A stretch of DNA of 45,265 bases from a virus. Positions 1 to 45,265 of the stretch are shown here, piece by piece (the first letter of the stretch is position 1; each line of letters starts with the position of its first letter). Location: IMG/VR virus record IMGVR_UViG_3300031521_000118, positions 1 through 45,265 of that record; one strand, 5' to 3'. Both the position numbers and the translations under genes were made by a program. The notes below the pieces were generated by a model, which was not told the origin of the DNA, searched no databases, and saw only the letters and a list, made by a program, of their open reading frames with translations.

Positions 1-226
1 CACCTAAAAATTTTTTCATATACTGCTTCGCTATTTCTATTTCTTCCAAAGTAAAATAATATACATCATCTATTGTTGCTTTTTCAAGTGAGTCAAAAAT
101 ATATTTTGAAATAGAACCAGGCATTGTTGCATTAACACATATATTAAGCGTATTAATAGTATCTCTATTAACAACTGTTAATATATATTTTTCATCATTA
201 TTTTCATATGTTTTAATATATTTCAT
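1..226 (-). CDS. TAG A small protein, C-terminus outside window
   Basis: Start ATG is at 224-226 and the reading frame stays open to base 1, giving 75 residues beginning MKYIKTYENN; the C-terminus lies beyond the window. The ATG overlaps the TGA of the gene upstream (ATGA), the usual coupling in this array. Around residues 55-70 there is a 'FTLEEIEIAKQYMKKF' stretch that resembles the acidic helix found just before the KYNL end in neighbours. No fold is recognised. Confidence 0.8.
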   Translation of the reverse strand, partial: MKYIKTYENNDEKYILTVVNRDTINTLNICVNATMPGSISKYIFDSLEKATIDDVYYFTLEEIEIAKQYMKKFLG

Positions 227-846
227 AGATTGTATTTATTTGCGTTACTTCTCATTTCAATGTTTTTAATATCCTCGTCTGTTAAAATAATAATTTGATC
301 TTCATCAAAAACTTTTATAAATTCACTTTCTCTTTTTGTTCCTCTAAATTCTTCCCACAAGGTTTCTCTATTATTGTCGTTACCTCTATATCTACCTTGA
401 CCAATCACATATCTTTTACCGAATGGGTATTCTTTTGATATTTCACCAATTATATCATTTAAATCAAAAGAGTATAAATCACTAATTGACTCTAAATAAT
501 ATTTATTTTTTACACAGATTTTATAAGGTTTATCACACTCAATAATTTTATTTTTAAAATTAGATTCATATGCAACTTTAAATTTTTTTTCTGACAAAAT
601 TTCACTCCAAACATGATCAAAATTTATAACTTCATTTACAACATTTCTAAAATCCTTATAGTTCAAATAATTGTATTGTACTGCTGATTTTAAATTGTGA
701 ACTTGCTCATTAGTCATTTTATAATGCTCTATAACATCTACAATATATTCATCTTTCTGAGTACCTTGTATATTTGATAAATATTTTATATCTGTCTCTA
801 ATCGTGCAGTTTTTTGTACACTTTCATATTTTTTAATATATTTCAT
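223..846 (-). CDS. TAG A protein, 207 aa, unknown function
   Basis: The protein starts MKYIKKYE and ends NANKYNL. It is longer than most members of the array. The body is charged and mostly helical in appearance, with a Gly/Arg-rich patch (YVIGQGRYRGNDNN) near residues 146-159 that resembles no family I know. The last 30 residues (ILTDEDIKNIEMRSNANKYNL region) match the linker seen before KYNL in the SH3-like members. The stop TGA overlaps the next ATG. Confidence 0.85.
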   Translation of the reverse strand: MKYIKKYESVQKTARLETDIKYLSNIQGTQKDEYIVDVIEHYKMTNEQVHNLKSAVQYNYLNYKDFRNVVNEVINFDHVWSEILSEKKFKVAYESNFKNKIIECDKPYKICVKNKYYLESISDLYSFDLNDIIGEISKEYPFGKRYVIGQGRYRGNDNNRETLWEEFRGTKRESEFIKVFDEDQIIILTDEDIKNIEMRSNANKYNL

Positions 847-876
847 AGTTTATATTTATTATAGATTATATTTATT
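841..876 (-). repeat. Duplicated gene-junction sequence
   Basis: Read on the minus strand, the KYNL-coding end of the gene at 859-1158 (AATAAATATAATCTATAA) is followed at once by a second near-copy of the same junction (TAAATATAAACTATGAAA) that supplies the next ATG. Elsewhere only one copy separates two genes. It looks like a scar left by gain or loss of a cassette at the junction. Confidence 0.6.
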
Positions 877-1158
877 TATATGCTTTCTTGTTTCATATTC
901 TATTATATCATTTTCATCAGCATAATCATCTATATGAGATTTAAATATCTGAATTTTAAGAAAATTGTCAACAAGTAAATTATAATATTCAACATTATAC
1001 TTTATACTACGATAATATCCAGATGATTCTTCAATGTTCAAAATTTCAAAACAATCTAATACATTTTTATCTAATAACGAAGGTATTATTTTAACATAAT
1101 CACCTTTTTTATATGTCGTATCATTTTTTGAATATTCAAATTTTTTTAGATATCTCAT
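859..1158 (-). CDS. TAG A SH3/KOW-like small protein
   Basis: 99 residues: MRYLKKFE start, then YKKGDYVKI at about 17-25 (a beta-barrel entry motif common in SH3/KOW-like domains), a Tyr-rich strand region, and the tail DDYADENDIIEYETRKHINKYNL. Its C-terminal half is nearly the same as that of the next gene (1155-1457), so the two look like a recent tandem duplication. It ends in TAA, not the usual overlapping TGA. Function unknown. Confidence 0.85.
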   Translation of the reverse strand: MRYLKKFEYSKNDTTYKKGDYVKIIPSLLDKNVLDCFEILNIEESSGYYRSIKYNVEYYNLLVDNFLKIQIFKSHIDDYADENDIIEYETRKHINKYNL

Positions 1159-1457
1159 AGATTATATTTATTTGTATTATTTCTTGTTTCATATTCTATT
1201 ATATCATCTTCATCAGCATAATCATCAATCTGAGATTCGTAAATATATGACTCATGAAACACGTTAGAATCACTATCATAATATTCTACAATATATACTA
1301 TTTCATTATCATATGTTTTTTTAGGTCTAATACCTTGAATATTAAAACAATTTACTATAGAATCTTTTACTAAAGATGAAACTATTTTAACATAATCACC
1401 TTTCTTGTATAGTGCGTCGTCAACCTGTGAAATTTCAAATGTTTTTAAGTGTTTCAT
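1155..1457 (-). CDS. TAG A SH3/KOW-like small protein, duplicate of neighbour
   Basis: 100 residues: MKHLKTFE, YKKGDYVKI at about 18-26, and tail DDYADEDDIIEYETRNNTNKYNL. Alignment by eye with 859-1158 shows shared GDYVKI, CF and IDDYADE-DIIEYETR blocks, with divergence in the middle (residues 40-65). This is the pattern expected of duplication followed by fast change of one surface. ATGA coupling on both sides. Confidence 0.85.
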   Translation of the reverse strand: MKHLKTFEISQVDDALYKKGDYVKIVSSLVKDSIVNCFNIQGIRPKKTYDNEIVYIVEYYDSDSNVFHESYIYESQIDDYADEDDIIEYETRNNTNKYNL

Positions 1458-1825
1458 ATATTATATTTTTTCATATTGTTATGTAAAGCGTGTTTCTCTA
1501 TTATATCATCTACTGACAAAGCTGTTATATTTTTAAAATTTGTTGTGATGTATATTGCAGTTTGAAACTGATCAGATAATGTTATCTTATCATTAAGATA
1601 CTTATTCTTTTTTGATAATGTTGTCTTAATAACTGAAACAACACAATATTCACCGTTAGCATCAATTAGTTCATATAATGAATAACTAATATTTTCAGAT
1701 TTAAATAATGATATCATATATTGTAATCTTTCAATCTGTATTACGCCATAATATATTTTTATATCATCTCCATTATATGTAGAACCATCATTTTCTAATT
1801 TTTCAAATTCCTTAATGTGTTTCAT
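1454..1825 (-). CDS. TAG A protein, 123 aa, unknown
   Basis: Starts MKHIKEFE and ends NMKKYNI, so Leu is replaced by Ile at the last position. It lacks the GDYV motif. The middle has a 'MISLFKSENISYSLYELIDANGEY' type of alternating strand/helix pattern and 'LSVDDIIEKHALHNN' before the tag. No family recognised. Stop and next start overlap. Confidence 0.85.
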   Translation of the reverse strand: MKHIKEFEKLENDGSTYNGDDIKIYYGVIQIERLQYMISLFKSENISYSLYELIDANGEYCVVSVIKTTLSKKNKYLNDKITLSDQFQTAIYITTNFKNITALSVDDIIEKHALHNNMKKYNI

Positions 1826-2100
1826 AAGTTATATTTATTTGCATCTTTTCTTAAATTGAAATATTCTATTTCTTCTTTAGTTGCTGGTGTTATATCCATA
1901 TTATAAAAAAATTTAAAAGGACTTTTTTCTAAAGCATCAAGTTGATAAATATACTGTTCATTATATATACCACAATATGTGATTTGAGCAATATTATTAG
2001 TTATAATTTTTTGTGTTCTAATTATTCTAACAATATCACCTTGTTTATAAGTTGAGCCATATATTTCTAACCTTTCAAATGTTTTTAAATATTTCATCAT
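1822..2100 (-). CDS. TAG A SH3-like small protein
   Basis: Two ATGs lie in tandem (2098-2100 and 2095-2097); the second gives the canonical MKYLKTFE start, while the first overlaps the TGA of the upstream gene. YKQGDIVRIIRT at about residues 18-29 is the barrel motif, followed by ITYCGIYNEQYIYQL strands and an ATKEEIEYF helix before NKYNL. Function unknown. Confidence 0.85.
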   Translation of the reverse strand: MMKYLKTFERLEIYGSTYKQGDIVRIIRTQKIITNNIAQITYCGIYNEQYIYQLDALEKSPFKFFYNMDITPATKEEIEYFNLRKDANKYNL

Positions 2101-2591
2101 TTAATATTTAATTTCTCAATAGCTTCATCTGCGATATCCTTAGTTATACCAAATTTATGTGTAGTTTTAACTATATTTTTTTCACTAAAAACATCATAAA
2201 AATCATGCTTATTATCATCTATAATTATAAAATTGTCAATTTTTTTATTTTCCATCCATTTTTTTATATCAGAACCACGTTTTTTAGATTTATCGTTAGC
2301 CACCATATCATATATGTCATATTTGAATCCAGCCTTTTTCATCATTTTTAAAATCTCACTTTTAGTTTTATCATCTCTATATGAAGAAGATATGATTAAT
2401 TTTGAATTAGTCTTATCTATTATATTATTTAAATTTTTCATAGAATCTTTACTCCACTTATCTTCATCGTCAAAAAATTTATGATAATCTACATCAGAAT
2501 TTTCATCATATGGTATAAGTGGACCATCTATATCCTCAAAGATAACTTTTATATTATTGCTATATTTTTCAAATGTTTTTATATGCTTCAT
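2097..2591 (-). CDS. HAD-superfamily (SAK-type) phosphatase-like protein
   Basis: 164 residues. HAD motifs are visible: motif I as E-D-I-D-G-P at 19-24 (DxD with Asp20 and Asp22), motif II SSSYR near 68-72, a basic KKRGSDIKKW segment near 105-114, and motif IV IIIDD near 122-126. This order fits the HAD domain found with RNA-repair proteins (HAD_SAK_2 type), which usually hydrolyses phosphate from nucleic-acid ends or nucleotides. It carries the N-terminal half of TAG A (MKHIKTFE) but ends EKLNIK, without KYNL. Substrate unknown. Confidence 0.75.
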   Translation of the reverse strand: MKHIKTFEKYSNNIKVIFEDIDGPLIPYDENSDVDYHKFFDDEDKWSKDSMKNLNNIIDKTNSKLIISSSYRDDKTKSEILKMMKKAGFKYDIYDMVANDKSKKRGSDIKKWMENKKIDNFIIIDDNKHDFYDVFSEKNIVKTTHKFGITKDIADEAIEKLNIK

Positions 2592-2962
2592 AGATTATAT
2601 TTATTTGCTTCGTGTTCTAGTTTAAATTTCTCAATTTCTTCTGGTGTCACTTCAACTTCACCACCATATTCATAACTTTTAATGTTTTCATAGTAATTTT
2701 TACCTGCATCATCTCCTTGCATAAATCCACTAAATGAATAATCGCCATCACCATCATATGCTACAGATATGTATACATATGGAAATCTACAAAAACTATC
2801 AGAATACTTATTATCAGTATTCAAATTAACTGGCGTATATGCGTCTATTCTATATTGTGGTAAACCTATTTTACGTAGACTAATTTCAAATTTTGGTATT
2901 TCTCTATTAATTTTATAAAAAACATCTTTATAATAGCTTTCAAACTTTTTAATATATTTCAT
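2588..2962 (-). CDS. TAG A protein, 124 aa, unknown
   Basis: MKYIKKFE start, then an amphipathic DVFYKINREIPKFEISL helix and a strand-rich middle with YVYISVAYDGDGDYSFSGF. The end is VTPEEIEKFKLEHEANKYNL, the same linker helix seen in the SH3-like members. No GDYV motif is seen. Function unknown; ATGA overlap with both neighbours. Confidence 0.85.
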   Translation of the reverse strand: MKYIKKFESYYKDVFYKINREIPKFEISLRKIGLPQYRIDAYTPVNLNTDNKYSDSFCRFPYVYISVAYDGDGDYSFSGFMQGDDAGKNYYENIKSYEYGGEVEVTPEEIEKFKLEHEANKYNL

Positions 2963-3261
2963 ATATTATATTTTTTTACATTTAATAATATTTCTAAATC
3001 TTCTATATTTTTACTAAAATGCTTTATTTCATTAATAGACATTCATCTTACATTATCAAACATATATTTTTGAATATTTTTTGGTATGTTTTCATATGTA
3101 ACATGAAAATTTTTAATAATATTATCACATTTTACAATTTTGCCAATATTATATTTTAGAAAATTTTCAAGTTCAGGAACACCTGTACCATCTTCTTGAC
3201 ATAGAACATAATCTCCAACTTCTGGAGTATTAATATTTTCAAATTTTTTAATATATTTCAT
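2959..3261 (-). pseudogene. TAG A SH3-like gene interrupted by in-frame TGA
   Basis: The open frame runs from ATG 3259-3261 (MKYIKKFEN, VGDYVLCQEDGTG) to TGA at 3043-3045, 72 residues. In the same frame, directly after this TGA, comes another 27 codons ending EDLEILLNVKKYNI and a TGA at 2959-2961 that overlaps the next ATG as usual. The gene at 10589-10918 has the matching uninterrupted end (SKNIEDLEAILAAKKYNI). So the full gene is still recognisable but carries one nonsense codon. It may be a fresh pseudogene, a readthrough site, or a sequence error. Confidence 0.75.
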
Positions 3262-3800
3262 AAATTATATTTATCTGCATTCATTTTCATTTCTAACCTA
3301 TCAATATATTCATCATATTGCTTTGGTGCTTCTTGTTTAATCATGTTAATAATTTCTTTTGATAATTTTTTTGGATAATTCCATTCTATTTTTTCAAAAA
3401 TTAAATCTAATGCGCACTCTTCATCTTCTGATAAATTGGATGTTAAATCTGCGCCGAGTTCAATAAATCTTTTTAATAATTTAATATATTGTACGGTATT
3501 AGTTCTTTTTTTAGTATATAAGTATATAGCATCAAAAAATATACTACCATTATCTATGTTTATGTCTCCACCACTATCAATAATTAAATTAAATTTATTT
3601 AAATCAAAAGTACTTTCATTTATAAGATTAGCATAATATAACAATAAATACTGTCCACCTATTTTTGAATTAGGATCATATCCATCATCAAATAAAGATT
3701 TAATTAAAGAGCCTTTATTTCTATCTAAGGCGTGTTGCATTAAAATAACTTTATCTTCATTATCTAGAGTTATACTCTCGAATGTTCTTACGTGTTTCAT
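3258..3800 (-). CDS. TAG A ankyrin-repeat protein, 180 aa
   Basis: MKHVRTFE start. Degenerate ankyrin repeats follow: LIKSLFDDGYDPNSKIGG, LIIDSGGDINIDNG and LLKRFIELGADLTSN show the 'h-G-A/D-D-x-N' turn. The end is EAPKQYDEYI then ADKYNL, the capping segment shared by the ankyrin members here. Probably a protein-binding scaffold; partner unknown. Translationally coupled on both sides. Confidence 0.85.
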   Translation of the reverse strand: MKHVRTFESITLDNEDKVILMQHALDRNKGSLIKSLFDDGYDPNSKIGGQYLLLYYANLINESTFDLNKFNLIIDSGGDINIDNGSIFFDAIYLYTKKRTNTVQYIKLLKRFIELGADLTSNLSEDEECALDLIFEKIEWNYPKKLSKEIINMIKQEAPKQYDEYIDRLEMKMNADKYNL

Positions 3801-4087
3801 AGATTATATTTGTTTGCAGCTATTTTTAACTCTAGTTCTTCTTTGGTTTTTGCAAAAACTTTGATTTCTCTTATGTTCACCCATGTTGTGTTTTTATCAA
3901 AATTTTTAATTTTTTTCAAACCATGATATTTAATGCGTAAAGCACTTCTTATTTTCTCATCAACTTTACCTATATTATTTAACAAAAATACATTAAGCTC
4001 ATCATTTCGACTAGTACCATGAACAATCACATAGTCACCAACTTGTGGCTCATTTTTATCAGTTCCAAAAGGAATCATATACTTCAT
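3797..4087 (-). CDS. TAG A SH3-like small protein, unusual N-terminus
   Basis: Starts MKYMIPFGTDKNEP, a diverged form of the N-terminal tag (I/L to M, K to I, E to G). VGDYVIVHGTSR follows at 16-27, then LNNIGKVDEKI, the VGDYV...NIGK layout shared with 5920-6240, 10589-10918 and 20433-20747. Ends AANKYNL. Function unknown. Confidence 0.85.
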   Translation of the reverse strand: MKYMIPFGTDKNEPQVGDYVIVHGTSRNDELNVFLLNNIGKVDEKIRSALRIKYHGLKKIKNFDKNTTWVNIREIKVFAKTKEELELKIAANKYNL

Positions 4088-4461
4088 TATAAATTATACT
4101 TTTTTATGTCTTTTTTTATTAAATAATCTTGATACTCTTTTGGATAATCTTTTTTTATTTTATCTAAAACTTCTTCACCTCCAAGATATTCTTCTATATA
4201 TTCTATAAAATCTGTATCGCTACTATCTTTTATATTCCAATCAGGATTATATTTTAACAATAGATATACAAAATCCCATTTACCATAATATGCAGCATAT
4301 AATAATGCAGTATTTTTAGTAGTGTTGTCTATACAATTGACATCAAAACCATTATCTAATAATTTTTTTGCATCATTATACTCATTATAATAAACAGCAT
4401 CAACCAAGTCATTGCCTGTCATAAACGAACCATATGCCTCAAATTTCTTTAAATGCTTCAT
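4087..4461 (-). CDS. TAG A ankyrin-repeat protein, 124 aa
   Basis: MKHLKKFE, then about two ankyrin repeats: DAKKLLDNGFDVNCIDN with TALLYAAYYGKWDFVYLLLKYNPDWNIKD split across residues 28-80. It ends YPKEYQDYLIKKDIKKYNL, the shared cap. Stop TAA lies just before the next ATG. Predicted protein-interaction module. Confidence 0.88.
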   Translation of the reverse strand: MKHLKKFEAYGSFMTGNDLVDAVYYNEYNDAKKLLDNGFDVNCIDNTTKNTALLYAAYYGKWDFVYLLLKYNPDWNIKDSSDTDFIEYIEEYLGGEEVLDKIKKDYPKEYQDYLIKKDIKKYNL

Positions 4462-4705
4462 AGATTATATCTCTCCATAGATTTCTCTAACTCATATTTT
4501 TTTATTTCATCGGGTGTTAATTTTATTATATCACTAATATTAAACGGTACAGTAAATGCAACTTTATCTAATTTTACATTATAAAAAAATCATCAAGATA
4601 TTCATCAATTATACCATAAAAATATCCAGAATCTCTAAGTTTAACTCTAACTATATCACCAACTTTTAATTTATTTATTTTCTCAAATGTTTTTATATAT
4701 TTCAT
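4458..4705 (-). pseudogene. Frameshifted TAG A SH3-like gene
   Basis: From ATG 4703-4705 the frame reads MKYIKTFEKINKLKVGDIVR and on to EYLDDFFIM before stopping. A +1 shift at the T7 run (4580-4590 region, minus strand) would continue YNVKLDKVAFTVP and then TPEEI-type helix and SMERYNL, with TGA overlapping the next ATG. One T more (T8) or two fewer would restore the gene. It is a recent frameshift, a slippery-run sequencing error, or possibly programmed slippage. Confidence 0.75.
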
Positions 4706-4730
4706 GATATATTATATATAAAAAATAAAA
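4706..4730 (-). promoter_or_regulatory. Late-type promoter abutting ATG
   Basis: Minus strand reads TTTTTTATATATAATATATC directly before the ATG at 4705. The TATATATAAT core lies only about 7 bases from the start codon, so a transcript starting at the usual distance would have almost no leader. Confidence 0.55.
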
Positions 4731-4750
4731 ACTTGATTTTAAAATCAAGT
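4731..4750 (-). terminator. Terminator hairpin, copy 1
   Basis: Perfect palindrome ACTTGATTTTAAAATCAAGT followed on the minus strand by TTTTATTTTT. It ends the 4761-5027 gene and runs straight into the promoter of the next. The same hairpin recurs at 44005-44030 and with one change at 9095-9114. Confidence 0.75.
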
Positions 4751-4760
4751 TTTATAAATT

Positions 4761-5027
4761 TTATTTTTCAGAATATTTTTCAAAATCATATTTTTTCACT
4801 TCTTCTGGTGTCAATTTTTTTACATATTTAGCTTCAAACCAACCAGAAGTATAATCTCCAAAATTAATATAATATCGAACATTATCTCGTTTAGATTTAT
4901 CAATATAGTCCACCACCCCTACTCTATTATAAAGTGTTAGCATAACTAAATCACTATGTGATATTTTATCAATTTCACTAATAGTAGGTTTATCTTTCTT
5001 TTTAAATTTGTCAAATAATGTTATCAT
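4761..5027 (-). CDS. SH3-like small protein with partial tags
   Basis: 88 residues starting MITLFDKFKKKDKP. It ends LTPEEVKKYDFEKYSEK: the linker helix is typical of the array, but the final KYNL is replaced by KYSEK. It sits directly before a terminator, so it is the last gene of its transcript. The middle (LYNRVGVVDYIDKSKRDNVRYYINFGDY) looks like a small beta-barrel. Function unknown. Confidence 0.8.
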   Translation of the reverse strand: MITLFDKFKKKDKPTISEIDKISHSDLVMLTLYNRVGVVDYIDKSKRDNVRYYINFGDYTSGWFEAKYVKKLTPEEVKKYDFEKYSEK

Positions 5028-5316
5028 ATGTTATATTTTTTTATATTTACGTGAAGTTTATAATCTTCTATTTCTTCTGTTGTTGCATATCTTTCAATTT
5101 TTGATTCATCAATCCATATACTATACAAATGGAATATACTATCACCATCTTTATATAAGTATTGAATATTATATTCTGTTGAATCAACATTTATTATTTT
5201 TACACAACTAATTGTTTTACTTTTAATAAAACTTGGTAGTGTATTTGGTGCTAATGTAACATAGTCACTAACAGCATATTACTGTCTCATTTCTTCAAAG
5301 TATTTTAAGTGCTTCA
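5024..5316 (-). pseudogene. TAG A SH3-like gene with in-frame TAA
   Basis: From ATG 5314-5316 the frame is MKHLKYFEEMRQ, then TAA at 5279-5281, then uninterrupted YAVSDYVTLAPNTLPSF onward to VNIKKYNI and a TGA overlapping the next ATG. Except for the ochre codon at position 13 the gene is intact, about 97 codons, with both tags. A single base change in a TAC/TAT codon would explain it. Internal initiation seems unlikely because no ATG follows nearby. Confidence 0.75.
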
Positions 5317-5318
5317 TA

Positions 5319-5630
5319 TTATAGGTTATATTTTTCTGTATCTAATTTAAAATTATATATTTCAATTCTCTGCTCATATCTTTTTATTTCTTCGGGTGTT
5401 GCGAGTCTAATATTATTTTTATGTATTAAAGATTCTTTCAAAGTACCACCAATTGTTATAAAATGAACAAATACTCTATCATTAGTGTCATAATAATCAT
5501 ATTCTTCATCTGTGGGTGTTCCATTAACAATAATACCAATATGAGGTTCATTATAATCTACACCTCTTGTTATTGCAACTACTATATCACCAGTCTTAAA
5601 CTTTCTAAATTTTTTAAATAATGTTATCAT
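5319..5630 (-). CDS. TAG A-like SH3 protein (MITLF start)
   Basis: 103 residues: MITLFKKFRKFKTGDIVVAI, with the barrel motif at 12-20. Acidic loop TPTDEEYDYYDTNDRVFVHF follows, then LATPEEIKRYEQR and final DTEKYNL. Its N-terminus shares M-x-x-h-x-K-F with 4761-5027 and 11292-11642 in place of MKYIKKFE. Function unknown. Confidence 0.85.
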   Translation of the reverse strand: MITLFKKFRKFKTGDIVVAITRGVDYNEPHIGIIVNGTPTDEEYDYYDTNDRVFVHFITIGGTLKESLIHKNNIRLATPEEIKRYEQRIEIYNFKLDTEKYNL

Positions 5631-5923
5631 AAATTATATTTATTCACATCTTTTTTAATTTTAAAATCTTTAATTTCAGTTTTAGTCATTTTTCTATCAA
5701 TCAAATATATAAAACCAAAAATTGTTTGATTTGATAATATTGTTTCAAAAGTAAAAACATCATTAATAGTATTAGATATTCTAGGTTCAATTTTTGAAAT
5801 TGTAACAAACAGATTATCTACTCTTCTTTTCACAGAATCAGATACATAATCAGGTATCATTTTTATTTTAACAAAGTCACCTACTTTATATTGAACATTT
5901 TCAAATTGTTTTATATATTTCAT
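5627..5923 (-). CDS. TAG A SH3-like small protein
   Basis: 98 residues: MKYIKQFENVQYKVGDFVKI, barrel motif at 12-20, strand-rich middle, and MTKTEIKDFKIKKDVNKYNL. ATGA-coupled to both neighbours. No specific function can be read. Confidence 0.87.
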   Translation of the reverse strand: MKYIKQFENVQYKVGDFVKIKMIPDYVSDSVKRRVDNLFVTISKIEPRISNTINDVFTFETILSNQTIFGFIYLIDRKMTKTEIKDFKIKKDVNKYNL

Positions 5924-6240
5924 AAATTATATTTGTTTGCTGTTAACATTGATATCAATTTCTCTTTATCTTTTGAAAATTCTTTAATTTCTTTTTTATC
6001 GAATTTTATTTTTAAATTTTTACTTGTTATAGAATACGCATAATTTCTCAAATTTGAATGGTTAAGTTTAACATCAAACTCCACTACATAATCATTATCT
6101 GGTCGACTTTCTATTATTTTACCGACATTCTTTTGAACAAAATCATCTAAATCTGAAAAATAAAATCTATTAACTCTACATAGCACATAATCTCCGATAG
6201 ATAATCCTTCAATATTTTCAAATTTTTTTATATACTTCAT
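5920..6240 (-). CDS. TAG A SH3-like protein, 'VGDYV...NVGK' subtype
   Basis: 106 residues: MKYIKKFENIEGLSIGDYVL, then LDDFVQKNVGKIIESRPD and VEFDVKLNHSNLRNYAYS. The order (GDYV barrel, a helix ending in N-x-G-K, a second barrel half, then helix and KYNL) is shared with at least eight other members. Ends LTANKYNL. Function unknown. Confidence 0.87.
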   Translation of the reverse strand: MKYIKKFENIEGLSIGDYVLCRVNRFYFSDLDDFVQKNVGKIIESRPDNDYVVEFDVKLNHSNLRNYAYSITSKNLKIKFDKKEIKEFSKDKEKLISMLTANKYNL

Positions 6241-7154
6241 AATTTATATTTTTTATATATTTCAATTAAAAAATCTTTATCTAAAGTATTTGCTTTAAGT
6301 AATTTAGGGTCAGTTATAGTTTTCATATATCTATCGTTTATCCATTTATTAAGAACACCTGACCATCTATCACCTTGCATCGGTATATAATTGTTTATCA
6401 TTTCTTCAGTAGGTTGAGTTGAAGAGTGAAACATTATATGTAACAAATAATTTGTTTCTTTGGTGATTTTTAAACACTGTTTTTCAATTCTTGTTTTCCA
6501 TTTAGAATCAGGTAAAACATCTAATTGAAATGCAACAAGCTTCAACGCATAATTTGGATAGTATAATCTTACTAACCAATCATTTGAAGCTGGCTTATCA
6601 TATGTCATTTTAAATTCATTTTGTTCAACTTCAGGTCCAAAACCGCCAGTTATTTTATCTAGTGTTTTGTTCCAAAAATTAGAAATATACATTTCAAACC
6701 AGCACAATGGATAAAAAAGTTTTCCAATACACTTATTTGAAATAAGTCTTAGCCATAACCACAAGGACGGTGTCATTTTCATACCTATTGATTTAGCTAA
6801 ATTAAATCTCATATGACTTGCATATTCCCAAATTTCTTTGTCTGTCCAGCCAGCAGTTTTAAATGCTGCAAAAGAATATATTGTATGATCACGGCTAATA
6901 CCAATATTTTCATATTCTGCTGATGGAAATCTTTGACCTTTATAATAATAACCAAACCAATACTTGCGTTTGGTTTTCACCCAACAAGATTTTATACCTT
7001 CGATGAATCTATAGTCCTTATAAGCAAAATATGCTTGATTTGTTTTTTCAATACTATCATACTTACCATCATCATATGGCTCAACGTTATTGTTAATAAT
7101 CATCATATTATTATCAACAATCCAATATGTTTTTTTATTATTCCAATCTAGCAT
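6237..7154 (-). CDS. Unknown 305-aa protein
   Basis: Largest protein of the array region. It is rich in Trp/Tyr and has no N-terminal tag, and ends EIYKKYKL, a near-miss of KYNL. Segments such as SRDHTIYSFAAFKTAGWTD (about 87-105) and WLWLRLISNKCIGKLFYPLCW (about 131-151, perhaps membrane-associated) look conserved in kind, but I do not recognise the family. It is the first gene of its transcript: a late-type promoter lies just upstream. Confidence 0.8.
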   Translation of the reverse strand: MLDWNNKKTYWIVDNNMMIINNNVEPYDDGKYDSIEKTNQAYFAYKDYRFIEGIKSCWVKTKRKYWFGYYYKGQRFPSAEYENIGISRDHTIYSFAAFKTAGWTDKEIWEYASHMRFNLAKSIGMKMTPSLWLWLRLISNKCIGKLFYPLCWFEMYISNFWNKTLDKITGGFGPEVEQNEFKMTYDKPASNDWLVRLYYPNYALKLVAFQLDVLPDSKWKTRIEKQCLKITKETNYLLHIMFHSSTQPTEEMINNYIPMQGDRWSGVLNKWINDRYMKTITDPKLLKANTLDKDFLIEIYKKYKL

Positions 7155-7185
7155 ATATAAAATATTTTTTTAGTATATATAAAAA
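7155..7185 (-). promoter_or_regulatory. Late-type promoter
   Basis: Minus strand contains TTTTTATATATACTAAAA followed by a second ATTTTATATATG that runs into the start codon region at 7154. The first copy matches the TTTTTATATATACTTA elements at 12571-12590 and 44031-44050. Confidence 0.6.
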
Positions 7186-7194
7186 TGTATAAAA

Positions 7195-7443
7195 TTACAA
7201 ATTATATTTTTTTGCCTTTTGTTCTACATCATAATTTACCATATCTTGTTCGGTAGCTAAACCAATGATATTTGTATAATAAGCATAGTAGTTAACACCA
7301 TCTGGTAATTGTATTTTATAAACAAAAGGTTCATCCAATTCTTGTACAACACCAACACGAATATGTTTATCATTATCATGAATTTTTACGATATCACCAA
7401 CATTATATTTTTTAAAACTTTCAAAATTTTTGATATTTTTCAT
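7195..7443 (-). CDS. TAG A SH3-like small protein
   Basis: 82 residues: MKNIKNFESFKKYNVGDIVKI, motif at 15-21, PDGVNYYAYYTNI strand, LATEQDMVNYDVEQ helix, then KAKKYNL. It is the last gene before a promoter region, so its KYNL end is kept although no start codon overlaps it. That argues the motif is kept for the protein. Confidence 0.87.
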   Translation of the reverse strand: MKNIKNFESFKKYNVGDIVKIHDNDKHIRVGVVQELDEPFVYKIQLPDGVNYYAYYTNIIGLATEQDMVNYDVEQKAKKYNL

Positions 7444-7805
7444 AAATTGTATTTTTTAGATATTTTTATTGCTGATAATGTATCTTCTGCATCACTTAAA
7501 GAATCATACAATTTAAAAATATATAAATCATCTAAAATAATGTGAACATTATCTAATATATTATACTCACATCTTTTTTCATCATATTCATATTTATAAA
7601 CATTTAATCTATATTGATCTTGCGTTCTATCTGAATCATTTACAATACTATACACTTGAATTATTTTACAAATAAATGGTGTCGTATCTATTCTAATTTG
7701 CACAACTATAAATTTATCTTTAATAGATGAATAATATCTATGCTTAATAGTCAATTCATCAGTTTCTTCAATATCAAAATCTTTATATTTTTTAAGTTTT
7801 TTCAC
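7440..7805 (-). CDS. TAG A protein with GTG start
   Basis: The start codon is GTG at 7803-7805, overlapping the upstream TGA as GTGA in place of the usual ATGA. 121 residues beginning [M]KKLKKYKDF, with strands IVVQIRIDTTPFICKIIQVY, and ending KISKKYNL. No barrel motif. The weaker start would lower its yield relative to its neighbours. Function unknown. Confidence 0.8.
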   Translation of the reverse strand: MKKLKKYKDFDIEETDELTIKHRYYSSIKDKFIVVQIRIDTTPFICKIIQVYSIVNDSDRTQDQYRLNVYKYEYDEKRCEYNILDNVHIILDDLYIFKLYDSLSDAEDTLSAIKISKKYNL

Positions 7806-8143
7806 AAATTATATTTTTTAATATTATTTAAATATTCTATTCTTTCTCTCTCTTTTTCTCTCAATATTTCAAATTGTAAGTATTGTTCAGATTTTAACTT
7901 TTCAAAATTTTTAATTTCTGTTTTTGTTGCTTTTCTTAATATGTTAAAATCATATGCATAATTATTTTTAATATCACCATAATCAATAATATAGTCATCA
8001 TCACGATATGGTTCTAAAATTTCACCAATTGACTCAACTACAGTTGTATTAGCACAAGATATACTATTAAAGTTTCTAAACCAAACAATATCACCAATTT
8101 TAAATGTTTTTCTTCTATATTCGAAAGTTTTAATATATTTCAT
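7802..8143 (-). CDS. TAG A SH3-like protein with charged helix
   Basis: 113 residues: MKYIKTFEYRRKTFKIGDIV, then a 'VESIGEILEPYRDDDYIIDYG' segment like that of 9771-10043, then ATKTEIKNFEKLKSEQ and a long charged helix with EILREKERERIEYLN before NIKKYNL. The extra helix is not seen in its neighbours. Confidence 0.86.
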   Translation of the reverse strand: MKYIKTFEYRRKTFKIGDIVWFRNFNSISCANTTVVESIGEILEPYRDDDYIIDYGDIKNNYAYDFNILRKATKTEIKNFEKLKSEQYLQFEILREKERERIEYLNNIKKYNL

Positions 8144-8385
8144 AGGTTATATTTATTTACATCTTGATCTAAAAGATATTGTTCCGTTTCTTCTGGTGTC
8201 GCTAATCTCAAATTAAGACAAGATACGACTAACGCTCTATCTTTTGTTTTAATATAACATAGTGGTTCGTCATCTACATATCCATCAAATTTGAAAAATT
8301 CAGCAAACACTTGGTCATAATATTTAACTACATCACCAGGTTTAAAATTATATTGAGTGTTTTCGAATCTTTTAAGATATTTCAT
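8140..8385 (-). CDS. TAG A SH3-like small protein
   Basis: 81 residues: MKYLKRFENTQYNFKPGDVV, barrel motif at 16-21, CYIKTKDRALVVSCLNL strands, LATPEETEQYLLDQDVNKYNL end. ATGA coupling downstream; 8387 TAA of the next upstream gene is just 2 bases away. Function unknown. Confidence 0.87.
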   Translation of the reverse strand: MKYLKRFENTQYNFKPGDVVKYYDQVFAEFFKFDGYVDDEPLCYIKTKDRALVVSCLNLRLATPEETEQYLLDQDVNKYNL

Positions 8386-8386
8386 A

Positions 8387-8704
8387 TTATAAATTATATT
8401 TATGTACAGATTTATACATCTCTGGATTTTTCATAAATTCTAAAAGGTTTTTATATTGTTCACGTGTGAAATGTAAATCATATTGTCTATTCCATGTACC
8501 ATAAAAAAATTGAACATCAAATGAACCACCATGTTGATGATCAATACCATAATCAAAAGAGTTATTAAAAAATTCTATACACTGATTACCAGAAAACTCA
8601 TCTTTATGTAAAATTATAAACTCATCTATCAATTTTAGAATCATATTCTTATATTTTTCTAATTCTAATTCTTTTTTATTATATTCATCAAATGTGACTA
8701 CCAT
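8387..8704 (-). CDS. KYNL-ending protein without N-terminal tag
   Basis: 105 residues, start MVVTFDEYNKKELELEKY. It has a helical N-terminal third, then FFNNSFDYGIDHQHGGSFDVQFF and a C-terminal helix ending SVHKYNL. The loss of MKYIKKFE with retention of KYNL shows that the two tags can separate. Family not recognised. Confidence 0.83.
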   Translation of the reverse strand: MVVTFDEYNKKELELEKYKNMILKLIDEFIILHKDEFSGNQCIEFFNNSFDYGIDHQHGGSFDVQFFYGTWNRQYDLHFTREQYKNLLEFMKNPEMYKSVHKYNL

Positions 8705-8705
8705 T

Positions 8706-9071
8706 TTACATATTATATTTTTTTGCTGTTTTATTTAATAAATAGTGTTCGTATTTTTCTGGATATTCCGCTATAATCTGTTCTTTTTTATGTTTACCTA
8801 AATAACCTAAAAAATCATTCTTTACAGCTGTATCAGGATCCCAATCAGCACCAGCATCTATTAGAGCCATAATAATAGCTAAATTTCCAAAATTAGCTGC
8901 AACTAGTAATGGTGTATATCCTCTATAATCTAGTATATTAACATCAATGCCATTTTCTATCAACTGTTTAACTTTTGTTACATTGTTGTGTTTTATAGAT
9001 TTAAATAATGTATCAGATGTTGCTAATATTGTTCCTGAATTAGCACCTTCAAAACTTTTAATATGTTTCAT
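8706..9071 (-). CDS. TAG A ankyrin-repeat protein, 121 aa
   Basis: MKHIKSFE, then two ankyrin repeats: KQLIENGIDVNILDYRGYTP with LLVAANFGNLAIIMALIDAG and ADWDPDTAVKNDF (about 34-88). Cap YPEKYEHYLLNKTAKKYNM, the only member ending in Met. It starts its own transcript, with a promoter 4 bases upstream. Likely protein-binding. Confidence 0.9.
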   Translation of the reverse strand: MKHIKSFEGANSGTILATSDTLFKSIKHNNVTKVKQLIENGIDVNILDYRGYTPLLVAANFGNLAIIMALIDAGADWDPDTAVKNDFLGYLGKHKKEQIIAEYPEKYEHYLLNKTAKKYNM

Positions 9072-9094
9072 GATATTATATATTAAAAATTAAA
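9072..9094 (-). promoter_or_regulatory. Late-type promoter abutting ATG
   Basis: Minus strand TTTTTAATATATAATATC ends at the ATG of 9071. The TATATAAT core leaves about three bases before the start codon, so the mRNA is probably leaderless or nearly so. Confidence 0.55.
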
Positions 9095-9114
9095 ACTTGA
9101 TTTTACAATCAAGT
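9095..9114 (-). terminator. Terminator hairpin, copy 2
   Basis: ACTTGATT-TTAC-AATCAAGT stem-loop followed on the minus strand by TTTTAATTTTTAA. It differs by one loop base from the copies at 4731 and 44005. Its T-run merges with the promoter of the next gene. Confidence 0.7.
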
Positions 9115-9115
9115 T

Positions 9116-9385
9116 TTACAAATTATATTTATTAGCGGTGTTTTTTAGTTTTTGTTCATTAAACTCTTCTGGCGTGGATAAGACAAATCTATCTTCATAC
9201 CACATATATCCTTCTACTTCAAATTGTCTATCATATGATGTTAATTTCATATTATCAATTTTATAAATATTTCCATTGACAAGAATACTATCACTACAAC
9301 TTGCGTCAACACATTTAACGTAATCTTCAAGTTCTATTTTTGATTTGATATTATTATAATCTTCATATGTTTTTAGCATTCTCAT
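9116..9385 (-). CDS. TAG A-like small protein
   Basis: 89 residues: MRMLKTYEDYNNIKSKIELEDYVKCVDASC, in which LEDYVKC replaces VGDYV, followed by strands ILVNGNIYKIDNM and FEVEGYMWYEDRF. Ends LSTPEEFNEQ-helix and TANKYNL. The stop lies at the edge of the terminator hairpin. Function unknown. Confidence 0.84.
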   Translation of the reverse strand: MRMLKTYEDYNNIKSKIELEDYVKCVDASCSDSILVNGNIYKIDNMKLTSYDRQFEVEGYMWYEDRFVLSTPEEFNEQKLKNTANKYNL

Positions 9386-9394
9386 ATAATTTAA

Positions 9395-9727
9395 TTATTT
9401 CATATTTTCAGTAGTAGTATCATCAGATGGATCTGATTGCTCAGTAGCAGAAGTCTCAGTTTTCTTTTCTTTTTGAATTTGATTTATCACCCAACCAGCA
9501 ATTGCAAATTCTACACCAGCCCATAATAAAATATCAGATGTTACCATTGTTGGTAGATGAATTGTTAAATATGATATCATACCATATTGACCAATAATAA
9601 ATGCGATTGAAGATTCTACTCTTTTTTTAGAGAAAAATGAGGCTCTATTAGTATAAATATTAATTACTTCTGTAATGAATTTTTTAATATTTGTCCATCC
9701 AAAGAAATAAGTTTTAGTTGCTTTCAT
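9395..9727 (-). CDS. Two-segment membrane protein, phage type
   Basis: 110 residues. Amphipathic start MKATKTYFFGWTNIKKF, two hydrophobic segments at about 43-60 (SSIAFIIGQYGMISYLTIHL) and 68-84 (ILLWAGVEFAIAGWVI), then an acidic Thr/Ser/Asp-rich tail. The layout resembles small Bacteroidetes-phage membrane proteins sometimes called holin-like, but nothing proves a lytic role. It does not carry KYNL and has its own promoter at 9747-9760. Confidence 0.75.
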   Translation of the reverse strand: MKATKTYFFGWTNIKKFITEVINIYTNRASFFSKKRVESSIAFIIGQYGMISYLTIHLPTMVTSDILLWAGVEFAIAGWVINQIQKEKKTETSATEQSDPSDDTTTENMK

Positions 9728-9746
9728 AATTTTAAAATTATTTTAC

Positions 9747-9760
9747 TGTATATATTAAAA
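9747..9760 (-). promoter_or_regulatory. Late-type promoter
   Basis: Minus strand TTTTAATATATACA, 20 bases before the ATG at 9727. It resembles the TTAATATATACAA element upstream of 39960. Confidence 0.5.
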
Positions 9761-9770
9761 TTTAAAATAA

Positions 9771-10043
9771 TTATAAATTGTATTTTTTTGCATTTTTTAA
9801 TAATATATATTCTTCTATTTCTTCTTTTGAAGCTTTTTCAAGTTCACCTGATCTAAATAGATATATATTATTATCTATACACAATATGTTATATCCATAC
9901 AATTTGATTTTATTTAAATCATCATAACATGGCTCTACAATTTCTCCAAATTCACCATCAAATATGTCTGCAGTCATAAATTTGGCTATTTCTCCAACTT
10001 CAAATTTAGATTCTAAATTTTCAAATTCTTTTATATGTTTCAT
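9771..10043 (-). CDS. TAG A SH3-like small protein
   Basis: 90 residues: MKHIKEFENLESKFEVGEIA, with VGEIA in place of GDYV, then DGEFGEIVEPCYDDLNKIKL and KASKEEIEEYILLKNAKKYNL. The FGEIVEP-DD loop is shared with 7802-8143. Last gene of its transcript, with KYNL kept. Confidence 0.86.
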   Translation of the reverse strand: MKHIKEFENLESKFEVGEIAKFMTADIFDGEFGEIVEPCYDDLNKIKLYGYNILCIDNNIYLFRSGELEKASKEEIEEYILLKNAKKYNL

Positions 10044-10297
10044 AAATTGTATTTTTCTGCGTCTAATTTTGCGTCAAGATCTTCAATTTCATTTTGAGTC
10101 ATTCTTCTCAAAATATCACCTTTTTCACACCAGGTGTAACCATAGGTATTTAACAATTGATATGGTAATGATGTAAAATCTATATATGTTATTTTTCCAA
10201 AATCTTGAAACATGTTAAATTTACCACTATTAAATAATACATAATCTCCAACTTTAAAATCAGAATCTCTACTTTCAAATTCTTTTATGTATTTCAT
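10040..10297 (-). CDS. TAG A SH3-like small protein
   Basis: 85 residues: MKYIKEFESRDSDFKVGDYV, LFNSGKFNMFQDFGKITYID, YGYTWCEKGDILRRMTQNEIE helix and LDAEKYNL. Motif at 16-20. ATGA overlaps on both sides. Function unknown. Confidence 0.87.
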   Translation of the reverse strand: MKYIKEFESRDSDFKVGDYVLFNSGKFNMFQDFGKITYIDFTSLPYQLLNTYGYTWCEKGDILRRMTQNEIEDLDAKLDAEKYNL

Positions 10298-10587
10298 AAA
10301 TTGTATTTTTTTACATCTTGTTCTAATTCATATTGCTTGAGTTCTTCTGGTGTTGCTCTGGTTAATTCATGATTAGATAAATATACAATATGATTACCAC
10401 TATTATCAGTAAAATCACGAAGTAGTTTAATAGCATAAGTATTAGCAGAATGATAACCTTTTTCAATATCTATCACTTTACCCATTTGACCATCAAATGA
10501 GTAAATTGCTGGAACTCTACATGTCACTTTGATGATATCACCTACCATCAAATCAAAAGCATCCTCAAAACATTTTAAATGTTTCAT
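10294..10587 (-). CDS. TAG A SH3-like small protein
   Basis: 97 residues: MKHLKCFEDAFDLMVGDIIK, then FDGQMGKVIDIEKGYHSANT, strands, RATPEELKQYELEQDVKKYNL. Compact single barrel plus linker helix. Function unknown. Confidence 0.87.
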   Translation of the reverse strand: MKHLKCFEDAFDLMVGDIIKVTCRVPAIYSFDGQMGKVIDIEKGYHSANTYAIKLLRDFTDNSGNHIVYLSNHELTRATPEELKQYELEQDVKKYNL

Positions 10588-10588
10588 A

Positions 10589-10918
10589 CTATATGTTGTA
10601 TTTTTTTGCAGCTAAAATAGCTTCTAAATCTTCAATATTTTTTGAATGATACACAATGTCACGCATACTCTCTCTTCTGCATTTATATTCAGTATTTTGT
10701 TCAAAGTGAAAATATGTAAGTAATGATATTGGTACATTCCGATATTCTATAATATATTTATATGGACATACTAATGTACCATCTGTTACATCACCAATAT
10801 ATTTACCAATGTTGTTCTCTAAAAAATCATCCAGATCAGGTATTGATTCAGAACATATTACATATTCACCGATTTCAATAACATCTGAATAATTAGAATA
10901 TTCTTTAATATATTTCAT
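10589..10918 (-). CDS. TAG A SH3-like protein ending in TAG codon
   Basis: 109 residues: MKYIKEYSNYSDVIEIGEYV, LDDFLENNIGKYIGDV, IPISLLTY-type segment, SKNIEDLEAILAAKKYNI. The stop is TAG (10589-10591), one of only three TAG ends seen in the window. Because KYNI is where other members stop, this TAG must act as a real stop at least part of the time. Readthrough would add only seven residues. Confidence 0.86.
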   Translation of the reverse strand: MKYIKEYSNYSDVIEIGEYVICSESIPDLDDFLENNIGKYIGDVTDGTLVCPYKYIIEYRNVPISLLTYFHFEQNTEYKCRRESMRDIVYHSKNIEDLEAILAAKKYNI

Positions 10919-11292
10919 AAATTGTATTTTTCAGCTTCTTTTTTTATAAGATATTCTTGATATTTTTCTGGAAAAACAGTTTTAATTCTTCGTCTATCCT
11001 CAATAGATAAATATTTAATAAAGTCGTTTCCATTTGAACTTTTTTTATTCCAATTAGCATTTTTGTTAATAAGATAAAACATAATTTTATATCTCTGTCG
11101 AAATGCAGATACCATCAATACAGTCTCACCATCATCATCTATATAATCTATGTTCGCATTTTGATTATCTATCAAATCTTTCATATTTTCTAAACACTCA
11201 TCTTCGACCAAATCATATCTAAATACTTGATAAACCAAATCCTTGTTAATTTCATCCTGTGTAATAGTTTCAAATCTTTTTAAGTGTTTCAT
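10915..11292 (-). CDS. TAG A ankyrin-repeat protein, 125 aa
   Basis: MKHLKRFE, helix with LVYQVFRYDLVEDECLENMK, then ankyrin turns MKDLIDNQNANIDYIDDDGE, TVLMVSAFRQRYKIMFYLIN and KNANWNKKSSNGNDFIKYL. The cap is FPEKYQEYLIKKEAEKYNL. Predicted binding scaffold; the start overlaps the upstream TAA by one base. Confidence 0.88.
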   Translation of the reverse strand: MKHLKRFETITQDEINKDLVYQVFRYDLVEDECLENMKDLIDNQNANIDYIDDDGETVLMVSAFRQRYKIMFYLINKNANWNKKSSNGNDFIKYLSIEDRRRIKTVFPEKYQEYLIKKEAEKYNL

Positions 11293-11642
11293 TATAAATT
11301 ATATTTTTTCATATCTCTTTTTATAATAAATTTTTCAGATTCTTCTGGTGTTGCTAATCTCAATTCATCTATTTCAACGATTATATAATATTCATCACTA
11401 TTGAAATCGTGAATAAAAAACATCGTATCTATTTTACGTCTAGGTACATTATAAAATAAAAGCATACATCTTTTGCCACTATTTGTAATACTCTTTATTT
11501 CACTTATATTATTTTTTAAATACTCAGCAAATTTAATGAAATTCGGATCTTTTGCATTAATAGCCTCTTTCAAATTGACAAAAACATAATCACCAACTTT
11601 AAATTGAGAATCATTTTCAAATATTTTAAAACTTGTTATCAT
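11292..11642 (-). CDS. KYNL-ending SH3-like protein (MITSF start)
   Basis: 116 residues: MITSFKIFENDSQFKVGDYV, then FAEYLKNNISEIKSITNSGK, CMLLFYNVPRRKID, and LATPEESEKFIIKRDMKKYNL. It belongs to the subtype with a 'NVP/NIP' turn in the middle. Function unknown. Confidence 0.86.
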   Translation of the reverse strand: MITSFKIFENDSQFKVGDYVFVNLKEAINAKDPNFIKFAEYLKNNISEIKSITNSGKRCMLLFYNVPRRKIDTMFFIHDFNSDEYYIIVEIDELRLATPEESEKFIIKRDMKKYNL

Positions 11643-11959
11643 AAGTTATACATATATGCTATTTTTTGTATAGTAACATCTTCTCTATTTTTACCGTATG
11701 CTATAATTTTATCTACATTAAGAACAATTGAGCTGTCACTAAAATAAATTAATATATTTTCTGGAATATTAGAATATTCTATTCTAACACCTTTTCTACT
11801 CAAAACATCTGTATATCCTATAACTCTACCAGCATATCTATTTAGAAATTCTTCCAAATTTTTAAGTTCAGGACGACTTATTAAACTAACATAAACTTGA
11901 GCATAATCACCGATTTCTGGTAGATTTTTAGTTAATTCAAATGTTTTTAAATATTTCAT
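11639..11959 (-). CDS. TAG A SH3-like protein, NIP subtype
   Basis: 106 residues: MKYLKTFELTKNLPEIGDYA, LEEFLNRYAGRVIGYTDV, VRIEYSNIPENILIYFSD, ending IAYMYNL, where KYNL has become MYNL. Very similar start to 13602-13928 (MKYLKTFELNKNLPE), so these two are close paralogues about 2 kb apart, separated by the methyltransferase and the endonuclease gene. Confidence 0.86.
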   Translation of the reverse strand: MKYLKTFELTKNLPEIGDYAQVYVSLISRPELKNLEEFLNRYAGRVIGYTDVLSRKGVRIEYSNIPENILIYFSDSSIVLNVDKIIAYGKNREDVTIQKIAYMYNL

Positions 11960-12498
11960 AGTATACTTTTAAATATTTTACAATGCGTTCTATTAATAAT
12001 TGTATCATCTATTAACTCAAAATATTTATCAACTATTGGATATTTACTTGGAGATATTAATATAAAATATTCACAGCTAAGAGATAAGTTATATATTAAT
12101 TGATCAAAATAAGATTTAGGACATAAATGTAACGCATACGAACACACTATTGTTTGTTTGCTCATATTTAATCCATTGATAGCAATATCTTCAAATGAAA
12201 AGTTGAAACATTTTTTTCCAGTGTTTTTTTCATAAATATCAAACAAATATGGATCAATACCAATAGAATCGGTAATACCATTTTTAAATAAATATGATGT
12301 AATTTCCCCAGTACCAGCAGCCAAATCTATAACACTTGTCATTTCAATTTTACTTAAAACCCAATTTAATGCAAGATGAACATTTTTAATATGTGGATTT
12401 ATATATGATGTTTTATTTATTTTATAAAAATTTTTAACACCAATTTTAGCATACTCATCTCTAATACCATACTCATATATAGGTTTAATATGTTTCAT
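11956..12498 (-). CDS. SAM-dependent methyltransferase, class I type
   Basis: 180 residues. SAM-binding motif I VIDLAAGTGEITSYLF at about 56-71, followed by acidic GIDPY (about 78-82) at the end of strand 2, and IVCSYALHLCPKS (about 116-128) as motif IV region. These mark a Rossmann-fold methyltransferase; the substrate cannot be told. It begins MKHIKPIYEYG, a loose TAG A start, but ends FKSIL without KYNL. The ATG is preceded by a late-type promoter. Confidence 0.8.
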   Translation of the reverse strand: MKHIKPIYEYGIRDEYAKIGVKNFYKINKTSYINPHIKNVHLALNWVLSKIEMTSVIDLAAGTGEITSYLFKNGITDSIGIDPYLFDIYEKNTGKKCFNFSFEDIAINGLNMSKQTIVCSYALHLCPKSYFDQLIYNLSLSCEYFILISPSKYPIVDKYFELIDDTIINRTHCKIFKSIL

Positions 12499-12513
12499 AA
12501 AATAAATATTTTT

Positions 12514-12530
12514 ATTATATATAAAAAAAA
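12514..12530 (-). promoter_or_regulatory. Late-type promoter
   Basis: Minus strand TTTTTTTTATATATAAT, 16 bases before the methyltransferase ATG. It faces a divergent element for the plus-strand endonuclease. Confidence 0.5.
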
Positions 12531-12570
12531 TTATTTTATATTTTATTTTATTTAGTTTATGGTAATAAGT

Positions 12571-12590
12571 TTTTTATATATACTTAAAAT
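12571..12590 (+). promoter_or_regulatory. Late-type promoter for endonuclease gene
   Basis: TTTTTATATATACTTAAAAT, ten bases before the ATG at 12601. The same word occurs at 44031-44050 and, in part, at 7155-7185. Its presence argues for the 12601 start, not the in-frame ATG at 12559, which would put the promoter inside the gene. Confidence 0.6.
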
Positions 12591-12600
12591 AAAAATAAAT

Positions 12601-13500
12601 ATGAAAACAAATAATGTTTGGACAAAAGAAAAATGTATTGAAGAAGCATTAAAATATAAAACTAAAAATGAATTTAGAATAAAATGCACACAGGCATATG
12701 GTACATCAATAAGAAACGAATGGATATATGAGGTTTGTGCTCACATGAGAAGAAATAAATCATATGTTTGGTCCAAAGAATTTTGTCAAGATGAAGCATT
12801 AAAATTTAATACTAGAAATGAATTTAATAAAAAATCGCATTATATTTATAGAATGTCATTAAAAAATGAATGGATAGATGATATTTGTTCTCATATGATA
12901 TCTATTGGTGATATATATAGAAGATGTATTTATGTTTATGAGTTTTCTGATAATTCTGCTTATATAGGATTAACCAGTGATTTAGATAGAAGATTTAATG
13001 AACATTTAAGAAAAGGTACAGTTTATAAACATATACAAAAAAACAATAGTTATAACTTTAAAAGATTAACAGAATATGTTGATGTAAATTTATCAAAAAA
13101 ATTAGAAGAAGAATATGTAAATAAATATAAAAATAATGGTTGGAAAATTTTAAATAAATATAAAACAGGAAGTATAGGCGGGCAAAAGTTTTGGACAAAA
13201 AATAGATGTCAAAGTGAAGCAGATAAGTTTATAACTAGAGGGGAATTTAAGAAAAGTTTACCATCTGCATATTTAATATCATTAAAAAATAAATGGTTGG
13301 ATGAAATATGTGTTCATATGATAGAAATAAAAAAGAGAAAGAACTATTGGACAAAAAATATGTGTAAAGAAGAGGCATTAAAATATAAGACACGATCAGA
13401 ATTTTTTAAAAAATGTGTTAGCGCATATTCTAAATCACATAAAAATGGTTGGCTTAATGAAGTTTGTTCTCATATGAATAAAAACAATAATAAAAATTAA
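12601..13500 (+). CDS. GIY-YIG endonuclease flanked by four W-x-C-HM repeats
   Basis: About 299 residues. A GIY-YIG nuclease core lies in the middle (CIYVYEFSDNSAYIGLTSDL, then RRFNEHLRK; about residues 107-190). Two repeats of about 45 residues precede it and two follow. Each repeat reads W[TS]K-x-x-C/R-x-x-EA-x-KF/Y-x-T-R/K-x-EF ... AY/IY ... S-x-KN-x-W[LI]-x-[ED][IV]C-x-HM. Such repeats are likely DNA-contacting. This is a free-standing homing-type endonuclease, probably mobile. It lies on the plus strand between minus-strand genes, with its own promoter. The inferred role is to cut an allele lacking it. Confidence 0.85.
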   Translation: MKTNNVWTKEKCIEEALKYKTKNEFRIKCTQAYGTSIRNEWIYEVCAHMRRNKSYVWSKEFCQDEALKFNTRNEFNKKSHYIYRMSLKNEWIDDICSHMISIGDIYRRCIYVYEFSDNSAYIGLTSDLDRRFNEHLRKGTVYKHIQKNNSYNFKRLTEYVDVNLSKKLEEEYVNKYKNNGWKILNKYKTGSIGGQKFWTKNRCQSEADKFITRGEFKKSLPSAYLISLKNKWLDEICVHMIEIKKRKNYWTKNMCKEEALKYKTRSEFFKKCVSAYSKSHKNGWLNEVCSHMNKNNNKN

Positions 13501-13601
13501 CAACAATATCTATTTTGAGCAATGTGAGTATTATAAACTTGATTATAATTTTATATTTAATATTATTTATGTGTGAATTAGTATAATAAAATTTATATTG
13601 T

Positions 13602-13928
13602 TCATAAGTTGTATTTTTTTGCATCTAAATAAGCTTCCAAATCTGCTTTATTTTTTGAAAACTCTTTAATATTAGAAATTTGAAAAACTATATAATATTC
13701 AAGTTTTCTTCTATAAAATGTTTTATTAAACATGTGTAATAAGTCATTTGGTATATTATCATATCTAACAAGTATTGTAGATTTTTTATTTACAAACCAC
13801 ATAACTTGCCCAATACTATTATTGACATAATTATAATAATCATCATTATAAAAATAACTTTTCATTATAACATAATCATCACTTTCTGGTAAATTCTTAT
13901 TCAATTCAAATGTTTTTAAATATTTCAT
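13602..13928 (-). CDS. TAG A SH3-like protein, NIP subtype
   Basis: 108 residues: MKYLKTFELNKNLPESDDYV, then YNYVNNSIGQVMWFVNKKS, ILVRYDNIPNDLLHMFNK, and ending LDAKKYNL. Last gene of its transcript on this side; about 100 bases without a gene follow towards the endonuclease. Close paralogue of 11639-11959. Confidence 0.87.
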   Translation of the reverse strand: MKYLKTFELNKNLPESDDYVIMKSYFYNDDYYNYVNNSIGQVMWFVNKKSTILVRYDNIPNDLLHMFNKTFYRRKLEYYIVFQISNIKEFSKNKADLEAYLDAKKYNL

Positions 13929-14551
13929 AAATTATATTTATTTACATCTTGCTTTAATTTAATGTCTTTTATATAGGGAACCAGCAATTCTCTATAAAGT
14001 GTAGTTTGACTAAAAGCAATATCACCAGCTTGTCCATTACTGCCTCTTGTTGCGTTATCAATTTCCTCAGTTGTTATACTACCATTAATTAGTGAAGTTA
14101 ATAATCTGTTACCAGTCCATATACCCTTATTTATTAATAAATCATCGCCACCAAATCTAAATATCCATCTATATGCAGTTTCCATTTCATTTTCAACAAT
14201 AGACTTTCTTAAAGTTGCATCGTCTGGTGCATTTTTTATTCTATCTTGATAATTGAAGTTTTCATTTGTAACTTTTTCTTTATCAAACAATTTTGATGTG
14301 TAGTAGTTCATATGGTTTAGTGGACAATCAGTTATATCATCTCTTGTTAATTTGTGACCTAAACGAGTTTCAATACACTTCATGCACAACATCTTTTCAC
14401 CTACACCATACTTGTTCCATAAATCAAATCTTATCATATAATAATCCTTATCATCTTTCCATGTGTCTCTACCACAATCAACACAGATGAAATTTTTTCT
14501 GACACTATCTTCAGAACTTTCATTTAAATTGTCAAATTTTAAGACTTTCAT
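13925..14551 (-). CDS. Zinc-binding phage protein with KYNL end
   Basis: I choose the ATG at 14549-14551 (MKVLKFDNLNES), because a promoter lies between it and the upstream in-frame ATG at 14587. The N-terminal third has two Cys pairs, CVDCGRDTW and MLCMKCIETRLGH, a treble-clef-like zinc site known in hypothetical phage proteins. A helical C-terminal domain (about 95-200) follows, then VNKYNL. The start contains L-N-E at about 9-11, as in the MoxR and VWA proteins. About 208 residues; function unknown. Confidence 0.8.
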   Translation of the reverse strand: MKVLKFDNLNESSEDSVRKNFICVDCGRDTWKDDKDYYMIRFDLWNKYGVGEKMLCMKCIETRLGHKLTRDDITDCPLNHMNYYTSKLFDKEKVTNENFNYQDRIKNAPDDATLRKSIVENEMETAYRWIFRFGGDDLLINKGIWTGNRLLTSLINGSITTEEIDNATRGSNGQAGDIAFSQTTLYRELLVPYIKDIKLKQDVNKYNL

Positions 14552-14555
14552 TATT

Positions 14556-14580
14556 ATATTCTTTTTTGGTATATATAAAA
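14556..14580 (-). promoter_or_regulatory. Late-type promoter fused to terminator
   Basis: Minus strand TTTTTTTATATATACCAAA: the terminator T-run and the promoter T-tract are the same bases. This marks the border between the TAG A array and the 14.6-38 kb block. Confidence 0.6.
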
Positions 14581-14609
14581 AAAGCATTTTAAATTATTTA
14601 AAATGCTTT
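14581..14609 (-). terminator. Strong bidirectional hairpin
   Basis: Thirteen-base-pair stem AAAGCATTTTAAA / TTTAAAATGCTTT with a TTA loop, with T-runs on both strands. It ends the gene at 14638-15048. Confidence 0.8.
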
Positions 14610-14637
14610 TCTCTTGTGATATTTTTATTTAATACTA

Positions 14638-15048
14638 TCAATCAATATCAATAGAATATTCACCTGCTTCAATCAACCCCTTTTTGTGTAAATCATTGGC
14701 GACTGTTTGTAAATTAGGATAAAAGTTTCTTTCCCAAAATAATGAGTTTTGACCAGCATAACATTCTGGTTTTCCATTTATTTCTTCAAATTTGGCATTA
14801 ACATCTTCGATAGTTGTGTCTAACCACACTTGAAATTTTACACCCATTTCTTCACCATTTATTTCAAATGGAATTTCATCGTTCATTTCTTCTTCTTCAT
14901 ACGCTTCGGCTGGTATAGTAATACGAACAACACCTCTAGACTGACAACCATCTTGTTGCTGAAAAGAATATATTTTACCATAGGTTTCAGAAACCAAATC
15001 ATCCCAATCACCTAAATCAATCATTTTTACATTTTTTACTTTTATCAT
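14638..15048 (-). CDS. Conserved phage hypothetical protein, 136 aa
   Basis: Acidic protein with YSFQQQDGCQSRGVVRITIP at about 28-47 and an EEEEMNDEIPFEINGEEMGV segment (71-90 region). The QQQDGC-RG signature is familiar from hypothetical phage proteins, but I cannot give a function. It carries neither TAG A nor TAG B, and ends SIDID just before the strong hairpin. Confidence 0.78.
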   Translation of the reverse strand: MIKVKNVKMIDLGDWDDLVSETYGKIYSFQQQDGCQSRGVVRITIPAEAYEEEEMNDEIPFEINGEEMGVKFQVWLDTTIEDVNAKFEEINGKPECYAGQNSLFWERNFYPNLQTVANDLHKKGLIEAGEYSIDID

Positions 15049-15066
15049 TTTATTTTTATTTAAAGT

Positions 15067-15639
15067 TTATTCAATTATTTGCGACAGTTTTTGTAATTTT
15101 TCTTTTCTTTCAACTTTTATTGGATCATATTTAATATATCTAATTTCAGAGTCAATATCTAAATTGCTATCATTTATTTCCAATTCTTCTGATGTGAAGA
15201 AAGACTCAACAAAATCAGGGAATGTTTGGTGTGTTTTCTTAACAAATCTGAATGTGTTTTTAAAATTAGTGTGACAATCAAAATATAAATCTATTCTATT
15301 TTTAATAGAAACACCATATGACATTAATAAAACTTTACCTTCTAATTGTGGATTATACTCATCTTCAATTATTTTAACATATGAATAATATTTTTTTATA
15401 TAACTAATATTTTTTATATAAGCATCCTGAAATTGCATATTTCTTGTGCGTATTTGAAGAAACATTTTTCTTAAATTTTCATCTGATAAATAAAAATTGT
15501 TTTTAAATTTACTATTATCTTTAAATTCCACAAAAAACAAATCTTTCATCAATACTGTATTATTAGTATTAATGAAAGCAATTGTAGATTGATAATCAGT
15601 ATTATGCCTACTAAAATATTTGTTATATGATTCTGTCAT
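15067..15639 (-). CDS. TAG B protein, 190 aa, unknown
   Basis: Start MTESYNKYFSRHNTD. The body is Phe/Tyr/Asn-rich; the tail is KVERKEKLQKLSQIIE, a clear TAG B end. FVEFKDNSKFKNNFYLSDEN and LLMSYGVSIKNRIDLYFDCH suggest alpha/beta structure. No family recognised. It is followed at once by the small gene at 15642-15806. Confidence 0.8.
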   Translation of the reverse strand: MTESYNKYFSRHNTDYQSTIAFINTNNTVLMKDLFFVEFKDNSKFKNNFYLSDENLRKMFLQIRTRNMQFQDAYIKNISYIKKYYSYVKIIEDEYNPQLEGKVLLMSYGVSIKNRIDLYFDCHTNFKNTFRFVKKTHQTFPDFVESFFTSEELEINDSNLDIDSEIRYIKYDPIKVERKEKLQKLSQIIE

Positions 15640-15641
15640 AA

Positions 15642-15806
15642 TTATTTATTTGTTATAGAACTTAACAACAATTGCTGCACACGAACAATAGCAAGAGTTA
15701 TTTCACTTTTCCTAATTTCTAATTCGTTTTCTGACATTTCAACACGTGCATCATGACTTTCAAGATATTTTAATCTTACCATCAACTCTTCATATAACTC
15801 TTTCAT
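15642..15806 (-). CDS. Small helical protein, 54 aa
   Basis: ATG 15804-15806 overlaps the end of the upstream gene by 17 bases, and TAA is at 15642-15644. The sequence (MKELYEELMVRLKYLESHDA ... SEITLAIVRVQQLLLS) has a heptad-like pattern of hydrophobic residues and is probably one coiled-coil hairpin. Function unknown. Confidence 0.65.
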   Translation of the reverse strand: MKELYEELMVRLKYLESHDARVEMSENELEIRKSEITLAIVRVQQLLLSSITNK

Positions 15807-16119
15807 TTATTTTTTTAATTTTATCTTTTATTACTTTTTTATATAATTTCCACTTTTTTGTATTTTTCTCAACATCAAACTTACTTATTAATGATGGAAC
15901 AAAATATGTTTTATATCCAACATTGAGTTTTCTTATGATACAAAAATTTTCAAAAATTTCATCACAATCTTTATTATTTTTCTCACAGTACATAATTAAG
16001 TTTAAATACCACTTAGTCAATCTAATATAATTTACAAATGATAAAAAATCTTTATCATATAAAATATTTTTACCTTCAGATTTTAAGGTATCTTTTTCTT
16101 TATTATATAGTGTGTTCAT
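15790..16119 (-). CDS. Unknown 109-aa basic protein
   Basis: Lys-rich protein starting MNTLYNKEKDTLKSEGKNIL. It contains CIIRKLNVGYKTYFVPSLIS in the middle and ends KKVIKDKIKKINERVI, close to TAG B (K-x-K-I-K-K-I-N). Overlaps both neighbours. No family recognised. Confidence 0.78.
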   Translation of the reverse strand: MNTLYNKEKDTLKSEGKNILYDKDFLSFVNYIRLTKWYLNLIMYCEKNNKDCDEIFENFCIIRKLNVGYKTYFVPSLISKFDVEKNTKKWKLYKKVIKDKIKKINERVI

Positions 16120-16385
16120 TTTAATGTTTTGTTTAATCTTTCTAAAATTGCTAACGCTTCATCATATGTTATTGTTCTATCTAACACTATTGATTCATCC
16201 ATTTGCCAATCAATATCTTTATATATTGTAATATTGCTAGCAGTACCTTGGTGTAAATAGTAACTTCTCACCTTATGATCGGCAGTCAATGATATAAACA
16301 CCAAAACAATTAAAACTACCCCAGCAATTGAAGATATAGTTTTCCACAAATTGTTCCAAAAATCCACCATAAAATTTCTCATCAT
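16116..16385 (-). CDS. Single-pass membrane protein, 89 aa
   Basis: One hydrophobic helix at about 18-34 (ISSIAGVVLIVLVFISL) follows a short amphipathic N-terminus. A polar domain (YLHQGTASNITIYKDIDWQM) then ends DEALAILERLNKTLK. Likely inner membrane with the C-terminal part outside or in the periplasm; no function can be assigned. Met2 is an alternative start. Confidence 0.75.
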   Translation of the reverse strand: MMRNFMVDFWNNLWKTISSIAGVVLIVLVFISLTADHKVRSYYLHQGTASNITIYKDIDWQMDESIVLDRTITYDEALAILERLNKTLK

Positions 16386-16389
16386 AATA

Positions 16390-16569
16390 TTATTCTTTTA
16401 TTTTTTTAAAATATAATTTATACTTTTGTTTTTTATCATCAATCAATTCTTCGTCGTTTTCAGATTCCAAATTTTCTATTTCTATTAAGTTTACTATAAT
16501 TTTTCCATAGTTTTCAACTACAAATTCATTCATTTCTAGTTCCGATTCAAAGGTTTTACTGGTTAACAT
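16390..16569 (-). CDS. Small acidic/basic protein, 59 aa
   Basis: ATG 16567-16569, TAA 16390-16392. MLTSKTFESELEMNEFVVEN and an acidic SENDEELIDD stretch precede DDKKQKYKLYFKKIKE, a TAG B-like tail. It fills what would otherwise be a gap between two tightly packed genes. Function unknown. Confidence 0.65.
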   Translation of the reverse strand: MLTSKTFESELEMNEFVVENYGKIIVNLIEIENLESENDEELIDDKKQKYKLYFKKIKE

Positions 16570-16573
16570 AGCA

Positions 16574-16822
16574 TTAGGTTTTACGTGGATCTTGCGAACA
16601 CCACAATTTATACAAATTTATTTTACGCTTCTCAAATCTTGCTTTATTCTGCAATTCTTCTAATGATAACGCTGTCAACACTACATCCAAAGGTATACCA
16701 TTGCTACTACTATCATCAAGATATCTTCCCAAAAACGTATCACCATTTTCAGCCATTTTAATTATTTCTGGATAATCAGGAAAAAGCGACTTCACCTCAT
16801 TAATTAATTCTTGTGTGTACAT
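16574..16822 (-). CDS. Unknown 82-aa protein
   Basis: MYTQELINEVKSLFPDYPEI, a helix, then FLGRYLDDSSSNGIPLDVVL and ALSLEELQNKARFEKRKINL. The gene follows a good host-type promoter (16856-16886) and starts a transcript. LDDSSSNGIPLDVVL resembles a short loop-helix seen in phage hypothetical proteins. Function unknown. Confidence 0.75.
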   Translation of the reverse strand: MYTQELINEVKSLFPDYPEIIKMAENGDTFLGRYLDDSSSNGIPLDVVLTALSLEELQNKARFEKRKINLYKLWCSQDPRKT

Positions 16823-16855
16823 ATTTTTATATTTAAATTTTTATTATTCAACTTA

Positions 16856-16886
16856 CAAAGATAAATAAAAAAAGCGAATTAAACAA
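16856..16886 (-). promoter_or_regulatory. Host-type (Bacteroidetes sigma) promoter
   Basis: Minus strand TTG, 20 bases, then TATCTTTG (16856-16863). This fits the known Bacteroidetes consensus TTTG-N19/20-TAnnTTTG. It lies 34 bases before the ATG at 16822. Confidence 0.65.
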
Positions 16887-16914
16887 CAACTTAGCCTCAA
16901 TTCACCTTTTTTTA
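16866..16914 (-). terminator. Imperfect hairpin, probable terminator
   Basis: Minus strand arm AAAAAAAGGTGAATT pairs with AATTCGCTTTTTTT (one bulge, one G-U), with about 18 bases of loop and a T-run. It ends the 16927-17196 gene and overlaps the host-type promoter of the next. Confidence 0.55.
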
Positions 16915-16926
16915 ACATTTTTTATT

Positions 16927-17196
16927 TTATTTTATTTCATATTCTACCATTTCTTCATATTTTTCTTCTGATAAGAGTTGTAAATAATGTAAATATTCTT
17001 TACTATCAAAATTATATTTTGATGAATCCTTTTTTAAAATTAATTTACTTCTTAAATTTTCAACTGATTCTAAATAATGAATATCACTATTCATTTCATC
17101 TTCTAAATACTCACAGTTTAATTCTGTGAGAATATTATCCAATATGCTTTTTTCTTGTTTTATCAATTCTAAATATTCTTTTTTTAATGTTATCAT
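16927..17196 (-). CDS. Unknown helical 89-aa protein
   Basis: Almost all helix-forming: MITLKKEYLELIKQEKSILD, LTELNCEYLEDEMNSD, EYLHYLQLLSEEKYEEMVEY. Probably a coiled coil. Ends YEIK with no clear TAG B. Function unknown. Confidence 0.75.
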   Translation of the reverse strand: MITLKKEYLELIKQEKSILDNILTELNCEYLEDEMNSDIHYLESVENLRSKLILKKDSSKYNFDSKEYLHYLQLLSEEKYEEMVEYEIK

Positions 17197-17205
17197 TTTA
17201 GTGTT

Positions 17206-17580
17206 TTAATTTTTTATCGCATCATTCACAATTGTGTCTGATTTTAAATTGCTTAATGCGGTTTTAGTGTATTCATTTTCTATTTTCAAATTGCTGTTTT
17301 CTTCAGTCAATTTTTTATTTTTATCGTATAACTTTGTAATCTCATCTTTATATAGAGCTTCAATATTATCTTGCTCCTCATTATCATCTTTTGGATTTAA
17401 CTTATTTATATAATTATACACCATAAAATATATTGTAGCACCAAACCAGCCAATTGCTAAATCAAAATTAATTTTGGTTATACTTTCTATGATTTTAGAT
17501 GTAGTGATTGTTGCGAATGAAATTATTATAGAATAAATTATGGTATATAATTTTTTATTTTTTACTGGTGTGCGTATCAT
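17206..17580 (-). CDS. Two-TM protein with cytoplasmic coiled coil
   Basis: 124 residues: MIRTPVKNKKLYTIIYSIII, hydrophobic segments at about 11-30 and 40-58 (LAIGWFGATIYFMVYNYI), then an acidic heptad-rich coiled coil with YDKNKKLTEENSNLKIENEY (about 84-103). Membrane-anchored scaffold; a spanin-like role is possible but unsupported. The ATG lies inside the end of the 17555-17710 gene. Confidence 0.75.
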   Translation of the reverse strand: MIRTPVKNKKLYTIIYSIIISFATITTSKIIESITKINFDLAIGWFGATIYFMVYNYINKLNPKDDNEEQDNIEALYKDEITKLYDKNKKLTEENSNLKIENEYTKTALSNLKSDTIVNDAIKN

Positions 17581-17710
17581 TGTTTAATTGTTTTAATTTT
17601 TTAATTCTAATATATTTCTCAAGATATTTAATATCTATCGAATCTAAAATATCATCTATTGGATTATATATTTTTGGCATTTTCATTCTCCTAATAATCT
17701 CTCTGCTCAT
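17555..17710 (-). CDS. Short TAG B paralogue, 51 aa (family of four)
   Basis: ATG 17708-17710, TAA 17555-17557. MSREIIRRMKMPKIYNPIDD then ILDSIDIKYLEKYIRIKKLK and QLNND. The last half matches 18014-18244, 18241-18423 and 18413-18706 (LDxhDhKYhEKYIRxKKLKNLN). Too short for many gene finders. Overlaps the next gene by 26 bases. Confidence 0.7.
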   Translation of the reverse strand: MSREIIRRMKMPKIYNPIDDILDSIDIKYLEKYIRIKKLKQLNNDTHTSKK

Positions 17711-17715
17711 ATTGT

Positions 17716-18027
17716 TTAATCATTTTTATTTTTTGTTACAAATTCTATTTTCATATTGTAACATATTGTGATGTGAGTATCATTTATTATTGGATAACAT
17801 TCAGATAGTATTCCGTTTTCTTTTTCACAAATATATTGAATTACTTTTTTATACTCTCTATTCATCAATATATCTTGATATGTTTTATTTTCAGGTGGCA
17901 ATTTCATCCAATCCTCAAAATATTTAAACTTATCACATTCTATATCCATTAAATCTATTTGATGCTTATTATTAATAAAAACACCTTTGTAGTTATCATT
18001 ATTGATAAGCAATTCAATGTTTTTCAT
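17716..18027 (-). CDS. Unknown 103-aa protein
   Basis: MKNIELLINNDNYKGVFINN, YKKVIQYICEKENGILSECY in the middle, ending MKIEFVTKNKND. It sits inside the run of four TAG B paralogues but does not share their motif. Function unknown. Confidence 0.75.
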   Translation of the reverse strand: MKNIELLINNDNYKGVFINNKHQIDLMDIECDKFKYFEDWMKLPPENKTYQDILMNREYKKVIQYICEKENGILSECYPIINDTHITICYNMKIEFVTKNKND

Positions 18028-18244
18028 TATTAAGATTTTTTAGTTTTTTAGTTCTAACATATTGCTCAACTATTTTAAAATCAATATCATCTAATATTTT
18101 CTCTTCTTTAGTTCTAGCATCTTGAGTATAAACTCCCATAACTCTATTTATTTCATCTGTTATATATTTTGTATATTTATCTAATTCATCTTTTGAACTA
18201 AATATATTGTTGAGATTCTCCATATATAAATTATTTTTCATCAA
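18014..18244 (-). CDS. TAG B paralogue, family of four
   Basis: 76 residues, ending ILDDIDFKIVEQYVRTKKLK then NLNNEKH. The N-terminal half (FSSKDELDKYTKYITDEINR) is a separate helix pair. The C-terminal 30 residues align with the three neighbours listed at 17555-17710. Overlaps both neighbours. Confidence 0.78.
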   Translation of the reverse strand: MMKNNLYMENLNNIFSSKDELDKYTKYITDEINRVMGVYTQDARTKEEKILDDIDFKIVEQYVRTKKLKNLNNEKH

Positions 18245-18423
18245 TCCTTATTGATGTTTTTTAGTTTTTCTCTTCTTATATAATTTTCAATATTTTTTAA
18301 TCCAATCTTATTTAAAAATTCTCTATAAAATACTGGATCAACTTTATCAAACATTTTTAATACATAATTACCATATTCATGATCTGTATGAAATGTATCT
18401 TGATATGATTGCTTACGTGACAT
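18241..18423 (-). CDS. TAG B paralogue, family of four
   Basis: 60 residues: MSRKQSYQDTFHTDHEYGNY, then FLNKIGLKNIENYIRREKLK and NINKD. Shares the C-terminal motif of the family. ATGA-coupled downstream. Confidence 0.78.
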   Translation of the reverse strand: MSRKQSYQDTFHTDHEYGNYVLKMFDKVDPVFYREFLNKIGLKNIENYIRREKLKNINKD

Positions 18424-18706
18424 TATTTCTATCTAAATTTTCTAATTTTTTATTCCTAATATATTTTTCAACATATCTTATATCTAATCCATCTAATATT
18501 CTTTTTGTTGAACTATAATTGGGGTTTTTATATCCAGTATCATCATCTCCAAACAAATCAAAATCATCACCATCAAAATTATCATCTACTTCATCGCCAA
18601 TAACATCTTCATCTTCACAAGAAGTAGAATTTTCTTCATCATCAAAGCTACTTGTTATTATTGAATCCCAATAATCCAAATCATCATATACATTATTATA
18701 TTTCAT
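18413..18706 (-). CDS. TAG B paralogue with very acidic N-terminus
   Basis: 97 residues. The first 60 are extremely acidic (DDEENSTSCEDEDVIGDEVD and DNFDGDDFDLFGDDDTGY), like a DNA mimic or a charged shield. The rest is ILDGLDIRYVEKYIRNKKLE and NLDRNNVT, the family motif. A DNA-mimic role is only a guess from composition. Confidence 0.78.
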   Translation of the reverse strand: MKYNNVYDDLDYWDSIITSSFDDEENSTSCEDEDVIGDEVDDNFDGDDFDLFGDDDTGYKNPNYSSTKRILDGLDIRYVEKYIRNKKLENLDRNNVT

Positions 18707-18713
18707 AATTTCA

Positions 18714-18947
18714 TTAAAACATAAATGGTTTATATTCTAGTATTTCTTCTATAAAATATTTAGCATCAACTAAATTAACATTATCATAATTGTTATCTAC
18801 TACACATTTTGAGCACTCCTGAGAATCGATATCTACTTTTGTTTTGTGATGTCCATATTTTCTACCACAACCAGGACAACTTATTTCATCAACAGGAATT
18901 CCATATATTTTATCTATATTATACATATTCTTCAAATCACTATTCAT
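18714..18947 (-). CDS. Zinc-ribbon protein, 77 aa
   Basis: Two Cys pairs, CPGCGRKYGHHK at about 24-35 and CSKCVVDN at about 45-52, make a four-Cys zinc site. It starts MNSDLKNMYNIDKIYGIPVD and ends ILEYKPFMF. Could bind nucleic acid or act as an adaptor. Function unknown. Confidence 0.78.
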   Translation of the reverse strand: MNSDLKNMYNIDKIYGIPVDEISCPGCGRKYGHHKTKVDIDSQECSKCVVDNNYDNVNLVDAKYFIEEILEYKPFMF

Positions 18948-19142
18948 TTAAATAACGTTGACTATGCCATTTTTCACCTCAACTCTAGTTGGACAATTCA
19001 TACCCTTTACTCCAACATGAGTTTTGACTGTAACTAATTCAATATTATCACTAGATAATATTTTTAAATTGTATGCACTCCACAATGCATTATATGTACC
19101 ATCTTCTATATTGACTTTTTCTACTGCAACACTTTTTAACAT
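18948..19142 (-). CDS. Unknown 64-aa protein
   Basis: MLKSVAVEKVNIEDGTYNAL, LKILSSDNIELVTVKTHVGV, CPTRVEVKNGIVNVI: a strand-rich small domain. Packed tightly between two genes. Family not recognised. Confidence 0.72.
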   Translation of the reverse strand: MLKSVAVEKVNIEDGTYNALWSAYNLKILSSDNIELVTVKTHVGVKGMNCPTRVEVKNGIVNVI

Positions 19143-19156
19143 AATACTTATCTTTT

Positions 19157-19441
19157 TTAATAATTATAATCATCAAACATATAATTTGCTGAACCAAATG
19201 GTTCGTCATCTGAGTCTTTATACAAATCAATAATCAATCCAAGCGGATATTCCTCAGAACTTAAGTTAACTTCAACTTTATAATTGTTATAACCCGAGAA
19301 CTTGTTTATAAATGTTTGTATCTTTTTACATAAATTTTCAACACCTCTTTCGAATATCAATGGTGTAGCATAGGACATTTCATTCACTAAAATTGAAAAT
19401 ATACCATTTTCATTTGATTTATAAGTTACTTCATATTTCAT
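19157..19441 (-). CDS. Unknown 94-aa protein
   Basis: Mixed alpha/beta: MKYEVTYKSNENGIFSILVN, ILVNEMSYATPLIFERGVEN, KVEVNLSSEEYPLGLIIDLY, acidic end. No tag of either kind. The ATG overlaps the end of the next gene upstream. Function unknown. Confidence 0.75.
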   Translation of the reverse strand: MKYEVTYKSNENGIFSILVNEMSYATPLIFERGVENLCKKIQTFINKFSGYNNYKVEVNLSSEEYPLGLIIDLYKDSDDEPFGSANYMFDDYNY

Positions 19442-19826
19442 ACCTCTTAATTTTTTTTAATTTTTCTTTTCGTTCTTTTTTTATATTATAATATTTGATT
19501 TCATTGTAGTCAGTACCTATTAATACTGTATTGTAGCCTAAATTGATGTCATAGTATACTTTATCTCCAAACAAATAGCCAACAAACTCAACACCGTCAA
19601 ATGAATTATAATTTGACTTAGACACATAACTATTACAGTGTACTAAAGCAGATAATATATCGCTACCACAGAAAATAATAATGTCTAAATTTGTAGTCAT
19701 TCTAAGAAGTATAGATTCTCTTCTTATTTTAGTTACAATAGTTTCATAATAGTCAGCAGTTGTATATAGATGTGGATATGGATTTGAATTTGAATTTAAA
19801 TCATATTCTTTTTCTACTACTGTCAT
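19431..19826 (-). CDS. TAG B protein, 131 aa
   Basis: MTVVEKEYDLNSNSNPYPHL, strands LRMTTNLDIIIFCGSDILSA, ending YYNIKKERKEKLKKIKRYEI, a textbook TAG B end. First gene of its transcript; a TATATTTG element (19849-19856) lies about 25 bases upstream. Function unknown. Confidence 0.8.
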   Translation of the reverse strand: MTVVEKEYDLNSNSNPYPHLYTTADYYETIVTKIRRESILLRMTTNLDIIIFCGSDILSALVHCNSYVSKSNYNSFDGVEFVGYLFGDKVYYDINLGYNTVLIGTDYNEIKYYNIKKERKEKLKKIKRYEI

Positions 19827-19848
19827 ATATCTTTAATTTTTTCTTATA

Positions 19849-19856
19849 CAAATATA
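19849..19856 (-). promoter_or_regulatory. Host-type -7 element
   Basis: Minus strand TATATTTG fits TAnnTTTG; no good -33 TTTG is seen at the right spacing. Serves the gene at 19431-19826. Confidence 0.4.
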
Positions 19857-19875
19857 GTGATAATTATTTGAATGG

Positions 19876-19908
19876 TTGCTATAATTTGGCTATTTTTTAC
19901 TATCTTTG
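19876..19908 (+). promoter_or_regulatory. Host-type promoter for the plus-strand island
   Basis: TTG at 19876-19878, 22 bases, then TATCTTTG at 19901-19908. The spacing is slightly long. It faces the plus-strand TAG A genes starting at 19984. Confidence 0.45.
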
Positions 19909-19965
19909 TAGTTAAATAATGTTGATATTTTAAACTCAATTAATCAAATGTAATTTATTTTAAAA

Positions 19966-19983
19966 ATTAATATATATACAAGT
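19966..19983 (+). promoter_or_regulatory. Late-type promoter abutting ATG
   Basis: TTAATATATATACAAGT ends at the ATG of 19984. With 19876-19908 it gives the island both promoter classes. Confidence 0.5.
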
Positions 19984-20436
19984 ATGAAACACCTAAAAAG
20001 ATTTGAACATAACTATGCTACTCTAATAGATGCAATTTATGATTGTGAAGATAGACTTATTTTGAAAATGATAGATGCTGGTTATAATGTTAATGAAACT
20101 GATATTATGTGCAGAACACCTTTAATGTGGTGTGCAATAGAAAGAGAAGTTTCTGTTGATGTTACAAAAAAAATTATAGAAAAAGGTGCAAAATTGGATG
20201 TTCAAGATAAAGATGGTTGTACAGCACTGATTAAAGCTGCGGATAGAAGAAATTATCCTGTACTATATGCTTTATTAGATGCTGGAGCAGATTGGAGTTA
20301 TAGAGAAAATTGGACACATCATCCTGATTTTTTTTATTATTTAACTTCTAATGATAAAATACAAATAATAAATATGTATCCAGAAAAATACAAAGATTAT
20401 TTGATGAAAAAAGACGCAGAAAAATATAATCTATGA
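19984..20436 (+). CDS. TAG A ankyrin-repeat protein, 150 aa
   Basis: MKHLKRFE; repeats LILKMIDAGYNVNETDIMCR, TPLMWCAIEREVSVDVTKKI, IEKGAKLDVQDKDGCTALIK, AADRRNYPVLYALLDAGADW (about residues 25-105); cap YPEKYKDYLMKKDAEKYNL. At least three well-formed repeats, better than in most members. Likely a protein-binding scaffold. First gene of the plus-strand island. Confidence 0.92.
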   Translation: MKHLKRFEHNYATLIDAIYDCEDRLILKMIDAGYNVNETDIMCRTPLMWCAIEREVSVDVTKKIIEKGAKLDVQDKDGCTALIKAADRRNYPVLYALLDAGADWSYRENWTHHPDFFYYLTSNDKIQIINMYPEKYKDYLMKKDAEKYNL

Positions 20437-20747
20437 AACATATTAAAAGATTTGAAGATAATAATTCTGTTCCAAAAATTGGAGACTATGTTATTTGTAA
20501 AGTTGAAGGTATTCATTATGGTGACAATGTAATCAATTTTATACAAAGTAGTATTGGTGAAATCACACATATTTTTAGTGACAATAGAATAATTGTAAAA
20601 TATGCAAATATACCACAACAAATAAAAAGATTTTTTTACGATGGTAACAATAATGATCAATTGGTATTTGGAATAAATGATATTGTAAAATTTGGAACAA
20701 AAGAAGAACTAGAATTTATATTAACCACAAATAAATACAATTTATGA
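20433..20747 (+). CDS. TAG A SH3-like protein, NIP subtype
   Basis: 104 residues: MKHIKRFEDNNSVPKIGDYV, VINFIQSSIGEITHIFSDNR, IIVKYANIPQQIKRFFYDG, KEELEFILTTNKYNL. The VGDYV-x-NIG-x-NIP layout is shared with 10589-10918 and 13602-13928 although those are on the other strand 7-10 kb away. Confidence 0.88.
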   Translation: MKHIKRFEDNNSVPKIGDYVICKVEGIHYGDNVINFIQSSIGEITHIFSDNRIIVKYANIPQQIKRFFYDGNNNDQLVFGINDIVKFGTKEELEFILTTNKYNL

Positions 20748-21094
20748 AATATATTAAGAATTTTGAAAATGTAGATGACTTACCACAAGTAGGTGATTAT
20801 ATATTGGTAAAATTTAATTCAAATGTTACTGGTGCATCTATTGAATTTATCGAAAAAACGATAGCAAAGGTTACTGAAACTGACGGAAAATGGTTTAGAT
20901 TTGCATATAAAGATGTACCAGAAAATATAAAAACTTATTTTGCAGATATAGGTTCATATCATAAAGATTATTATGGATATAGATATAGATATAGATATTA
21001 TAGAGGTTTAGAATATCCAGATTATGTTGAAGAATTTGGTAAAACAGAAGAAGAATTAAAATTAAAACTTGATGCAAAAAGATACAATTTATGA
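20744..21094 (+). CDS. TAG A SH3-like protein with Tyr/Arg repeat
   Basis: 116 residues: MKYIKNFENVDDLPQVGDYI, FRFAYKDVPENIKTYFADIG, then a low-complexity YYGYRYRYRYYRG stretch at about 79-91 encoded by a TATAGA microsatellite, then TEEELKLKLDAKRYNL. The repeat is probably prone to length change. Confidence 0.87.
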   Translation: MKYIKNFENVDDLPQVGDYILVKFNSNVTGASIEFIEKTIAKVTETDGKWFRFAYKDVPENIKTYFADIGSYHKDYYGYRYRYRYYRGLEYPDYVEEFGKTEEELKLKLDAKRYNL

Positions 21095-21681
21095 AATATA
21101 TAAAAGAATTTGAAAAATTAAATATACAAGATGTTGTTGATCTGATAACTCACTATGGTGTGACTAGACTTAGAACACTTATAGATTTTGAAAAGGATAT
21201 AAATAAAATTTATATTTTCAAACCTGACAAGACACATAATAGCAACATTTTAATTTTAGCTTGCAAATTTAGAAATTTTTTTCTCATTAAAGAATTGATA
21301 AAATGCGGTGCAGATTTAAATATGGTGGATGGTGAAGGAGACACAGCATTAATTAAAATATTAAAAGCTTACCGATCAGAAATATATACACTTAAAATTG
21401 TCAACCTTTTAGTAGATGCTGGTGCAGATTTGAATGCGCAAGATAGAATAGGAAATACACCATTAATATTATCTCACGATTTAGATATTAGATATATACT
21501 TATTGATGCTGGTGCGGATTGGAATAAAAAAAATCGAGATGGAGAAGATTTCTTAGATATTTTGAATAAATTTGACAATTTTGAAACCATTGATAAAATT
21601 ATAAAAAAATACCCAAAACAATATAAAAATTATCTGTACGTAAAAGAATTAGAAAAATATACAGATAAGTATAATTTATAA
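21091..21681 (+). CDS. TAG A ankyrin-repeat protein, 196 aa
   Basis: MKYIKEFE; repeats LILACKFRNFFLIKELIKCG, ADLNMVDGEGDTALIKILKA, LVDAGADLNAQDRIGNTPLI, ILIDAGADWNKKNRDGEDFL (about 52-155); cap YPKQYKNYLYVKELEKY then TDKYNL. The largest complete ankyrin member. It ends against the minus-strand gene 21676-21822, overlapping it by six bases. Confidence 0.92.
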   Translation: MKYIKEFEKLNIQDVVDLITHYGVTRLRTLIDFEKDINKIYIFKPDKTHNSNILILACKFRNFFLIKELIKCGADLNMVDGEGDTALIKILKAYRSEIYTLKIVNLLVDAGADLNAQDRIGNTPLILSHDLDIRYILIDAGADWNKKNRDGEDFLDILNKFDNFETIDKIIKKYPKQYKNYLYVKELEKYTDKYNL

Positions 21682-21822
21682 TTCCTTCTTCCAAGATTTA
21701 TCTTTTCTGTTATACTCACTTTTATCCACGTAAACTTTGGTTATCATTTTTCTACGTACAATTTGTGCAACGTGTCTAAATGATAAACCATCAATTTCTG
21801 GATATGTACTATTCTTTTTCAT
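21676..21822 (-). CDS. Small basic protein, 48 aa
   Basis: I use ATG 21820-21822 (MKKNSTYPEIDGLSFRHVAQ); the upstream ATG would add a run of Ile and overlap the next gene. YPEIDGLSFRHVAQIVRRKM resembles the LDGLDIRYVEKYIRNKK motif of the 17.5-18.7 kb family. It converges with the ankyrin gene. Confidence 0.6.
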   Translation of the reverse strand: MKKNSTYPEIDGLSFRHVAQIVRRKMITKVYVDKSEYNRKDKSWKKEL

Positions 21823-21839
21823 TATAATTATAATTATAT

Positions 21840-22088
21840 TTAAATGTTGTTCCAAGTATTGTAACATTCAATACACATGTGTTGATTTCTACCAATTTGC
21901 TGCATATAACCTCCGCATTTTTCGCATCTGTTCGATAATGGTATTTCTAAATCCGAAATTTCATTATTTAGTTTTTTTACTATTTCTATTGCGTCCAAGA
22001 TACCTCTATGGTAATCTTCTAACACTCTAACGCCTTCATTTTTAGATGCTAATTTTTCAAGCTCTTGTAAAACTTTTTCTTTATTCAT
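21840..22088 (-). CDS. Zinc-ribbon protein, 82 aa
   Basis: Helical N-terminus (MNKEKVLQELEKLASKNEGV) with ILDAIEIVKKLNNEIS, then CEKCGGYMQQIGRNQHMCIE-C (about 55-75), a four-Cys zinc ribbon. Small phage regulators often look like this, but nothing specific can be said. Confidence 0.8.
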   Translation of the reverse strand: MNKEKVLQELEKLASKNEGVRVLEDYHRGILDAIEIVKKLNNEISDLEIPLSNRCEKCGGYMQQIGRNQHMCIECYNTWNNI

Positions 22089-22091
22089 ATT

Positions 22092-22490
22092 TTAAATTGC
22101 TTTTTCTGAATTATTTAAATTCCAACTAATAACAAGTCTTTCATATTCTTCGGTTGGAATATAACCTTTTAACAAAACGTGTTGTCCGACACAAGATGAT
22201 AAATATAAACCTGTTTTATCACTAGTACCTAAAAGTCCAACCCACTCATTATAGCACCAATAGTAATCCTCACCATCATCTTCAACGTCAATCAACCTCA
22301 CTATTTGATGTCCATCAATAACCAATTCAAATTTATGTTTTTCGATTTCAAGATTTCTTTCTTTGCAATGTTTTATTTTTTCTTTGAAAAGTTCAGAACG
22401 TGTTTCTGGTATCCATTTATTAAATGGCGCACCTGTTTCAGTTTTAATCACTTCTTGATATATGTCTTCCAATTCCTTTATATTAATCAT
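22092..22490 (-). CDS. Unknown 132-aa protein
   Basis: Helical start (MINIKELEDIYQEVIKTETG) with IPETRSELFKEKIKHCKERN, then a strand-rich second half: FELVIDGHQIVRLIDVEDDG, LYLSSCVGQHVLLKGYIPTE. No tags. Family not recognised. Confidence 0.78.
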   Translation of the reverse strand: MINIKELEDIYQEVIKTETGAPFNKWIPETRSELFKEKIKHCKERNLEIEKHKFELVIDGHQIVRLIDVEDDGEDYYWCYNEWVGLLGTSDKTGLYLSSCVGQHVLLKGYIPTEEYERLVISWNLNNSEKAI

Positions 22491-22674
22491 TTTCTATTTT
22501 TCTAATTTTTATTTTTCTAATTATTTTTTTAATTTGAATAATTTCGTTTTCATTAAAAAAATATTGCAAAGAGTTCTCATGACACAAATTAGTTAACCAT
22601 AACACAAATTCATCTTCTGTGAAATCATATTGAAATAAACCAAGAGTATCAAATTTTTTTAAATCGTCTTTCAT
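22483..22674 (-). CDS. TAG B-like small protein, 63 aa
   Basis: MKDDLKKFDTLGLFQYDFTE, WLTNLCHENSLQYFF, then a basic tail EIIQIKKIIRKIKIRKIEND. The tail fits TAG B loosely (R-K-I-K-I-R-K-I). Overlaps both neighbours. Confidence 0.72.
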   Translation of the reverse strand: MKDDLKKFDTLGLFQYDFTEDEFVLWLTNLCHENSLQYFFNENEIIQIKKIIRKIKIRKIEND

Positions 22675-22991
22675 AATTTCTCAATAATCTGTAATTTTTC
22701 AGCTCTAAGTTTTAAAGTGTCAAACATTTTATCATCAAGCCATATTATACTATTATCAAATTGATTAAAACGTGTTCTTCTTGACAATTGTACATTTTTT
22801 ATATCATCACTAAATGGTAAATTAGAAATGTAAATAGGAAATTCACGAACAAATCTCATCACTATATCACAATTAACTTTATCACCAAGAAAATTATATC
22901 CAGCATCATATAGTTCATCCTGAACAGTATTAAACTCATCAACGCTATTAATAGTTTTGACGATATAAGGTTTTACTTTGGTGATTTTCAT
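22671..22991 (-). CDS. TAG B-like protein, 106 aa
   Basis: MKITKVKPYIVKTINSVDEF, strand DIVMRFVREFPIYISNLPFS, ending TLKLRAEKLQIIEKL. It has the length and beta/alpha pattern of its neighbours; family unknown. Confidence 0.76.
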   Translation of the reverse strand: MKITKVKPYIVKTINSVDEFNTVQDELYDAGYNFLGDKVNCDIVMRFVREFPIYISNLPFSDDIKNVQLSRRTRFNQFDNSIIWLDDKMFDTLKLRAEKLQIIEKL

Positions 22992-22993
22992 TT

Positions 22994-23290
22994 TTAATCG
23001 TTTAAAGTTCCAGCTTTTTTTGAATACAGTAAATATTTTTCAACTTTTACTTTTTTTAATTCCATTTTATCTAACTCTAAAAAATCATCTATATAGCCTT
23101 CATCATATAACATCTCAGCAATAGCTATAAGATCATTTAATTCTTCAGTTAATTTCTTTCTATTTGTTTCAGTTTCTGGTTGACCTGGCTGATGGTCATT
23201 TAAGCCAAATCTATTTGCTTTTGATGCTTCTTTTGCTACTTCTGCGCATTCCTCACTAAGTATCGTTAGCAAATGTTCTCTTCTATTCAT
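22994..23290 (-). CDS. MazG-like nucleotide pyrophosphohydrolase
   Basis: 98 residues with the MazG metal site: EECAEVAKEASK at about 13-24 (E-E-x-x-E) and EELNDLIAIAEML at about 50-62 (E-x-x-D). All-alpha NTP-PPase that hydrolyses dNTPs or (p)ppGpp-like compounds in the cytoplasm. Phage copies are thought to tune host nucleotide alarmones. One of two in the window. Short single-domain form. Confidence 0.85.
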   Translation of the reverse strand: MNRREHLLTILSEECAEVAKEASKANRFGLNDHQPGQPETETNRKKLTEELNDLIAIAEMLYDEGYIDDFLELDKMELKKVKVEKYLLYSKKAGTLND

Positions 23291-23300
23291 TTCTATTTCA

Positions 23301-23555
23301 TTATTTTTTTATCATATTTAAATGATTAATCTTTTCGGTTCTTTCAGCCTTTATATTTTTCTCAAAACTTTCACAATGGTACATTTCACTTGGAAATTTA
23401 TCTAACACAATATATGCGACTTCAGTTTCGTCCCAATTAATAAAAACTTCAATAACAGTAAAAATATTATTCTTCAAATATTCTGGACTAAAATATTCTT
23501 GAATTTCATTATTTGGTGGTTTTAAATTTACCTTATCACCAACTTTAAATTTCAT
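23301..23555 (-). CDS. TAG B SH3/KOW-like small protein
   Basis: 84 residues: MKFKVGDKVNLKPPNNEIQE, the same 'VGDKV' barrel motif as the TAG A proteins, ending KAERTEKINHLNMIKK. It therefore joins the SH3-like fold to TAG B, without the N-terminal tag. Confidence 0.8.
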   Translation of the reverse strand: MKFKVGDKVNLKPPNNEIQEYFSPEYLKNNIFTVIEVFINWDETEVAYIVLDKFPSEMYHCESFEKNIKAERTEKINHLNMIKK

Positions 23556-23559
23556 AATA

Positions 23560-23883
23560 TTATATTTTTAAAAGTGTTTTAATTCTATCCAATATATTGG
23601 TTTTATATAACGATTTTAATTTAGATTTTCTAATTTCTTTTATATTAATTTTATATATTTCAAATGTATATTTTTCATCAGCGTATTTAAAATCTACATA
23701 TGAATTATATAAACCAATTCTTGCAACATCACAAGCAATTATTGTTTGATAATATATCGCACTGTTGATATGTTTAGTTGCAACAAACAATTTTTTGTTA
23801 TTATTATTTTTAAACTTTTTTACATATCCCTCAAATATATCATTTCTATATATTCTTATTACATATTTATCAAAGTCTTCCAT
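23560..23883 (-). CDS. TAG B-like protein, 107 aa
   Basis: MEDFDKYVIRIYRNDIFEGY, strands, and ending YKINIKEIRKSKLKSLYKTN with a short helix after it. The middle has INSAIYYQTIIACDVARIGL. Family unknown. Confidence 0.77.
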   Translation of the reverse strand: MEDFDKYVIRIYRNDIFEGYVKKFKNNNNKKLFVATKHINSAIYYQTIIACDVARIGLYNSYVDFKYADEKYTFEIYKINIKEIRKSKLKSLYKTNILDRIKTLLKI

Positions 23884-23945
23884 ATTAGATTATATTTTTA
23901 ATCTTTTATGAAAATATTTTTTAAAAGTTTTTTTATTTATAATAA

Positions 23946-24302
23946 TTATTGAAATTTTTCATACTCTTTCAATTGAGAGTTTCCCCACTCTACTGCTTCA
24001 TTTGAAAGTAAAATGTCACAATCTTTTGCAATTTCAAATGTGTTGTTCCATGCGAGTTTTTCTAACTCATACACATTATCGATATCTTCTGTTCTCTCAA
24101 TTAAGCAATGAGCAATTTCGTGACATAATGATAAATTTTTTAATTCTGGGTTATCATAAATACCAAGCCAAATATCATTAATTGCTGAATAGCTTGAGTT
24201 GGTATAATTTTCTTCACCATTAGCCTCACAGTACTTATCACCTTTGCTAATTAAATGTAATGTAATATTATTACTTTGTAATAAATCTAAAATATTATTC
24301 AT
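23946..24302 (-). CDS. HExxH metallopeptidase-like protein
   Basis: 118 residues with LCHEIAHCLIERTED; His61-Glu62 and His65 make the zinc HExxH. A downstream Glu in the ELEKLAWNNTFEIA helix could be the third ligand, as in ImmA/IrrE-type peptidases. Phage members may cleave host repressors or toxins, but the target is unknown. No tag. Confidence 0.78.
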   Translation of the reverse strand: MNNILDLLQSNNITLHLISKGDKYCEANGEENYTNSSYSAINDIWLGIYDNPELKNLSLCHEIAHCLIERTEDIDNVYELEKLAWNNTFEIAKDCDILLSNEAVEWGNSQLKEYEKFQ

Positions 24303-24303
24303 C

Positions 24304-24759
24304 TTATTTTTTTTCTATTTTTTTTACTTTTTCTTTTCTCATATATTTTGTCATAGCAACACTTAATACACCATCCGAATCGTAGTTATGTTGTAAGTCA
24401 TTGATATTAGTTGAGGAACGATAGTCGGAATCACCACTTATAATCTTAACTACACCAGTCTTTGGTAATGATGATAAATCCAATTCACTATATTCAGCTT
24501 CACAATCAACATATTTAATTGTATCAATAAATTCAAAAGATTCTCCATGTCCAATTTCTTGATACGCATAAAGAAATGCTAACATTTCTGCATTCTCAAT
24601 TTTAAAAACATCTTGACCTTCATTTAAATAACCACCTATGACATATATATTCTTTTCTAAAATCATTTCAGGTGATATATCATGTATATTGATGATATTA
24701 CCTAATATGACAAAAGAACTAGAACTACTATTACTTACAAATCCGTTTCTAATTTTCAT
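24304..24759 (-). CDS. Conserved MKIRNGFVSNSSSSSF protein, TAG B
   Basis: 151 residues. The first 17 residues, MKIRNGFVSNSSSSSFV, are a well-known start of a hypothetical family in bacteria and phages with no known role. Acidic beta-rich body; tail MTKYMRKEKVKKIEKK is TAG B. Confidence 0.83.
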   Translation of the reverse strand: MKIRNGFVSNSSSSSFVILGNIINIHDISPEMILEKNIYVIGGYLNEGQDVFKIENAEMLAFLYAYQEIGHGESFEFIDTIKYVDCEAEYSELDLSSLPKTGVVKIISGDSDYRSSTNINDLQHNYDSDGVLSVAMTKYMRKEKVKKIEKK

Positions 24760-25118
24760 GCTACAATTTTATTTTTAACTACTTCTATTGCTTTTTCAAA
24801 TGCCTCATATCTTGCGTCTTGATATGAATCATATTTTTTCATTTCTGATTTAGGTACTACCCAAATATAATCTTCAACAAACACAAGATATTTATTGTAA
24901 GGATTTCTTCTTATTTCAATATAAATGTTGTGTTTATCTATGAACCACTCTTTAACCACTTCCCAATCAGGTGCACAGCACTCCATTGCAGCAGAATGTG
25001 CAATTGGATAATTAGGAAAATAATCTCCAAAAATATTATAATAACCATCATAATATCCTACAAAACCTAATTTTTTAAGTTCTAATGCCAATTTATATGG
25101 TAATTGCTTGCTTGTCAT
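24756..25118 (-). CDS. Conserved Bacteroidetes-phage hypothetical
   Basis: 120 residues: MTSKQLPYKLALELKKLGFV, PDWEVVKEWFIDKHNIYIEI and YQDARYEAFEKAIEVVKNK. The 'W-x-x-V-x-x-W-x-x-x-K-H-x-I-x-I' pattern is common in hypothetical proteins of Bacteroides-group phages. Function unknown. Confidence 0.8.
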   Translation of the reverse strand: MTSKQLPYKLALELKKLGFVGYYDGYYNIFGDYFPNYPIAHSAAMECCAPDWEVVKEWFIDKHNIYIEIRRNPYNKYLVFVEDYIWVVPKSEMKKYDSYQDARYEAFEKAIEVVKNKIVA

Positions 25119-25151
25119 AATTTAATATTGTTTAAAATGTTTATAAAATAA

Positions 25152-25379
25152 TTAATCTTCAAATCTAACAATTGGTAAAATCAGCCAATTTGCATATTTA
25201 CTTGTTTTATATGCATAAGCTAAAGCTTCTTCCTCTGAGTCAAATTCTTCTTCTGGGTAAATTTTACTATGATAACTTCCAGTTATATTACCATACGATA
25301 ATTTAACTTTCACTTTATTATTATTTTTATCATTCACAGACTCAATTTTAATCGCAGTGTATTTTTTTATTGTTTTCAT
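25152..25379 (-). CDS. Conserved small phage protein, 75 aa
   Basis: MKTIKKYTAIKIESVNDKNN; YPEEEFDSEEEALAYAYKTS; WLILPIVRF. The EEEFDSEEEA-x-x-YAY segment is a common hypothetical phage motif. Function unknown. Confidence 0.78.
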   Translation of the reverse strand: MKTIKKYTAIKIESVNDKNNNKVKVKLSYGNITGSYHSKIYPEEEFDSEEEALAYAYKTSKYANWLILPIVRFED

Positions 25380-25861
25380 ATTTTACTATTTATTTTACAT
25401 TTTAAAATTTTTTTAAAATTTCTCACAAAAAAATTCTCCTTCTTTTCAAATTTATCTAAAAATCTACCCAAGAGATTATACAAATCTATAACAGAATTAT
25501 AATTAAAAAAACCATAATCTGTATTAAAAAACGAGTTGTCACTACATTTTGGATGACTTATCAAATAATGTTTTTCAGACTTTTCAATTTCCCAACTACA
25601 ATTTATTAAATCATATTTCTTATCATTAACAATAGTTGAACACAAATAAAACAAAGTTTCAATTTCATTATATGTCAAGCCATCATAATAATTTCTCAGT
25701 TCCACATAATATGGAGTAAAGCAACTACTACTATTATAGCAATTTAAAAAATATTCTAATTCGTCTGAATATTCTATTTTTTCAGTAAGTATCATACCTG
25801 TTTCATCTGGTATTTTTACAGTACTGATAATTTTCTTTTTTGACGTTATTTCAATTTCCAT
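25376..25861 (-). CDS. Unknown 161-aa protein
   Basis: Start MEIEITSKKKIISTVKIPDE; middle ELRNYYDGLTYNEIETLFYL; basic end KKENFFVRNFKKILKCKINS. Tyr/Phe/Asn-rich. Ends close to, but not quite, TAG B. Family unknown. Confidence 0.76.
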   Translation of the reverse strand: MEIEITSKKKIISTVKIPDETGMILTEKIEYSDELEYFLNCYNSSSCFTPYYVELRNYYDGLTYNEIETLFYLCSTIVNDKKYDLINCSWEIEKSEKHYLISHPKCSDNSFFNTDYGFFNYNSVIDLYNLLGRFLDKFEKKENFFVRNFKKILKCKINSKI

Positions 25862-25863
25862 AT

Positions 25864-26016
25864 TTACGTTTTACTTGTTGTGTGCCAACATTTGCATTCT
25901 TCACAGTAATATATTTTTGATTCTTTTCTCTTAAAATTTTTTTGAGTTCTCTTTTGAGAATTTGCTACAATTAACATTGCACCCAATTTGTCTAGTTTTT
26001 TCTTCTTACAAAACAT
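25864..26016 (-). CDS. Small basic zinc-finger-like protein, 50 aa
   Basis: ATG 26014-26016, TAA 25864-25866. MFCKKKKLDKLGAMLIVANS, then a Lys-rich stretch and YYCEECKCWHTTS, a C-x-x-C-x-C-W-H site typical of phage mini-zinc fingers. It fills a gap of 165 bases between two larger genes. Confidence 0.7.
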   Translation of the reverse strand: MFCKKKKLDKLGAMLIVANSQKRTQKNFKRKESKIYYCEECKCWHTTSKT

Positions 26017-26025
26017 TTATAATAT

Positions 26026-26499
26026 TTAACTATGCTTTAATTTTAAATAAATATATGGTAAAATAAAGATTAAAAATATTAAAAATAGTTCAGAAACATT
26101 TACATCTAATGGTAGATTTCCTAACTGTGGCTGCGTACTAGTTGTATTAGAAGACACAATATCGCCAAATAATGTATCATAAAAATTATTAATCGCATCA
26201 GTTGTTAAAGTTCCTAGATTTTTTGAGTTATTTAAATCATTAAACATGTCGTTATAAACAGGTTTACTAATAATATCTTTAACTTGATCGTATCCTTTAT
26301 AATCAGTTATCATCCAAGTTTGCCAAGAACTTAAGTCGGACCAATTGCTATACCAATATACATTATTCCAATATCCTGATTGAGTATACCACGATATAAA
26401 ATTGTTTTTAGCATTATCATTTATTGTATAATTACTTTGTGAAAACAAATTCATTGAAATAATTATCAATGAAAATATAACTAATATTTTTTTTATCAT
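26026..26499 (-). CDS. Exported protein with C-terminal membrane helix
   Basis: 157 residues. N-terminal signal sequence MIKKILVIFSLIIISMNLFS ending at FSQ-S, the Bacteroidetes-like cleavage form. The Trp/Tyr-rich outer domain (WYTQSGYWNNVYWYSNWSDL, about 36-55) is followed by a C-terminal hydrophobic helix FLIFLIFILPYIYLKLKHS. Likely anchored with its domain in the periplasm. Superinfection exclusion or another envelope role is possible but not shown. Own host-type promoter upstream. Confidence 0.78.
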   Translation of the reverse strand: MIKKILVIFSLIIISMNLFSQSNYTINDNAKNNFISWYTQSGYWNNVYWYSNWSDLSSWQTWMITDYKGYDQVKDIISKPVYNDMFNDLNNSKNLGTLTTDAINNFYDTLFGDIVSSNTTSTQPQLGNLPLDVNVSELFLIFLIFILPYIYLKLKHS

Positions 26500-26533
26500 C
26501 TTTATCTATCTTATTTGTTTTATTACTTGGATA

Positions 26534-26565
26534 CAAAGATAGTAATAATAATTAAATCTACCAAA
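26534..26565 (-). promoter_or_regulatory. Host-type promoter, near-perfect
   Basis: Minus strand TTTG (26562-26565), 20 bases, TATCTTTG (26534-26541). Best match to the Bacteroidetes consensus in the window. About 35 bases before the exported-protein ATG. Confidence 0.75.
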
Positions 26566-26573
26566 TAAACATA

Positions 26574-26789
26574 TCAATAAATCCACTCAGAGTCTTTTGG
26601 TGGTGAATTATATTTATACTTATGTTTATCACCACTATATTCAACACCTATAAAATGAAAATCATTATTCTTCAATTTAAAGCCAATAAAAGCTTCAATT
26701 CCAGTTTTTGATAATTCATTATCATGTATATAAAAAACCTCAAATGAGTGCGAACCTTCAGGTATTATATTTAAATTAAAATCTGTCAT
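26574..26789 (-). CDS. Unknown 71-aa protein
   Basis: MTDFNLNIIPEGSHSFEVFY, FIGFKLKNNDFHFIGVEYSG; a small beta domain. ATGA-coupled to the gene upstream. Ends SEWIY. Function unknown. Confidence 0.74.
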   Translation of the reverse strand: MTDFNLNIIPEGSHSFEVFYIHDNELSKTGIEAFIGFKLKNNDFHFIGVEYSGDKHKYKYNSPPKDSEWIY

Positions 26790-27148
26790 ATTATTTTAAC
26801 AATTTCTTTTAATTTTAATTTTCTAAGGACTTTAATTGGCGGTTGTATATCATTATAAAGTTCAACAATTTTAACTGAGTGAACATTGACATTAACTCTT
26901 AGATAAATATATTGTGTATTTAATAAATTAAAAGCATCTTTATATGTATCAAAATATCTTGGGTATTCTACTATAATACCATAATCATCTAAATAATTTA
27001 TAGTATTTAAGTATATTGGTGAGCAATTCAAATTCAAACCACTACCATTATATGTTGGAGATGACTCTAATCTAACATCACCAGATACTCTATGACTAAC
27101 AACAACTTCAATTGCATATTTTTTATAAATAGTGCTATTCATTATCAT
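26786..27148 (-). CDS. TAG B protein, 120 aa
   Basis: MIMNSTIYKKYAIEVVVSHR; Met3 is an alternative start. Strand-rich; ends IKVLRKLKLKEIVKII, TAG B. Lies just downstream of the tRNA terminator. Confidence 0.78.
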   Translation of the reverse strand: MIMNSTIYKKYAIEVVVSHRVSGDVRLESSPTYNGSGLNLNCSPIYLNTINYLDDYGIIVEYPRYFDTYKDAFNLLNTQYIYLRVNVNVHSVKIVELYNDIQPPIKVLRKLKLKEIVKII

Positions 27149-27205
27149 ATTATAAAAATTCTTTTTTTAATATATGAAAATAAACGATATTTGTTTTATA
27201 TAAAT

Positions 27206-27239
27206 AAAAAAAGCATAGAAAATATTTTCTATGCTTTTT
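27206..27239 (-). terminator. Terminator of the tRNA unit
   Basis: Long palindrome AAAAAGCATAGAAAAT / ATTTTCTATGCTTTTT directly after the tRNA 3' end. T-rich on both sides, so it may work in both directions. Confidence 0.8.
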
Positions 27240-27240
27240 G

Positions 27241-27311
27241 TGTTCACTGTGGGGGTCGAACCCACATTAACTGTTTTAGGGACAGCTGCCCTGCCATTGA
27301 ACGAAGCGAAC
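27241..27311 (-). tRNA. Amber-suppressor-type tRNA, anticodon CUA
   Basis: A complete cloverleaf reads on the minus strand. Acceptor GTTCGCT/AGTGAAC (one G-U); D arm GTTC-AATGGCA-GGGC with A14, GG and A21 in place. Anticodon arm GCTGT-CCCTAAA-ACAGT; T arm GTGGG-TTCGACC-CCCAC; discriminator A73. No CCA is encoded. The central loop bases give anticodon CUA (27277-27279), which reads UAG. Position 33 is C where U is almost universal, which should weaken decoding. The amino acid cannot be read from identity elements. The PTH2-like gene with an in-frame TAG lies just upstream in the same unit. Confidence 0.88.
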
Positions 27312-27320
27312 GATTAACTT

Positions 27321-27428
27321 GGTAAACTCTTTCTTAGACTTGAATGTTTTATACATTTTCCACTACGGAGGTAAGGATAGTTAAAACCTTAGCATGACCG
27401 TGCGGGGTTTCACCGCTTTTAATTTACC
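27321..27428 (-). ncRNA. Candidate structured RNA between PTH2 gene and tRNA
   Basis: More GC-rich than its surroundings. Minus strand: 7-bp closing helix GGTAAAT / GTTTACC (27422-27428 with 27321-27327). Inside are three hairpins: GCGG-TGAAACC-CCGC, a two-part helix ACGG..TAAGG / CCTTA..CCGT, and AATGT-ATAAA-ACATT. It matches no RNA class I know. It may be a processing or regulatory element of the tRNA transcript. Confidence 0.4.
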
Positions 27429-27437
27429 TTTATTTTT

Positions 27438-27761
27438 TTAAAGTATTGCTACTTCAATGGGTTTTGCTTCCCATTTTTTTAAATTACGAAATAGAGAATC
27501 ATTTCCTTCTACTGCTAACGCAGTTGGTATATTTCCTAAATCTGGTTCCTAGAACACTGTAAAATTTAAACCTTTATGTTTTAATTTAAAAATCCATTTT
27601 TCAATGTCCGCAGAAAGATAAATAAGATATTGATTATTCCACGTTTGTGTATCTTTATTATCAATCAGCCATCCAGCTACTGCATGTCCACCTTGAACAC
27701 AGCCATAAACTGTTTCCAGTTTGCTATCAATCAGCACAAACAGCTTCTTCTTGTATTCCAT
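27438..27761 (-). CDS. PTH2-like peptidyl-tRNA hydrolase with in-frame amber codon
   Basis: From ATG 27759-27761 the first 70 codons read MEYKKKLFVLIDSKLETVYG, CVQGGHAVAGWLIDN (His26 in the Q-x-x-HA motif of PTH2) and KWIFKLKHKGLNFTVF. Then comes TAG at 27549-27551. The same frame continues EPDLGNIPTALAVEGNDSLF and RNLKKWEAKPIEVAIL to TAA at 27438. The (F)-x-EPDL-N-x-x-TA-x-A block is the conserved PTH2 C-terminal half, so TAG sits at a variable residue between two conserved halves. Full length is 107 residues, as in phage PTH2-like proteins. The family frees tRNA from stalled peptidyl-tRNA, although phage copies may have other roles. Readthrough needs the CUA tRNA about 240 bases downstream. 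Confidence 0.85.
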
Positions 27762-28038
27762 ATTTTTGAACTAATTTGTCAATATCAAGTTTATATATTG
27801 ATATCTGCCAAGTGTTTTCATTATTTTTGGTTTCAAAGGTACTAAGATCTCGTCCTTTTAATACATGATAAGCTGCATATAGCAGTCTTAATTTGTGTCG
27901 GTTTTCACTGTGTAAGTACGCAGCTTTCCATGGTTCCATTACTCGTTCACCTTTAATGTGAACTGTCTTTCTCTGATTTCTAAGAGATACTTGATTCTCT
28001 GCAAGTTTTTTTATTTCTTCTTTTATTGTAGTTTTCAT
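27727..28038 (-). CDS. Conserved phage hypothetical upstream of PTH2
   Basis: 103 residues: MKTTIKEEIKKLAENQVSLR, HIKGERVMEPWKAAYLHSEN, RHKLRLLYAAYHVLKGRDLS. The 'NQR-K-T-V-h...MEPW-A' form recurs in hypothetical proteins of Bacteroidetes phages. Overlaps the start of the PTH2-like gene by 35 bases, so the two are probably co-translated. Function unknown. Confidence 0.8.
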   Translation of the reverse strand: MKTTIKEEIKKLAENQVSLRNQRKTVHIKGERVMEPWKAAYLHSENRHKLRLLYAAYHVLKGRDLSTFETKNNENTWQISIYKLDIDKLVQKYGIQEEAVCAD

Positions 28039-28171
28039 ATTATTTATTATTTTTTTATTGTTATTAATTTGTTAATTATTAGCTGTTTAAAAAATAATAA
28101 ATGGTGATCCTCTACCAAAAGAACAAACCTAATGCTTAGTTTTCTTCATAATTTTTTGATTTTTTTTAATT

Positions 28172-28195
28172 AAACGTAGAACTATTTCTACGCTT
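28172..28195 (-). terminator. Weak hairpin, possible terminator
   Basis: Minus strand GCGTAG-AAATAGTT-CTACGT followed by TTAATT. It lies after the small membrane-protein gene. The rest of 28039-28203 shows no gene or other element that I can support. Confidence 0.35.
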
Positions 28196-28203
28196 CTCAC
28201 TTA

Positions 28204-28368
28204 TTAAATAAGTGGTTTCCTTACAATGAGATAGATTGGTAAAAATACTATCATGAGTAAAAAAACTCCGATACCCCAACCAAATCCATTCATTCCTCTT
28301 TTGTTTGCATCTTCAGCAACAAAATATGCTACTATCAATGCAATAATCATACCTAAAAATGCGCTCAT
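28204..28368 (-). CDS. Small two-TM protein, 54 aa
   Basis: ATG 28366-28368. MSAFLGMIIALIVAYFVAED, then basic NKRGMNGFGWGIG, then VFLLMIVFLPIYLIVRKPLI: two hydrophobic helices around a short basic Gly-rich loop. Layout resembles the small PLDc_N-type membrane domain. Role unknown; below common gene-finder length. Confidence 0.68.
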   Translation of the reverse strand: MSAFLGMIIALIVAYFVAEDANKRGMNGFGWGIGVFLLMIVFLPIYLIVRKPLI

Positions 28369-28410
28369 AAATCTTTTTATTTTTATAATAATTTTATTTA
28401 TAAAAGTTTA

Positions 28411-29304
28411 TCAAAACACTAAACTACTTTTCGTTTCCCATCTAAAATATAACTTTGAGTTTTCACGCAAAATTAAATATTTATATGTATCATGATTTTG
28501 CTGACTCATACAGTCATCATCAATAACCATAGACATTTCTTCAACGTTATAGATTTTTGGACCAAATGGTAGATATCCTAAGAAATCACCATATTTTTTA
28601 ACCATAATTGTCAATCTGTCATAAAAATCAACGCTTGCATTTTCACCAATCCAATTATCAATATCATTGTTCAATTTAGATTTGTATAACTTTCTGAATG
28701 TCACTTGATCTGCTCCAAGTTCTTTACATCTTTCAATAACAGAAGAAACTGTCAGATTGTCATAATCGTTAACAAGATTCAAAGATAACCTCAAATTAAA
28801 ACCATATTTTTTGACAAGTTTTATAACTTCAAAAACATTAAATTTTAATTTTTCAGCACAGCCAATAAGTTCAATATTTCTTTCATTATCAAAGATGTTT
28901 GATATTGAAAAAGATATAGTTGTAACACCATTATCTCTTAAGTGTATCAAGTACTCGTCATCAAGTAGAACACCAGTTGTTTGAACTTCGATACTCTTAA
29001 ACGGTGTTTGTAATTTTGAATTAACAGAATAGAAAAAATCCAAAAAGTTTCTATTTTGAACTGGTTCTCCTGTTCCAGTTAAAACAACAACATTACATCC
29101 ATTATCACGTGCATATTGCAATCTATTGTAATAATCATTATATTCTGGTAATCCAGCAAGTGGTACACCATTATATGACATTTTAACAATTTTACTAATC
29201 TTATCTTCATATGGATTAGTATGAGTTCTGCTTACACAGAATTTGCACTTATTTACGCAACTGTTGTTTGTTGGTACTACAATACTTAAGCTTTGAATAT
29301 TCAT
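28411..29304 (-). CDS. Radical SAM enzyme
   Basis: 297 residues. CVNKCKFC at 16-23 gives the three cluster cysteines in C-x3-C-x2-C spacing. The SAM-binding GTGEP follows at 77-81 (TGTGEP), with IEVQTTGVLLDD and ISFSISNIFDN as later beta/alpha units. The 4Fe-4S cluster cleaves SAM to start radical chemistry. The substrate is unknown; the length fits a single-domain enzyme (a MoaA-like partial barrel). Phage copies may modify nucleotides or peptides. TGA stop. Confidence 0.87.
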   Translation of the reverse strand: MNIQSLSIVVPTNNSCVNKCKFCVSRTHTNPYEDKISKIVKMSYNGVPLAGLPEYNDYYNRLQYARDNGCNVVVLTGTGEPVQNRNFLDFFYSVNSKLQTPFKSIEVQTTGVLLDDEYLIHLRDNGVTTISFSISNIFDNERNIELIGCAEKLKFNVFEVIKLVKKYGFNLRLSLNLVNDYDNLTVSSVIERCKELGADQVTFRKLYKSKLNNDIDNWIGENASVDFYDRLTIMVKKYGDFLGYLPFGPKIYNVEEMSMVIDDDCMSQQNHDTYKYLILRENSKLYFRWETKSSLVF

Positions 29305-29312
29305 AATTTTAT

Positions 29313-29633
29313 TTATAAAAGTTTATACAATTCTTGATTATCATATTTTAATGCTAATTCTTTCAAATCAGTATTGTCAAAAATTTTAATTTTTTCACTT
29401 CTTTGTAAATAATCCTTATTACTTATTTTATTATAAAAAACCGCTGTTTTTGATTTTTTATTTTTAATTTCATTGCACTCGATAATCATATCTATCACTA
29501 AGGTAGATTCATCACTTGAAAAATTTACATTTTCATCAGTAATGATACATTCTTCTTTTTTAAGTAATTCTATTATCATTTTTGATACTTCTTTTTTAGT
29601 CTCAATTGATAATACTACATTTTTAGTTTTCAT
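29313..29633 (-). CDS. Unknown 106-aa protein
   Basis: MKTKNVVLSIETKKEVSKMI, FSSDESTLVIDMIIECNEIK, TDLKELALKYDNQELYKLL. Alpha/beta; no tags. Packed between the radical SAM gene and the small gene at 29636. Function unknown. Confidence 0.76.
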   Translation of the reverse strand: MKTKNVVLSIETKKEVSKMIIELLKKEECIITDENVNFSSDESTLVIDMIIECNEIKNKKSKTAVFYNKISNKDYLQRSEKIKIFDNTDLKELALKYDNQELYKLL

Positions 29634-29635
29634 AA

Positions 29636-29797
29636 TTACCTTTTATTTAAAAAGTTCTCATAATTTTTATCCATGATATCAAACATCTTTAAAAATCCAA
29701 TATCTTCTAATGCGATTTTAATACCTTCTTTTTCAATAACTTCACCTTTGGTTAGTTTATCAAAATCTTCTTCGTTTAGTAATATATTTTTTGCCAT
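29636..29797 (-). CDS. Small acidic protein, 53 aa
   Basis: ATG 29795-29797, TAA 29636-29638. MAKNILLNEEDFDKLTKGEV, then EGIKIALEDIGFLKMFDIMD. Frequent in style among phage hypothetical proteins ('L-N-E-E-D-F-x-x-L-x-x-G' start). Function unknown. Confidence 0.68.
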   Translation of the reverse strand: MAKNILLNEEDFDKLTKGEVIEKEGIKIALEDIGFLKMFDIMDKNYENFLNKR

Positions 29798-29814
29798 ATT
29801 ATTAATTATTTAGT

Positions 29815-30207
29815 TTATTTACCATATACAAACCAAACTGGTTTTATTGATACGAACATACCCCAGTCTTGACTACCAACACCACATCGTTCTGTGGTTA
29901 ATTCCCAACCTACAGCTGTGCTACCATCCGTATCAGGCTCATGTGTACTTGGATTTTTGTTATTTTCAAACCAACCCCATGCAAAATCAATAGTCTGACG
30001 AATATTATATTTATATGGGAACAATGTACATTTATCTGAATAATCAGATAAAAATAATTCATTATTCTCTATTTTATAACCGACACAATAATAAAGGTCT
30101 TCTTTTGGATTATCCTTATTGAATTTTCCAACTCCAAGAAATGCCAAACGCATTGCCATTTCAAATGCTTCTTTTTTAGTGTCTTTAACTGTAACTTGTT
30201 TATTCAT
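29815..30207 (-). CDS. Unknown 130-aa protein
   Basis: MNKQVTVKDTKKEAFEMAMR, then LYYCVGYKIENNELFLSDYS, TIDFAWGWFENNKNP, VGWELTTERCGVGSQDWGMF. Trp-rich globular domain. First gene after a host-type promoter. Family not recognised. Confidence 0.78.
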   Translation of the reverse strand: MNKQVTVKDTKKEAFEMAMRLAFLGVGKFNKDNPKEDLYYCVGYKIENNELFLSDYSDKCTLFPYKYNIRQTIDFAWGWFENNKNPSTHEPDTDGSTAVGWELTTERCGVGSQDWGMFVSIKPVWFVYGK

Positions 30208-30228
30208 AATTTTATATTTATTATCTCA

Positions 30229-30259
30229 CAAAGATATGGATAATATCTCAAACATCAAA
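30229..30259 (-). promoter_or_regulatory. Host-type promoter
   Basis: Minus strand TTTG (30256-30259), 19 bases, TATCTTTG (30229-30236). Serves 29815-30207. Confidence 0.7.
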
Positions 30260-30287
30260 GCTAATTTATGTTATAAATTAATAAATA

Positions 30288-30530
30288 TTAATAACATATT
30301 TTTTGTTCATAATATTTTCCACATTTTTTACAAATGTAAATGCTTTGTTGAAAACCTTTTGAATTCCAATAAGGAAATACATCTATTGGATCCGTCAACT
30401 TAAAAAAAGTAGTTTCATCATATTCAGGTTCATCACAAAAACATTCATCTGGATTTTCAAGTCTATATTTTTCTTCTTCTATCTTTTTTTGTAGTTCTCT
30501 ATTTTTTTGCTTGGTTGTTCTACTTGACAT
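30288..30530 (-). CDS. Small zinc-binding-like protein, 80 aa
   Basis: Basic helix MSSRTTKQKNRELQKKIEEE, then DECFCDEPEYDE and YICKKCGKYYEQKICY. The C-x-C and C-x-x-C pairs could form a four-Cys zinc site. Ends KICY; no tag. Function unknown. Confidence 0.75.
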   Translation of the reverse strand: MSSRTTKQKNRELQKKIEEEKYRLENPDECFCDEPEYDETTFFKLTDPIDVFPYWNSKGFQQSIYICKKCGKYYEQKICY

Positions 30531-30532
30531 AT

Positions 30533-30835
30533 TTAAGATTTATCTTTTTCATATTTTTTACGGTTACTTAACAATTCATCATATAGCGCCATTCTCATTG
30601 CTGTTCTATATGAATCAGTTTGTTGAGTTTTTGATTTTTCGCAAATTATTTTATGTAAATCATAATTCTCATATATGCTCTCATCTAATTCAACTGCAGT
30701 AAAAAACATATCCCACGCTTGAGCGTCAAAATCATCTACATTCTCAATAACACAATCAACAAAATTCTTTCTAGATATAACATCTGTTATACAATTAGAT
30801 AATTTTATCATCTCGGTTTTATTTTCCCATTCCAT
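30533..30835 (-). CDS. Unknown helical 100-aa protein
   Basis: MEWENKTEMIKLSNCITDVI, FDAQAWDMFFTAVELDESIY, TDSYRTAMRMALYDELLSNR. All-helical. Overlaps the end of the interrupted gene at 30819-31049. Function unknown. Confidence 0.76.
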   Translation of the reverse strand: MEWENKTEMIKLSNCITDVISRKNFVDCVIENVDDFDAQAWDMFFTAVELDESIYENYDLHKIICEKSKTQQTDSYRTAMRMALYDELLSNRKKYEKDKS

Positions 30836-31049
30836 ATTCTTTTATTTTATTTAATTGTCTTTTTCTATATTCTTTTAAAGTGACAAATCTACTCTCTGAA
30901 AAAAAGCCAGTATCATAGAGTTCTTCGAGTACCACATTTCACCATGTTGTATATCTACTAAAAGTGTATACTTTACCAATAATCATTTTAGTTGAATCAA
31001 TATTCAGACTTCTATTATCAACAAATACAATTTTATCACCCTTTTTCAT
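30819..31049 (-). pseudogene. TAG B SH3-like gene with in-frame TGA
   Basis: From ATG 31047-31049 the frame reads MKKGDKIVFVDNRSLNIDST, then YTFSRYTTW, then TGA at 30939-30941. It continues NVVLEELYDTGFFSESRFVT and LKEYRKRQLNKIKEYGM to TAA at 30819. The next gene upstream (31036-31278) has the same order without a stop (GDKV, FVSLKEY, RKLKLKKLN). So this is a paralogue with a nonsense codon after Trp. Overlaps 31036-31278 as a coupled gene. Confidence 0.7.
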
Positions 31050-31278
31050 TTAGTTTTTTCAATTTAAGTTTTCGTTGCATAAAAATATATTCTTTTAAAC
31101 TTACAAACCTTTTTACTTTTGTAAAAATTCTATTTGGAACCTTTACAAGATATTCATTATCACCATATGATACAATTCTTTCAATTGTATATGTTTGATT
31201 CAAATTATATAAATTTGTTGCATTGTTATTATCTACACAAACTACTTTGTCGCCAACTTTAAATTCACAAGCTTCCAT
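31036..31278 (-). CDS. TAG B SH3/KOW-like protein
   Basis: 80 residues: MEACEFKVGDKVVCVDNNNA, TYTIERIVSYGDNEYLVKVP, VSLKEYIFMQRKLKLKKLNE. A clear barrel with a TAG B tail. Compared with TAG A barrels it lacks MKYIKKFE and KYNL. Function unknown. Confidence 0.83.
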   Translation of the reverse strand: MEACEFKVGDKVVCVDNNNATNLYNLNQTYTIERIVSYGDNEYLVKVPNRIFTKVKRFVSLKEYIFMQRKLKLKKLNEKG

Positions 31279-31564
31279 TTATTTTTTCTAACTTTGTTTT
31301 TCTATAAATCCTTATAATCAATTTTACACAATCATTAGCATTAACTCTTTTTGTTTCTATTGCTTCACAACCATTACGAATTAGCCTTTTAGTATCTTTC
31401 TTATAAAAAGATTCATCATATTTATTAATAATATACATATCAAGAGTCATATTAACTTTTTGAATAGAATAAAAATCTCCTATAGCAAATTCAACATGAG
31501 TACCATATGGCTTCATATAATAAATAAATTGTCTTCTATTCTTTATGTCTTCGATATTTTTCAT
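31265..31564 (-). CDS. TAG B protein, 99 aa
   Basis: MKNIEDIKNRRQFIYYMKPY, THVEFAIGDFYSIQKVNMTL, ending IIRIYRKTKLEKINGSL. Overlaps the next gene by 14 bases. Family unknown. Confidence 0.78.
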   Translation of the reverse strand: MKNIEDIKNRRQFIYYMKPYGTHVEFAIGDFYSIQKVNMTLDMYIINKYDESFYKKDTKRLIRNGCEAIETKRVNANDCVKLIIRIYRKTKLEKINGSL

Positions 31565-31580
31565 TCAACTTTTCTAACCT

Positions 31581-31850
31581 TCATTTTTTTATTCTTTTTT
31601 TATGCTTGTGTTTTTCTTCATAGATAACACCTATTTGTACTTTTTCACCAGAACCAGGAGGCATTAAAAATAACATAGTTTCATCCACAAGTTGTTGAAT
31701 ATTAGAGCATCTATTTTTAACCAAATCCATTGATTTAAATATACAAGCTTTATTCATATAGACAAAAACAACTTTCACACCTTTAATTATTTTATCCCGT
31801 GTGTAGTATTTAGATATAGTATATGATTTTTTATGATTTTTATTTTTCAT
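31581..31850 (-). CDS. Basic 89-aa protein
   Basis: I use ATG 31848-31850 (MKNKNHKKSYTISKYYTRDK), which overlaps the NadD stop; an ATG 33 bases further upstream lies inside nadD. VVFVYMNKACIFKSMDLVKN and LFLMPPGSGEKVQIGVIYEE follow; the end is Lys-rich, KHKHKKRIKK. Function unknown. Confidence 0.75.
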   Translation of the reverse strand: MKNKNHKKSYTISKYYTRDKIIKGVKVVFVYMNKACIFKSMDLVKNRCSNIQQLVDETMLFLMPPGSGEKVQIGVIYEEKHKHKKRIKK

Positions 31851-32421
31851 ATAAATGATTTTCTTTAATATATTTATACACATCTTTATTTAGCCATTCT
31901 TTATATTTTTCAATATCTTCTCTAATTTGAGTTGATGAGATATCATAATATGGTATCCTTGGATAAAATCTCATTTTAGGATATAGTTTAAATGCTTTCT
32001 GAATATCATAACCTTTTCTTGGATAGACATCTATTAAATAATTTTTTAGAATTTTTTTATAGTCTTTCCATTTATCAAAAATTAAAGCATTATCGGTTCC
32101 AATTACAGGTATGAATTGATTATAAGGATATAACTCAGATAATTTATTCAATGTATCTATTGTATATGATGGCGTTGGCATACTAAGTTCAATGTCACAT
32201 ATTTTAAACTTTTTATACTTTCGTATTGCAAGTTTTAACATTTCAACTCTCAAATTTTCATCTAATAAATCTTTTTTGTCTTTTAAAGGATTACAAGGTG
32301 AGACTACAAACCAAACTTCACGGTTAAAAGCATCTTCAATCGGAGAAATTATATGCTCTGCGAGTTTTATGTGACCCTCGTGAATAGGATTAAACGAACC
32401 AAAGAATAAGAAAACTTTCAT
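31840..32421 (-). CDS. nadD: Nicotinate-nucleotide adenylyltransferase NadD
   Basis: 193 residues. The HxGH-type nucleotidyltransferase motif GSFNPIHEGHIKL is at 8-20, and the second signature ISSTQIRE at 161-168. The length is close to bacterial NadD. It joins NaMN (or NMN) to ATP to make the NAD precursor dinucleotide, in the cytoplasm. In phages, NAD synthesis genes are seen where the host NAD pool is attacked, for example by defence NADases; that use is inference here. Good host-type promoter upstream. Confidence 0.9.
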   Translation of the reverse strand: MKVFLFFGSFNPIHEGHIKLAEHIISPIEDAFNREVWFVVSPCNPLKDKKDLLDENLRVEMLKLAIRKYKKFKICDIELSMPTPSYTIDTLNKLSELYPYNQFIPVIGTDNALIFDKWKDYKKILKNYLIDVYPRKGYDIQKAFKLYPKMRFYPRIPYYDISSTQIREDIEKYKEWLNKDVYKYIKENHLYEK

Positions 32422-32437
32422 ATAGATTATTTTTGTG

Positions 32438-32469
32438 CAAAGATAATAAAAAATATTGATAATATCAAA
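32438..32469 (-). promoter_or_regulatory. Host-type promoter for nadD
   Basis: Minus strand TTTG (32466-32469), 20 bases, TATCTTTG (32438-32445), about 17 bases before the ATG. The -33 element overlaps the end of the upstream gene. Confidence 0.72.
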
Positions 32470-32902
32470 TTATATGCTTAAGAGTTTTTAATTTTTCTCT
32501 TCTTTCATAGTTTTTCAAAAATTTAGACAATTTATCATAGTGTAAAGTTTGAATATTAGCACGATTTATTTTTTTTTCTAAATTCTTTTGAATCTTATTA
32601 ATCAATTTATTTGACTCCTGTTGATATGTATTTATAACAAGCGTTTCAATATCTTTTAAATGTTTCTCATCAAAGTTTCTAGTGAATATTGATACTCTAT
32701 CTAATTCATCGCCGCTTGACATAATACAAATATCATCTAAGCTTTCGTGATCATGATAACCATATTTGAAGTATTCTCTTTTAATAGTAATAACATCGCC
32801 ACAAGTTTCATAAACACTTACTCTATATGTTAACGGTGATGATTTTGCATAAAATCTATTTTCTGTAATGTCATAGTCTTTATTAATATATTCTACTTTC
32901 AT
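32465..32902 (-). CDS. TAG B protein, 145 aa
   Basis: Beta-rich first part (MKVEYINKDYDITENRFYAK, YRVSVYETCGDVITIKREYF), then a helix-rich part with IETLVINTYQQESNKLINKI, ending NYERREKLKTLKHII. Function unknown. Confidence 0.8.
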   Translation of the reverse strand: MKVEYINKDYDITENRFYAKSSPLTYRVSVYETCGDVITIKREYFKYGYHDHESLDDICIMSSGDELDRVSIFTRNFDEKHLKDIETLVINTYQQESNKLINKIQKNLEKKINRANIQTLHYDKLSKFLKNYERREKLKTLKHII

Positions 32903-32914
32903 ATTTAGATTTAT

Positions 32915-33529
32915 TTATGATTTTAAAATATTTGACAATTCTATAAATTCAGGATACCAATCTTTTGGATCACAATCACACACTGTATCATATATTTGAC
33001 GTTTAAGATTATTAGTTGATGTATAGTCAACAATTTTACCATGTTCTTTTATTTGTAAACCAAATTTTAATGCTCTTAAAGAATGATAAACATTTTTTTT
33101 TACATAATCAAAATTATCATCTTTAAAAGATAATATCACATTATGCCAAGATGACGAGGCAAAACTTATAATATTTCTTACCATATCTTTTTGATTATAC
33201 TTGTTCAATTTAAAATTGAATTTTTTTTGAACAACCATTTCATCGGGTAAAAATATTGCTTCCAATGCTGACATATAATAATTATTTATTGCATCTATAA
33301 ATCCACCCTTTGAATAACAAACACCTTGAATATCACAATCGTCTGATGTTATTGCGTTATCTCTAAAAGCTCCACTAGGCAATAAAGATTGTTTATACAC
33401 TATAATAAAATCGCTATCAGAATATTCATTAGAGGATAAATAAATCTGTGAGCCGTATGGATATATGTTCAATATTTGATTATGATCTAGGTGCAATTTT
33501 TCACAAATTTCTTCAGCTGTATATTTCAT
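32915..33529 (-). CDS. Nucleotidyltransferase-fold protein
   Basis: 204 residues. The N-terminal domain has YGSQIYLSSNEYSDSDFIIV at about 25-44: a GS motif and D-x-D (SDSDF), the active site of polymerase-beta-type nucleotidyltransferases. The second half is helical (about 115-200), as in kinase/NTase substrate-binding domains. It could transfer nucleotides to RNA, protein or antibiotics; target unknown. ATGA-coupled to the MazG-like gene downstream. Confidence 0.8.
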   Translation of the reverse strand: MKYTAEEICEKLHLDHNQILNIYPYGSQIYLSSNEYSDSDFIIVYKQSLLPSGAFRDNAITSDDCDIQGVCYSKGGFIDAINNYYMSALEAIFLPDEMVVQKKFNFKLNKYNQKDMVRNIISFASSSWHNVILSFKDDNFDYVKKNVYHSLRALKFGLQIKEHGKIVDYTSTNNLKRQIYDTVCDCDPKDWYPEFIELSNILKS

Positions 33530-33846
33530 TTTATATTTTTAGTATATAATGGAGCCTTTTCTCTCCATTTTTTATTTTTCACATCAACAGTATCATGAAT
33601 TTCATCTATGCTAAATCCTTGTTTTTCACAAATATCTAAACAGATAGAATATGCATTTTGAAGCCAATCTGCCATTTCTTCTTTCAAATGTGCTTCATCA
33701 TATGGCTTCTGTGTGATACCAACCATTTTAGCAACTTCTGCTGAAAATTCGCCAAATTCTTCGCTATACTTTATAAATCTTTCTGGTAAAGATTTACCAT
33801 CAATACTATTTAAGTTTTTTATTTCTTCTAATGTTTCTTTTTTCAT
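33526..33846 (-). CDS. MazG-like pyrophosphohydrolase, second copy
   Basis: 106 residues with EEFGEFSAEVAKMVG at about 29-43 and EEMADWLQNAYSIC at about 56-69 (E-x-x-E and E-x-x-D metal ligands). It differs clearly from the 22994-23290 copy, so the two are separate acquisitions or old paralogues. Presumed NTP pyrophosphohydrolase. Confidence 0.83.
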   Translation of the reverse strand: MKKETLEEIKNLNSIDGKSLPERFIKYSEEFGEFSAEVAKMVGITQKPYDEAHLKEEMADWLQNAYSICLDICEKQGFSIDEIHDTVDVKNKKWREKAPLYTKNIK

Positions 33847-34352
33847 ATTTTTTGTTTCTTTTCAAAATTTTTAAATTCTTCAACTTTATCAATCATATTT
33901 GTTTTTGTCAAAAAATCTATCATATCATCATCACTAATTTCAACTGGCAAAAAATGTAAAACAGTTTCTCCACCAGCAAGATTATGACATTTTCCTTTTA
34001 CAGTATGCCACTCAAGAATTCTGTGAATACCATTAATTGGCTCAATAATATCTTCTCTTTTTTCTAAAAGTTTAGCATATTTTCTACATCGTCTATATAG
34101 TTCTATACTTGGTAATCCTTGATTAGATATATTCCCAATTAATTTATCATTATCATATATTTCTGAATAAAATACCCTTGGATCACCTTGGTATGGTTTT
34201 CTCACGGTTTTAAATCCAACTTCCTCACACGCTTTTTCCATGTGATTAATATTAAAAACATCTAGTGCTAAAAAGCCAAGATATGCTCCATATTTTTCAA
34301 ATAATGTATCTTTAATATCATTATTGTACTTTATAAATTCTTCCTTATTCAT
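33843..34352 (-). CDS. Unknown 169-aa protein
   Basis: MNKEEFIKYNNDIKDTLFEK, then FNINHMEKACEEVGFKTVRK, IHRILEWHTVKGKCHNLAGG, ETVLHFLPVEISDDDMIDFL. Ordered alpha/beta protein; no motif I can name. Lies between the MazG-like and ATP-grasp genes with ATGA-type overlap. Confidence 0.78.
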   Translation of the reverse strand: MNKEEFIKYNNDIKDTLFEKYGAYLGFLALDVFNINHMEKACEEVGFKTVRKPYQGDPRVFYSEIYDNDKLIGNISNQGLPSIELYRRCRKYAKLLEKREDIIEPINGIHRILEWHTVKGKCHNLAGGETVLHFLPVEISDDDMIDFLTKTNMIDKVEEFKNFEKKQKI

Positions 34353-34355
34353 AAT

Positions 34356-35222
34356 TTAAATTTCAAATAAATCTTCGTGTTCTTTTATAGCCAACTCATT
34401 AGTAGCTTTTACTATTGCATCATAATCATTACCATACATAGAAGCACAATTGAATGAACCAATTTCTAATAATTTATATTCATCACCTACTTTACACACA
34501 TCAATTGTGAATGCTTTATCAGGTTGATAATATTGTACTACACTGTTTGCAAATTGTATTGCTTTTTCATCTTTACATATTTTATCATAGTGTGGATTTA
34601 ATGTACCAACATTTTCAGAATCAAAATATGTTGTACCGCTAATTACTTTACCATCAATAATAACAAATCTATATTCTTCTAATATGTTTTGAAGTCCTGA
34701 AATTAATACGATTGAATCCATATCTATACCACCGTAAGATTGTATTAGAACGTTAAATTCTTGTTCAAAGTTTTCATATGATAATAATTGCCCTGCAAAG
34801 GATTTAAATCCATCGGAAGGTCTTATAAAAATCTTATTATGTTGATGACGATATTGATCAAAATATGAAAATATTTTTTCTTTATTTCTAAGTACATCAT
34901 TCAAACCCATCATCATATAATCTTCGTTTAATAATAGATTACCATAATAACCATAATACTTATAACATTCATAATTTTCAATAGTCATAAATGTGCCTGG
35001 GTAAATAGGCAGATGTGACAATTGTACTCCATGTTGTAACGACCCATGAAACACAACAATATCTTTATCAGTGAATTTATTTGTGATATATTCTTTAAAA
35101 ATTTTACCACACATATCATCATAAAAATAAACATTTGAACCACTATTTTTTATAGCAGTTGCAAGTCTATCTTCATATTCATCAAATAAATATTTATCTA
35201 TTACCCAATTTACTTTTTTCAT
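34356..35222 (-). CDS. ATP-grasp-fold protein (DUF4343-like)
   Basis: 288 residues. ATP-grasp landmarks: KIFIRPSDGFKSFAGQL at about 130-146 (phosphate-binding loop), EEYRFVIIDGKVISGTTYF near 188-206, and FTIDVCKVGDEYKLLEIGSF near 241-260 with metal-binding E/N at the end (LEIGSFNCASMYG). Such proteins ligate amino acids or peptides using ATP. The phage substrate is unknown; a peptide or glutamate-type tail on a host molecule is possible. Confidence 0.82.
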   Translation of the reverse strand: MKKVNWVIDKYLFDEYEDRLATAIKNSGSNVYFYDDMCGKIFKEYITNKFTDKDIVVFHGSLQHGVQLSHLPIYPGTFMTIENYECYKYYGYYGNLLLNEDYMMMGLNDVLRNKEKIFSYFDQYRHQHNKIFIRPSDGFKSFAGQLLSYENFEQEFNVLIQSYGGIDMDSIVLISGLQNILEEYRFVIIDGKVISGTTYFDSENVGTLNPHYDKICKDEKAIQFANSVVQYYQPDKAFTIDVCKVGDEYKLLEIGSFNCASMYGNDYDAIVKATNELAIKEHEDLFEI

Positions 35223-35512
35223 AATTCGATATACTTTTTATTCAAGTTTTCCTCACTATATCCTCTTAATGGATAAATTTTATCATTAACATCAAATACA
35301 ACATATTCATTTAGTCGCATAAATTCATTTGATGTCATATCATTTTCTTTACATTGTGCGTATAGAACATTATTTTCATTTAAGCCAACTTTTAATATGC
35401 AATCACCTTTTTCATTATATGATTTTAATACATCATTTATATTATCAATAATTGACACATCACCTGTCCATTGAAATACAAGTACTTCATTTTTATTCCG
35501 ATATTTTTTCAT
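35219..35512 (-). CDS. MKKYRxK-EVLVFQWTGD phage protein
   Basis: I choose the ATG at 35510-35512 (MKKYRNKNEVLVFQWTGD); the ATG directly before it (35513-35515) is an equal choice. The 'MKKYR-K-...-Q-W/F-TGD' start is well known in hypothetical phage proteins. About 97 residues, ending LNKKYIEL. An ORF beginning further upstream would overlap the gene at 35493-35660 in another frame. Function unknown. Confidence 0.8.
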   Translation of the reverse strand: MKKYRNKNEVLVFQWTGDVSIIDNINDVLKSYNEKGDCILKVGLNENNVLYAQCKENDMTSNEFMRLNEYVVFDVNDKIYPLRGYSEENLNKKYIEL

Positions 35513-35660
35513 CATACCAACTTTTAAAATTATCATATTTATTTTCAGTGTGCCATCCACCAAGATTACACCATGAAAGCTTTTCACGACCAGCATTAAA
35601 TGCTTTTTCTAAATCTTCTTTTGAAAAAGTTTCTTCATTTTTTAAATTATCGTTTTCCAT
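35493..35660 (-). CDS. Small phage protein, 55 aa
   Basis: ATG 35658-35660, TAA 35493-35495. MENDNLKNEETFSKEDLEKA, FNAGREKLSWCNLGGWH, then FKSWYDEKISE. The 'AFNAG' and 'W-Y-D' pieces are usual in small phage structural or regulatory proteins. It is in the same frame as the gene at 35664-35924, separated by TAG-ATT only. Confidence 0.7.
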   Translation of the reverse strand: MENDNLKNEETFSKEDLEKAFNAGREKLSWCNLGGWHTENKYDNFKSWYDEKISE

Positions 35661-35663
35661 AAT

Positions 35664-35924
35664 CTATGCTTCTCTAGTATCCCAATTTAAAATCACAAAA
35701 TCGTCATTCAAGCTCAATATTGGAAAACAATTTTTCAATACTCCCGTTTCAGTTATTGTGTGAAAAATTACATCTTTAACATAATCTTTCTTACTAAAAT
35801 ATGATGCTTTATTTTGCCATGCATCAAAATAAATAACATCACTTTTATCTTTAACTTTAATTTTCAATTTATTTGAAGTTAAAAGTTTTCCAGTGTACAC
35901 TTTATTATTTAATTCTACTTTCAT
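35664..35924 (-). CDS. Unknown 86-aa protein ending in TAG
   Basis: MKVELNNKVYTGKLLTSNKL, FDAWQNKASYFSKKDYVKDV, LSLNDDFVILNWDTREA then TAG (35664-35666). Readthrough would fuse it in frame to MENDNLK and on through the 55-residue gene. Shares the 'YFDAW' piece with 35929-36228, so the two may be related. Function unknown. Confidence 0.77.
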   Translation of the reverse strand: MKVELNNKVYTGKLLTSNKLKIKVKDKSDVIYFDAWQNKASYFSKKDYVKDVIFHTITETGVLKNCFPILSLNDDFVILNWDTREA

Positions 35925-35928
35925 ATTT

Positions 35929-36228
35929 TTAATTTTTATTATTATAAAAAATATCTCCTACATTAACAACTTTATCAAGTTTAACACAAGAGAATTTACA
36001 AAATTTCCATGCATCAAAATATGGCATCACTTCTGGATTTACAAGAGTGTTTTCTTCAATTTCTTTAAAATCCAAAACTGAAAAAGAATTACCATTTTCA
36101 TCATAGAGAGTTTTATCATTCTCAGATATCCAATTATCATCAAAAACAATATAATCTTTAAGATCAATAGTACTTGTGATACCATCACAAATTTTCTTAA
36201 CCTTATTACCCTTACTATTATTTTTCAT
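35929..36228 (-). CDS. Unknown 99-aa protein
   Basis: MKNNSKGNKVKKICDGITST, IDLKDYIVFDDNWISENDKT, PYFDAWKFCKFSCVKLDKVV. Mixed fold; contains the same FDAW word as its neighbour. Function unknown. Confidence 0.76.
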   Translation of the reverse strand: MKNNSKGNKVKKICDGITSTIDLKDYIVFDDNWISENDKTLYDENGNSFSVLDFKEIEENTLVNPEVMPYFDAWKFCKFSCVKLDKVVNVGDIFYNNKN

Positions 36229-36230
36229 AC

Positions 36231-36428
36231 TTATGCATTATAGCAATATGTTATAACATCGTTATCCAATTCTACATTTACTCTATCAGGAATAAAATCA
36301 CATGTGACTATAAAATTTGTATCATCTTTTCTAACTATCCGATAGTTAATGTTATTTTCCTTCAGATATTCTACACCTTCTTCTTCTGTTTTTCCTAAAA
36401 CAGAACTTAATATTACTTCTTTACTCAT
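36231..36428 (-). CDS. I78/I1-like protease-inhibitor-fold protein, 65 aa
   Basis: LGKTEEEGVEYLKENNINYR at 11-30, then VRKDDTNFIVTCDFIPDRVN and VELDNDVITYCYNA. The 'GK-x-EEEA...TxDFxPDRxNVEVD' layout matches the small inhibitor I78 / potato-I1-type fold. It might block a protease, but the reactive loop is not conserved enough for certainty. Confidence 0.7.
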   Translation of the reverse strand: MSKEVILSSVLGKTEEEGVEYLKENNINYRIVRKDDTNFIVTCDFIPDRVNVELDNDVITYCYNA

Positions 36429-36447
36429 ACTTTTTTATTTTTAAAAT

Positions 36448-36921
36448 TTATTTTATTTCAATTATTCTCACCCATGGATTATCCATATTCATATCTACAA
36501 ACTCTTTGTAATTTTTGCCGATAGTATATTTTTTAATTGCATCAGCTAATTGGTATACTGGGTCACCATCACCCGTATAAGTTATTTTTACAACTTTACC
36601 ACAAGTTTCATTATCAAATTCCAGAATCTCAATTTCTTGATTAATTGAACTTACCAAATCTATTTCTTCACCAGCGACAATTAATTCTATAATGTTCATT
36701 ACTTTTGTTTTTGCTGGTTCTTCTCTATCAAGTCCACGATAGCCACCATCTTCTAATTCTTCTTTAATTTTCTCAATAGTCCAATCAATTGGTACATTGA
36801 CTGTAACATCAACTGTTGCATTATATGTCACACTAACCATTTTAGTTGGATTCACCTGATGTTTAAATCTCTCAATTATCTCAAGTGCATTCTCAAATTC
36901 TTCTTTTGTTATCTCTTTCAT
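36448..36921 (-). CDS. Unknown 157-aa acidic protein
   Basis: MKEITKEEFENALEIIERFK, YNATVDVTVNVPIDWTIEKI, ELEDGGYRGLDREEPAKTKV, ending NPWVRIIEIK. Alpha/beta, acidic. Function unknown. Confidence 0.76.
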   Translation of the reverse strand: MKEITKEEFENALEIIERFKHQVNPTKMVSVTYNATVDVTVNVPIDWTIEKIKEELEDGGYRGLDREEPAKTKVMNIIELIVAGEEIDLVSSINQEIEILEFDNETCGKVVKITYTGDGDPVYQLADAIKKYTIGKNYKEFVDMNMDNPWVRIIEIK

Positions 36922-37189
36922 ATTTTATTTTTATAAATTTTCTAACTCCTTTTAAATTCCAAAGTTTAGAGTCATCTTGTAGATACATTGTACCACCTGT
37001 TTCTAAATCTATTTTTGGAATATTTTTAATATCTTTTAGCTCTATAATAAACGTGAATTTTTTATTTTCATATTTATCAATTTTAACCTTTACAAAATTG
37101 TTTTGACACTTAACATAACGAAATAGTGATAAGATACAAAAAATATTGCATCTTATATTTTCAAATATTTTCAATATTGCTTTTTGCAT
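36893..37189 (-). CDS. Unknown 98-aa basic protein
   Basis: MQKAILKIFENIRCNIFCIL, FVKVKIDKYENKKFTFIIEL, GVRKFIKIKYERDNKRRI. Overlaps the start of the 36448-36921 gene by 29 bases, in the dense style of this block. Basic tail resembles TAG B weakly. Function unknown. Confidence 0.65.
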   Translation of the reverse strand: MQKAILKIFENIRCNIFCILSLFRYVKCQNNFVKVKIDKYENKKFTFIIELKDIKNIPKIDLETGGTMYLQDDSKLWNLKGVRKFIKIKYERDNKRRI

Positions 37190-37562
37190 TTAATTTTTTC
37201 AATTTATATTTTCGTTCTTCTTTTGTTTTTATCGCATTTAAAGCATCTAACAACTCAATCTGAAAATCTGTTTGATACGATGTCTGTCTATACTTATAAT
37301 CTTCTATTATAATATTTATATTTTTTAATTTGTAATGTGTTCTATTTGATATATTTATAATATAATGTGTTTCACCAGTTTCAAAATTGCCACTATCAGC
37401 CTCAATAATATTATTATAATACAAAGAGTTAAATATCATCATATCAACTTCATAAGACTTCATACGCCAATAATTCATCCAAGCAGTATTATCAGGCATC
37501 AGTGTCAATTCTGAACAATTTAATAAATCTTCTAATATTCTTATTAATGAATTATTTTTCAT
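37161..37562 (-). CDS. TAG B protein, 133 aa
   Basis: MKNNSLIRILEDLLNCSELT, TGETHYIINISNRTHYKLKN, ending KEERKYKLKKLNAKSNIENI. The TAG B run is followed by eight residues. Function unknown. Confidence 0.78.
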   Translation of the reverse strand: MKNNSLIRILEDLLNCSELTLMPDNTAWMNYWRMKSYEVDMMIFNSLYYNNIIEADSGNFETGETHYIINISNRTHYKLKNINIIIEDYKYRQTSYQTDFQIELLDALNAIKTKEERKYKLKKLNAKSNIENI

Positions 37563-37782
37563 TTTGTAGCTTTATTAATTTTTGGCTTCTTATAAACTTA
37601 AATATATCATTTTTTAAATATGAATAATTATAAAAACATAAACCATTATCTTTATCAAGATATTTTATATGTATTTTAATTTCATCTGCCGTTTCATCAA
37701 GAACATCATATTCTACTAACTTATTCATAAACAAATGCCTAGTGGTTGTTATGTATAATAATATGTTTTTTTCGGTTAGCAT
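37552..37782 (-). CDS. TAG B-like protein, 76 aa
   Basis: MLTEKNILLYITTTRHLFMN, DEIKIHIKYLDKDNGLCFYN, ending FKFIRSQKLIKLQNEK. Function unknown. Confidence 0.75.
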   Translation of the reverse strand: MLTEKNILLYITTTRHLFMNKLVEYDVLDETADEIKIHIKYLDKDNGLCFYNYSYLKNDIFKFIRSQKLIKLQNEK

Positions 37783-37794
37783 AATTAAATATAA

Positions 37795-38211
37795 TTAAAC
37801 GTCAAACATACTTGATGAAATTATATCATTAGAATATTGTTTCCGATATTCTTTTAATATCTCTTTCCATGTTGGTTTATTAGTCCAATGTCCAAGAATA
37901 TCAATATAATCACGCCATTCAATATGACTTTCTATTTTTTCAACTTCTTTACATGTTGGATAATTAGTCACATGCTCATTTGTTATACGAACAATATGTT
38001 GATCATTATTCCATCTCACATAGTTAAATCCTAATGCTTGATCTGCGACAAAGCATCCTAAATATATTGCTAATATAGGTTTTGATACTTTAAATTTATC
38101 TTCTTTACAATCATAAATATCCTCATCATATTTTTGAAATAAAATATAATCACCAAAATTTAATTTTGAATCGTTATATGAAAATGTTTTAAGTTTTCTT
38201 TTATTTATCAT
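37795..38211 (-). CDS. Unknown 138-aa protein
   Basis: MINKRKLKTFSYNDSKLNFG, 'LNFGDYILFQKYDEDIYDCK' gives a barrel-like GDYI motif, VARW-type strands YVRWNNDQHIVRITNEHVTN, and WKEILKEYRKQYSND. Perhaps another SH3-like protein, without either tag. Function unknown. Confidence 0.75.
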   Translation of the reverse strand: MINKRKLKTFSYNDSKLNFGDYILFQKYDEDIYDCKEDKFKVSKPILAIYLGCFVADQALGFNYVRWNNDQHIVRITNEHVTNYPTCKEVEKIESHIEWRDYIDILGHWTNKPTWKEILKEYRKQYSNDIISSSMFDV

Positions 38212-38449
38212 TCTTCTTATTTATTTTTTTTAATTTTAATCTTCTCTCATACACAGTATCTATACATTCTAGCGAATCAGATATAAATAATGTTTCATAA
38301 ATTTTATTGTTATCATCATCAACTAAATCCCAACCTCTAAATGATGAACCAAAAACTGTAAATTCGTGTCCTACTTTATAAGTACGATTATACATCGCTA
38401 TATCTTTCAACAATCTTACTCTACTACCAATTTTAATGTGCTGTTCCAT
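38201..38449 (-). CDS. TAG B SH3-like protein, 82 aa
   Basis: MEQHIKIGSRVRLLKDIAMY, NRTYKVGHEFTVFGSSFRGW, and YERRLKLKKINKKNDK. Two barrel motifs (IGSRV, VGHEF) then the TAG B tail. It starts the minus-strand block at its upstream edge. Confidence 0.8.
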   Translation of the reverse strand: MEQHIKIGSRVRLLKDIAMYNRTYKVGHEFTVFGSSFRGWDLVDDDNNKIYETLFISDSLECIDTVYERRLKLKKINKKNDK

Positions 38450-38462
38450 AATACTATTAGTG

Positions 38463-38470
38463 CAAAAATA
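38463..38470 (-). promoter_or_regulatory. Host-type -7 element
   Basis: Minus strand TATTTTTG fits TAnnTTTG; TTTG lies upstream but at a short spacing (14). Weak candidate for 38201-38449. Confidence 0.35.
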
Positions 38471-38576
38471 TACAAATGTTTAATCAAAAATCATATAGTA
38501 TATCTTATAGAAAGACAAAGATATAAAAAAAAATCTATAACACCAAATATATTTGATTATAAATACACGGGAGTCA

Positions 38577-38595
38577 TTATTTTTAATATATATTA
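38577..38595 (+). promoter_or_regulatory. Late-type promoter for GIY-YIG gene
   Basis: TTATTTTTAATATATATTAG ends at the ATG at 38597, divergent from the minus-strand block. Confidence 0.5.
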
Positions 38596-38596
38596 G

Positions 38597-39376
38597 ATGG
38601 GAATAATATATTTAACAACAAATAAAATAAACAATAGAAAATATATTGGTGTTGACTCTCAAAATAATAAATCATATTTTGGCTCAGGTAAAGCTATAAG
38701 ATTGGCTATTAAAAAATATGGAACTAAAAGCTTCACAAAAGAAATATTAGAAGAAAGTGATGATAAAGAATATTTATTTGAAAGAGAAAAATATTATATT
38801 GAAATATATGATGCTATAAACTCTAATGAATATTATAATATGGCTGAAGGCGGTAAAGGCGGCGCTGGAACTTTGGCAACAGAAGAAGCTAAAGAAGCAC
38901 ATAGAATTGGCTGTAAGAAAGGATTAGAAAAAATATCTGAATTAAGACGAGGTAAAACTTACGAAGAAATATATGGTGATAGAGCAGATGAAGAAAAAGA
39001 AAAAAGAAGATTAGCTGGTTTAGGTAAAAAATATGATGAAGAAAGAACAAAGAAAAGTGGAGATGGCCATAAAGGCCAAATACCTTGGAATAAAGGCAAA
39101 AAAGGATTACAAATACCTTGGAATAAAGGACTAATAACACTACAAGAACCATGGCAAAAAGGTAAAAAATATGTAACAAAGAAATATATTTTAACTCTTT
39201 TAAATAATGAAGAAATTGAATTCTTAGGTAGAGACAGTTTAGAAAAATATATAAAAGAAACAATAAATCCTACTCTTATTCAGAGTAGGATCAATATTAT
39301 CAATTTAATAAATACTAATTTTGATAAAGGATTTTATTTAAATATTATAAAATTAGAAAAACCATTAATTCTTTAA
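38597..39376 (+). CDS. GIY-YIG homing endonuclease
   Basis: 259 residues. Core at the N-terminus: GIIYLTTNKINNRKYIGVDS (GIY...YIG), R-type catalytic region AIRLAIKKYGTKSFTKEILE, and EREKYYIEIYDAINSNEYYN with the catalytic Glu. Then GGKGGAG. The C-terminal part has two DNA-binding-like segments with 'PWNKG' (IPWNKGKKGLQIPWNKGLIT), the NUMOD-type repeat. Seg-like, free-standing. Probably mobile; its C-terminus overlaps the thioredoxin gene on the other strand by four bases. Confidence 0.88.
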   Translation: MGIIYLTTNKINNRKYIGVDSQNNKSYFGSGKAIRLAIKKYGTKSFTKEILEESDDKEYLFEREKYYIEIYDAINSNEYYNMAEGGKGGAGTLATEEAKEAHRIGCKKGLEKISELRRGKTYEEIYGDRADEEKEKRRLAGLGKKYDEERTKKSGDGHKGQIPWNKGKKGLQIPWNKGLITLQEPWQKGKKYVTKKYILTLLNNEEIEFLGRDSLEKYIKETINPTLIQSRINIINLINTNFDKGFYLNIIKLEKPLIL

Positions 39377-39705
39377 ATATTATCAATTAATTCAATCAAT
39401 TTAACTTGCTGCATTGAACCAGAGAAACTATTTTTTTTACCATCTATTCCAATAATAACAGTTGTAGGTACACTTCTAATTGAAAAAATATCAGAAATTT
39501 CCATCTCATCATCTACATCAACTGAATAAAAATTCACACCTTCTAATTCATTTGATACCTTTTCAAATACTGGTTTATAGGATTTGCACGGGAAACACCA
39601 ACTAGCTTCAAACTTTAAAACCACTTTTTTTTCATTTTTAAATTCTTTTGTTTCGATGTCCATAATTTTCTCATTAAAGGACTCTAACGTTAAATGTTCA
39701 ATCAT
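39373..39705 (-). CDS. Thioredoxin
   Basis: 110 residues with active site ASWCFPCK (Cys37, Cys40), DVDDEMEIS and cis-Pro turn SVPTT near 77-81. WCFPC differs from the usual WCGPC. Small disulfide reductase; in phages it may act in ribonucleotide reduction or as a polymerase partner. Both ends are convergent or isolated. Confidence 0.9.
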   Translation of the reverse strand: MIEHLTLESFNEKIMDIETKEFKNEKKVVLKFEASWCFPCKSYKPVFEKVSNELEGVNFYSVDVDDEMEISDIFSIRSVPTTVIIGIDGKKNSFSGSMQQVKLIELIDNI

Positions 39706-39726
39706 ATTTTATTTATTATTTTTTTG

Positions 39727-39765
39727 ACTTATTTTTATGATTATAGAACTAAAATAAAAATAAGT
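39727..39765. terminator. Hairpin upstream of thioredoxin gene
   Basis: Twelve-base-pair stem ACTTATTTTTAT / ATAAAAATAAGT with a 15-base loop. Located between the thioredoxin start and its likely promoter, so it may be a leader hairpin, not a terminator. About 255 bases (39706-39959) hold no gene; an ATTAATATATAG-type element on the minus strand near 39815-39830 could be the thioredoxin promoter. Confidence 0.5.
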
Positions 39766-39939
39766 TTAAGTATTAATTTCTGGATAGTAGTTAAAAATCG
39801 ACTATTAATATCTTTTCTATATATTAATAAAATTTACCATTTTTCAAAAAAATAGTGTTAAAATGATGTTTTTTCATATAGAATTTTTCTATATTGCTCA
39901 TAGATAATACCTATAATTAAAAAAAATTTTTTAATTTTT

Positions 39940-39957
39940 AATATTTAATATATACAA
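39940..39957 (+). promoter_or_regulatory. Late-type promoter abutting ATG
   Basis: ATATTTAATATATACAAT, two bases before the ATG at 39960. Confidence 0.5.
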
Positions 39958-39959
39958 TT

Positions 39960-40172
39960 ATGTGGCAATATAATAATGTTAGTTTTATATATGATAATAG
40001 AGTAAGTTCTGAATTTGGTCAAAAAACAACTGTACCTTATATAAGAACTTATATAAAAAGCAAGTATGCATTAATGCAAGCGTTAAGATTTCATGTTGAT
40101 GATTCTTTTTTGGGTCCTTATACAGAGATATATCCGAGAACAGTTAAACATGACAAACCAATAAAAATATGA
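39960..40172 (+). CDS. Unknown 70-aa protein
   Basis: MWQYNNVSFIYDNRVSSEFG, PYIRTYIKSKYALMQALRFH, DDSFLGPYTEIYPRTVKHD. Basic, Tyr-rich. ATGA-coupled to the next gene. Function unknown. Confidence 0.76.
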   Translation: MWQYNNVSFIYDNRVSSEFGQKTTVPYIRTYIKSKYALMQALRFHVDDSFLGPYTEIYPRTVKHDKPIKI

Positions 40173-40831
40173 TAACAGATTTTAGCAAATTCAAATTAAT
40201 ACTAGAGCATCCTGATCATGTTTATGATAGAGAGGGAAAGAATCATTATGGCGTTGAAGATGATGACGCTATACCATTTAGTTGCGATGTAAATAGCGAA
40301 CACACTGATGTTAGAGAAATTCATATTGGTGCTAAAGGTATTTATCACGAAGATATGCCATATATGGGTAGAAATAAAAATTATATTGGTAGATTATGGT
40401 TAAAAAGTAAAATTATATCATTTTGGGTATATCCTATTGATGAATTATTTAAAAAAATTATTGATAAATTAGAAAAAAAATTAAAAATTAAAATTTTCAA
40501 TAATGGATGGAGAATTGAAATTCTTAAGAGTGATGGAGAAATATTAAAGTCAACATATGATAAAAAACTTGATGTTGATAACTATTTTTTCAATTTAAAT
40601 TATGATGATTATGATCCTAAAACACTATTAATTCCAATAGAAGATTATATAATTTCAAATAATCCTTCTGAAAAAGATAGAATGTGGCATTTAATGAATG
40701 CGAAAGAAAAAGAGAACGCAGCAAAAATTGGCAAAAAACCTGACATATTTGGTGGCTCAAAAATAACAGCTTGGGATTCACCTAAGAACATAAAATGGCG
40801 ACAAGCATTATATCAAGAGAATAAAAATTAA
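40169..40831 (+). CDS. Unknown 220-aa protein upstream of MoxR
   Basis: Start MITDFSKFKLILEHPDHVYD. Middle FWVYPIDELFKKIIDKLEKK then NGWRIEILKSDGEILKSTYD; C-terminal MWHLMNAKEKENAAKIGKKP and WRQALYQENKN. The end has helix and Trp pairs usual in phage structural-assembly proteins. The start shares the M-x-x-x-F-x-K-F form with 4761-5027. Family unknown. Confidence 0.78.
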   Translation: MITDFSKFKLILEHPDHVYDREGKNHYGVEDDDAIPFSCDVNSEHTDVREIHIGAKGIYHEDMPYMGRNKNYIGRLWLKSKIISFWVYPIDELFKKIIDKLEKKLKIKIFNNGWRIEILKSDGEILKSTYDKKLDVDNYFFNLNYDDYDPKTLLIPIEDYIISNNPSEKDRMWHLMNAKEKENAAKIGKKPDIFGGSKITAWDSPKNIKWRQALYQENKN

Positions 40832-40910
40832 TATATAAAGAAAAAACGAATATTAAATATTAATATATAAAGAAAAATAATAATATTTATTATTAATATA
40901 TAACCAAAAA
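40827..40910 (+). repeat. Triple promoter-like repeat before MoxR gene
   Basis: Three near-copies of ATTAATATATAAAGAAAAA, beginning near 40829, 40858 and 40893, spaced about 30-35 bases apart. They look like stacked late-type promoters and precede the ATG at 40925. The last copy has CC in place of AG. Confidence 0.6.
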
Positions 40911-40924
40911 AAAAGTTTATAAAC

Positions 40925-42400
40925 ATGAAGACCGTAAAAAATTATGACAAATTTTCAGAACAATATAGATTGAATGAAAATTTATTAGGTAAAGCCTGGG
41001 ATTCGATTGCAAATTTTTTCAAAAATAAATTTAAAAAAGCGTCATGGCTTTATTATATTTTATATTTAAAAAAATCTGGACAATTACCAAAAGAAAAAGT
41101 TGAAATTATCGTTCCATCAGATTATCCTATCGACGAAATTCCTACTGAAAAAGAAGTTGAAATGACAGCAGAATCATTAAACACAACAATTCGTGTTTCA
41201 AAGCTTAATGAAGACGTTATTGATTTGCAACACAGTGATCCAAACATCAGAAATGTCGATGTAGAAGAATTGATGAATGAAATTATTACTATCTACGAGA
41301 TGAATGCTGATAGAGTAGAAGAAGGTAAACCAAGAACAAAAAATGATGCACTTTTTATTTGGGGTGCTCCTGGAATTGGTAAAACTGAAATTTTAAGTCA
41401 AGCAGCAAACAAATTGGGTTGTGTTGTCATAGAATGGCACTTATCTCAAATTGAGCCTACTGACTTTAGAGGTGTTCCAAAAATTGAAAATACAGTTAAA
41501 GGTAGTGTAGATCCAAAAGATGAAAGAACAGTATCTAAATTGCCAGCTATGTTCCCAACAGATGATGGTGTTAATGGTAAAGGTGGTATTATGTTCTTTG
41601 ATGAAATCAATAGAGCACCTAAAATGGTACTTTCTGCAGCATTATCATTATGTTTGAATGGTAGAATTGGTGATTATACTTTACCAGAACATTGGATAGT
41701 TATTGCAGCAGGTAATAGACCTGAAGATTTAGGTGGTGCAGTTGCAACCACAATTGAACCAGCTTTGGCTAACCGTTTCTCGCACATTAATTATGCACCA
41801 ACATTAGAATCATGGACTAAATGGGCAACACAAAAACAAGACATTAATCCTGACCTTATTGCATTCTTACACTTTAATAAATCATATTTCCATAAATTGG
41901 ATCCTGATAAAGAAATAATGGCTTGGCCTTCACCTCGTACTTGGGAAATGGCTTCTCATAAAGATTATTTCAAAAGAGGAAAAGATTGGCACAACAAACT
42001 TCCTTATGATAGAGTTCAAGCAACATATACCGATTTAGTTGGAGCAGAAGCTGCAATTGCATTTGTATCATATTTGAAATTGAAAGAATATTATAATGAA
42101 AAAGATGTTGAAGAAGTTTACAAAAATGGTAAAAAAGCTAAAAAGGTTCCAACCAAATTAGATGAAGCCAGAGCAGCATTAGCTTCAATTGCATTCTTTA
42201 AAAAAGGTGAAGATTTGACAGTTAAAGAACTTGAAAATATCTTAGAATTTGCTTTAGATTTACCAAGTTTGGAATCTAAAACATCTTTGATAGCATTTCT
42301 TAGAATGGTTCACCCTGAAATCAAAGAAAAAGATCCTTGGAAAGCAATTTATTGGGAGTATGTTAAAAAATGGCATCTTGATGTAAAGGCTTTAGAATAA
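40925..42400 (+). CDS. MoxR-family AAA+ ATPase
   Basis: 491 residues. Walker A GAPGIGKTE at about 146-154, Walker B MFFDEINRAP at about 222-231, sensor 1 AAGNRPEDLGG near 262-272; MoxR type with arginine finger in NRF. About 90 residues precede the ATPase domain, beginning MKTVKNYDKFSEQYRLNENL, a start with L-N-E at 16-18. MoxR ATPases pair with VWA proteins to remodel or mature other proteins; the VWA partner follows at once. Late-type promoters; own terminator at 42421. Confidence 0.9.
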   Translation: MKTVKNYDKFSEQYRLNENLLGKAWDSIANFFKNKFKKASWLYYILYLKKSGQLPKEKVEIIVPSDYPIDEIPTEKEVEMTAESLNTTIRVSKLNEDVIDLQHSDPNIRNVDVEELMNEIITIYEMNADRVEEGKPRTKNDALFIWGAPGIGKTEILSQAANKLGCVVIEWHLSQIEPTDFRGVPKIENTVKGSVDPKDERTVSKLPAMFPTDDGVNGKGGIMFFDEINRAPKMVLSAALSLCLNGRIGDYTLPEHWIVIAAGNRPEDLGGAVATTIEPALANRFSHINYAPTLESWTKWATQKQDINPDLIAFLHFNKSYFHKLDPDKEIMAWPSPRTWEMASHKDYFKRGKDWHNKLPYDRVQATYTDLVGAEAAIAFVSYLKLKEYYNEKDVEEVYKNGKKAKKVPTKLDEARAALASIAFFKKGEDLTVKELENILEFALDLPSLESKTSLIAFLRMVHPEIKEKDPWKAIYWEYVKKWHLDVKALE

Positions 42401-42420
42401 GATTATTTATAAAAAATAGA

Positions 42421-42447
42421 AATCCTGATAAAAAATATCAGGATTTT
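42421..42447 (+). terminator. Terminator after MoxR gene
   Basis: AAATCCTGAT-AAAAAAT-ATCAGGATTT stem-loop followed by a T-run. Confidence 0.8.
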
Positions 42448-42461
42448 TATTTTTTGATATT

Positions 42462-42482
42462 TGATATTTTATATATAATGAA
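42462..42482 (+). promoter_or_regulatory. Late-type promoter for VWA gene
   Basis: TTGATATTTTATATATAATGA just after the terminator, about 22 bases before the ATG at 42504. Confidence 0.5.
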
Positions 42483-42503
42483 TAAAAATAAAAACAATTA
42501 ATT

Positions 42504-43982
42504 ATGTTAACAAAATTTAATAATTATGAAACACTAATAGCATTGAACGAAATGATAGAAAATGCTGTTGATAAAACCGCACTTAATAAGGTTAGAAGAT
42601 GCTTCACTCAAATTTTAACTCAGTTTGGATTCTTTGCTGATTTATTATTTCAATTGAATATTATAGAAGCTCACCCTGGTACTGGTGTTGAAACTATGGC
42701 AACTGATGGTAAATCTATAAGTTATAGTCCAGGATTTGTTAATAAATTGACAGAAGCTGAAGTTGTATTTGTTATAATACACGAAGTTATGCATAATGCA
42801 AATTTTCACTTTGTTAGACAAGGTGGTAGAGATCATGAATTATGGAATCAAGCAGCAGATTATGCTATAAATATTCAAATTGATGATATGAAAAAAGATA
42901 TGAATAGTAGTGTATTAGCTCCACCTAAAAATATTTTGTTAGATGAAAAATATCGTGGTATGAGAGCAGAACAAATCTATGATATACTTGCAAAACAATC
43001 TCCACCAAAAAAACAAGGACAGGGTCAAGGACAGGGTCAAGGACAAGGACAGGGTCAAGGACAAGGACAGGGTCAAGGACAAGGACAGGGTCAAGGACAA
43101 GGACAGGGTCAAGGACAACCAGGACAAGGACAGGGTCAAGGACAACCAGGACAAGGACAGGGTCAAGGACAACCAGGACAAGGACAAGGCGGAGGAGGTA
43201 CACCACAAGGTGACTTACGAGCACCAGGTTCATTGGATGGAACAGGTGATACTATTTATGAAGGTAACACAGAATTAAATGATGCAAAAACCGAAGCTGA
43301 ATTAGAAAAAAAATGGAGAGATATTAGAAATAATGCTGCTGCAAAAAATCAAGGTACAGGTTCAAGCTCATTAGACAGATGGTTAAGAAAGGCAAATAAA
43401 CCAAAAATTAATTGGAGAGCAGAACTTAAAAAATTTGTTGCACAAGTTTATGACGAACTTGATTATGCATATTCTAATAAAAGATATATTTGGCAAGATA
43501 TGCACTTACCTGGACCAAAAGAAGCAGACAAATCATCTTATCAAGATGTTGTAATTGCTATAGATACATCAGGATCAATTGGTGAAGAAACCTTATCAAA
43601 ATTTGCAGCAGAAATGATGAAGCTATTTAAAACATATAGTGTTGTAAAATGTCATATTGTATGGTGTGATTCAAGAATATGTTCAGTTCAAACTTTTGAT
43701 GTTGCTGATAAGAGTTTTAAAATGGATAAACTAAGACCTTGCGGTGGAGGTGGAACAAGCTTCAAACCACCATTTGAATGGGTACAGAAAAATATAATAA
43801 AAAAAGGTAAAGTACCAGCATTCTTTATATATTTTACTGATGCTTATGGTGATGCGCCATCTGTTGGAGAATATGGACTTAGATCTTACGCTAATAGAGT
43901 TTTATGGGTAATAACTGAAAATGATAATGCATCTAATATTAAATTTGGTAAGAAAATTTATATTGATAAAATGCCAGGATAA
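42504..43982 (+). CDS. VWA-like metallopeptidase (DUF2201 type)
   Basis: 492 residues. The N-terminal zinc site is IHEVMH-N at about 92-98 (HExxH). A long Gly-Gln/Pro repeat follows at about 171-228, then a VWA domain with MIDAS DTSGS at about 352-358 (VVIAIDTSGSIGEE) and a CHIVWCDS strand. The family (DUF2201, VWA-like with a metallopeptidase N-terminal domain) pairs with MoxR ATPases. It starts MLTKFNNYETLIALNEMIEN, again with L-N-E near 14-16. Predicted chaperone/protease pair for a late substrate. Confidence 0.9.
   Translation: MLTKFNNYETLIALNEMIENAVDKTALNKVRRCFTQILTQFGFFADLLFQLNIIEAHPGTGVETMATDGKSISYSPGFVNKLTEAEVVFVIIHEVMHNANFHFVRQGGRDHELWNQAADYAINIQIDDMKKDMNSSVLAPPKNILLDEKYRGMRAEQIYDILAKQSPPKKQGQGQGQGQGQGQGQGQGQGQGQGQGQGQGQGQGQPGQGQGQGQPGQGQGQGQPGQGQGGGGTPQGDLRAPGSLDGTGDTIYEGNTELNDAKTEAELEKKWRDIRNNAAAKNQGTGSSSLDRWLRKANKPKINWRAELKKFVAQVYDELDYAYSNKRYIWQDMHLPGPKEADKSSYQDVVIAIDTSGSIGEETLSKFAAEMMKLFKTYSVVKCHIVWCDSRICSVQTFDVADKSFKMDKLRPCGGGGTSFKPPFEWVQKNIIKKGKVPAFFIYFTDAYGDAPSVGEYGLRSYANRVLWVITENDNASNIKFGKKIYIDKMPG
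43017..43190 (+). repeat. GQ-rich coding repeat in VWA gene
   Basis: Tandem GGACAGGGTCAAGGACAA type units encode GQGQGQ, ending with three GQPGQGQ modules. Frames on both strands stay open here, giving false ORFs; only the Gly-Gln frame is real. Length is likely to vary between relatives. Confidence 0.85.
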
Positions 43983-44004
43983 TAAATCCTACTACAAAAA
44001 AATA

Positions 44005-44030
44005 AAAACTTGATTTTAAAATCAAGTTTT
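44005..44030 (+). terminator. Terminator hairpin, copy 3
   Basis: AAAACTTGATTTTAAAATCA then AGTTTT, the same hairpin as at 4731-4750. T-run continues into the next promoter. Confidence 0.78.
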
Positions 44031-44050
44031 TATTTTTTATATATACTTAA
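44031..44050 (+). promoter_or_regulatory. Late-type promoter
   Basis: TATTTTTTATATATACTTAA fused to the terminator T-run, 18 bases before the ATG at 44068. Confidence 0.6.
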
Positions 44051-44067
44051 CAACAATAATATAGAAT

Positions 44068-44298
44068 ATGAAAATTGATAAATTTAACCAAATTTTTGAA
44101 AAAACTACCGATAGTATATATCCATTTAAATGTAGACATAAATATATAATTCCTGATCCTGGAATTTGTGATATTATAGTTATAAACTTTGAGAGCGAAT
44201 TTGTCACATGGAGTAACGGTTATATAATATCAACCGCAGGATTTGATGAAATAGAGTTTATTCCTGATATATTCGTTTTTAATAAATATAATTTATAA
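44068..44298 (+). CDS. TAG A protein, 76 aa
   Basis: MKIDKFNQIFEKTTDSIYPF, then IIPDPGICDIIVINFESEFV, ending FVFNKYNL. The start has KF and IFE in place of KKFE. KYNL is kept, with a TAA that does not overlap the next start, so the ending is not needed for coupling here. First gene of the plus-strand run. Confidence 0.85.
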   Translation: MKIDKFNQIFEKTTDSIYPFKCRHKYIIPDPGICDIIVINFESEFVTWSNGYIISTAGFDEIEFIPDIFVFNKYNL

Positions 44299-44299
44299 T

Positions 44300-44809
44300 A
44301 TGAAGCATTTAAAATATTTCGAATCACAAAAAGGTTTTAGAGAATTGAATATTAAAGATTTGTGGCTTAATTTTATAAAACACAAAAAACAAATTATTCC
44401 GATAGATACTGGTTTAAAAACTACAAATCTATCAAAACTAAACAATTGGAGTGTTTCTACATCGGATTTAGATGAATTTAAAAAATTATTGTTAGATCCT
44501 ATTTTAAAATATAAAGAGATAGCTTTTCATAAAACAGCAAATAAATATTATGGAGATACATCTTATGCTTTTTATGGTAGAGTAAATGAAATATATATAA
44601 AAGATGATCGTGATAGATATGGTGCACCTATGATTGCAGTAGTTGTTAACCTATTTGATGATAAAAATACGTATATATTATCAAAATTTCAAAAAAGCAA
44701 TACTGTTCCTGGTAAAGATGAAGATGTTGTCAAAGTATATAATAGTCAAATAACAGATATTGAAGAAACACTTCATATGCTTAACAATACAGAAAAATAT
44801 AACTTATAA
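44300..44809 (+). CDS. TAG A protein, 169 aa
   Basis: MKHLKYFESQKGFRELNIKD, then WSVSTSDLDEFKKLLLDPIL and YAFYGRVNEIYIKDDRDRYG with MIAVVVNLFDDKNTYILSKF, ending NNTEKYNL. Beta-rich second half. Function unknown. Confidence 0.86.
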   Translation: MKHLKYFESQKGFRELNIKDLWLNFIKHKKQIIPIDTGLKTTNLSKLNNWSVSTSDLDEFKKLLLDPILKYKEIAFHKTANKYYGDTSYAFYGRVNEIYIKDDRDRYGAPMIAVVVNLFDDKNTYILSKFQKSNTVPGKDEDVVKVYNSQITDIEETLHMLNNTEKYNL

Positions 44810-45265
44810 ATGAAATATATTAAAAGTTTTGAAAAACTAAAAGAAGATCCTTTTATAGCTGCTGCTAGAAAAGGTAGCTCTACAGCTATTCAAAAAATGA
44901 TAAAAGATTCAAATATAAATATAAATGTAAAAAGTAGTGATGGTAGAACTGCATTAATGAATGCTACATTAAATAACTTTATAACCGTTGTTAAGACATT
45001 AATTACAGCTGGCGCTAATATCAATCTTAGTGATAATGATGGTAGAACTGCCTTAATGATGGCATCAACAAAATCAATTAGAGATATATTATTAAATTCT
45101 GGTGCTAACGTTAATAAAAAAAGTAGTAATGGTAAAAATGTTGCAATGGAAGATTTATCTTATAGTACAAGGATAGATAAATATATTGAAGATCTTAATA
45201 AATATTTAGAATATGGTTTAGATTTAGATGCTGAGGATGATAGTGGTAAAAACTTATATGATATA
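44810..45265 (+). CDS. TAG A ankyrin-repeat protein, C-terminus outside window
   Basis: ATG 44810-44812. MKYIKSFEKLKEDPFIAAAR, then well-formed repeats: INVKSSDGRTALMNATLNNF, ITAGANINLSDNDGRTALMM, LNSGANVNKKSSNGKNVAME, GLDLDAEDDSGKNLYD (about residues 38-152). Open to the end of the window. The seventh ankyrin member seen. Confidence 0.88.
   Translation, partial: MKYIKSFEKLKEDPFIAAARKGSSTAIQKMIKDSNININVKSSDGRTALMNATLNNFITVVKTLITAGANINLSDNDGRTALMMASTKSIRDILLNSGANVNKKSSNGKNVAMEDLSYSTRIDKYIEDLNKYLEYGLDLDAEDDSGKNLYDI

Follow-up and report, generated by a model that had tools for sequence, protein, structure and literature searches.

Phage-encoded stop-reading tRNAs have been described in code-15 phages, among them the Lak megaphages and crAss-like phages, where UAG is read as an amino acid (PMC6784885, PMC8346664, PMC9523058). 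Many genes of those phages use TAG as a sense codon, and their CUA tRNA works for the whole genome. Each of 51 Lak genomes also carried a TAA-reading tRNA while TAA showed no sign of being recoded, an observation that was left open (PMC8346664). Standard-code phages such as XacN1 (PMC5852040) and Atu_ph07 (PMC6102473) often carry stop-reading tRNAs that lack a visible target. Other systems tie a stop codon to a dedicated factor. The prfB gene is split by a stop whose reading is affected by its own product, RF2, and is autoregulated through a frameshift (PMC12421855), while pyrrolysine decoding pairs UAG with a dedicated tRNA-CUA. Theta ribozymes give phage suppressor tRNAs a special processing context by processing their 3' ends (PMC10879173).

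We examined a window of 45,265 nt, the whole stretch of DNA analyzed here (IMG/VR virus record IMGVR_UViG_3300031521_000118, positions 1 to 45,265), in which a tRNA-CUA follows a peptidyl-tRNA hydrolase (PTH2)-like gene with an in-frame TAG. Lak shares the PTH2 gene and its upstream partner, orfU, with this module. However, unlike in code-15 phages, the module has essentially one client gene and UAG remains a stop. In contrast to prfB, PTH2 encodes a peptidyl-tRNA hydrolase and its stop would be read by a dedicated tRNA; an effect of the gene product on how that stop is read, like that of RF2 on prfB, is only proposed here. The window tRNA lacks the tRNA-Pyl architecture, and no match to PylS (TIGR02367) was found in the 45-kb record, which is a fragment. 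Whereas theta ribozymes act on tRNA 3' ends, here the tRNA is partnered by a protein gene on its 5' side. The window protein shares the fold and the conserved Q..H and T with Pth2, Bit1, and PTRHD1 (PF01981 superfamily), but the phage proteins apparently lack the catalytic lysine, carry an E-P-D-L motif, and mostly fall below Pfam detection.

The initial annotation knew of no described system with this layout. Searches of the open literature on PTH with suppressor tRNAs, jumbo phages, and stop readthrough likewise turned up no account of the linkage. The parts are of known kinds but, as far as seen in the open literature, neither the operon nor its single client gene nor the retained-stop rule set out below has been described. 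A stricter judge could grade the module as a variation on phage stop-codon suppression.

The PTH2 locus in the window

The unit runs along the minus strand at window positions 27205-28038 in the order orfU, PTH2-like gene, spacer, tRNA-CUA, and terminator (Table 1). OrfU overlaps the start of PTH2 by 35 nt, which likely reflects translational coupling. Around the stop the translation reads TVF[TAG]EPDLGN, and the frame is broken at that codon only. Five terminators were found in the region compared to 0.4 expected in shuffles. Thus, orfU, the TAG-bearing PTH2 gene, a well-formed tRNA-CUA, and a terminator are present as the initial annotation had it, but the "structured RNA" that it placed between PTH2 and the tRNA failed its test. 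A radical-SAM gene lies upstream of orfU (28411-29304).

Table 1. Features of the orfU-PTH2-tRNA unit in the window
Feature	Position	Strand	Evidence
orfU, 103 aa, no assigned function, conserved partner 5' of PTH2	27727..28038	(-)	homology across loci
PTH2-like peptidyl-tRNA hydrolase gene, 107 aa if TAG is read	27438..27761	(-)	AlphaFold2 model, conserved residues
In-frame TAG, PTH2 codon 71, immediately 5' of the conserved E-P-D motif	27549..27551	(-)	same codon in L004
Spacer, 126 nt, PTH2 to tRNA (initially called structured RNA)	27312..27437	(-)	folding, Rfam, relatives
tRNA, CUA anticodon, C for U at position 33	27240..27311	(-)	Rfam tRNA, 49 bits, E 1.4e-7
Intrinsic terminator at end of transcription unit, 14-pair stem and T run	27208..27239	(-)	terminator scan

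An AlphaFold2 model built from an alignment of 44 family members (pLDDT 93.6) predicts a Pth2 fold for the window protein. The best fold matches of this model in the PDB were all Pth2 structures (TM about 0.6-0.72). By sequence, a search of the PDB with the protein returned no match, none of the Pfam or NCBIfam profiles matched it, and its match to a PHROG "hydrolase" was weak; PF01981 matched one of the 10 members of a second PTH2 alignment (A2). Residues Q23, H26, E72-P73-D74, and T80 are invariant in the 44 members. From an alignment by eye, the usual catalytic lysine appears to be replaced, and the activity of the protein is therefore uncertain.

Without readthrough the window protein would stop after residue 70 and lose the E-P-D...T motif, as might be expected of a decaying pseudogene. 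In a relative, locus L004, PTH2 has the same TAG at 74% protein identity. Before the TAG this pair is under purifying selection (dN 0.11, dS 0.79), and after it purifying selection is weaker (dN 0.17, dS 0.30, over 23 codons only). The shared TAG and this selection point to more than a chance stop. This higher ratio, from one measured pair, would fit decay. However, across the TAG-bearing loci the frame and the conserved motifs are intact past the TAG, which is common to diverged phages, and the predicted fold is of high confidence. We find decay scarcely credible.

The spacer folded no better than its shuffles (z = -1.6; 13 of 200 shuffles were as good) and had no match in Rfam. A theta ribozyme or other known RNA was rejected as a candidate on the same two grounds. 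PTH2 and the tRNA are 126 nt apart in the window but only 13 nt apart in L004, and many relatives have a gap of 27-50 nt. Given its ordinary stability, the lack of an Rfam match, and the short gap in relatives, the spacer is probably an insertion private to the window phage.

The window tRNA forms an ordinary cloverleaf in the Rfam alignment, with a 5-bp anticodon stem and two bases between the acceptor and D stems. ARAGORN names it "Pyl," and its scores against tRNA isotype profiles are low and scattered. Position 33, where U is near-universal, is C. Counting the window tRNA, C33 occurs in 18 of 57 stop-reading tRNAs from these loci compared to 21 of 881 other phage tRNAs, although the sequences are not independent. 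This suggests that these are weakened suppressors, as would be expected if a real stop should be read only partly.

Linkage of orfU, PTH2, and stop-reading tRNAs in large phages

The central claim of the initial annotation, a self-contained unit of a stop and the suppressor tRNA that reads it, is borne out and extends further than it proposed, to about 60 related phage loci. Two partly overlapping IMG/VR scans gave 38 and 65 loci, mostly on contigs of 100-412 kb, and GenBank phages contributed 15 Lak genomes and LR756500. The orfU-PTH2-tRNA operon was found in large gut and rumen phages. None of the GenBank phages was a direct DNA relative of the window, and IMG/VR held no exact copy of the first 30 bases of its tRNA.

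For the tree and the linkage counts we used a set of 61 PTH2 members, 57 of which have a stop-reading tRNA within about 2 kb. The anticodon is CUA in about 50, UCA in 4 (L009, L023, L028, and L099), and UUA in 3 Lak loci. No stop-reading tRNA is linked to PTH2 in L005, L030, or L084, and the L020 contig ends too early to judge. The CUA tRNAs of L095, L097, L098, and L102 were missed by ARAGORN and recovered with Rfam. Usually the tRNA starts 13-50 nt 3' of PTH2 and is the nearest tRNA to it, even though the loci hold up to 32 tRNAs. In one clade it lies 100-1600 nt downstream, and in the clade L087-L103 it lies 0.6-2 kb upstream, perhaps on a separate transcript. The linkage was repeated in GTDB MAG contigs, with CUA in L251, L252, and L254 and a PTH2 TAG in L252 and L254.

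As a control, all proteins encoded at the loci were grouped, and six families occurred in at least 12 loci. The families most often found ahead of a stop-reading tRNA were orfU (14 of 15) and PTH2 (22 of 41); the next-best reached 5 of 12, all inside one close clade. About 50 of 62 loci, including Lak, have an orfU homologue immediately 5' of PTH2; orfU has no match in PHROGs or Pfam. In the Lak genomes examined, the UUA tRNA adjoins orfU-PTH2. We rejected a phage release factor as a component of the module, as it was present in only 2 of 21 records.

Several other features were seen at these loci. The tRNA arrays of jumbo phages include tmRNA genes (L007, L008, L010, L012-L014, L016, L018-L021, L024, L040, L097, and L102). 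In Lak-A2 (L042, 7920-8010) the sole upstream ATG of PTH2 is one base out of frame, ahead of a run of 10 A's; an assembly error, slippage, or a frameshift are alternative explanations. In Lak-B7 (L044) the PTH2 start is in frame.

In-frame TAG codons and retained stops

TAG occurs within or at the start of the PTH2 frame in 19 loci. It is at codon 71 in the window and L004, at about codon 36 in a clade of eight loci (L087, L088, L091, L095, L097, L102, L103, and L254), in the same column in L108, a distant phage, and at about codon 51 in L109. N-terminal TAGs are found in L029, L034, L104, L045, and L252. OrfU and PTH2 share one continuous frame in L036 and L038, interrupted by a single TAG. 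No start codon follows it, so dependence of PTH2 on UAG reading is clearest in these two. Rare start codons, such as CTG in L104 and ATT in L045, could allow translation of PTH2 that avoids an N-terminal TAG. The tree implies at least seven origins of the TAG, although it was built on a short alignment and not all of its forks are settled.

A CUA tRNA lies within about 2 kb in 19 of 19 TAG loci. The converse part of the predicted co-occurrence did not hold, as about 34 CUA-linked loci are TAG-free. In the three loci that lack a stop-reading tRNA, there is no TAG that must be read to make PTH2, and TGA is absent from PTH2 in the four UCA phages. Since many tRNA-linked PTH2 genes are TAG-free, the pairing of PTH2 with the tRNA is older, and the TAG was added to it repeatedly in evolution and does not define it. 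The TAG-free CUA loci and the UCA phages also indicate that gating of PTH2 is dispensable for the module.

We searched contig stretches for in-frame stops using gene-level frames, counting those supported by homologous proteins. Over 261,329 homology-covered codons of 20 contigs in which TAG is an ordinary or avoided stop, rather than recoded, 12 of about 15 supported in-frame TAGs fell in PTH2. With PTH2 taken as 100 codons per contig and the sites sorted by hand (4 are N-terminal or at the junction), the enrichment is about 500-fold (P = 2e-23, or P = 2e-13 counting only seven origins). No copy of orfU, on the same transcript, has an in-frame TAG (about 50 loci).

One account of this pattern is neutral: the tRNA always accompanies the PTH2 mRNA, little enzyme is needed, and UAG drifts in with no regulatory role. 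The variation of TAG position by lineage, the many TAG-free relatives, and the apparent loss of TAG in L092 and L096 within a TAG-bearing clade are in line with it. However, the TAG-free orfU, co-transcribed and of similar length, counts against mere tolerance through co-expression, without excluding tolerance. Seven origins all in PTH2 would have a chance of about 0.5^7 = 0.008, and the TAG at about codon 36 has been preserved throughout a deeply diverged clade. We consider drift unlikely.

At about position 6108 of L094, a TAA occupies exactly the position of the conserved PTH2 TAG of its sister phages, and the remaining gene is intact; this counts against our model, as a CUA anticodon should not read TAA. 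In L102 (5998-6350), the PTH2 gene carries TAG inside its frame and apparently also as its terminal stop, so one mRNA would need UAG as both sense and stop.

In the window, about 104 ORF stops include 2-3 TAG, one of which is the PTH2 TAG itself, and 46-47 TGA. TAG is avoided as a stop compared to a contig of equal GC (G016; P = 3e-5). The PTH2 TAG is the only supported in-frame TAG in 1,402 homology-covered codons, a small coverage. One TAG-terminated gene (10589-10918) has a second in-frame stop seven codons on, possibly a back-up against readthrough.

Ordinary genome-wide recoding of TAG (code 15), with PTH2 one client among others, would agree with this near-avoidance, and Lak and four relatives do recode TAG. 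However, most relatives with a PTH2 TAG use TAG as a stop; in eight contigs (G016-G019, G013, G026, G031, and G032) it terminates 7-35 genes and is in frame almost only in PTH2. Moreover, true TAG recoders have UCA or UUA, rather than CUA, by PTH2. We regard genome-wide recoding as a very improbable explanation, and the label "amber recoding" given initially was too strong, as most of these phages still terminate genes normally at UAG.

The anticodon of the linked tRNA follows the stops that each phage keeps. The TAG-recoding contigs G005, G021, G029, and G030 have 12, 51, 46, and 15 supported sites, respectively (Gln is the commonest partner in three of the four), and have a CUA tRNA elsewhere and UCA at PTH2. 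The TGA-recoding contigs G002 and G011, with 23 and 70 sites and Trp as the commonest or joint commonest named partner, have UCA elsewhere and CUA at PTH2. A third contig, G003, gives a weaker TGA signal (6 sites), and no UCA was seen. In standard-code contigs TAG serves as a stop and the tRNA at PTH2 is CUA. In Lak, where TAG is recoded, a UUA tRNA lies 0.6-0.7 kb upstream of PTH2. Thus, from UCA in TAG-recoding, CUA in TGA-recoding, and UUA in Lak phages, the linked tRNA reads a codon that the phage has kept as a stop. It is not the genome recoder, as the recoding tRNA sits elsewhere in the four TAG-recoding and the two clear TGA-recoding phages. At the level of sequence, these comparisons establish a conserved unit, confinement of TAG to PTH2, and this anticodon rule. 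G002 (L111-L119) and G011 (L140-L147) are jumbo phages in which many conserved genes contain in-frame TGA, mostly opposite Trp, and the closest large-contig relative of the window PTH2 is in G002.

The retained-stop rule would also suit a tRNA that acts as a weapon or anti-defense factor by forcing readthrough of host genes, with PTH2 merely protecting the phage and the TAG secondary. The stop that the linked tRNA reads is a retained one in every checked lineage, whether or not PTH2 has a TAG, and tmRNA, another ribosome-rescue RNA, was reported by ARAGORN in 17 of 80 loci, with a low-grade call in two of them. However, this leaves unexplained why TAGs accumulate only in PTH2, and C33 in about a third of these tRNAs suggests weak suppression. 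A weapon is, to us, a rather doubtful reading.

A candidate coupling of PTH2 to stop-codon suppression

Our best explanation, which we think probable but hold with some reserve, is that the orfU-PTH2-tRNA module couples PTH2 synthesis to partial suppression of a stop codon. The linked tRNA would partly read a stop that the phage otherwise keeps (UAG in the window). In no fewer than seven lineages, that of the window among them, a UAG would have come to lie within PTH2 or at its start. Full-length PTH2 would then come only from ribosomes on which the tRNA outcompetes release factor 1, and its output would track suppression activity. The likely task of PTH2 would be to clear peptidyl-tRNA left by failed termination or by ribosomes that pass a stop and then stall or drop off; were it to protect the cell from suppression, or to damp it, a feedback loop would be closed.

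Comparison of the genes gives good support for PTH2 being made by the tRNA reading UAG in the TAG-bearing lineages, while the activity and substrate of PTH2 and the sign and timing of any feedback are what we infer. Provided that UAG must be read, the proposal that full enzyme has to await accumulation of the suppressor is a consequence of the sequence; the timer or feedback switch attached to it we infer only. More broadly, orfU, PTH2, and the retained-stop tRNA may form a three-part system that would detect tRNA competing with release factors at real stops and keep this competition in check. The tRNA anticodon would shift with stop reassignment, and PTH2 would be repeatedly put behind that stop as a readout. 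We offer this wider version tentatively.

In either case, orphan stop-reading tRNAs of phages gain a conserved partner operon and often one identifiable client gene, which makes their purpose a testable question. The module would be a natural gene-specific switch of the genetic code and possibly an intermediate stage between standard and recoded genomes.

Elsewhere in the window, two genes resembling GIY-YIG homing endonucleases (12559-13500 and 38597-39376) lie on the strand opposite most genes, and a MoxR-type AAA ATPase gene adjoins a DUF2201 VWA/metallopeptidase gene (40925-43982).

Follow-up and report, generated by a model that had tools for sequence, protein, structure and literature searches.

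An In-Frame Stop Codon as a Probable Gate in Phage PTH2-Like Genes, Paired with a Stop-Reading tRNA

Introduction

The locus described here raises the question of whether a phage gene interrupted by a stop codon is still expressed in full, and by what means. The window, i.e., the whole stretch of 45,265 nucleotides that was analysed (IMG/VR record IMGVR_UViG_3300031521_000118, positions 1 to 45,265), carries on its minus strand a gene for a PTH2-like peptidyl-tRNA hydrolase at 27438–27761, which comprises 107 codons when TAG is counted as sense. The gene opens with an ATG at 27761 and runs for 70 codons to a TAG at 27551–27549; the same frame then continues for 36 codons to a TAA that ends at 27438. 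A preliminary description of this DNA had given exactly this structure and had attributed the full enzyme to UAG readthrough.

The reading favoured here, to which we assign a probability of about 0.8, is that the gene is stop-gated: its conserved second part would be reached solely through decoding of UAG by a CUA tRNA encoded downstream, and the two genes would form a widely conserved module of large phages. Neither the CUA tRNA nor the generality of the arrangement figured in the preliminary description.

The Interrupted Gene and Its Predicted Product

Codon usage is coding-like both upstream and downstream of the TAG, which is codon 71 and is followed by a GAA codon, so that the next base is G. 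A structural model of the joined protein, with Q at the TAG position, was obtained with AlphaFold2 from an alignment and reached a mean pLDDT of 91.2. Foldseek returned 13 PDB matches for this model at E ≤ 0.001, of which 12 were chains of 2zv3, 3erj, 1wn2, 1q7s and 1xty, all known or structural-genomics PTH2 entries. The predicted fold of the window protein is thus that of PTH2. Searches by sequence profile gave less: Pfam and NCBIfam yielded no useful family for the window protein and its relatives, a profile search against PDB sequences returned nothing, and the PF01981 cut-off of 23 bits was reached by neither the window protein nor any of 30 close members, as against 31.3, 39.2 and 28.5 bits for distant members of the same family. 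The assignment to PTH2 made from the letters alone therefore stands by fold and distant kinship, and not by the Pfam score of the protein itself.

In the alignment of the 30 members, Q23, H26, E72-P73-D74-L75 and T80 are invariant, while the Lys expected from the GK motif of PTH2 is replaced in this subfamily, mostly by Cys. Since the EPDL residues and T80 all lie after the TAG, a 70-residue product would miss a conserved part, as had been anticipated. The residue at the TAG position varies across the alignment, in keeping with the earlier remark that the position before EPDL is variable. The TAG had also been placed at a domain joint; this does not hold, as the protein has a single domain and the TAG interrupts the strand that immediately precedes the EPDL motif.

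The contigs of L285, L299, L320 and L360, as well as phage Myrna, carry a second PF01981 match without an internal stop and with a much higher score (98–118 bits; 84 in the L320 contig). The gated, divergent PTH2 may be a specialised paralog.

The Adjacent tRNA and Neighbouring Features in the Window

A tRNA with the anticodon CUA, that of an amber suppressor, lies on the same strand at 27240–27311 and begins 126 nt downstream of the PTH2 stop. It was found by ARAGORN, for which it is the only tRNA in the 45 kb window, and it folds into a cloverleaf and scores as an ordinary tRNA in Rfam (49 bits at 27241–27311); the ARAGORN label "Pyl" merely names the CUA anticodon. Directly 3' of the tRNA, a terminator-like hairpin followed by a T run occupies 27207–27239 on the minus strand (z-score −5.21 for the fold of 27170–27250). 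Suppressor tRNAs associated with theta ribozymes have an HDV-like ribozyme at this place; among the Rfam families, no ribozyme matched the window element at gathering score.

The spacer between the PTH2 stop and the tRNA (27312–27437, minus strand; fold z-score −1.68) gave no Rfam match at gathering score besides the tRNA. It includes a segment, 27345–27425 on the minus strand, that is rich in G+C inside a window of 25% G+C and likewise matched no Rfam family. Upstream, a gene of 103 codons for which no family was found (27727–28038, minus strand) overlaps the start of PTH2 with its end, which suggests joint transcription of the two.

The window tRNA has C rather than U at position 33. This base was considered as a mark of PTH2-linked tRNAs and the idea was dropped: it occurs in 22 of 166 stop-reading tRNAs versus 50 of 1029 other tRNAs, which is a difference and no mark. 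Elsewhere in the window, an AAA ATPase gene followed by a DUF2201 metallopeptidase/VWA gene forms a MoxR-VWA-like pair at 40925–43982 on the plus strand. Two GIY-YIG endonuclease genes (12559–13500 and 38597–39376, both plus) lie on the strand opposite to most of their neighbours and resemble homing endonucleases.

Relatives and Census of Gates

A DNA similarity search of 26500–28500 against sequenced phages gave no match. A first scan of viral contigs, up to 413 kb in length, retrieved 37 loci, 34 of which have a stop-reading tRNA 14 to 1615 bases downstream of PTH2; in 33 loci it is the next tRNA. The linked tRNA reads UGA in L007, L023 and L026. The nearest relative found, L002, is 76% identical, lies on a separate 18.8 kb contig and has a TAG at the same codon as the window. 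In the other 36 of the 37 loci the site is a sense codon (K, R, Q, N, M or H). No relative among the 37 stops at this point without the EPDL part, a pattern that would have spoken against readthrough. An in-frame TAG is found elsewhere in some of these genes, at codon 6 in L027 and L032 and immediately ahead of the domain in L034 and L036.

The survey was then widened to viral contigs from six scans and sequenced phages from three protein searches, together with the regions retrieved from these. The 357 records with a PTH2 match fell into 203 clusters at 90% identity, a step that also merged duplicate contigs; as two of the scans contribute their best 80 of 178 and best 80 of 88 loci, the census is a sample. 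A gate was called hard when an in-frame stop precedes the domain with no ATG, GTG or TTG in between, and soft when an ATG precedes the stop and solely GTG or TTG follows it.

In this sample, TAG lies inside or just before the PTH2 domain in 101 of the 203 clusters (76 hard, 17 internal, 8 soft). The remainder comprises hard TAA (4) and hard TGA (3) gates, internal TGA (2), one cut gene and 92 ungated clusters. The hard class includes six doubtful clusters (3 TAG, 2 TAA, 1 TGA) in which the 12 codons upstream contain no start codon, which leaves 73 TAG, 2 TAA and 2 TGA gates with one. The 92 ungated clusters count against the proposed module; six of those so scored have a start and a TAG followed by a later ATG (L372, L278, L369, L314, L315 and L318). 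One locus, L301, looks like an artefact.

Among the 73 upstream TAG gates, 39 have the stop at codon 3, 19 at codon 4 and 4 at codon 2, while the 17 internal TAGs concentrate at domain positions 31–33, with others at 42–44, 54–57 and 64–66. Four PTH2 genes have two TAGs, the first close to the start and the second within the domain (L379, L290, L296 and L180 of LR756501).

Substitution patterns point to selection on the downstream part. Between the window and L002, dN after the TAG is 0.196 versus a dS of 0.323 over 26 codons, a comparison that is weak alone. In the group L107/L111/L112, gated at another codon, post-gate dN is 0.014–0.053 and dS 0.216–0.254 over 61 codons. By comparison of these sequences, purifying selection acts after the gate.

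Agreement Between Gate and Anticodon

A stop-reading tRNA occurs within the stretch examined, about 6 kb, in 91 gated and 71 ungated clusters and is absent from it in 19 gated and 21 ungated ones. Its presence at this range fails to separate gated from ungated clusters, and the 19 gated cases without it stand against the model. One further null is L391, a gated locus with no stop-reading tRNA among the 23 tRNAs of its 65 kb contig.

Where both are present, the gate codon matches the anticodon in 90 of the 91 clusters: 84 TAG/CUA pairs (one also with UUA), 3 TGA/UCA pairs and 3 TAA/UUA pairs, one of which, L099 from a Lak phage, has no clear start and is to be discounted. The sole mismatch is L028, from a code-4 phage. 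When labels were shuffled, with kinship ignored, none of 200,000 shuffles reached 90 and the maximum was 86. A tree of 199 sequences requires a minimum of 8 changes of gate type. In the closest pair with differing gates, L402 (ATG ACG TAA) has UUA as its only stop-reading tRNA in 24 kb and L375 (ATG ACG TAG) has CUA. Longer stretches give the same picture: UCA is the only such tRNA in the 124 kb of L285 (ATG AAG TGA), and UUA the only one in the 140 kb of L169, which has a TAA gate. Gate stop and anticodon change together and, at the level of sequence, behave like a compensatory change. With the tRNA adjacent in the window and TAG gates in about half of the clusters, this agreement lends strong comparative support to the earlier proposal that the full enzyme would be made by UAG readthrough.

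Another idea, that the tRNA beside PTH2 is invariably the one for the least used stop, was dropped, because the gate of L402 is TAA and this codon is the most frequent terminator in the 24 kb contig of L402 (38 of 54 terminal-like stops).

Gates in Cultured Phages

The arrangement recurs in cultured phages. GAP32 and CBB have a gate of the form start-A-Q-TAG, Arash start-L-TAG, ME3 start-T-TAG and pT24 start-K-TAG, each with a CUA tRNA within 4 kb. The annotated coding sequences of GAP32, CBB, Arash and ME3 start after the gate, and the stop gate thereby exposes an annotation error in these genomes. The complete GAP32 genome (358,663 bases) has 35 terminal-like TAGs and a single CUA tRNA. In XacN1, CM1, L276 and L289, PTH2 stands at the end of a longer gene gated at codon 3–5. 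A region resembling HD hydrolases is fused before PTH2 in these four and after it in pT24, all five being gated; the likeness is by motif only (Pfam HD E-value 0.056 in pT24, none in XacN1).

The cluster C mycobacteriophages Myrna, ScoobyDoobyDoo and IkeLoa have start, TAG and GTG in succession, i.e., a soft gate, with CUA tRNAs at 130–251 bases, and their annotated gene opens at the GTG. Such soft gates, with a GTG start available after the stop, count against the model. No gate is seen in RaK2, Hallingskeid or CC2, whose PTH2 genes lack any stop-reading tRNA within 5 kb. Atu_ph07 has three PTH2 matches without an internal stop, whose starts the profile does not place. A blind test of the model failed, as DLP_5 proved to have a CUA tRNA and no PTH2 by profile; gp070, beside the tRNA, has no Pfam match. 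The model can be tested in cultured phages, those of M. smegmatis among them.

Codon Context, Specificity and the Possibility of Neutral Coupling

Of the 73 upstream TAG gates, 50 have A as the next base, 20 have G, 3 have C and none has T, so that a purine follows in 70. By comparison, a purine starts 62% of the early codons of other genes (binomial p = 1.4 × 10−11, kinship ignored) and follows 75 of 137 terminal TAGs of gated loci (Fisher p = 3.1 × 10−11, kinship ignored); after internal TAGs it is found in 15 of 17. A 3' purine generally aids amber suppression (PMC6266110).

Specificity was assessed with a strict gate pattern across the 2.46 Mb of 203 representative loci. PTH2 showed the pattern with TAG 32 times, and once each with TGA and TAA, whereas all other genes together showed it 16 times with TAG, 17 with TGA and 17 with TAA. 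The 16 TAG cases outside PTH2 include three further PTH2 copies (L344, L362, L373), one PTH2 fusion (L178) and four in loci rich in coding TAGs (L007, L099 twice, L159).

These observations bear on the alternative that survives best, although we regard it as improbable: with the tRNA in place, the neighbouring gene could take up a TAG at no cost, and this TAG would then render the tRNA indispensable, with no regulatory use for the gate. Such selfish or neutral coupling would suit a gate for which the same tree of 199 sequences implies a minimum of 28 gains or losses, and it would suit a pair that persists across very different phages. It accounts poorly for other genes of the same loci, where TAG gates do not rise above the level of TAA and TGA, and for the preference of the gate for codon 3 and a following purine. 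Moreover, the ungated PTH2 genes with a stop-reading tRNA in the locus keep it equally near, at a median of 78 bases, so its persistence needs no gate. Of 96 loci with at least five tRNAs, 67 have a stop-reading tRNA as the one closest to PTH2, where 11.0 would be expected. This excess, with the proximity in ungated clusters, ties the enzyme to suppression itself.

Recoding, Restart and Sequence Error as Alternatives

If the window phage used code 15, the PTH2 TAG would be an ordinary sense codon. Every stop was therefore scored for coding-like codon usage on both sides, with TAA as the false-positive class. A CUA suppressor tRNA, as expected under code 15, is present in the window, and TAG is a rare terminator there (4 of 122 terminal-like stops). 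The 45 kb are also only part of the phage genome, and recoded phages may confine TAG to late genes (PMC13037316). Many genes with in-frame TAG, the other expectation, are found neither in the window nor in the TAG-gated contigs G002–G005. Only two window TAGs (27549 and 35664) are coding on both sides, versus 12 TAA. The corresponding counts in G002–G005 are 6, 2, 2 and 3 for TAG versus 9, 11, 22 and 14 for TAA, while TAG is terminal-like 20, 20, 22 and 17 times. The second window TAG, at 35664–35666 on the minus strand, ends an 86-codon ORF and is followed by 56 in-frame codons with a Met two codons downstream; it probably separates two adjacent genes.

Over the 101 TAG-gated loci, TAG accounts for 259 of 2135 terminal-like stops (TAA 1233, TGA 643) and, outside PTH2, for 49 stops that are coding on both sides (TAA 123, TGA 83). 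The latter number is somewhat high relative to terminal use, so a few other targets are possible. TAG is an ordinary terminator in the gated loci, and there is no genome-wide recoding.

Three contigs are truly recoded, namely G006 (225 TGAs coding on both sides), G009 (22 such TAGs) and G011 (24 such TAGs). Each has two stop-reading tRNAs, and the one linked to PTH2 (CUA in G006, UCA in G009 and G011) reads the stop that is not recoded, with a tRNA elsewhere matching the recoded one. The tRNA paired with PTH2 is thus distinct from the one that serves recoding. In L028, the PTH2 locus of G006 (166,911 bases), a recoded TGA stands at a conserved Trp of PTH2, with the UCA tRNA elsewhere in the contig. 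As TAA and TGA gates also occur with matching tRNAs, recoding of the window phage appears slightly less probable still than neutral coupling.

Very unlikely, in our estimate, is that M-x-TAG forms a tiny upstream ORF after which translation restarts at a weak non-AUG codon, with no suppression involved. ATT, which can start rare genes, is the codon after 25 of the 73 upstream gates, and soft gates have GTG directly after the TAG. Such a leader would leave unexplained the 17 clusters with internal TAGs, that of the window included, as well as the stop-anticodon agreement and the purine context. A pseudogene or sequencing error, as a lone stop in one metagenomic contig might suggest if taken alone, is already contradicted for the family by the same TAG in independent contigs (window and L002), by dN below dS after the gates, by the uniformity of all 24 multi-member gated clusters and by one gate common to GAP32-like phages from several hosts.

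A Proposed Role for the Stop-Gated Hydrolase

The gate, its pairing with the tRNA, the codon-anticodon agreement, the codon context, purifying selection downstream of the gate and the PTH2 fold emerge from comparison, and production of PTH2 protein by suppression in infected cells is, on the same grounds, very probable. Under the stop-gated model, the hydrolase would be made only when the partner tRNA outcompetes the release factor, and its synthesis would be licensed by that tRNA. Inefficient suppression and readthrough of host and phage genes should give rise to peptidyl-tRNAs that are stalled or dropped; if the hydrolase is made in step with suppression, its supply would track the need for peptidyl-tRNA recycling. 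We tentatively suggest, at rather less than even odds, that this is the purpose of the gate: hydrolase output would follow the success of the suppressor against the host release factor, and peptidyl-tRNAs would be recycled when, and only when, suppression runs.

More speculative by a small step is a stop-gated circuit, in which the adjoining hydrolase would be the main client of the suppressor tRNA and would clear the peptidyl-tRNAs that suppression generates, giving feedback. The usual gate would form a two- or three-codon minigene whose aborted product belongs to the drop-off class cleared by such hydrolases, and this leader may in addition sense hydrolase activity directly. Genes for tmRNA, another rescue device, lie in the same tRNA clusters as PTH2 and the stop-reading tRNA in L005, L006, L008, L010, L011, L012, L014, L016–L019, L021 and L038.

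Suppressor tRNAs and Peptidyl-tRNA Hydrolases in Described Phages

Both parts of the arrangement have been reported from the same phages or kinds of phage. In the accessible portions of the respective papers, the authors of XacN1 identified no target genes for its CUA tRNAs (PMC5852040), Atu_ph07 has a UCA tRNA and peptidyl-tRNA hydrolases (PMC6102473), and PTH2 occurs in the tRNA arrays of cluster C mycobacteriophages (PMC5966550); these portions leave the gate and the link between tRNA and hydrolase unmentioned. Phage Summit, of which DLP_5 is a close relative, has a suppressor tRNA whose purpose is given as unknown (PMC9022506). Pth is present in many phages (PMC12487901). Judged by title or the start of the abstract, no paper in the literature searched, mostly outside subscription papers, describes a phage PTH2 gene gated by a stop. 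A stop-gated partner gene is thus a likely target for the puzzling suppressor tRNAs of XacN1 and many other phages of standard code. If the model is true, stop-gated PTH2 would show a suppressor tRNA controlling gene expression in nature.

Comparison with Known Systems

Several known systems share elements with the proposed module. The bar minigenes of phage lambda yield peptidyl-tRNA that requires Pth (accessible part of PMC8012679). They resemble the gate in that a two-codon ORF is followed by a stop and peptidyl-tRNA hydrolase is relevant, and they differ in that, as far as the available text of PMC8012679 and PMC12487901 goes, no in-frame hydrolase gene is described after bar and no suppressor tRNA is involved. 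In phages recoded to code 15, a phage CUA tRNA decodes in-frame TAG, as would be the case here; according to the parts of PMC10879173 and PMC13037316 that were available, TAG occurs there in many structural and lysis genes, whereas here it is confined to essentially one family and still serves as a terminator. Where recoded phages have a PTH2-linked tRNA, it is a second one, for another stop. The main paper on phage recoding is reportedly that of Borges and others from 2022.

The gene for release factor RF2 (prfB) is read by a frameshift past UGA that is controlled by the gene's own release factor. There, as proposed here, the gene for a translation factor has a stop placed in frame early on, at which a contest is sensed; the device in prfB is a frameshift, whereas here a partner tRNA would suppress the stop and the product would be a hydrolase. 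Selenocysteine and pyrrolysine are inserted by dedicated tRNAs at stop codons of only a few genes, and the PTH2 module would share both features. Unlike in those systems, the position of the PTH2 gate is variable, falling in an N-terminal leader or in loops, and the type of stop is exchangeable; given these variable positions, the inserted residue seems unimportant.
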